Virus record (IMG/VR): IMGVR_UViG_3300007541_000099
Span: 1-32,391 of that record
Direction: 5' to 3' (one strand)
DNA length: 32,391 nucleotides
Source of the DNA: a virus
Shown here: one piece after another, positions 1-32,391 of the stretch
Layout: each line of letters starts with the position of its first letter
Position numbering within the stretch: the first letter of the stretch is position 1
Position numbers and translations under genes: made by a program
The notes under the pieces: generated by a model
Told to the model about the DNA's origin: nothing
What the model saw: only the letters and a program-made list of their open reading frames with translations
Database searches by the model: none

Positions 1-2
1 CA

Positions 3-1799
3 GGAACTACTCAAAACATTGCAACAACACTTAAAGAATTGGCTGATAATGCTAAAAAGGTTTATAATGATTTGGCTGGACAAGTTACCAATATGATTGG
101 TGATTTAGATACTCTTGCATCAAGAACAGTTGACTCTATGGGAACCACACGAGAAAGTGTCCGAGCTTTAACTGTTAATTTTACCAACGCACTACCGGCT
201 GTTGCCGCTATGGGTGGTAAACTAGAAGATATTGCTAAACTACAACAAGGTGTTGGTGCTGAACTTGGTCGTAATAATGTTTTAACATCTGACGTTGTTA
301 CTAAACTATATGCCGCACAAGAAGCGATTGGATTAAGTGAAATAGAATTGGCTAAAGCGGTTGGAGAATTTCAAGATGCTGGTATTTCATCAGGTGTTGT
401 TGCTAAAAATATGGAAGCGGCAGCAAACTTCTCAAGACAAATGGGAGTTAACACTGAAGTTGCTTTCAAATTAATGACTGACAATTTAAATAAATTAAAT
501 GAATATGGTTTTGAAAGTGGTATAGATGGATTAGCTAGAATGGCAACAACAGCAGCCTCTATGAGGGTTACAATGACCGGAGTGTTTAGTTTAGCTGAAA
601 GAGCGTTTAATCCTGAAGGTGCTATTGAAATGGTATCGGCATTTCAAAGATTAGGTGTTGCCGCGGGTGATTTGGCAGACCCATTTAGATTGTTGTATTT
701 GGCTCAAAATGATACTGAAGAACTTCAAAATCAAGTTATTCAGATGACTGAAAAGTTCACTTATTTTGATGAAAAATCAAAAACATTTAAGGTTTTTCCA
801 AACGCAAAACAAGATTTGAGAGACTTGGCTCAAGCAACAAATATGGGTTATGAAGATTTAGTAAAATATTCTATTGGTGCTCAAAAGTTAAAAGAAATTG
901 GTAAAGATATTAGGATTGGTGGTATTGATGAGGAGACTAAAACATTTATTGCCAACATGGCAGAATTTGATGAAAAGGCTGGTGGGTTTGCGGTTACTTT
1001 AGATACCGGTGAAACAAAATTAGTTTCACAATTAAGTGCTGAGGATGTTGATAAGATAAAACCAAAACCTGAGACATTAGAAGATGTCGCTAAAGCACAA
1101 TTAAATTTTACTGAAAGTATTGATGCTAATATTGCAGCGATTAAGGCAAAAATTGTTGGTGGTATTGCAAGTGCAGGACCTGTAATTGACTTAACAGAGA
1201 CCGCTCGTGGTATTGCTAGAAGTGCGTTGGAAACAGGTAGAAATATGGTACCGTCAATTGAGAGTACTCGTGCGGGAACCGAAAGAGCTATTTACGCAAT
1301 TCCAGACGCTCTTGAAAAATTCATGAAAGGTGAATTTGATTTATCCACCCTAACCACGGGCCTATCTACAGCGGCTGCGGACTTTGGAAATACAATTGAA
1401 CAATCTTTGACAAATCTTGATTTTTCAAGGATGTTAAATATTGCAGGACAAGAAATATCACCCGGCAATGAACTTGTAAATTCAATTAACAGATTAAATG
1501 AAACCTTAAGTAATGGTGAGTTTATACCAAACAGAACCACAGTCACACCTACAGGTTCTCAACCAGCAGTATTTGAACCCAGGCCAATATCACAAACAAC
1601 TAACGTGACATTTGACCAACTAAGTTTAAATATTAACGGTACTATAAGACTTGAAGGAAACGGCCAAAATTCTGATTTACTTGCCGCAGAGATTTTAAAT
1701 AGAAACGGCTTATACAGAGGACAATTAGAGAGAATAATTCAAGAACAAATTAACAATATGAATCAACCAATGTATAATGCACTTCCAAGTGGAGGATAA
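3..1799 (+). CDS. Tape-measure-like tail protein, 3' part (5' end outside window)
   Basis: The reading frame is open from the first bases, so this is the C-terminal 598 residues of a longer protein; a TTG at 39 is not a convincing start. The visible part is mostly helical, rich in Ala, Glu, Lys and Thr, with long stretches lacking Pro, as expected for a tape-measure protein (T4 gp29 role) that sets tail length and is threaded through the tube. The last ~70 residues switch to a beta-like segment (NVTFDQLSLNINGTIRLEG) followed by a short helix, which resembles C-termini of tape-measure proteins in other Bacteroidota phages. The next gene begins 53 nt downstream and is also a tail protein. The assignment is by composition, position and C-terminal style; no catalytic motif is visible. 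It could instead be another helical tail or ejection protein. Confidence 0.6.
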   Translation, partial: GTTQNIATTLKELADNAKKVYNDLAGQVTNMIGDLDTLASRTVDSMGTTRESVRALTVNFTNALPAVAAMGGKLEDIAKLQQGVGAELGRNNVLTSDVVTKLYAAQEAIGLSEIELAKAVGEFQDAGISSGVVAKNMEAAANFSRQMGVNTEVAFKLMTDNLNKLNEYGFESGIDGLARMATTAASMRVTMTGVFSLAERAFNPEGAIEMVSAFQRLGVAAGDLADPFRLLYLAQNDTEELQNQVIQMTEKFTYFDEKSKTFKVFPNAKQDLRDLAQATNMGYEDLVKYSIGAQKLKEIGKDIRIGGIDEETKTFIANMAEFDEKAGGFAVTLDTGETKLVSQLSAEDVDKIKPKPETLEDVAKAQLNFTESIDANIAAIKAKIVGGIASAGPVIDLTETARGIARSALETGRNMVPSIESTRAGTERAIYAIPDALEKFMKGEFDLSTLTTGLSTAAADFGNTIEQSLTNLDFSRMLNIAGQEISPGNELVNSINRLNETLSNGEFIPNRTTVTPTGSQPAVFEPRPISQTTNVTFDQLSLNINGTIRLEGNGQNSDLLAAEILNRNGLYRGQLERIIQEQINNMNQPMYNALPSGG

Positions 1800-1815
1800 T
1801 AAAAAAAATATTAAA

Positions 1816-1842
1816 GTTTACTATTTATAGTTTATAGTAAAC
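1816..1842 (+). repeat. Inverted repeat in leader of the 1665-aa tail gene
   Basis: A 9-bp perfect stem (GTTTACTAT at 1816-1824 and ATAGTAAAC at 1834-1842) encloses a 9-nt loop, 10 nt before the ATG at 1853. No T-run follows on the + strand, so it is unlikely to terminate forward transcription. It could be an operator, an mRNA stability or processing element, or chance in AT-rich DNA. It overlaps a copy of the TATTTAT element. Confidence 0.45.
1821..1829 (+). promoter_or_regulatory. Candidate phage promoter element (CTATTTATA)
   Basis: TATTTATA lies 24 nt before the ATG of the 1665-aa tail gene, in the arm and loop of an inverted repeat. It is one of several TATTTAT/ATATTTA copies placed just upstream of genes in this window, always in the coding orientation. 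The promoter role is inference only. Confidence 0.3.
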
Positions 1843-1852
1843 AAAGTTAAAT

Positions 1853-4800
1853 ATGCCAAGTCCATTATCATTTGACGCAACCAAGGTTTTCAGAGACGCA
1901 TTACTTCTCAGAAATTTAAAACCGTATTCAAAACCTGGCTCATTTACACCAACTTCAGCTCCTGGAACCGGAGAAATAATACAAAATGAATATAGTGTTA
2001 TTGACTCTCCTGATGTATTAATTGATGCGGACCCATTTGTTGATGATGCAATTACTAAAAACATTTACAAACCAAACTTTGTTGATAAAAATCCAAACTA
2101 CGGAAAGGCAATAATTTTACCACCTAAGGGTGGTGAATATGGTAATGTACAACCATATGCTGATGCAATTTTAAGATTCTCACAAACCTTCCAACAAAAA
2201 ATCTATACTGAAAATTTGTATGGACCCACAAGTGGTTTGGATGATTCGGCTGACAATATATCAACTGATGATAGAATAAGAAACCAAGGACCTACATCTC
2301 AAAATTATTGGGACCCAATTAGTTTTGTTCCGTCATCTTATTCACCATATGAAATAATACTTCAGGACAATCCACAAGGTTCTGACGGTACATTGAGCCA
2401 AGATTCGTATATGCAGCAGATTTCTGCAGTATATCTAAAAGAAAATTTACAAAATAAAGTTGACCAATCAATTCAAAAACAAACTATAGGTCGTCTTAAT
2501 TTCTTAAATACTGACCCTGTAAACATTTCACAAATGTTATCAGGTAAAAGACCTTTAGTATTTCGTGATTATAAAATTACTGTTGGTGGTGGATTATTAG
2601 GTACAGGAATTGATTTATTACAGAGAATTGGTGGTATAACATTTCCGTTCTCACCAATTCCGGGTGACTATTTCCAACAACCAGAAAACAAAGAAAATAA
2701 CATCGCAACATCAATTGTTAATACTGTTGCAGGTGGTTTAGGAAGATTATTTGGGTTAAAACTCAATAAACAACAAACACCATCACAATTATTTTTAGAA
2801 TATACTGGTGAAGGACAAAAGGCTGAATTAGATACCAATATTAGTCTTAACAAATATAGACCTAATTACAGGTTGGCAAATTCTGCAAACTTTTTAAATC
2901 AAATTGGTAACGCAATAACAAATCCATTAGGTCTTTTTAGTAATTCAGGTAGTTTTTATGTTGGAAGTCCTGAAAGTAATCCAACATACGCAACATCACC
3001 TCCTGGCGCATTACCTAAAAATGAGTTGGGTGTTGAGGTCAACGCACCTGTATATCCTGACGCTTTAGGTAAACAATATGAAGGTGAAGAATCTGAAAAC
3101 TATCAATTCGGTTTAAAAGGTAAATCTTACGAAGATGGTGGAGGAGTTCAAGGTGGATTTAGTTGGTTATCACCAAAATGGGAAAAAGATGCTGGTAAAA
3201 ATGTTGGACCTGGGGGAAAAACATATGGAACAGACCCAAGTTACGACTCAAGTATCAGTAATGGATTAACATCAACTAAATCAACAAACTATACATTTAC
3301 TCCCGGTTCTATATTAGATGAGACTCAGAAATTAATTGATTCTGTTCCGGGTGGTGGTCCTGAAAGATTTAGTCATGTCGGTAACGCCATTGACCAAACG
3401 TCAAAAATATTCAGTGATGGGTATAAAGAGATGACAAAAGGTTCTCAAGTTATTTCATATATTGGAGCTGCGGGACAAGAGGTGGGTCAAGAATATTGTC
3501 GTATTTTTACAAAAGATACGCCTTTTTATCAGTATAGTGATTTACAGAGACGTAAGTGGAACAATGAGACTGGTAATATTAGAAAATCAAGTTACTCTGT
3601 TATTAACGGAGCGTACGATTTAAATATTGTACCGTACAGAGATACTGACCAAAATATTATTCATGACACTGGAGGACAACCAAACGGATATGTAAAAAAA
3701 TATTTATTCTCAATTGAGAATTTGGCTTGGAGGACATCAAGCAGACCTGGTTATACATACCAAGACTTACCTGTTTGTGAAAGAGGTCCAAATGGTGGTA
3801 GAATTATGTGGTTCCCACCGTATGATTTACAATTTGAGGAACAAACAAAGCCCGAGTTTAAAGCAAATAATTTCTTAGGTAGACCAGAGCCCGTTTATAC
3901 TTATCAAAATACTAATAGGACGGGTACATTAAGATGGAAAATAGTTGTTGACCATCCATCGGTATTAAATTTAATAGTTAATAAAGTATTGGCAAATCAA
4001 AATAATAGAGAAATTGTTGACTCTGTAATTAATTCGTTTTTTGCGGGATGTAGACAATACGATTTATATGATTTGGCAATTAAATATAATACAATACCGA
4101 CTAATGAATTATTTTATATTCAACAGAAGTTAAATTATCCTGATATCCCCGATGAGGAAATTAAGAAATTTACTGACCCCCAAAAAAACGAACCAAATAA
4201 ATTTGAACAACCTGGTGGAAATACACCTGAAGTTAAAAAATTTGTTAACTTAGGGTTCTATTTTGAAAACGATTGTCCAGGAGGTTCGCCAGGATGGGAT
4301 AGTAGTACAGGTAGTTTTTGTCCGACAGGGTCAAGAGGTGTTAAAAGTTATGAAACACTTTATAACAATTATACATCGGCATCTACAAAACAAACTTATC
4401 AGCAAAAATGTATTCAAACTAATGATGCTAAAACATCTGTGGCGAATTTCTTTACAGACATCATTGAAGACAATTTTAATGCAGCACAAAAGTTACTATC
4501 TAAGATACAATCAATGTTAGATAATGATGATGCTGAAAGTATTACCATTAACTTGATTGGTAGTGCATCTGCACCAAACACAAAATCATACAATGATAAA
4601 TTATCTAAAAGAAGAATTGAATCTGTTAGAACATACATTGAACAATGGCAAGGTGGTATTTTGGGTAAATACTTAACTAGTTCCCCTGTAAGATTAATTG
4701 TCAGAGAGGATGCTAGAGGAGAAACAACACAAAGAACCCCGACCCAATTCGCAAATACTGACAATCCAAAAGTATATCAACCAGCTGGTTCAACAGGATT

Positions 4801-6850
4801 TGGTTGTGAAGGTATTGATTTTGGCGCACCACAAGCTGAAAGTTGGTATGCGGCAAGACCAATGGCTTGTAGGGTTGTAACGATAACAAATGTTGAGGTT
4901 GTCCCTAAAAAAACCGACCCACCAATAATTGAAACTAATCCGGGTAAAAAACAATATGATGACGGTCAACAACCACAACCAAATAAACCAAAACCATACT
5001 ACACTACTACTGTTGGTATTAGAGAGAATATTTCTAAAAAAATTATTAGAAACTTATTGAGTGAGTGTGATTATTTCCAAGTCATCAAAGAAAATGACCC
5101 AATAGTGTTTGATTCAATCAAAGATAGGATTAAGTATTTCCAACCAGTGTTCCATTCAACAACCCCCGAAGGGTTAAATTCAAGACTAACATTCTTACAA
5201 CAATGTATGAGACCTGGTGACACAATACCAACTGTTGGACCTGATGGTAAAATGATATATAACGATGCTATTAATACAGCATTTGGTTCACCACCAATTT
5301 TAGTTTTGAGGATTGGGGATTTTTATAACACCAAAATTGTACCAACAAATATATCGTTTAAGTATGACCATTTTGATATTAACCCAGAAGGAATTGGATT
5401 CCAACCTATGATTTGTGAGGTTAATTTGTCATTTAATTTTATTGGTGGTAGTGGTATTGCAAAACCAATTGAGGAACTACAAAATGCCATATCGTTTAAT
5501 TTCTACGCTAACACGGAATTATACGATGAAAGAGCAACTGCAACCGAAGACACAAGCGCGTTGGACAAACAAGTTGTCCAAGCGATATTGGATGCACAAC
5601 CAACATTAACCGTAAATGCATTGTTGTTCCAACAACAAAACGGAAATGGTTCAACAATAGGTAAAATATTAACAGCCGAAGATTTACCAAACAACAGTCA
5701 AAGCGGAACAACATCTTATACTGATATTATGGATACTTTGAAAGCTCAAGCTCAAGAGTATTTCACTCAAACACAAAACTTTAATACTGGAATTGTCAAC
5801 GCATACAACTATGGAATGTTCCAAGCTACGTTGTCAGAGTTTAATTATACTGATGGAAGTTGGGGTCAGATTAACGGTACATCAATACCTGTTAATTTAT
5901 GGGGTAAACCAAAAGTCGCTCAAACCAATGTTAATAATGTTTTTAGTCAATTTATAAAGGATATTGAGACTGGTGATTTGGGATTATTTTCAGCACTTGG
6001 AGGATTGAATAATCCAAAACCAACTGACGTTAAATTAACTAAATCACAGGTTAGGGTTATTCAGAATAACTATAAAAAAATTGCGCAAGGTATACAATCT
6101 AACTTTAATTCATCGTTTACAACATCAATACAAACTATTGTTGAGGCAGAACAAAATTTAATTTTTACTATTGATAAAATTAATTTTGTAATAACAGAAA
6201 CGTCAGGTGTTAACACAGGTAGCGATGCGTATATGAACCCTAAAAACGAACCTGTTATATTCAATATTACAGGTGATACCATTATTGATGGTGTTAGTGT
6301 TGCTCAAAAAATGATTGAAGACTTTACTAAAGTTGGTACTGATGTTAATACATTTACTAATAACTTAAAAACAAGTGGATTTTGGCAAACAACATATACC
6401 AAAGTTGGTGAATTTAAACCAGCACCAAATTCTACATGGCCAGGAGCTGGTAATCTTTTAGATTATAATAGGGAATATATGGTGATGGCTCAGACAATCT
6501 TAAATGAAAAGACCTATAATGAATTTTTGGACAATATGGTTAAAAACATAGAACCTAAAGACCAAACTGAAAAAGTTAGAAATAGACTTAAAGAGTTGTT
6601 TGATTCTAGAAGAGATGAATATAGAAAACAACAAACAAGTGCGGAGTCTATGTTTAAAGAGTTTTCGGACAATAATCAACAATATTTAAATCAATACTCA
6701 CCATATGCTAATGGTATTGAAAGAACGTTTAAATTTACAAGAAATAGCGCCCCAACCGATATTCAAAAAACAAATGCTATTAGTCTATTCTCAACCGTAA
6801 ACATTGGTTCTGATAATAAAATTTATAATTTGAAAAAGAAGTTAGATTAA
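1853..6850 (+). CDS. Large tail/baseplate protein (tube-initiator-like) with embedded OmpA-like domain
   Basis: A 1665-residue protein following the tape-measure-like gene, the place of T4 gp48/gp54, which join tube to baseplate. Residues ~655-710 carry a motif typical of phage baseplate proteins (IMWFPPYDLQF, then RPEPVYTYQNTNRTGTLRW). Residues ~1090-1220 hold a second conserved-looking block (FHSTTPEGLNSRLTFLQQC, then LRIGDFYNTKIVPTNISF, then NPEGIGFQPMICEVNLSF) ending in FIGG. Between them, residues ~797-1012 read as an OmpA-like fold: a first strand LGFYFEND, a helix, strand ITINLIG (897-903), SYNDKLSKRRIESVRTYI (912-929) and a last strand RVVTITN (from 1007). The usual Asp of the GHTD motif is absent (GSAS here), while the Arg of the LSxRR motif is kept. 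No signal peptide or membrane segment is evident. The structural role is well supported by context; the gp48/gp54 equivalence is inference. Confidence 0.65.
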   Translation: MPSPLSFDATKVFRDALLLRNLKPYSKPGSFTPTSAPGTGEIIQNEYSVIDSPDVLIDADPFVDDAITKNIYKPNFVDKNPNYGKAIILPPKGGEYGNVQPYADAILRFSQTFQQKIYTENLYGPTSGLDDSADNISTDDRIRNQGPTSQNYWDPISFVPSSYSPYEIILQDNPQGSDGTLSQDSYMQQISAVYLKENLQNKVDQSIQKQTIGRLNFLNTDPVNISQMLSGKRPLVFRDYKITVGGGLLGTGIDLLQRIGGITFPFSPIPGDYFQQPENKENNIATSIVNTVAGGLGRLFGLKLNKQQTPSQLFLEYTGEGQKAELDTNISLNKYRPNYRLANSANFLNQIGNAITNPLGLFSNSGSFYVGSPESNPTYATSPPGALPKNELGVEVNAPVYPDALGKQYEGEESENYQFGLKGKSYEDGGGVQGGFSWLSPKWEKDAGKNVGPGGKTYGTDPSYDSSISNGLTSTKSTNYTFTPGSILDETQKLIDSVPGGGPERFSHVGNAIDQTSKIFSDGYKEMTKGSQVISYIGAAGQEVGQEYCRIFTKDTPFYQYSDLQRRKWNNETGNIRKSSYSVINGAYDLNIVPYRDTDQNIIHDTGGQPNGYVKKYLFSIENLAWRTSSRPGYTYQDLPVCERGPNGGRIMWFPPYDLQFEEQTKPEFKANNFLGRPEPVYTYQNTNRTGTLRWKIVVDHPSVLNLIVNKVLANQNNREIVDSVINSFFAGCRQYDLYDLAIKYNTIPTNELFYIQQKLNYPDIPDEEIKKFTDPQKNEPNKFEQPGGNTPEVKKFVNLGFYFENDCPGGSPGWDSSTGSFCPTGSRGVKSYETLYNNYTSASTKQTYQQKCIQTNDAKTSVANFFTDIIEDNFNAAQKLLSKIQSMLDNDDAESITINLIGSASAPNTKSYNDKLSKRRIESVRTYIEQWQGGILGKYLTSSPVRLIVREDARGETTQRTPTQFANTDNPKVYQPAGSTGFGCEGIDFGAPQAESWYAARPMACRVVTITNVEVVPKKTDPPIIETNPGKKQYDDGQQPQPNKPKPYYTTTVGIRENISKKIIRNLLSECDYFQVIKENDPIVFDSIKDRIKYFQPVFHSTTPEGLNSRLTFLQQCMRPGDTIPTVGPDGKMIYNDAINTAFGSPPILVLRIGDFYNTKIVPTNISFKYDHFDINPEGIGFQPMICEVNLSFNFIGGSGIAKPIEELQNAISFNFYANTELYDERATATEDTSALDKQVVQAILDAQPTLTVNALLFQQQNGNGSTIGKILTAEDLPNNSQSGTTSYTDIMDTLKAQAQEYFTQTQNFNTGIVNAYNYGMFQATLSEFNYTDGSWGQINGTSIPVNLWGKPKVAQTNVNNVFSQFIKDIETGDLGLFSALGGLNNPKPTDVKLTKSQVRVIQNNYKKIAQGIQSNFNSSFTTSIQTIVEAEQNLIFTIDKINFVITETSGVNTGSDAYMNPKNEPVIFNITGDTIIDGVSVAQKMIEDFTKVGTDVNTFTNNLKTSGFWQTTYTKVGEFKPAPNSTWPGAGNLLDYNREYMVMAQTILNEKTYNEFLDNMVKNIEPKDQTEKVRNRLKELFDSRRDEYRKQQTSAESMFKEFSDNNQQYLNQYSPYANGIERTFKFTRNSAPTDIQKTNAISLFSTVNIGSDNKIYNLKKKLD

Positions 6851-6851
6851 T

Positions 6852-7172
6852 ATGGATTTATATTACAACAGATATCAGAATTTTGTAATTAACGGTCAAC
6901 AAACTGTTGTTCCGTTTGTTCCATTGCCTTCAAAAACAACCGATAAGCGTTACATTTATAAAGAAGGGAGGTCTAGGTTAGATAAGGTTTCACAAGACTA
7001 TTATACAACACCATATTTTGGTTGGTTAATTTTACAAGCCAATCCTGAGTTTGGTGGAATGGAATCAAATATATATGATGGTGCACTATTGACAATACCA
7101 TTTCCATTAATAGCTTCTTTACAAGATTATAAAACCGCATTAGACAACTACTTCTTCTATTATGGCAGATAA
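6852..7172 (+). CDS. gp53-like baseplate wedge protein (LysM-like)
   Basis: A 106-residue protein whose centre (RLDKVSQDYYTTPYFGWLIL, then ANPEF and a short strand LLTIPFP) has the LysM-like pattern of the T4 gp53 baseplate-wedge family: a polar start, Y-Y, W, A/N-P, then a beta strand. T4 gp53 is 196 residues, so this is a compact version holding little beyond the LysM-like unit. It starts one base after the upstream stop and overlaps the following hub gene by 11 nt, so the three are probably translationally coupled. In T4, gene 53 directly precedes hub gene 5; here it directly precedes the hub-like giant gene, which supports the call. A phage LysM-type protein here is most likely structural, not a cell-wall enzyme. 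Confidence 0.8.
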   Translation: MDLYYNRYQNFVINGQQTVVPFVPLPSKTTDKRYIYKEGRSRLDKVSQDYYTTPYFGWLILQANPEFGGMESNIYDGALLTIPFPLIASLQDYKTALDNYFFYYGR

Positions 7173-10100
7173 CAGTTTTTTAACATCAAATGAGAGTATT
7201 TTAGTTGAGTTTGATTACCAAAACATTACGGTAATTGACCCCAATAAAATTATCATTAATGGACGTACCAAAGAAAGATTAGTTAATCACGAAAATTTGG
7301 TTATGTATGCTAATTTGGAGGCTAAAATGCTCCCAAGAACAAAGTTGTTGGTTGGTGAGGCTTTGAACTCTGGAATTCAGAATGTACAAATTGCTAGTAT
7401 TAATTTCTTAAGACCAGGTGGTGCTGAAAGACCCTATTTAACAAATGATTGGACTGATGAGATAACTGGGTTGGGAACGACAAAAGGTAAAGGTACTAAT
7501 CAAAGAAGTAAATCTGCGTCTGTTAATGAAAGAACAAAAGATTATTATATAAAACAAAATACTCTAAATAACTTTGATACAGGACTTTTAGGAATTGATT
7601 CTATAGTTGTCAACACAAATAGGTCAAATACTCCGTCAGTTGATATTAAATTGATTGATATTCAAGGGAGAGCTTTATTTGAAAAAGGTGACCAATCTCC
7701 ATACGCAGCGTTTTTTAATTTACCATACCCGACATTCTATTTGACTTTAAAAGGTTATTATGGCAAGGCTATTAGATACCAATTAATATTAACAAAATTT
7801 ACGGCAAGATTTGATGGCTCAACGGGAAATTATGAAGTTGACTTAAAGTTCTATTCTTACAAGTATACGATATTAGCCGAAACGAGTATTGGGTCATTAT
7901 TTGCTTTACCACACATGTACACTAGTAAAATTCAATTTACTAGAACACAACCACAAAATCAAACCACTACCGCAGCTCAAATATCAACAGGGCAGGAAAA
8001 TGTATCAATAAAAAATGTAACATTAGAAAAGGGGTATCAAAAAATTGTTGAAGTCTATTCAGCATATAAAGCCAAAGGATTAATTAAAAAAGATTTCCCT
8101 GAAATAACACTAAACCAACTATTAATTAGGTTAGAAGCTTTAGAAAAAAACTTAATTCAATCATTTGGACAACAAGACTTTACGCCACTTACAAATGTTG
8201 ATACATATCAAACATTATTGATTGAATATCAACAAGATATATATTCAACTGAGTCAACATCTTGGTTTAAAAAATATATGGATGAGAAAAACTTTTTCAT
8301 TCTAAAACAAGATAGGGGAGGATTAACAGTTTATAATTTCAAAAAAGACGTTGACCAAACTAAAGCATTGGGGGAACTTGAGGGTATTATTACAAAATAT
8401 AATGCAGATTTAGGTAAGATACCAAATATTGGTTCAAACCCAGGTACTGTAACAATTGGTGGTAAAACAATAGATTCAAAAGTTGAAAACACCATTGATA
8501 TTACCGATTTGAGAATTGCTGTGTCACCAAACGACATTGACACTGAAGAGACATATAAAAAGCGTGAAAATCAAAGTGAGGCTAGCGGTACAAAATATGA
8601 AGAGTTCCTAAATACTGTTAACAATATTACATCAATAAGTTTTACAAATGAAAATGGTGAAATTGTTACACGAAGTAATTTCTTTGTATTTGATGGAACG
8701 TCAAAAATAACACCAACCTTTACACAACTCGTTAATAAAATGTTTGGTGATTTAACAAACCGAAGACAAGAAATTGAGTTATTGTTAACACAAGCTCTTC
8801 AGAAAAAACTTGAGGGACCAAATGGGTTAGGGTTTAAACCAACGATTAGAAATATTTTCGCAGTAATATTAGCTTCAGTAGAAGGTTTCTATAGATTAAT
8901 GGATGATGTACACAAAGCAGCATACGATAAAAGAAACCACCCAACAAGATTAAGTGCTATTATACCACCAGATAAAACTTCAATATCTACTGATTCTAAA
9001 GATTATATTCAAAAATTAGGACAGAATGGAACCGATATTGGGGTTTACCCTTGGCCACAATATTTTGTTGAAACAAATGCCGATGGTGAAGAAAGATTTG
9101 AATTAAGATATCCTGGTGACCCAAAAGAAATCGGAAGAACTAGAGCGTACGAATATGATGTTTGGCCTGAGGTAGAATTTGTTGAAGAGTATATGAAGGC
9201 TTTGACAGAAAGGGTTAAACAAAATGATGGACCTAATGGTGATACTGATGAATCCATTAAAATAAAAAGGATTTCTGTAAATAGTGTTGAATACCCAATT
9301 AACAATATTCCGTACACCGATAAAGAAGAGGTTAAATTTTTCTATGAAATATATGAAAGAATACTTTTGTCGGCAACAATGGAAAGACTTATAAAACAAA
9401 ATGCGACCGATTTAAGTGTATATAAAACAGTTTCAGATTTAGAAGTAATAAACCTACAAAGAGCTTTAGGTGAAAGTAATCCATTCTTAATTAAGAAATT
9501 AAAAGAGTATAGTTATGTGAATTATGTTCAATTCATGGAGTGGATATCTAACCAAGGTCTTGGTCCTAGTTGGCAAAATTATATTAGGGGTATATACAAC
9601 TCAGAATATTTAAGAGGTTATGTTCAAAAAGACTTTAGTATTTTAAGACCTGAAAGTTATAGTATACTTGGTCCAACAACCGATGAAAGTTCACAATCAT
9701 TAGAAAATATTGAGAATTATATAAAATCAACAAAATCAACAGAGATTGATTTGGGTGATGTTGTTCCCTTTACATCTGAGAGTTGGTCTACCGATAATTT
9801 ATCTAACGGATTGTTTGATAGTGAATTTACTGTTAGGTATAACACAATAAATTCATTGGAGTTTAATAATGATAAAAAAGTTATTGCCAATTACACACCA
9901 AAATATACTCAAACAACCAATAGACCATATACTGATTTTGATTTCTTAACAATAGTAGAACCGCAACCTGTAAATTTGACATCGTTTTATGCTATAAGAG
10001 ACGTTGATACCAATCTATTACCAACCGAAGGATTACTAACATACGGCAATTACGGTGGTAATGTTGGAAGAGACCAAACAGTCTCAATGATGAATACACC

Positions 10101-13100
10101 ATATTTTGTAAACGCAATCCAACATGGGGTTTCACAATCAAAGATTGATGGTGTTTTATCTCCATACAAAGAAGCTGCATATTTGTTTTTGAATAGTTTA
10201 CCTTTAGCAACATTAAAAGAAAAATATAAAACAGATAATGCAGGTAATGTTGATGATTTAGATTATATATTTGCAACACTTAATAAAGTAGGAGCCATTC
10301 ACAAGTTACCATATGCGTGGATATTAAAATATGGTTCGTTGTGGCATAGATATAAAACATATGTTGAAACTGGCGTTGATGTTTTAGATATTGTTTGGTC
10401 GGGTACATCATATGTTAACAACTACGACCCAGACACTAACAATGCTGAGAAGAAATATAGTTTAACCATAAACGGAACCCCAACAACAATTGTATTACAA
10501 CAAGATGTTAATAGTGGAGGTGCAACAAGAAGTACTTATAATGTTGGTTTTTATCCGAAATTATTAAACGACTTCTTTTATTTTATAAACGGACAAGAAT
10601 TATTCTCCGCCTATACAGATAGTACAATTCAGAAAGAATTGGATGGAGATTTAAATCTTGAAAGAATAGATGGTAGTTCATTTACATATCAAAAAGGTTT
10701 TGACACAAATAATTTAAATAGAACTCTAAGTTTTGATACGTGGTATGTAACATATAATGTTAGAAACTCAACAAGATTTATTGAGAATCAAAGAAATAAA
10801 ACAATTGTATTCCCATCTTTTGGTACAACAATAAATCAAGTTGACAGTGAATGTTTTACATCCGGAATTATAACAACTGAAATCACAAATAACCAAGCGG
10901 TATATGATGGCTCTGTTAGAAGTTTTTGGTCTGCACCCGTCTATGGATATTACGATACAAGTTCAGTTGTTAGACCACCTGTTGATTCTTATTTAAAAAC
11001 TATTGATAACACAAAGAATATCCAATCACCGTTTAATATTTTTGATGACATTGCAAAATATGCAAAATTTGACGATGTGTTTGGAACATTTAAAAAACAA
11101 ATATTGGATGAATTTGAAACTGAATTTTTAAATTTCTCAAAGTCGTATAAAGATATTGACGTTACTGACAGTAAAGATGTTAGAACCACAAGTTTCCAAT
11201 ATTTAATGTCGGATATATTATTGGTTAAACCTGTTAGAAACGCATTAAATGCTGATGATTATGTTGCTAAAATGGCCAACAATCAAATGGCTAATATTGG
11301 AAACGTAGTTAATACGTTCCTAAATTATGATGTTGTGTTCAAATTTGGTAATCCATCAAATTACAATAGACAAGTATTTGGAACATTTGAGTCTAATCAG
11401 ATACAAGACCCAATTCAATATGGACCGTATGTTGTAAACACACTCCCAAGTAATGGAGGTTCAACAACATTGGCGGCATCAAAACTTGCAAATCCTGAAG
11501 CTTGGAAAGCAATGGAATTGTATGTAGGATTTTCAACAATACCTGAATTGGCGTATTCGGACAATGGTTCTTATTATACAGATTTCTTTATTGACAATAA
11601 TGTAGAATTTAACCAAGCGAGTGTTCAAAATTTTTATCAATTAATAAAAATTTATGCAACACAAAAATTAAATAATGGGGGAACCTATACAAATGAATTG
11701 TTTGTTACGGATTTGGACAACTATACTAATGTTCAGAATCAATATATTTCAAATGTTTTATCACAAACATTGTTTAAGATAAAGCAAGAGTTACCCAATG
11801 TTGAGATTAGTAAAGACAAACCTTTATTAACGAGTGTTGATGGTGTACAACCAAAAATACAATTGTGGGAAATGTTCAAAGCATTTAATGACAAGTGGAT
11901 TGCAGGAAACGATTATAAAGATAAAACCTTGTTTGAAGATTTCTTATTTTTAGACAGAGCTAATAGAGACATTGGGGACAAAGTTTTTGTTGATATATTC
12001 AAATTAAAAGAATTCATGAATAATGATAGTGTGTTAAGCGCTCGTGTTATTGATTTTGTTAGTAAAATTATTGTTGATAACAAGTTTTATATGATGCCAA
12101 TGCCAGCATACGTTAATTTTTGGGGTATAAATGATATAGAACCAAATCAAGAACCTGTTGCCGAGGGAAGTTTAGAATTGGCCAATGATTTGTTTGGTAC
12201 ACATTTAAGTGTTGATTATAGAAAATCGTCACCAAAGTTTGTTTGTTATTACGCAGGTAAACCATCGGAACATTTAGACTTAAGAGAAAATACTGATTAT
12301 AGATTTAGGTCAGACGCTTTTGATTTATCACGTTTGGCGGATAATCCATTTATTGAAAAATTAATTGATAAAAGAAATTGGTCACAAACTAATAAAGTTG
12401 TTGGATTTAATGTTGATGCTGGTGTTAGAAATCAAGGAATGTTCTATTCTATTAGTTTAGACCAAAATAGTTTTGCATCAACTACCGAAGCTAACCAAGT
12501 TGTATATAGCGCTGGTAGTGCTGCGGGAGGTAGAAAATCAAATGTTCAAAGTGTTAGTCTCTATAATTTATATATGAATAGAAGTTACGAGTGTAGTGTT
12601 GAATCGTTGGGTAATGCAATGATTCAACCCACAATGTACTTTAATCTAAGACACGTCCCGATGTTTAACGGACCATATATGATTCAAGATGTCACACACT
12701 CAATAAGTTCTGGAGAATTTAAAACTAGTTTTAAAGGTGTTAGGATGCCCGTTTATTCATTACCAAAAATTGATAATCAAATTATGACTATTAATCAAAG
12801 TATTTTGAGTGAATTGGTTGGAAATATTAAACAACGTAAAGCACAAAACCAAACAAATAACGAAACACCAAAAAATGTTATTACAGCCGGAAATACAATT
12901 AGAACAAATCAAGGATATGGAAGTCAATTCCCATCTGTATGTTTTAGTGATATTAGTGCTTCAGAGTATTCTACATATGACGGTATTGAATCTGTTGAAA
13001 CCAAAATAAACTATCAAGATTTAGTGAATAAAATTAAGACAATTTCAGATAGAAGAATTAGAGGGTGTGTTCTATATACAATATTCTTAAATGGTCATAC

Positions 13101-13521
13101 AGATACTGAATTTGTATCATTTAATTATAATTTAGGTGGTGTTCCATTGGGTGGATTGGATTATGAGACAGTTAAATATGGTGGTAGTTTATCTACATTA
13201 TTTACAAACCAATATGTTTGTTTACAAGATGCGTCTAATGTTTCTAGACCTTATGCTGTTTTTAATAGCTTTGATAAAGGTATTGAATTTATATCTGCCA
13301 GATATAAAGGTAAGGTAGATGAGACAGGATTTAGTTGGAATGATAAGGCAAATTTTGCAAGTTCTATGACAGTGCTGTGGTTAAAATATTGGCCCGTTCA
13401 AAGATGGCAAAATACGGAACAACAAAGTAATTGGTTAAAAAGTAATGAAAGTACGTTTAATTTGTTAATAAATAATGCTCTTGAAGTATACGATATATTA
13501 AAAAAATATAATCTTCTGTAA
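7162..13521 (+). CDS. Giant baseplate hub protein (gp27/gp5-like) with possible lysozyme-like C-terminus
   Basis: A 2119-residue protein. Residues ~140-255 (LLGIDSIVVNTN, then PSVDIKLIDIQGRALFE, then FFNLPYPTFYLTLKGYYG) look like the N-terminal hub domain seen in large contractile-tail phages. Residues ~1790-1870 (YNLYMNRSYECSVESLGNA, then PTMYFNLRHVPMFNGPYMI, then VTHSISSGEFKTSFKGVR) resemble the end of gp27/late-control-D type hub domains. The last ~165 residues, after a Gln/Asn/Thr-rich linker, form a separate domain with FVSFNYNLGG, RPYAVFNSFDKGIEFISARY and a Trp-rich tail, reminiscent of lysozyme-superfamily or glucosaminidase-like domains. A catalytic Glu is not obvious at the usual place (TIFLNGH), so it may be inactive or only cell-wall binding. 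T4 gp27 (391 aa) and gp5 (575 aa) together are less than half this size. The start overlaps the upstream gene by 11 nt; its position after gp53 matches T4 gene 5. Confidence 0.7.
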   Translation: MADNSFLTSNESILVEFDYQNITVIDPNKIIINGRTKERLVNHENLVMYANLEAKMLPRTKLLVGEALNSGIQNVQIASINFLRPGGAERPYLTNDWTDEITGLGTTKGKGTNQRSKSASVNERTKDYYIKQNTLNNFDTGLLGIDSIVVNTNRSNTPSVDIKLIDIQGRALFEKGDQSPYAAFFNLPYPTFYLTLKGYYGKAIRYQLILTKFTARFDGSTGNYEVDLKFYSYKYTILAETSIGSLFALPHMYTSKIQFTRTQPQNQTTTAAQISTGQENVSIKNVTLEKGYQKIVEVYSAYKAKGLIKKDFPEITLNQLLIRLEALEKNLIQSFGQQDFTPLTNVDTYQTLLIEYQQDIYSTESTSWFKKYMDEKNFFILKQDRGGLTVYNFKKDVDQTKALGELEGIITKYNADLGKIPNIGSNPGTVTIGGKTIDSKVENTIDITDLRIAVSPNDIDTEETYKKRENQSEASGTKYEEFLNTVNNITSISFTNENGEIVTRSNFFVFDGTSKITPTFTQLVNKMFGDLTNRRQEIELLLTQALQKKLEGPNGLGFKPTIRNIFAVILASVEGFYRLMDDVHKAAYDKRNHPTRLSAIIPPDKTSISTDSKDYIQKLGQNGTDIGVYPWPQYFVETNADGEERFELRYPGDPKEIGRTRAYEYDVWPEVEFVEEYMKALTERVKQNDGPNGDTDESIKIKRISVNSVEYPINNIPYTDKEEVKFFYEIYERILLSATMERLIKQNATDLSVYKTVSDLEVINLQRALGESNPFLIKKLKEYSYVNYVQFMEWISNQGLGPSWQNYIRGIYNSEYLRGYVQKDFSILRPESYSILGPTTDESSQSLENIENYIKSTKSTEIDLGDVVPFTSESWSTDNLSNGLFDSEFTVRYNTINSLEFNNDKKVIANYTPKYTQTTNRPYTDFDFLTIVEPQPVNLTSFYAIRDVDTNLLPTEGLLTYGNYGGNVGRDQTVSMMNTPYFVNAIQHGVSQSKIDGVLSPYKEAAYLFLNSLPLATLKEKYKTDNAGNVDDLDYIFATLNKVGAIHKLPYAWILKYGSLWHRYKTYVETGVDVLDIVWSGTSYVNNYDPDTNNAEKKYSLTINGTPTTIVLQQDVNSGGATRSTYNVGFYPKLLNDFFYFINGQELFSAYTDSTIQKELDGDLNLERIDGSSFTYQKGFDTNNLNRTLSFDTWYVTYNVRNSTRFIENQRNKTIVFPSFGTTINQVDSECFTSGIITTEITNNQAVYDGSVRSFWSAPVYGYYDTSSVVRPPVDSYLKTIDNTKNIQSPFNIFDDIAKYAKFDDVFGTFKKQILDEFETEFLNFSKSYKDIDVTDSKDVRTTSFQYLMSDILLVKPVRNALNADDYVAKMANNQMANIGNVVNTFLNYDVVFKFGNPSNYNRQVFGTFESNQIQDPIQYGPYVVNTLPSNGGSTTLAASKLANPEAWKAMELYVGFSTIPELAYSDNGSYYTDFFIDNNVEFNQASVQNFYQLIKIYATQKLNNGGTYTNELFVTDLDNYTNVQNQYISNVLSQTLFKIKQELPNVEISKDKPLLTSVDGVQPKIQLWEMFKAFNDKWIAGNDYKDKTLFEDFLFLDRANRDIGDKVFVDIFKLKEFMNNDSVLSARVIDFVSKIIVDNKFYMMPMPAYVNFWGINDIEPNQEPVAEGSLELANDLFGTHLSVDYRKSSPKFVCYYAGKPSEHLDLRENTDYRFRSDAFDLSRLADNPFIEKLIDKRNWSQTNKVVGFNVDAGVRNQGMFYSISLDQNSFASTTEANQVVYSAGSAAGGRKSNVQSVSLYNLYMNRSYECSVESLGNAMIQPTMYFNLRHVPMFNGPYMIQDVTHSISSGEFKTSFKGVRMPVYSLPKIDNQIMTINQSILSELVGNIKQRKAQNQTNNETPKNVITAGNTIRTNQGYGSQFPSVCFSDISASEYSTYDGIESVETKINYQDLVNKIKTISDRRIRGCVLYTIFLNGHTDTEFVSFNYNLGGVPLGGLDYETVKYGGSLSTLFTNQYVCLQDASNVSRPYAVFNSFDKGIEFISARYKGKVDETGFSWNDKANFASSMTVLWLKYWPVQRWQNTEQQSNWLKSNESTFNLLINNALEVYDILKKYNLL

Positions 13522-13528
13522 GTTGATG

Positions 13529-13540
13529 ATATTTATTAAT
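13529..13540 (+). promoter_or_regulatory. Candidate phage promoter element (ATATTTATTAAT)
   Basis: This 12-mer lies 23 nt before the ATG at 13552, in the 30-nt gap after the hub gene. The identical 12-mer occurs at 17943-17954 before the helicase gene. It also contains part of the perfect palindrome TTTATTAATAAA (13532-13543). The promoter role is inferred from recurrence and position only. Confidence 0.35.
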
Positions 13541-13551
13541 AAACAAATATT

Positions 13552-13776
13552 ATGAGTTTAAAAAATATTTTAGATAATTACCTTGGTAAAGATACAAAAT
13601 ATACTTCTAAGGATGCCGGAAATGGATACACTGAAGTTTGTGATTTAGAAACCGGTGATTGTTTTGTAGTAAGAGCCAAAGACGGTTTGATAGAAAGGGT
13701 GGATAACTCCAAAAAAGTCAATCGCAGAGTACAGGTGGAAACACCACAAGGTGTTAAACAACTTTTAAATGGTTAA
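13552..13776 (+). CDS. Small protein of unknown function (74 aa)
   Basis: I do not recognise the family. The 74-residue product begins MSLKNILDNYLGKDTKYTSK and has two Cys in a short beta-like section (EVCDLETGDCFVV) followed by a basic segment (KKVNRRVQVE). There is no signal peptide or membrane helix. It follows the hub gene after 30 nt and is separated from the next gene by only 3 nt, so the two small genes are probably co-expressed with the tail module. The EVCDLETGDCFVV section would fit a small beta-hairpin structural or chaperone protein, but nothing in the sequence decides its role. The A-rich leader without Shine-Dalgarno matches that of neighbouring genes, supporting this start. Confidence 0.6.
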   Translation: MSLKNILDNYLGKDTKYTSKDAGNGYTEVCDLETGDCFVVRAKDGLIERVDNSKKVNRRVQVETPQGVKQLLNG

Positions 13777-13779
13777 AAA

Positions 13780-14406
13780 ATGGCAGTTGATAGAAAAATA
13801 TTAAAAGAGTTAGAAAAGTATCATCAAATTAATAGATATTTGATGGAACAAGATGTACCACCAGGAGGAGATGTCCCTGCGGATGCTGACCCATTAGCTA
13901 ATGCAGAATCTCCCGCACCAGAGGAACCCGTTGCTGATATTCCGGCAGAACCAATTGATTTAGGTGGTGATACCGAAACTGCAGATACCGCTGATACCGA
14001 GGGTGAAAGTTCTGAAAGTGGTACAGAAGAGTTAGATATTACTGATTTAGTAGACAGTCAAAAAAATATTGAAAAGAAACAAGAAGAATATTTTGATAGT
14101 TTGTTCAAACAATTAGATGAACTACAAAATAAATTAAGTAATATGGATTCAATTGCTCAAAGACTTAATACTATTGAGGATAAGATTGAAAAATATAGAC
14201 AAAGAACACCACAAGAAAAATTAGAATTAAGAAGTTTAGATAGCGGACCATTCCAACAAAAACTATCAGATTTCTTCTCTGACAAACAAAGTGAAATGCA
14301 ACAATCAGGTAAAAATGAATATGTATTAACTTCAGATGAAGTTGAAAATTTCTTACCTAGTGAAATACAAGGGACTTTTAATGACTATGGTCCCGAAAAT
14401 GAATAA
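13780..14406 (+). CDS. Acidic protein with disordered N-terminal half and coiled coil, unknown function
   Basis: A 208-residue protein of unknown family. Residues 1-24 form a short charged helix (MAVDRKILKELEKYHQINRY). Residues ~25-85 are a low-complexity acidic Pro/Ala/Asp/Glu/Thr stretch, probably disordered. Residues ~88-145 are a clear coiled coil (heptad-like spacing in KKQEEYFDSLFKQLDELQNK and the segment after it). The C-terminal ~60 residues are polar and acidic. There is no signal peptide, membrane helix or catalytic motif. It is the last gene before a strong terminator and is likely expressed with the tail module. Disorder plus coiled coil would suit a scaffold, chaperone or assembly factor, but that is only inference. 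Confidence 0.6.
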   Translation: MAVDRKILKELEKYHQINRYLMEQDVPPGGDVPADADPLANAESPAPEEPVADIPAEPIDLGGDTETADTADTEGESSESGTEELDITDLVDSQKNIEKKQEEYFDSLFKQLDELQNKLSNMDSIAQRLNTIEDKIEKYRQRTPQEKLELRSLDSGPFQQKLSDFFSDKQSEMQQSGKNEYVLTSDEVENFLPSEIQGTFNDYGPENE

Positions 14407-14435
14407 ACCACACTTGAAAACCAAATATATAGTAG

Positions 14436-14471
14436 AATGGTTACCGAGAAATTGGTAACCATTTTCATTTT
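14436..14471 (+). terminator. Rho-independent terminator after tail module A
   Basis: A 10-bp perfect stem (AATGGTTACC at 14436-14445, GGTAACCATT at 14454-14463) with an 8-nt loop is followed by TTCATTTTA. It sits 30 nt after the stop of the acidic coiled-coil gene and just before the SSB promoter, so it separates structural from replication transcription. The T-run is interrupted by one C, so read-through is possible. Confidence 0.75.
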
Positions 14472-14479
14472 AGGATTAA

Positions 14480-14510
14480 TTTGACAATCAAATAATCTTA
14501 CTTATATTTG
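14480..14510 (+). promoter_or_regulatory. Bacteroidota-type promoter for the SSB gene
   Basis: TTTG at 14480-14483 and TATATTTG at 14503-14510 are separated by 19 nt. This matches the -33 TTTG / -7 TAnnTTTG consensus of the Bacteroidota primary sigma factor. The expected transcript would start near 14517, giving a leader of about 30 nt, A-rich and lacking Shine-Dalgarno. It lies between a terminator and the SSB ATG at 14548. It implies transcription by host RNA polymerase and therefore probably early expression. Confidence 0.75.
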
Positions 14511-14547
14511 AAACAAAGACAATTAAACATTTTAAAAAACAAGTATT

Positions 14548-15390
14548 ATGAGTTCATTAGACGCCGTTTTGGCACAGTACGAAGAAAACACAAAGACAAC
14601 AGACACAAGTAATTACATGAGTCAAGAAGAAAGAATGCAAAAGTATTTTGCATGTATTCTATTGCAAGGTGAATCACAAGGGCAACGTAGAGTTAGAATT
14701 CTACCAACCAAAGATGGTTCATCTCCATTTAAAGAAGTATGGTACCATGAAATCCAAGTCGCAGGTAAGTGGCAGAAATTTTATGACCCAGGAAAAAATG
14801 ACAATGAGCGCTCACCCTTGAATGAGGTTTATGAAGAGCTTATGTCTACAGGTAAAGAAACCGACAAAGAATTAGCACGTCAGTATCGCTCACGCAAATT
14901 TTATATTGTAAAAGTTATTGACCGAGACAAAGAACACGAAGGTGTTAAATTTTGGAGATTTAAACATAATTTCAAGAACGATGGTATCCTTGATAAAATT
15001 ATTCCAATTTGGAGACAGAAAGGTGATATTACAGACCCTGAAAAAGGTCGTGACTTGATTATTCAATTGGTTAAATCAAAGGCACCCAATGGTAAAGAAT
15101 ACACAAGTATTCAGACAATTATGCACGATGACCCAACATCACTACATGAAGATGCTGAAACTTCAAAACTATGGTTAACAGATGAGTTGAGTTGGGAAGA
15201 TGTATACTCAAAAAAACCTGTTGAGTATTTGGAGGCGATTGCTCGTGGTGAAGTTCCACGTTGGGATGGTGAATTGGGTAAATACATTTATGGTGATGAT
15301 GAAACTGCTGAATTCGGTGGTACTTCAAAAGCATCATTACCTGTTGACCCCCAAGCGTCAATGGAGGCTGACGAAGACCTTCCGTTCTAA
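14548..15390 (+). CDS. Single-stranded DNA-binding protein, gp32-like
   Basis: A 280-residue protein that would coat ssDNA during replication and recombination. Its core resembles T4 gp32-family OB-fold proteins: YFACILLQGES, then QRRVRILPTKDG, KFYIVKVIDRDKEHEGVKFW, and a region after residue 140 with WRQKGDI and SIQTIMHDDPT. Aromatic and basic residues are frequent, as in an ssDNA groove. The gp32 zinc ligands are not present: only one Cys is seen, in the N-terminal part. The C-terminus is acidic and ends MEADEDLPF, which looks like the protein-docking tip of bacterial SSB (DDDIPF type). Length is close to T4 gp32 (301 aa). The gene has its own promoter and terminator, consistent with high single-gene expression, and is followed by uvsX, a T4-style functional partner. 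The SSB role is firm; one-to-one orthology with gp32 is less so. Confidence 0.85.
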   Translation: MSSLDAVLAQYEENTKTTDTSNYMSQEERMQKYFACILLQGESQGQRRVRILPTKDGSSPFKEVWYHEIQVAGKWQKFYDPGKNDNERSPLNEVYEELMSTGKETDKELARQYRSRKFYIVKVIDRDKEHEGVKFWRFKHNFKNDGILDKIIPIWRQKGDITDPEKGRDLIIQLVKSKAPNGKEYTSIQTIMHDDPTSLHEDAETSKLWLTDELSWEDVYSKKPVEYLEAIARGEVPRWDGELGKYIYGDDETAEFGGTSKASLPVDPQASMEADEDLPF

Positions 15391-15400
15391 AAACTAACTT

Positions 15401-15436
15401 AATGGTGCAGGCATTGTCTGCACCATTTTTATATTT
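15401..15436 (+). terminator. Rho-independent terminator after SSB gene
   Basis: A 10-bp perfect stem (AATGGTGCAG at 15401-15410, CTGCACCATT at 15418-15427) with a 7-nt loop is followed by TTT and an AT-rich run. It begins 11 nt after the SSB stop codon. It makes the SSB transcript essentially monocistronic, with uvsX relying on read-through or its own signal. Confidence 0.85.
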
Positions 15437-15443
15437 AAACATT

Positions 15444-16460
15444 ATGGCAATAAAGAAAAAAGATTTTTCTACATTTAAGAAAAAATATTCAACATCGGCC
15501 AAATACAAACCACAAAGGTTTTTTGATTTGGGTTCAGATTTTTTGGATGCGGTAGGACTACCAGGTCCTGCAATTGGGCATATTAATATGTTTTTGGGTC
15601 ACTCAGATACAGGAAAAACAACTGCGTTAGTTAAGACTGCGGTTGATGCTCAAAAGAAAGAAATCCTTCCTGTCTTCATTATTACTGAACAGAAATGGAG
15701 TTTTGAACATGCAAAACTTATGGGTTTTGAATGTGAAGAAGTTGTTGATGAAGAAACAGGTGAAATTGATTGGGATGGATTCTTCATCTTCAATAATAAT
15801 TTTGATTACATTGAGCAAATTACAGAATACATTAATGAATTATTGGATGCTCAAGAAAAAGGTGAATTGGAGTATAGTCTTTGTTTCCTTTGGGATTCAA
15901 TTGGTTCGGTACCATCTAAAATGACTTTTGAAGGTAAAGGAGGTAAACAACACAATGCTGCAACACTATCAGACAAGATTGGTATGGGTATTAACCAAAG
16001 AATTTCAGGTTCAAGAAAAGCTGACTCTAAATTTGAAAATTCTTTAATCATCGTTAACCAACCTTGGGTAGAACTTCCTGATAATCCTTTTGGCCAACCT
16101 AAAATTAAGGCAAAAGGTGGTGAGGCAGTTTGGCTTAACTCTTCGTTGGTATTTTTGTTTGGCAACCAAAAAGGTGCTGGAACAACAAAAATTACAGCTA
16201 CTAAAGATAAGAGAACTGTTAAGTTTGCAAGTCGTACTAAAATTTCTGTTATGAAAAACCACATCAATGGTTTAGGTTATGAAGATGGTAGAATTATTGT
16301 AACACCACACGGATTTTTGGCAGGTAAAGACAGTGCTGAAGAAAAGAAATCAATTGAAGAATATAAAAAGAACCACGCTGAATATTGGAAAGAAGTTATT
16401 GGTTCAGATGGGGACTTCAATTTAGTAGAAGAAAAAGAACAGTCAGGTATTCAATTTTAA
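15444..16460 (+). CDS. uvsX: UvsX/RecA-like recombinase
   Basis: A 338-residue RecA-fold ATPase that would load on SSB-coated ssDNA and catalyse strand exchange for recombination-dependent replication. Walker A is GHSDTGKTT at residues 52-60, Walker B is CFLWD ending at Asp151, and an L1/L2-like region (GKGGKQHNAATLSDKIGMG) follows. RecA-type core strands continue with SLIIVNQPWVEL and a Lys/Arg-rich part (KDKRTVKFASRTKISVMKN). The C-terminus is short and charged. T4 UvsX is 391 residues. I chose the ATG at 15444 (MAIKKKDFSTF): an in-frame GTG/ATG-like extension from 15402 would run through the terminator stem upstream. The next gene starts 5 nt after the stop. Pairing with a gp32-like SSB and a gp41-type helicase matches T4 replication/recombination. 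Confidence 0.92.
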   Translation: MAIKKKDFSTFKKKYSTSAKYKPQRFFDLGSDFLDAVGLPGPAIGHINMFLGHSDTGKTTALVKTAVDAQKKEILPVFIITEQKWSFEHAKLMGFECEEVVDEETGEIDWDGFFIFNNNFDYIEQITEYINELLDAQEKGELEYSLCFLWDSIGSVPSKMTFEGKGGKQHNAATLSDKIGMGINQRISGSRKADSKFENSLIIVNQPWVELPDNPFGQPKIKAKGGEAVWLNSSLVFLFGNQKGAGTTKITATKDKRTVKFASRTKISVMKNHINGLGYEDGRIIVTPHGFLAGKDSAEEKKSIEEYKKNHAEYWKEVIGSDGDFNLVEEKEQSGIQF

Positions 16461-16465
16461 ACAAA

Positions 16466-17479
16466 GTGTTAAAGACATTATTGGTTGATGGGGACAACCT
16501 CTTCAAAATAGGTTTTCACGGTGTAAAGGACCTCTTTCACGAAGGAAAACATATTGGGGGGTTGTACCACTTTGTTAACACTTTAAGAAGGTTTATAAAC
16601 GAAGATAATTACGATAAGGTTGTCGTGTTTTGGGATGGGGAGAACAACTCCCTAACAAGAAGAAAATTATACCCCAACTATAAAATGAATCGTAGAGAAA
16701 CTCTCAACGAATCAAAATACGAATCCCAAATCCAACAAAGAGAAAGAATCAGACAATACTTGGAAGAAATGTTTGTAAGACAAGTATTGATTGAAGGTAA
16801 TGAATCTGACGATTTAATTGCATATTATTGTCAAATATCGGACGATGAAATTAAAACAATTTTTTCATCTGACAAAGATTATTTGCAATTAATATCACCA
16901 AAAGTATCCGTATATTCGCCCATGGAAAAATATCTATATAAGATGAATGACAAGGTGAAGCTACACGAGATAAAAATCCCCCATTATAACATTAAAACTT
17001 ATAAAATATTATCAGGTGACAAGTCTGATAATATTGAGGGTATCTATTATCTTGGTGAGAAAAATTTAATTAAATATTTTCCTGAGTTGCTTGAAAGTGA
17101 GGTTTCTGTTGCCGATATTCTTACAAAGGCTGAGACCCTTTTAAAAGAGGATAAAGACAATAATGTTCTTAAGAATCTTTTATCAGGAAAGACAAAGTCA
17201 GGGATTTATGGTCAAGAATTTTTTGATGTAAATGAGAAGATTATTGACCTATCAAATCCTTTGATTACGGAAGACGGTAAAGAGTTGGTGGAGGATTATT
17301 ATAGTGAAAGTTTAGACCCTGATGGTAGGGGGTATAAGAACCTAATTAAGATGATGATGGAAGATGGGTTCTTTAAATTCCTACCTAAGGCTGATGATGC
17401 TTGGGTTGAGTTCATCAGACCTTTTATGAAATTGACCCGAAAAGAAAAAAAAGTATATAATAAAAACAAAAAAGTATGA
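16466..17479 (+). CDS. RNase H / 5'-3' exonuclease (T4 Rnh, FEN-1 family)
   Basis: A 337-residue PIN/FEN-type nuclease that would remove RNA primers and process Okazaki fragments. The acidic metal-binding pattern is complete: Asp8 and Asp10 in LLVDGDNLF, Asp57 in VVFWDGEN followed by RRKLYPNYK, Glu113-Asp115-Asp116 in NESDDLIAY, Asp136 and Asp138 in SSDKDYLQL, and Asp185/Asp188 in GDKSDNIEG of the helix-hairpin-helix region. T4 Rnh is 305 residues. I place the start at GTG 16466 (VLKTLLVDGDN): the frame stays open upstream to 16385, but that stretch overlaps the end of uvsX and gives a non-homologous-looking Arg/Trp-rich leader. The GTG lies 5 nt after the uvsX stop. The stop overlaps the next start in ATGA at 17476, indicating coupling. 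A TTG at 16481 is a less likely start. Confidence 0.88.
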   Translation: MLKTLLVDGDNLFKIGFHGVKDLFHEGKHIGGLYHFVNTLRRFINEDNYDKVVVFWDGENNSLTRRKLYPNYKMNRRETLNESKYESQIQQRERIRQYLEEMFVRQVLIEGNESDDLIAYYCQISDDEIKTIFSSDKDYLQLISPKVSVYSPMEKYLYKMNDKVKLHEIKIPHYNIKTYKILSGDKSDNIEGIYYLGEKNLIKYFPELLESEVSVADILTKAETLLKEDKDNNVLKNLLSGKTKSGIYGQEFFDVNEKIIDLSNPLITEDGKELVEDYYSESLDPDGRGYKNLIKMMMEDGFFKFLPKADDAWVEFIRPFMKLTRKEKKVYNKNKKV

Positions 17480-17943
17480 AAGAAAACAAGAACAACGAAA
17501 TGGATGCGGTGAAGATGGAATTTCTAATCACCCTAAATGACAACTTCATCATTCAACGGTTTTTTAACGTTAGAGATTTTAATTCTGACGCAAAATATTC
17601 CATTGAACTTTACGATTACATTAGAGATTTTGCTAATGAGTTTTCGTATGATTTGAAGATGAGGTCAGTAATTTACCTATTGGAAAATCGCGAACAAATT
17701 GAAGGTGATTCATCTGTCTTAGACACGTCATTTACGGATGGTCCGGAGTATTTTAATATCTATTTGAAGATTGGTGAACAGAGAATTCGTCATAGAATTA
17801 TTGACGCAAAATTGTACCCACCTAAAATAAGATACACCGTAGATATACGCCCGCAAGTAAAAAGTTTATTAAGGGGTTTGACTGACATTTTTTCACGCGA
17901 AAAATTTAACTTTGAATACTGCGGTGTTCAAACAATTGGGTAA
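17476..17943 (+). CDS. Conserved-context protein of unknown function (155 aa)
   Basis: I do not recognise the family. The 155-residue soluble protein alternates predicted strands and helices: MEFLITLNDNFIIQRFFNV, YSIELYDYIRDFANEF, then FNIYLKIGEQRIRHRIIDAK and PQVKSLLRGLTDIFSREKF. Charged and aromatic residues are balanced; there is no signal peptide, membrane helix, zinc motif or NTPase motif. It overlaps the nuclease gene by 4 nt (ATGA) and precedes the helicase gene by 31 nt, so it belongs to the replication operon. A helicase loader, nuclease partner or replisome adaptor would fit the position, but that is guesswork. T4 gp59, the known loader, is larger (217 aa) and no similarity is apparent by eye. 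Confidence 0.7.
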   Translation: MKENKNNEMDAVKMEFLITLNDNFIIQRFFNVRDFNSDAKYSIELYDYIRDFANEFSYDLKMRSVIYLLENREQIEGDSSVLDTSFTDGPEYFNIYLKIGEQRIRHRIIDAKLYPPKIRYTVDIRPQVKSLLRGLTDIFSREKFNFEYCGVQTIG

Positions 17944-17954
17944 TATTTATTAAT
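17943..17954 (+). promoter_or_regulatory. Candidate phage promoter element (ATATTTATTAAT)
   Basis: The same 12-mer as at 13529-13540, starting in the stop codon of the 155-aa gene and lying 32 nt before the helicase ATG at 17975. It does not fit the host TAnnTTTG box. The role as a promoter or processing site is inferred from recurrence. Confidence 0.3.
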
Positions 17955-17974
17955 TCCAAAGGCTCTTATTAATT

Positions 17975-19354
17975 ATGGCGGCGAGTAAAAATTTTGAATA
18001 TTTAGGACAAACATTTCAGGTACAATTATTAAATCAAATCATAGTAGATAAGAACTTTTCCAATGTAATCATTGACGTAATAGAACCCGGACATTTTGAA
18101 AACAAATACTTTAAAATCATCTTAACGATGGTTAAGGAGTATTATAAAAAGTATGAATGTTCACCATCGTTTGATACCCTTGAACAGATTGCAAAGAGCG
18201 AATACCCAAATGAGTTAATTCTTAAGATTTTAATGGATACAATCCAAAAAATCAAAGAAGCTCCGTTTGAAGGTTCCGCATTTGTTCAAGAAAAAGCATT
18301 GAAGTTTTGTAAACAACAAGAACTTCAAAAAGTAATGGTTAAAGCTCAAAAAATTATTGATGCTGGTGAGTTTGAAAATTATGATAGAGTTGAAGAACTT
18401 GTTCGTGCCGCTTTACAAGTGGGTGAAGGGGACAATGACACTGGTGAAGTTTTTTCTAATTTAGATGATGTATTAAATGACGATTATCGTCACCCAATAC
18501 CAATGGGTATTGATGGAATTGACAACCTTCTTAAAGGTGGGTTGGCTAAGGGTGAGATTGGTGTTATTTTGGCTCCAACAGGTGTAGGTAAAACAACTAT
18601 CTTAACTAAGATTGCTAACACAGCATTTAATTTGAATTATAATGTTTTGCAAATATTTTTTGAGGATAATCCAAAGATTATTCAGAGAAAACACTTTACG
18701 ATATGGACAGGTGTTGCACCCGATGATTTATCTAATCATAAAGAGGATGTAATGTCTAAAGTGGAGGAAATTAAAAATGAGATGCCAAACAAACTCATTT
18801 TGAAAAAATTACCTTCTGATGTCCATACAATGAGTCAAATTAAAAACCAAGTTAGAAAGATGATTTCCGATGGTGTAAAGATTGATTTAATCGTGTTGGA
18901 TTATATTGACTGTGTTGTACCTGAAAAAAACTTAGGTGACGAATGGAAAAGTGAGGGTTCTGTTATGAGAGCTTTTGAAGCTATGTGTCATGAATTGAAC
19001 ATCGCTGGATGGACAGCAACTCAAGGTAACCGTTCATCAATATCTTCTGAAGTTGTAACTACAGACCAAATGGGTGGTTCAATTAAAAAAGCTCAAGTTG
19101 GTCACGTAATTATTTCAGTGGCAAAAACACTACAACAAAAGGAGATGAAATTGGCAACAATTGCTATAACAAAATCACGATTAGGTAAAGATGGAGTGAT
19201 TTTTGAAAACTGTAAATTTGACAATGAGTTGTTAGAAATTGACACCGAGTCTTCAGTAACATTCTTAGGATTCCAAGAGAACAAAGAAGAACAGAAAAGA
19301 GACCGAATCAAGGAACTCATGGAAAAGAGAAAGCAGAGAGAACAATCAAATTAA
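17975..19354 (+). CDS. Replicative DNA helicase, gp41/DnaB family
   Basis: A 459-residue hexameric-type 5'-3' helicase that would unwind the replication fork and work with a primase not seen here. The N-terminal ~140 residues are helical, as in the DnaB N-domain (FQVQLLNQIIVDKNF and following). The RecA-like motor has Walker A APTGVGKTT at 200-208, with the upstream IDNLLKGGLAKGEIGV segment typical of DnaB/gp41, and Walker B IDLIVLDYIDC at 303-313. Later motifs include GWTATQGNRSS (sensor-type) and AITKSRLGKDG (arginine-finger region). T4 gp41 is 475 residues. The C-terminus is a charged helix. The leader is AT-rich with no Shine-Dalgarno. It follows uvsX, the 5' nuclease and an unknown gene, and precedes ribonucleotide reductase, a standard phage replication grouping. 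Confidence 0.92.
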   Translation: MAASKNFEYLGQTFQVQLLNQIIVDKNFSNVIIDVIEPGHFENKYFKIILTMVKEYYKKYECSPSFDTLEQIAKSEYPNELILKILMDTIQKIKEAPFEGSAFVQEKALKFCKQQELQKVMVKAQKIIDAGEFENYDRVEELVRAALQVGEGDNDTGEVFSNLDDVLNDDYRHPIPMGIDGIDNLLKGGLAKGEIGVILAPTGVGKTTILTKIANTAFNLNYNVLQIFFEDNPKIIQRKHFTIWTGVAPDDLSNHKEDVMSKVEEIKNEMPNKLILKKLPSDVHTMSQIKNQVRKMISDGVKIDLIVLDYIDCVVPEKNLGDEWKSEGSVMRAFEAMCHELNIAGWTATQGNRSSISSEVVTTDQMGGSIKKAQVGHVIISVAKTLQQKEMKLATIAITKSRLGKDGVIFENCKFDNELLEIDTESSVTFLGFQENKEEQKRDRIKELMEKRKQREQSN

Positions 19355-19385
19355 ACTTTTATTAAAAAAAATTAAAGAAATATAT

Positions 19386-20666
19386 ATGGAAAATTTTGTA
19401 GATATGATTGAAAATGAATCACGATTTGTAGTTAAAAGAAGTGGTGATAAAGTTTTGTTTGAATCTGAAAAAATTAAAAACGCGATATTAAAGGCTATGG
19501 AAAGTATTGATAAAGTTGATATTGATATGGCTGATAAAATTGCAAGACTAACTAAAAAAAGCATATTTAGAGGTGATAAGAATAGAGTACCACACGTTGA
19601 TGAGATTCATGACATGGTGGAAAATAAACTTATGGATAATGGATTAAATGATGTTGCCAAAGTATACATTATATACCGTTCAAAACACAGACCAAATATT
19701 TTTTCAAAACGTGTCAATTTGAAACCGTATGATTATCCGGATTTGGTGCAATACGTTGATGCTATTAGACACTCTTATTGGGTTCACACGGAATTTAATT
19801 TCACTTCAGATATCCAAGATTTTAAAGTACACTTGGATGATAAAGAAAAAAGTGCTGTCCAAAGAGCAATGTTGGCTATTTCTCAAATTGAAATTGCGGT
19901 AAAGACGTTTTGGGGTGACATTTATAAAAGAATGCCAAAACCTGAAATTGGAAATGTTGGTGCCACTTTTGCAGAATCAGAAGTTAGACACGCGGATGCG
20001 TATTCACACTTAATTCAATTATTAGGTTTAAACAGTGAGTTTGAAAATCTATTAGAGGTTCCCGCAATTCGTAGAAGAATTAAATATTTGGAAAGGTCAA
20101 TATCAAATTCAAAGTCGGTTGAAAATCAAGATTATTTTGAATCAGTAATTCTTTTCTCAATGTTTGTTGAGAACGTATCATTGTTTTCACAATTCTTAGT
20201 TATTATGTCGTTTAATAAACATAAGAATGTTTTAAAAGGTATTAGTAACGCAGTTGAAGCAACCTCAAAAGAAGAAAACATTCACGCTGAGTTTGGATTT
20301 GATTTGGTAAATACAATCAAAAGAGAAAACCCAACCTGGTGGACTGAAGACTTAATTGATGATTTGGTTGATGCAACTCTCAATGCTTACGATTCGGAGT
20401 CTCAAATTGTTGAATGGATTTTTGAAAAAGGTGATTTGGATTTCTTAACAAAAGAACAAACTTTAGAATTTATTAAACATAGATTCAATCTATCCTTGAA
20501 TGCTATTGGAATTAATAGTATATTTAATGTGAATCAAAAATTGTTGGAAACTACAGAATGGTTTGATGATGAAATTCTCACAACAAAACACACTGATTTC
20601 TTTAACAAGAGAAGTATTAATTACAGTAAGAAACAAAAATCAATAACACTGAACGACTTATTTTAA
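19386..20666 (+). CDS. nrdB: Ribonucleotide reductase small subunit with N-terminal ATP-cone
   Basis: A 426-residue class I radical-generating subunit that partners NrdA to make dNTPs. Residues ~13-101 are an ATP-cone (RFVVKRSGDKVLFESEKI, then VPHVDEIHDMVENKLMDNG and AKVYIIYRSKHR), normally found on NrdA; T4 NrdB (388 aa) lacks it. The ferritin-like core keeps the metal ligands: Glu169 (SQIEIAV), Glu199 and His202 (SEVRH), Glu262 (FVENVSLF), Glu297 and His300 (EENIH). Tyr206 sits at the radical-tyrosine spacing after His202. The first ligand reads as Glu where E. coli has Asp84. ATP-cone-bearing NrdB proteins are known in Bacteroidota such as Leeuwenhoekiella blandensis, where dATP drives inhibitory oligomerisation through NrdB. 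The gene starts 31 nt after the helicase and ends 15 nt before nrdA. The cofactor metal (Fe or Mn) cannot be told from sequence. Confidence 0.93.
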   Translation: MENFVDMIENESRFVVKRSGDKVLFESEKIKNAILKAMESIDKVDIDMADKIARLTKKSIFRGDKNRVPHVDEIHDMVENKLMDNGLNDVAKVYIIYRSKHRPNIFSKRVNLKPYDYPDLVQYVDAIRHSYWVHTEFNFTSDIQDFKVHLDDKEKSAVQRAMLAISQIEIAVKTFWGDIYKRMPKPEIGNVGATFAESEVRHADAYSHLIQLLGLNSEFENLLEVPAIRRRIKYLERSISNSKSVENQDYFESVILFSMFVENVSLFSQFLVIMSFNKHKNVLKGISNAVEATSKEENIHAEFGFDLVNTIKRENPTWWTEDLIDDLVDATLNAYDSESQIVEWIFEKGDLDFLTKEQTLEFIKHRFNLSLNAIGINSIFNVNQKLLETTEWFDDEILTTKHTDFFNKRSINYSKKQKSITLNDLF

Positions 20667-20681
20667 GAATTAAATAATTTT

Positions 20682-22388
20682 ATGGAAAATAGAAAACCTT
20701 TTGATTGGATTAACGAAGAATCAATAACATTTTTACGTAGAGGGTATCTTAGTGAAGGTGAAGAACCTTTGGAAAGAATCAAAATAATTGCAGAGCATGC
20801 TGAAAAACTTTTAGGAATTGAAGGATTCGCTGAAAAGTTTTATGATTATATGGGTAAAGGATGGTATTCTTTATCGTCACCAGTTTGGGCTAATTTTGGA
20901 AAAAAACGAGGATTACCTGTTAGTTGTTTTGGTTCAAACATTGGAGATAATATTGAATCAATTTTGTATACACAATCCGAAGTTGGTGAAATGAGTAAAA
21001 TGGGTGGAGGTACTTCAGGATATTTTGGTAATATTAGAGGTCGTGGAGCTGAAATTACTGATAACGGACACGCACCTGGCTCGGTTCATTTCATGAACTT
21101 GTTTCAAAGTGTTGTTGATAATATATCACAAGGGTCAACACGTAGAGGTCGTTTTTCACCGTATCTACCGGCTGAACATCCTGATATTATGGAATTCCTT
21201 GAAATTGGAACTGAAGGGTTCCCAATTCAAGATTTAACACATGCCGTTACTGTAACCGATGAATTTATGAATGATATGATTGCCGGTGATAAAGAAAAAA
21301 GAGCGGTTTGGGCTAAAGTAATTCAGAGAAGAGGTGAAATTGGTTATCCATATATCATGTTTGCGGATACCATGAACCGAAATACTGTTGATGTATACAA
21401 GGATAAAGATTTGAAAATTTATAATTCAAACCTTTGTTCTGAAATTGCTCTTCACAATTCAGAAGATGAGTCATTTGTTTGTGTATTATCATCTATGAAT
21501 TTATTACATTATGATGAATGGAAAGATACTGACGCGGTTGAAACTATGGTATATTTCTTAGATGCGGTGGTTAGTGAGTTTATTACTAAGATTGATAATT
21601 TAAGACATAATGGTACTATTGAAGGTCAAAGAGCATTTTTTTATTTGGAAAGAGCTTATAACTTTGCCAAACGTCAAAGAGCACTTGGATTAGGTGTTTT
21701 AGGTTGGCACTCTTTGTTACAATCTAAAGGACTTCCTTTTGATAGTAGAGAGAGTGGAAAATTAAATATTGAAGTCTTTAAATTGATTAAAGATAAATCA
21801 TATAGAGCTTCTGAAGAGTTGGCTAAGTTGTTTGGAGAACCAGAACAGTTAATTGGGTATGGTAGACGAAATGTTACTTTAAATGCTATTGCACCAACAA
21901 CATCATCGGCATTTATATTAGGGCAAGTTTCACAATCAATTGAACCTATTTGGTCAAATGCGTATGTTAAGGATGTTGCCAAATTAAAAGTAACAATTAA
22001 AAATCCTGTTTTACAAAAATTATTAGTTGAATTGAAAAAAGACACTAAAACAACTTGGGATAGTATTAAGAAAAATGATGGGTCAGTACAGCATTTAGAT
22101 TTCTTAACTGATGAACAAAAAGAAGTTTTTAGAACTTTTGCTGAAATTAATCAATCGGCAATTATTAACCAAGCAGCTATTAGACAGGATTATATTGACC
22201 AATCACAGTCATTAAATCTTATGATATCTCCTGATATGCCAACTAAAAGTGTTAATAAATTACTTATAGATGCGTGGCAATTAGGTGTTAAGACATTGTA
22301 CTATCAACACTCAATGAATTCAGCACAGGCTTTTGCAAGAAAGAAATTAAAATTAAATGATTTACATTGTGTGGCGTGTGAGGGATAA
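20682..22388 (+). CDS. nrdA: Ribonucleotide reductase large subunit, short form without ATP-cone
   Basis: A 568-residue class I catalytic subunit that reduces ribonucleotides. Active-site residues are all present: Cys82 (PVSCFGSN) and Cys267 (VCVLSSMNLL) form the redox pair, Asn250-Cys252-Glu254 (NLCSEIA) the thiyl-radical site, Tyr540-Tyr541 (TLYYQHSMN) the radical-transfer pair, and Cys563/Cys566 (CVACEG) the C-terminal shuttle. The specificity-site region (GGGTSGYFGNIRGRG) is recognisable. There is no ATP-cone: the protein starts almost at the ten-stranded barrel lead-in, and the cone is instead on NrdB. It is much shorter than T4 NrdA (754 aa), yet looks intact. It is the last gene of the replication/nucleotide operon, followed by a UACG-capped terminator. 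No thioredoxin or glutaredoxin gene is in the window, so the reductant presumably comes from the host or another phage locus. Confidence 0.95.
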   Translation: MENRKPFDWINEESITFLRRGYLSEGEEPLERIKIIAEHAEKLLGIEGFAEKFYDYMGKGWYSLSSPVWANFGKKRGLPVSCFGSNIGDNIESILYTQSEVGEMSKMGGGTSGYFGNIRGRGAEITDNGHAPGSVHFMNLFQSVVDNISQGSTRRGRFSPYLPAEHPDIMEFLEIGTEGFPIQDLTHAVTVTDEFMNDMIAGDKEKRAVWAKVIQRRGEIGYPYIMFADTMNRNTVDVYKDKDLKIYNSNLCSEIALHNSEDESFVCVLSSMNLLHYDEWKDTDAVETMVYFLDAVVSEFITKIDNLRHNGTIEGQRAFFYLERAYNFAKRQRALGLGVLGWHSLLQSKGLPFDSRESGKLNIEVFKLIKDKSYRASEELAKLFGEPEQLIGYGRRNVTLNAIAPTTSSAFILGQVSQSIEPIWSNAYVKDVAKLKVTIKNPVLQKLLVELKKDTKTTWDSIKKNDGSVQHLDFLTDEQKEVFRTFAEINQSAIINQAAIRQDYIDQSQSLNLMISPDMPTKSVNKLLIDAWQLGVKTLYYQHSMNSAQAFARKKLKLNDLHCVACEG

Positions 22389-22408
22389 TTCTTAAAAACT
22401 AAAAACAT

Positions 22409-22436
22409 AAAAGAGGACTACGGTCCTCTTTTTTTT
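22409..22436 (+). terminator. Rho-independent terminator after nrdA (UACG tetraloop)
   Basis: A 10-bp perfect stem (AAAAGAGGAC at 22409-22418, GTCCTCTTTT at 22423-22432) is closed by the tetraloop TACG with a C-G closing pair, the very stable cUACGg type, and followed by four further Ts. It starts 21 nt after the nrdA stop and isolates the replication operon from the gp25 gene. Confidence 0.92.
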
Positions 22437-22454
22437 ATAAAATAGTATACTAAT

Positions 22455-22462
22455 ATATTTAT
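22455..22462 (+). promoter_or_regulatory. Candidate phage promoter element (ATATTTAT)
   Basis: ATATTTAT lies 13 nt before the gp25-like ATG at 22468, directly after the nrdA terminator, so some promoter is expected in this short gap. It has no TTTG box 19 nt upstream, so it does not fit the host-type promoter seen before SSB. Role inferred. Confidence 0.35.
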
Positions 22463-22467
22463 GGATA

Positions 22468-22932
22468 ATGGCTGATGGTAAAACATATGGTATAACGTTT
22501 CCGTTTAAAGATTCTTTTGATGGAAAATATTTGGATTTAACCGATTATACTCCTGAAGAGATTAGAACGGATTTAATTCATTTATTATTGACAAGAAAAG
22601 GGTCAAGATATTTTTTACCAGATTTTGGTACTAGATTATATGAGTACATATTTGAACCATTAGACGGACCAACATTATCTGATGTTGAGGCAGAAATTAG
22701 AGATTCTGTTGAAAAATACATACCAAATTTACAGATTAATGGTATTAGCGTGGTACCTGCTAGTACTGAAGAAGAAGATGGAACAGTTGTAACAGCCAAT
22801 GGTGCGGTATTGAGACAAGGGGATAGAATTAGTGACCAATCAACTAAAGATTATACTGCAAAGGTTAGAATTGATTATTCAATCACTGATGACGCGTTTA
22901 GTAGTAAAGATTTTGTAATAATTAATATTTAA
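22468..22932 (+). CDS. Baseplate wedge protein, gp25/GPW family
   Basis: A 154-residue protein of the gp25-like wedge family (T4 gp25, 132 aa), a core wedge component binding sheath and gp6. The central signature is clear: IRTDLIHLLLTRKGSRYFLP followed by DFGTRLYEYIFEPLD, including the EP pair of the family's EPR-type motif (Arg replaced by Leu here). It then has a helix (LSDVEAEIRDSVEKYIPNL) and C-terminal strands. A short acidic loop (STEEEDGTVV) accounts for the extra length. It is the first gene after the nrdA terminator and the first of a wedge operon, with the gp6-like gene 4 nt downstream. An out-of-frame ATG at 22461 is not used. Confidence 0.88.
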   Translation: MADGKTYGITFPFKDSFDGKYLDLTDYTPEEIRTDLIHLLLTRKGSRYFLPDFGTRLYEYIFEPLDGPTLSDVEAEIRDSVEKYIPNLQINGISVVPASTEEEDGTVVTANGAVLRQGDRISDQSTKDYTAKVRIDYSITDDAFSSKDFVIINI

Positions 22933-22936
22933 TAGT

Positions 22937-24775
22937 ATGGCGGAAAAAAGAATATCATACGCAGTTAGGGACTTCCAAGCAATAAGACAAGAGCTTATAA
23001 ATTTTACTAAAACTTATTATCCAAATCTTATTGATAATTTTAATGACGCGTCAATTTTTTCCGTATTTTTAGATTTAAATGCCGCGGTTGCAGATAATTT
23101 ACACTATCACATTGATAGAAGTATTCAAGAAACAGTTCTACAATATGCACAACAACGTTCATCAATTTATAATATTGCTAGAACATACGGTTTAAAATTA
23201 CCAGGTCAAAGACCATCAGTTTCTTTAGTTGACTTTTCAATTACCGTTCCGGCAAATGGTGACAAAGAAGACGATAGGTATTTGGGTATATTAAGAAGAG
23301 GAAGTCAGGTAGTTGGTTCTGGACAAGTTTTTGAAAACGTCCAAGATATTAATTTTGCATCACCATTTAATGCGGATGGATTTCCAAACAGATTAAAAAT
23401 ACCAAATTTTGATTCAAATAATAATTTAATTAATTATACAATTACAAAAAGAGAGGTTGTTGTTAATGGTATTACTAAAGTCTTCAAAAGAACTATAACA
23501 CCAAACGATGTTAGACCTTTCTTTGAATTGTTTCTTCCTGAAAAAAATGTTTTAGGTGTAACATCAATAATTCAAAGAGACGGAACCAATTACGCCAATA
23601 TACCCACAGCACAAGAATTTTTAAGTGCTGCTGGTAGATGGTATGAAGTATCTGCACTTGCGGAAGATAGGGTATTTGTTGAAGACCCAACAAAAGTATC
23701 TGACCAACCAGGAATTAAAGTTGGTAGATACATTCAAGTTCCGGATAGATTTATAACAGAATACACACCTGAAGGGTTTATGAAAATAACTTTTGGTGGT
23801 GGAACAAATACCGCAGAAGACCAATTAAGAGAGTTTGCACGTTTAGGTGTACCATTAAATTTAAGTCAATATCAAAATAATATTTCACTTGGTAATGCAC
23901 TCCAAGCAAATACAACCATATTCATTCAATATAGAGTGGGTGGTGGATTAGGTACTAATTTGGGTGTAAATGTCATTAATCAGGTTGGAACTGTTAACTT
24001 TATTGTGAATGGTCCATCATCGGTTATTAATCAAAACGTAATTAATTCATTAAGATGTAATAACGTATCTGCGGCTATTGGTGGTGCTGGATATCCATCG
24101 GTTGAAGAAGTGAGAAATTATGTAACATTTAACTTTACGGCACAAAACAGAGCGGTTACGGTTCATGACTATGAACAATTAATTAGAAACATGCCTTCTG
24201 AGTTCGGTGCACCAGCAAAGGTTGCTATTACTGAAAATGATAATAAAATAAACATTCAAATATTATCATACGATTCATCAGGAAAATTAAGCCCAGTAGT
24301 ATCAAATACACTAAAAAACAATATTGCCGAATATCTATCAAATTACAGAATGGTTAATGATTATATTTCAGTACAAACCGCAGAAGTAATTGATTTAGGT
24401 TTTGACGTTTCAGTTGTATTAGATGCAACACAAAACCAAGGTGTTGTTATTTCAAATATTATTGACAGAGTATCGGCGTATATGTCACCTATAGATAGAA
24501 CTTTAGGTCAAAACGTTTATTTATCTGAATTAAATAGAATTATTCAAAGTGAAAACGGTGTTATTACCGTTTCAAACATTTCAGTATTTAATAAAGTTGG
24601 TGGTCAGTATAGTTCGGCTCAGACATCAATGCCGTATTCAAATTCAACAACAAGACAAATACAACCTGTTGACGAAACTTTATTTGCTCAGCCAAACCAA
24701 GTTTATCAAATAAGGTTCCCGGAGAAGGACATTATTGTTAGAGTTAAAAATTTCCAGAGTGTATCTTACTCTTGA
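22937..24775 (+). CDS. Baseplate wedge protein, gp6/J-like
   Basis: A 612-residue wedge protein (T4 gp6, 660 aa). With gp25 and gp7-type proteins it forms the wedge core bundle and iris ring. The N-terminal ~75 residues (YAVRDFQAIRQELINFTK, then FSVFLDLNAAVADNLHYHID and QRSSIYNIARTYGLKLPG) are the usual gp6/J-like start. The middle is beta-rich with GGGTNTAEDQLREFARLG. The C-terminal half has the gp6-like lead HDYEQLIRNMPSEFGAPAKV and a later strand-helix set (VIDLGFDVSVVLDATQN, then IIDRVSAYMSPI). The start is 4 nt after the gp25 stop. No frameshift or truncation is visible. The gp25-gp6 order is conserved across contractile injection systems, which reinforces both calls. Confidence 0.87.
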   Translation: MAEKRISYAVRDFQAIRQELINFTKTYYPNLIDNFNDASIFSVFLDLNAAVADNLHYHIDRSIQETVLQYAQQRSSIYNIARTYGLKLPGQRPSVSLVDFSITVPANGDKEDDRYLGILRRGSQVVGSGQVFENVQDINFASPFNADGFPNRLKIPNFDSNNNLINYTITKREVVVNGITKVFKRTITPNDVRPFFELFLPEKNVLGVTSIIQRDGTNYANIPTAQEFLSAAGRWYEVSALAEDRVFVEDPTKVSDQPGIKVGRYIQVPDRFITEYTPEGFMKITFGGGTNTAEDQLREFARLGVPLNLSQYQNNISLGNALQANTTIFIQYRVGGGLGTNLGVNVINQVGTVNFIVNGPSSVINQNVINSLRCNNVSAAIGGAGYPSVEEVRNYVTFNFTAQNRAVTVHDYEQLIRNMPSEFGAPAKVAITENDNKINIQILSYDSSGKLSPVVSNTLKNNIAEYLSNYRMVNDYISVQTAEVIDLGFDVSVVLDATQNQGVVISNIIDRVSAYMSPIDRTLGQNVYLSELNRIIQSENGVITVSNISVFNKVGGQYSSAQTSMPYSNSTTRQIQPVDETLFAQPNQVYQIRFPEKDIIVRVKNFQSVSYS

Positions 24776-24828
24776 TAATTTATTTTTAAGAATACCTACC
24801 TATTTTTATTTATAAAAAAATACATTAA

Positions 24829-24840
24829 GTATTTATCAAT
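24829..24840 (+). promoter_or_regulatory. Candidate phage promoter element (GTATTTATCAAT)
   Basis: A close relative of the ATATTTATTAAT 12-mer, 24 nt before the ATG at 24853 in a 77-nt non-coding gap. A second TATTTATA copy lies at 24807-24814. The gap has no gene and no convincing terminator. Role inferred from recurrence. Confidence 0.3.
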
Positions 24841-24852
24841 TAAAGAAAAGGT

Positions 24853-27800
24853 ATGCCTCAATCATATAGATTAAGAACACAATTAGGTGTTGACCAACAA
24901 ATACAAGTACAATTAGACCAAGACTTTGACTTTCTTGAATTGTTGTCGTTAAAGATAACACAATCAGATGTTTATAGTAGGCTTTGTTCTGATTATGGTG
25001 TTATTGTTGGTAGAGTTATTGCTAATGGTGGTTATGGAGTACCAAATGTAAAAGTCTCTGTATTTGTACCATTAGATGAGGCGGACGAATTAAATCCTGT
25101 AATATCAACATTATACCCATATAAACAACCAACTGATTTAAATGAGGATGGATATAGGTATAATCTTTTGCCCTACCAACCACAATATGATGGACATACA
25201 CCAACAGGGACATTTCCAAGTATTACTGATGTTTTAGATAATCAAACGGTTATTGAAGTTTATGAAAAATATTACAAGTATACTGTAAAAACAAATGACA
25301 GTGGTGACTATATGATTTTTGGTGTTCCAACAGGAAACCAAATAGTTGTGTTAGATATGGATTTATCCGATATCGGTCCATTTTCATTTTCACCACAAGA
25401 TTTAATTAGAATTGGTAAAGCAACAGAACAACAAATTAATGGTGCTACTTTTAAATCCTCAACCAATTTAAATGAATTACCTCAGATTGTTAATATTAAT
25501 ACACCAATAAATGTAAATCCATTTTGGGGTGATGAAGACTTTTGTCAGGCAAGAATTGAAAGATTAGATTTTGACCTAAGGGAGTTGGGATATGAATTTA
25601 CACCAACTGCAGTCTTTATGGGGTCAATTTTCAGTACACCTGATGAGGATAGGTTAAGAACTAATTGTAAACCCAAGGACAACATGGGTAATCTTTGTTC
25701 GTTAACAACAGGACCGGGTAGTATATTAGCAATTAGACAAACCATTCAAAGTGATGTTGATGGTAGACCAGTTCTTGAAGAGTATAGTTTAGAGAATAAC
25801 GGTAAAATAATTGATGACAATGGTACTTGGATGGCAGACGTACCAATGAATTTAGATTATGTTGTTACCAATGAGTTTGGAGAACAAATCATTTCAAATG
25901 ACCCGTCTATTGGTATACCAACCAAAGGTAAATATAGATTTAAAGTTAAATGGGACCAACCTGGCGATTTGCAAGAACAAGTTAAAAGGGCGTATTTCTT
26001 AGTTCCAAATATTAAAGAACATTGGGCAAACTCATTAACAGACCCATCGTATGATGCAACTGAAGATTATGTGTTTACATGTTCTGCTCAGGAAAGTAAA
26101 GGTAAGTACACATTTCCCGTTGGACAAAATATATATGTAAAAACATTTGCAAAGGCAACCTCAATAACAATTAGTAACCAACAAAATATTAAATTAACAA
26201 ATATTGGTGGTATACAAGTTCCAACAATTAATGTTTTTACAGGAACAAGTGCGGGTGTCTTTACATTAGTATCACAAAACCAATTACCATATACTGTTGA
26301 TGTTAAAGATAACGAAAAGATTAGAATTGAAATTGTTAGAAAAAATGCTAGTCAGAGTGCCAAGGTTAGTTATGTTGAAACAAAAATTAACGGAACTGAG
26401 GATAGTTCTGTTATATCCACAAATAATCTAAGTGGTAAGTTAGTTTTAAAGAATAAATTAAATGTTGAGTCTTTTGAGGTTTATATAAATAATGTTTTAT
26501 ATACAGGAGACAATGAAGAAGTTTCAGTTTTAAACGGACAGACAGTTAAAATTGTTTCTAAAGGGATTGAGAAAGATAGTTTATCAAGACTTACTTATGA
26601 GTTTCAAACAATAGCATTTGCCGCGTTACAAGAATCATACGCATTTAGTTTAAATTGGAATGACTATTATGATATTCAAGATGCTATAGATTGTAAGGAT
26701 ACCTTTTACGAGATGAGATATAATAAAGTTTATTCTGTTTCATCTCTAATTGACAATTATCAAAAGGGAACTGATTTTGGAGGAATAAATATTTTGAGTA
26801 CATACTTCAATAGAGGTAGATTTATTGGAATTAAAGAAATTGATTCAAGAGAGTGTGATGATACGGTAAATAAATTTCCTGTCAATGACGGGGTTCAGAA
26901 CTTTGATTTATTGTATTTTGTGGTATCCATATTATTACAACTTTTACAAGTTACAGGTTCAATATTATTATTTTCATACCATATTTTGGCATTTTTGTGG
27001 AATAATTTTGCAATACCATTAGTTATTGCATTAATTGCTTATACAGGATATCAAGCGTTTGTAGATATTAAAGCTGGAATTGCAGCGATTTCATCATCAG
27101 CTGGTGGTGGTTTTGCAAACTTTATAATGTCGGTACCATTTTTCTTAAGTGCTGCGGGAAATATTGCCACAGGTACTGTATTAAGTGTTATTTTATTTAG
27201 ACTTAGAAATCAAAAAATACCACCAATAAAACTACCAATGATGACATACCCAAATTGCGAGGCGTGTGATTGTGGAGATAGTTCTGCTGACGGTGGTCAA
27301 GTTATTTCATTGGGTGCTACTTGTTTGGTACAAACACAAATACCTAATTTTGAATTAGGTGATTTCCCTCCTGATTTAATTGATGGCCAATATCCTGATG
27401 ACGGTGATGATTATGATACTGAAAATGGTATTCTAAAATTAGTGACATCACAAGCATTAGTTGGTATGGTAGGTATTAAACAAAAAGAAAGAATTCCGGG
27501 TTATTTTAGAGTTGGTGCGTTCGGTGCATTTGGTTTACAATTACCATTATCTGAAAGATTTAATAAGTTTAATTTTAAGTCAACTTATTATACCAATACA
27601 TATACCACACCATCTAATCAAATGAAAGTAACTATTGAACCAAATTTAAATAGTGATTTTTATTTAGACCATTCATTAACTATTGTTACTAATGATGGTT
27701 GTGGATATTCACCAGGTGATTTAATAACATTTGTTGGATTTAACAATTCAAAAGACCCAAACCCATTTAGTGGTGAAACTAATTTTGCGGGAACATTATC

Positions 27801-30426
27801 AATTACAGGTACATCATTAACACCAAACATTATTAATGTAACATATGCTAATGATAAAAACTATAATAACAATATTACAAAACAGTTCAACCTCCCCACA
27901 GGTCCAACATCACCATATAGTGCGATAACAAGGACACAAATTGTTGGAACAGGACTTTCAGCAACCACTTATAGTTACCCTGCGGATGTTGAATATTTCC
28001 AAGTTGTTGATGTTTTAACTGTTGGTGAAATTAGACAACAATTCTGTGGTTCGGGTATTCCATATAGTATTTCAGAGATTTTACAGTCTCAGATGACTGT
28101 TGGATATTATAGAAAAGGTAATAATAAACCATTAGATTCTAATGATAAAATTGGTCAAATTAATTTCTCATATGGTACGGTTCCAGATGGTTCAGGAGGA
28201 GTTCAACCCGCGCCAAATAACATACAGACACAACCAACATTATTTGATGGTTTTGATGATTATCAAGTGGTTATTCTTCAAAGGGGAGTAGACCCGTATT
28301 CACCAGTATTTGATATTCAATATGACGTAAGTTCAATTTATGGGGCAACTAGCGGTAGTAGAATTGTAAGAGGTGGTTATAGAATCAACCAACCAATTTT
28401 AAATCTCAATGGCAACGGACCATTAACTATTAAACACAATAGCCTTTCAACAAACATTAGTACCGATAGAGGTATTAGTCTATTTAATACGTCAAACTTT
28501 TTCCAACCCGGAAGCCAATTTACAGGTTTTACAACAAACGCTCATAGGTATTATTCATCGTTAGATTCTACAAACCTATCATTTAAACCTTTTAATCCTG
28601 GATTAAATTTAGGAAGTTCTATTATTAATAATTCAAATAAGTTAAGTAGTAACACTTCTGTTAATCTATACTATAGCGGAGGTTTTAGTGCTAATAGCAA
28701 TAGACATAGATATTATTCTAGTTCTGCTGATATTATAGATGGTGGTTCATATATGTTTGTTGATGAGGACTATAAGTATGATGGAAAAACACCTGGTGAT
28801 TTTGAGGATGAGGCGGATGAAGAAATGTACTTCAGTCCTATGTATAATGAAAACACCGATATTGATTTTGATGTAATAGGAAAAAATAATATAATTATGA
28901 GGTCAGATAGAATGCCAACTTCTGACGTATTACAAGTTAATGGTGGTAACTCATATCAATTACATCAAAACCAAAACTTTGCAATTTATAACTTGAGTAA
29001 TCCATCCGCAGGTGCTAGTGCATCAGGTTTTGGTACAGGGGCTAGTCAGGGTAATATTAATGAAGATGGTAATTTCTTATCAGGAGTTTCACAATCTTTT
29101 GAATGTAGAGATATGGTATCACTTAATTGTTATCAATATGTCAATGATGGTTTGACTGTTATTGATAACTGTGACGGTGGTTCGGTTGACGGTGGATGTT
29201 ATGTATTTGTAAGAAATCCTATAACTGATTTAGGTAAAGATATTAAATATTTTAGTGAATGGGGATACAGATTTAAATTTTTCTATGGATTATGTAGAGG
29301 AGTATTATCACAAACATTTTCAAACAATTGGGTAAACGGTACATTATATGCATTTCCATTTCAGTTAAATGTTTATTATAGTGGTATAAATGCAACAAAC
29401 GCAAATGTTGCTCAAAGAGTTTATTGTAAAGACAATATTGTTTTACATAGTGAGTCTAATAATTTTTATTATAGAAGTTCACCATATAATGATAATAGTA
29501 ATAAGTTTATTGGAGCATCTGTAGATAATAGTTATGACCCACTAAATCAATCTCAATTATTATACCCAACAACGATTATTGATTTGGGTCCTAGAAGTTC
29601 ATTTATTAGAGATTTGGTTTTAAATCCGGAATATGATGGGTATAACATGACAAACATACCATCAACAAGTTATGGTGATACATCAGATTTAGTTAATTTC
29701 TTTACATATACAAGAATAACCAATCCTGAAATTCTTAAAAAAATAATTAAGATTAGAAACTCTGGAGTCAAAATTTTATTTGATAATAGAAAAAATGGTA
29801 ATAAAGAATTGGGTAGAGTTGATGGTGATTTAGCACAAATGATGTCAATTAATTCTGAGATTGGTGTTATAAAATATAATAGTCAATTCTATCAATCTAC
29901 TGGTAGTGCGAATCAACCTGTAATTTATAATAATGCTAATGGTGTTTTTGGTGTGTTCTTTTCATCAACAACAATTGATTTACAAGTTAAAGATTATATA
30001 ACACCTGGAAAAACAAACTTTAGAGGTTCTAATGGATTATTATTAGCGGAAAATCAATTTACCATTAACTCACAGGTTGTACCATTTTATCAATGGGGTT
30101 TAAAATCAGGAAATACGATATTTGGTAAACCCGAGAATAATTGGGAAACAAATAGAGTTGATATACTACAAAATATAAAGTATCAAGGATTAAATAGAGA
30201 CAATGTTCCGTATTTCCAAGGAGAAACACAATCAACTCTTCCCTATCCTAAAAATGATTTATATGAAAGAGGTTATTTATTTAATTATAAAAATAATAGT
30301 TATGAACCAGATGTGTTCCCAAATATGAGTACTAAATTTTTGGTGGGAGCACCATTCCATTTTTATTTTGGAATAGTAAAAGGTTCAAGTGCTATGGATA
30401 GATTTGTTAAGAAATATGTCAGATAA
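24853..30426 (+). CDS. Giant baseplate wedge protein in gp7 position, with membrane-like segments
   Basis: A 1857-residue protein following gp25 and gp6, the place of T4 gp7 (1032 aa). Residues ~45-175 contain a transthyretin/carboxypeptidase-regulatory-like beta domain split by a loop (GVIVGRVIANGGYGVPNVKV and later SGDYMIFGVPTGNQIVVLDM). Residues 686-784 hold three or four long hydrophobic stretches (LLYFVVSILLQLLQ, ILLFSYHILAFLW, FAIPLVIALIAYTGY and FFLSAAGNIATGTVLSVILF), long enough to cross a membrane. A cysteine cluster CEACDCG follows at 802-808. Residues ~1220-1300 contain two copies of an HRYYSS-containing unit. The remainder is Asn/Ser/Tyr-rich beta-type sequence, ending PFHFYFGIVKGSSAMDRFV. 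Its last 11 nt overlap the next gene. The structural role is likely by context; homology to gp7 is unproven, and a membrane-active or ejected tail protein is an alternative. Confidence 0.55.
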   Translation: MPQSYRLRTQLGVDQQIQVQLDQDFDFLELLSLKITQSDVYSRLCSDYGVIVGRVIANGGYGVPNVKVSVFVPLDEADELNPVISTLYPYKQPTDLNEDGYRYNLLPYQPQYDGHTPTGTFPSITDVLDNQTVIEVYEKYYKYTVKTNDSGDYMIFGVPTGNQIVVLDMDLSDIGPFSFSPQDLIRIGKATEQQINGATFKSSTNLNELPQIVNINTPINVNPFWGDEDFCQARIERLDFDLRELGYEFTPTAVFMGSIFSTPDEDRLRTNCKPKDNMGNLCSLTTGPGSILAIRQTIQSDVDGRPVLEEYSLENNGKIIDDNGTWMADVPMNLDYVVTNEFGEQIISNDPSIGIPTKGKYRFKVKWDQPGDLQEQVKRAYFLVPNIKEHWANSLTDPSYDATEDYVFTCSAQESKGKYTFPVGQNIYVKTFAKATSITISNQQNIKLTNIGGIQVPTINVFTGTSAGVFTLVSQNQLPYTVDVKDNEKIRIEIVRKNASQSAKVSYVETKINGTEDSSVISTNNLSGKLVLKNKLNVESFEVYINNVLYTGDNEEVSVLNGQTVKIVSKGIEKDSLSRLTYEFQTIAFAALQESYAFSLNWNDYYDIQDAIDCKDTFYEMRYNKVYSVSSLIDNYQKGTDFGGINILSTYFNRGRFIGIKEIDSRECDDTVNKFPVNDGVQNFDLLYFVVSILLQLLQVTGSILLFSYHILAFLWNNFAIPLVIALIAYTGYQAFVDIKAGIAAISSSAGGGFANFIMSVPFFLSAAGNIATGTVLSVILFRLRNQKIPPIKLPMMTYPNCEACDCGDSSADGGQVISLGATCLVQTQIPNFELGDFPPDLIDGQYPDDGDDYDTENGILKLVTSQALVGMVGIKQKERIPGYFRVGAFGAFGLQLPLSERFNKFNFKSTYYTNTYTTPSNQMKVTIEPNLNSDFYLDHSLTIVTNDGCGYSPGDLITFVGFNNSKDPNPFSGETNFAGTLSITGTSLTPNIINVTYANDKNYNNNITKQFNLPTGPTSPYSAITRTQIVGTGLSATTYSYPADVEYFQVVDVLTVGEIRQQFCGSGIPYSISEILQSQMTVGYYRKGNNKPLDSNDKIGQINFSYGTVPDGSGGVQPAPNNIQTQPTLFDGFDDYQVVILQRGVDPYSPVFDIQYDVSSIYGATSGSRIVRGGYRINQPILNLNGNGPLTIKHNSLSTNISTDRGISLFNTSNFFQPGSQFTGFTTNAHRYYSSLDSTNLSFKPFNPGLNLGSSIINNSNKLSSNTSVNLYYSGGFSANSNRHRYYSSSADIIDGGSYMFVDEDYKYDGKTPGDFEDEADEEMYFSPMYNENTDIDFDVIGKNNIIMRSDRMPTSDVLQVNGGNSYQLHQNQNFAIYNLSNPSAGASASGFGTGASQGNINEDGNFLSGVSQSFECRDMVSLNCYQYVNDGLTVIDNCDGGSVDGGCYVFVRNPITDLGKDIKYFSEWGYRFKFFYGLCRGVLSQTFSNNWVNGTLYAFPFQLNVYYSGINATNANVAQRVYCKDNIVLHSESNNFYYRSSPYNDNSNKFIGASVDNSYDPLNQSQLLYPTTIIDLGPRSSFIRDLVLNPEYDGYNMTNIPSTSYGDTSDLVNFFTYTRITNPEILKKIIKIRNSGVKILFDNRKNGNKELGRVDGDLAQMMSINSEIGVIKYNSQFYQSTGSANQPVIYNNANGVFGVFFSSTTIDLQVKDYITPGKTNFRGSNGLLLAENQFTINSQVVPFYQWGLKSGNTIFGKPENNWETNRVDILQNIKYQGLNRDNVPYFQGETQSTLPYPKNDLYERGYLFNYKNNSYEPDVFPNMSTKFLVGAPFHFYFGIVKGSSAMDRFVKKYVR

Positions 30427-32119
30427 AAACGATTCAATAAAAGTTATTAAAGGTGTTGATAGATATAAATCGGCATCAAGTGTTGATTATAATATTAACA
30501 CAGAACTTACGCAATCGCAAAATCAATATACCGATAGTGATAGGACTATTTCTTTAAATTTGGCACAAGTTTTTGATGACGAAAGACAATCATCTTCAAT
30601 ATTCCGACCAACATTTAAAATCCAATATTTTTATCATAATTCTTATACAGGTTATAGTGAATATTCAGTATTTAAAGATTCGTTAGGTTATGTTAATGCG
30701 TTAACAAGTCTTGAAAATAATGTTGGTTTTTGGTACGGATACCCACAGTATGTAGAGTTTGATTTTTTCAGAAAAGATGTAAATAATCCACAAGTAAACT
30801 TTGTATCTAAAAGTGCAACATCATACAATTGGACATATTATTTCTCATACCCATATTCCAATGATTCATCAGTTCAAATGTCATATACCGACCCAAGTGG
30901 TGTCAATCAAAATATTTGGAATAGTGGTGACGGTATTCCATTTGAAATTACTAATGGTAGTGACAACGGATTTAATATTATATCATTTAATTGTCCTGTC
31001 AAACACGGTCTGAATATTAGTGAATACGTTCAGCTTAACTTATCTTATAATGGTAATAACCTATTTCAAGTTTATTCTCTAGGTAACGGTTCTGATGGTA
31101 GTTCTGAATATGTATTTAACATCGCCAATGTTGGATATACAGGTGGTACATTTGGAAATGGAGTAACGGGAATATTCAAACGAATTGTTAATATTCAAAA
31201 TTCAGGCGAAACTACATCAAAATATTATGTAAGACTTCATAAAATCATCACTAATGTTGATGAAATGGCGTTAACAAAAACAGGATTTGAACAAGGACCG
31301 TTTTCTGATAGAAGGACCTATCAGTATTCAGCTCTTACACCAAACAATCAGGCAAGAATTAGTCAAAGACAAAGTAATAATGTATATAATTTAACTTGTG
31401 AGAGAGATATTAATATTAACGGATTGGTTGATGGTAATAAAAAACCAATTAGTCAGATGTATCTGACATTTGTTAATAAGGGGTATTACGGTTGGTTTAA
31501 TAGATTTGGACTTAAAAAGGGTTGGGCATTCAATATAACACCAACAACAAACGAGTGGTGGAATTATTCCAATGTTTTAAGTAATGAGAATATATCAACA
31601 TCTAATTATATTAAAACGCAAAATGGTGTTGATTATACTTTTTATTATATGAACAACTTAGTTTCTGGTGATACTATATATGGAGATTGGTGTGAATATA
31701 ACGAGTTTAATCAGACTGAAAGAGTAATATCAAATTATTATCATAAAATGACATTTAATGGTAATGTATTTAATATAAACGCAACAAACGCAGCAAATCC
31801 TGATGGATATTATTATCAAGTACATTTCCCAATGCAAATAAGAGAATATTCAGAATATGTGGAAGAGGGGAGCACACAAGACGTGATTGGTGTACCAACG
31901 TATGCGACGTATTCGGAAAATAAAAAAGTTTGGAGATGGAAGGATTTATATACTTATGGTTTTGTTGACGATAAAAATAGAGGAGTTGATTATCCATTTA
32001 TAAATGATGCTCATTATCCATATAAAAATGTATTCTTTAGACTAATACCCGAAGGTGCATTATTAAGTGGACTAAACTATACATTAATAACACAACCAAT
32101 CATAGATGAGTGTGAATAA
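30416..32119 (+). CDS. Baseplate/tail protein in gp8 position, unknown family
   Basis: A 567-residue beta-rich protein, heavy in Asn, Tyr, Ser and Phe, without signal peptide, membrane helix or enzymatic motif. I take the ATG at 30416 (MSDKNDSIKVIKG): it overlaps the upstream stop by 11 nt in the same way as the hub gene overlaps gp53. The more upstream in-frame ATG at 30389 would lengthen the overlap to 38 nt. The C-terminal ~150 residues form a distinct compact part (NGNVFNINATNAANPDGYYY, then VWRWKDLYTYGFVDDKNRG and FFRLIPEGALLSG). T4 gp8 (334 aa) follows gp7 and joins wedge proteins, so a wedge or peripheral baseplate role is plausible from order alone. It could also be a fibre-attachment protein. 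Family not recognised. Confidence 0.6.
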   Translation: MSDKNDSIKVIKGVDRYKSASSVDYNINTELTQSQNQYTDSDRTISLNLAQVFDDERQSSSIFRPTFKIQYFYHNSYTGYSEYSVFKDSLGYVNALTSLENNVGFWYGYPQYVEFDFFRKDVNNPQVNFVSKSATSYNWTYYFSYPYSNDSSVQMSYTDPSGVNQNIWNSGDGIPFEITNGSDNGFNIISFNCPVKHGLNISEYVQLNLSYNGNNLFQVYSLGNGSDGSSEYVFNIANVGYTGGTFGNGVTGIFKRIVNIQNSGETTSKYYVRLHKIITNVDEMALTKTGFEQGPFSDRRTYQYSALTPNNQARISQRQSNNVYNLTCERDININGLVDGNKKPISQMYLTFVNKGYYGWFNRFGLKKGWAFNITPTTNEWWNYSNVLSNENISTSNYIKTQNGVDYTFYYMNNLVSGDTIYGDWCEYNEFNQTERVISNYYHKMTFNGNVFNINATNAANPDGYYYQVHFPMQIREYSEYVEEGSTQDVIGVPTYATYSENKKVWRWKDLYTYGFVDDKNRGVDYPFINDAHYPYKNVFFRLIPEGALLSGLNYTLITQPIIDECE

Positions 32120-32391
32120 TATTAGAATAGTAGACATTAATGCAACTTACGAGTTGAATATCCCACTTGAGGAGTGTTGGGATTTTAATGGTATTGAGCA
32201 AGGTTATCAGGAATATGAGCAAAGTGTTTTAGAAGAAATTTTAAACACAAGTGATTTTGAAACTACAAGGTTTGAACATCAAGAATATAATAATAATTTA
32301 AGTTCATCCATTAATTATGTTTTTGAATTTTTTAATACAGGAAACACAACCTATGAAAATTCATATTTGGCCAAATATTCCGCCGAACAGG
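32106..32391 (+). CDS. Start of a further gene, cut by window end, unknown function
   Basis: An ATG at 32106 opens a frame with no stop to the window end (95 complete codons: MSVNNIRIVDINATYELN and onward). It overlaps the upstream gene by 14 nt, as other overlapping starts in this operon do. The visible part is acidic, with many Glu, Asn and Tyr residues, and composition like the neighbouring structural proteins. No motif is recognisable in so short a piece. The intact frame, absence of other frames here and coupled start make it a probable gene of the same baseplate operon. Confidence 0.7.
   Translation, partial: MSVNNIRIVDINATYELNIPLEECWDFNGIEQGYQEYEQSVLEEILNTSDFETTRFEHQEYNNNLSSSINYVFEFFNTGNTTYENSYLAKYSAEQ

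Follow-up and report, generated by a model that had tools for sequence, protein, structure and literature searches.

Gene neighbourhood and domain organisation

The window, that is the whole stretch of viral DNA that was analysed, is a 32.4-kb virus record (32,391 nt). It carries a baseplate gene cluster in which a very large reading frame, encoding 1857 residues, lies directly after a gp6-like gene. The features of this region, with the residue numbering of the 1857-residue protein, are as follows:

22468..22932, plus strand: gp25-like baseplate wedge protein (PF04965, phrog_261, phrog_43)
22937..24775, plus strand: gp6-like baseplate wedge protein (Baseplate_J; phrog_219, PF04865)
24853..30426, plus strand: gene of the baseplate-position protein, 1857 aa, open reading frame confirmed
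24985..25596, plus strand: Ig-like N-terminal domain (carboxypeptidase-regulatory/transthyretin-like), residues 45-248
26053..26628, plus strand: insert of ~190 residues (residues ~401-592) before the module region, absent or different in most relatives
26815..26907, plus strand: conserved upstream anchor RFIGIKEI..C..NKFPVND..NFD, with C668
26908..27204, plus strand: hydrophobic module, residues 686-784, about three (possibly four) membrane-type segments
27226..27273, plus strand: conserved downstream anchor KLPMMTYPNCEACDC, with C802, C805 and C807 (CxxCxC)
27370..29050, plus strand: variable middle region, residues ~840-1400, 22% mean pairwise identity, with apparent mosaic exchange in one close pair
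29080..30423, plus strand: more conserved C-terminal part, residues ~1410-1857, ending FHFYFGIVKGSSAMDRFVKKYV
30416..32119, plus strand: next gene, conserved with the cluster, no function assigned

In the last of these genes ATG 30416 is a likelier start than GTG 30389, since relatives align from around residue 19 of the GTG reading, with 46-50% identity. Elsewhere in the window, a weak match to the OmpA family (PF00691, E 1.9e-4, below the cut-off) lies at 4478-4675, inside the open reading frame 1853-6850 that encodes a 1665-residue tail-region protein; this stretch is a possible candidate for a peptidoglycan-binding part.

The 1857-residue protein displays no Pfam or PHROG match at E ≤ 0.01, and a tblastn search against 50,697 phage records returned no match even at E 10. 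Relatives were therefore reached through the gp6 neighbour and then through a profile of the N-terminal domain. With gp6 as the handle, about 75 closely related loci were collected, about 60 of which have a homologue adjoining gp6, while the N-terminal profile gave 593 matching stretches in viral contigs, from which 80 loci were kept. A gp6-like reading frame ends at most 1.5 kb upstream in 141 of the 149 homologues with enough upstream sequence, a fraction that arises partly by construction, as part of the set was gathered via gp6 itself, although for the 80 loci of the second collection the N-terminal domain was the sole handle. The label “baseplate protein” is well supported by this gene order. 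A further family member is the uncharacterised A0A8S5LA66 of BFVD (Myoviridae sp. ctPuP5; Foldseek E 6.8e-37, 46% identity over 389 alignment columns). Proteins of 1265-1400 residues encoded 3' of gp6 in Flavobacterium phage immuto, Microcystis phage Mel-JY01 and LR756508 are likewise large and share the gene neighbourhood, but they lack segments with a 19-residue mean Kyte-Doolittle hydropathy (KD19) above 1.6 and were rejected as the same gene (hhalign probability 0.05%). A hand-made pattern for a P2-gpI-like motif, applied to the window reading frames with an alternative, true gp7 in mind, matched only in Mel-JY01.

We infer, weakly, a host among the Bacteroidota, on the basis of the labels of metagenome-assembled genomes (MAGs), gp6 similarity, few Shine-Dalgarno sites, a promoter motif and the ATP-cone of NrdB. 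The N-terminal profile matched six MAG contigs, several of them labelled Bacteroidales, Bacteroidota or Cytophagales. The gp6 of the window is similar to that of a Flavobacterium phage, but also to that of a cyanobacterial phage, and most gene starts of the window lack a clear Shine-Dalgarno site. One Bacteroidota-like promoter motif, TTTG...TAnnTTTG, is located at 14480-14548, about 70 bp before an ssb-like gene. The small subunit of ribonucleotide reductase (NrdB; 19386-20666, PF00268 and PF03477) bears an N-terminal ATP-cone, and the large-subunit gene comes directly after it. ATP-cones usually reside on the large subunit of ribonucleotide reductases, and an NrdB with an ATP-cone is a form known from a flavobacterium.

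The Ig-like character of the N-terminal domain emerges from relatives and models. Of 43 relatives, 38 match CarboxypepD_reg (PF13620) when E values up to 0.1 are admitted, the best being 2.2e-5. The window protein falls short of a PF13620 match, but its model resembles such folds (VIA-align Z 7.6 to teneurin and Z 7.5 to carboxypeptidase D), as does that of a relative (Z 8.8 to carboxypeptidase N). When two models of low to medium confidence were compared by Foldseek and VIA-align, mainly Ig-like and pilin-type domains were found among the matches listed. VIA-align rows for Vip3 and for receptor helices over residues 684-799 were taken as generic helix matches, not as relatives. The insert at 26053-26628 shows no consensus in an alignment of 49 relatives and is probably β-rich. 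In the C-terminal part, the FYFG..G..A.D motif is also present in the family-wide consensus. The module is bracketed by the two anchors, the C668 anchor upstream and LPMxTYPxCxxCxC downstream; among 61 homologues with the upstream anchor, its Cys is found in 54 and the downstream CxxCxC in 52. It is possible, if speculative, that the four Cys residues bind a metal and so close off the module at its base.

Hydropathy and conservation of the module

An original prediction, made from the DNA alone, had described residues 686-784 as an almost continuously hydrophobic stretch of three to four membrane spans in an otherwise polar protein of a kind expected to be soluble. The stretch corresponds exactly to 26908-27204 and has a mean KD of +1.41, compared with -0.32 for the whole protein, and the hydrophobic run was borne out. 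The most hydrophobic 99-residue window of the protein starts at residue 684, and the highest 99-residue mean among 2000 shuffles was only 1.03. The top 19-residue means are 2.12 (residue 689), 2.14 (residue 711) and 1.71 (residue 763/764), and thus helix-length segments above KD19 1.6, as expected by hydropathy of a membrane-inserting protein, are present in the module. The best single 19-residue window nevertheless falls within the shuffle range (mean shuffled maximum 1.83, highest 3.21) and, as the peaks alone do not exceed shuffles, the significance of the module rests on the length of the stretch and on its conservation. Only three charged or His side chains, H710, D738 and K740, occur in residues 686-782. 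A comparable block is absent from the other window proteins, where the highest peak is 1.75 (NrdB-like protein), and the charge flanking the module is asymmetric, with a mean of -0.9 before and +2.4 after.

Structure prediction with AF2, using 43 relatives, draws helices at residues 686-747 and 754-786 with a per-10-residue mean pLDDT of 53-81 (moderate), confidence being low outside the helices. Three to four spans are plausible as a number, but neither hydropathy nor the AF2 helices fix the exact count, and by hydropathy alone membrane-inserted and buried helices look alike. An approximate in-house transmembrane segmenter, which placed two segments of 25 residues (705-729 and 757-781), fires on 55 of 300 shuffles and was dropped. 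Searches of the module alone against Pfam and PHROGs gave only chance-level matches, with no Pfam family above the cut-off.

Hydrophobicity at this position is a property of the family. At least one segment with KD19 > 1.6 lies at the module position in 106 of 110 non-redundant homologues, and the most hydrophobic window of the protein falls at residues 440-800 in 107 of the 110. Segment number varies widely across the same set, from none to six windows, and in many distant relatives there is just one hydrophobic helix, which contains charged residues and is in some cases weaker. Membrane insertion is thus not essential family-wide, given the four homologues in which no segment passes the threshold. 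In the relative L132 (1032 aa; model pTM 0.67) a helix extends over residues 447-486 at the module position. A short homologue of about 745 residues (L089:2813-5110), on a contig binned as Candidatus Wolfebacteria, lacks the module altogether and constitutes a natural control.

Within the window's clade, 36 long relatives were compared: mean pairwise identity (gaps counted) is 17% in the module, as opposed to 63% in the N-terminal and 36% in the C-terminal part. In the same relatives its mean KD is 1.32 (range 0.46-1.94), all other regions having means below 0, and its length ranges from 43 to 128 residues. Most members of this clade retain a recognisable first hairpin, NFDxLYFxFSILxxIxQxxGxPLLxxYHxxAFLWN, beyond which length and segment number vary. 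The middle region, at 22% identity, also changes fast; what sets the module apart is that hydropathy is kept despite sequence change.

When segment number is mapped onto an N-terminal-domain tree, 41 changes are required, against 54.6 with shuffled labels. In two homologues with N-terminal parts that are 94% identical (L010 and L016), the modules measure 119 and 56 residues. A second pair (L158:510-6164 and L163:3095-8731) is ~99% identical to about residue 600, mostly 30-70% identical to about residue 1400 and then about 90% identical, which looks like mosaic exchange of the module together with the middle region. As judged from these alignments, the module sits at the border of the conserved core and the variable region. 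Low identity with kept hydropathy, together with gain and loss of segments, is more in keeping with selection for contact with lipid than with a soluble, packed core.

Comparison with T4 gp7 and contractile injection systems

The original prediction had set the module against T4 gp7 as a soluble wedge protein, a premise that proves weak. T4 gp7 (NP_049765) reaches KD 2.07 in one 19-residue segment (886-904), and its RefSeq record states that the “C-terminus is predicted integral membrane domain”; the contrast survives in so far as only one such segment is present. The T4 gene, NC_000866 83060-86158 (L187:3061-6159), resembles that of the 1857-residue protein in lying directly after gp6 in the baseplate cluster and in encoding a very large product with a hydrophobic segment. 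The differences are pronounced. The single segment of gp7 is near the C-terminus, whereas the module is a block of ~100 residues in mid-protein, and the best 99-residue KD mean of gp7 is 0.19, compared with 1.41 for residues 686-784. No match of gp7 to the Ig-like N-terminal domain was found, hhalign of A7 and A3 against gp7 gave probabilities of 0.1% and 0.3%, and a PDB profile search returned no gp7. Nor is T4 gp7 among the Foldseek matches listed for the models of the window protein and L132, which is no proof of a different fold. With no sequence, profile or fold match found, “gp7” is best used as a positional label, and the protein would be described as in gp7 position rather than as a gp7 family member. 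No discussion of a role for the gp7 hydrophobic segment was found in the literature searched.

Membrane contact at baseplate level has precedents outside phages. In the thylakoid-anchored contractile injection system (CIS) of Anabaena, an extension of the baseplate component Cis12 makes a wide connector to the membrane, and anchoring requires the transmembrane helix of the tail-fibre-like Cis13 (PMC8894136). The proposed role of the module resembles that of these proteins, although Cis12 has no predicted transmembrane domain, only a putative amphipathic helix, the membrane is the thylakoid of the producer and the system is not a phage (PMC8894136). In AlgoCIS, the gp7-like part of the gp6-gp7 fusion Alg12 is exposed on the lateral surface and described as a hotspot of evolutionary re-engineering (PMC8894135), in which the 1857-residue protein resembles it; in contrast with the module, PMC8894135 mentions no transmembrane element.

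A putative membrane-contacting module of the baseplate

Taken with the analogy to Cis12/Cis13 and AlgoCIS, these observations make membrane contact of a phage baseplate the best reading. The membrane-helix character, the place of the gene in the baseplate cluster and an evolution that fits lipid contact support in part the original suggestion, in which a tail protein would insert into the host membrane, be released on contraction or act as a channel-like component. The specific proposal, which we hold tentatively and at somewhat less than an even chance, is that the protein is part of the virion baseplate and that, during infection, its hydrophobic module either enters the host envelope or lies against it. 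The protein would occupy the position of T4 gp7 and of the gp7-like part of eCIS Cis12/Alg12. Its conserved N-terminal Ig-like and C-terminal parts would probably be seated in the baseplate, with the variable middle probably exposed, and the module of membrane-type helices would be held at the junction between the conserved Cys anchors. In the extended baseplate the helices may stay packed; docking or a shape change of the baseplate would expose them, allowing insertion into or contact with the host envelope (the outer membrane if the host is Gram-negative), and this contact would keep the baseplate anchored as the tube is pushed across.

The most serious competitor, which we regard as unlikely, is that the helices never meet lipid and instead make up a hydrophobic core inside the wedge, formed by this protein by itself or jointly with a neighbouring one. 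T4 gp7 makes this conceivable: its KD19 2.07 segment belongs to a chain deposited in several PDB entries of baseplate structures, so that no conclusion can be drawn from one hydrophobic helix in a wedge protein. The packed helices drawn by AF2 and the distant family members with one moderate, charge-bearing helix point the same way. A stretch of about 100 residues that is nearly free of charge is less readily explained as a core, and a packed core should keep its contacts, whereas the module keeps its hydropathy at 17% identity and differs in segment number between near-identical proteins. The sequence data thus favour lipid contact over a packed core; which membrane is met, when, and whether it is spanned lie beyond their reach.

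Lipid contact might also take place in the producing cell, where the module would hold wedges at the inner membrane while tails are assembled or positioned, without any part in infection. The baseplates of tCIS and T6SS are tied to a membrane of the producing cell (PMC8894136), and the absence of an N-terminal signal together with asymmetric flanking charge recalls co-translationally inserted helices. The charge asymmetry is only a weak hint, a lytic virion must leave the membrane again, and neither a partner nor a cleavage site was identified, which makes such a tether rather improbable. Release of the module on contraction, alone or cut out, as an inner-membrane pore for DNA or ions is less probable still. 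The multi-span module of many relatives is compatible with a pore, and the partial tape-measure-like reading frame of the window and its relatives contain no segment with KD19 > 1.6, leaving room for another channel former; but the module resembles no Pfam family above the cut-off, and a specific channel would hardly be expected to range from none to six segment windows. Least probable of all is a membrane protein of the infected cell that is simply encoded within the baseplate cluster. The membrane-type helices would suit such a protein, and a place in the virion is predicted, but the gene follows gp6 across very divergent phages, and the product is very large, begins without a signal sequence and carries an adhesin-like Ig domain.

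How contractile phages grip and pass host membranes is still poorly understood. Found in more than 100 sampled contigs, mostly from a viral metagenome collection, the module is widespread whatever its role, and hydrophobicity conserved free of sequence makes it a concrete, testable candidate for direct contact between baseplate and membrane. With considerable reserve, we put forward the possibility that contractile-tailed phages of a large and mostly uncultured group have, in a baseplate wedge protein, a multi-span module that evolves fast and enters the host envelope when the baseplate docks. If true, it is the baseplate itself that would bear the membrane anchor, instead of the tape measure or the spike, a change of hosts would go along with gain and loss of helices, and these phages would be tied to the membrane-anchored injection systems, whose baseplate extensions do such a job.
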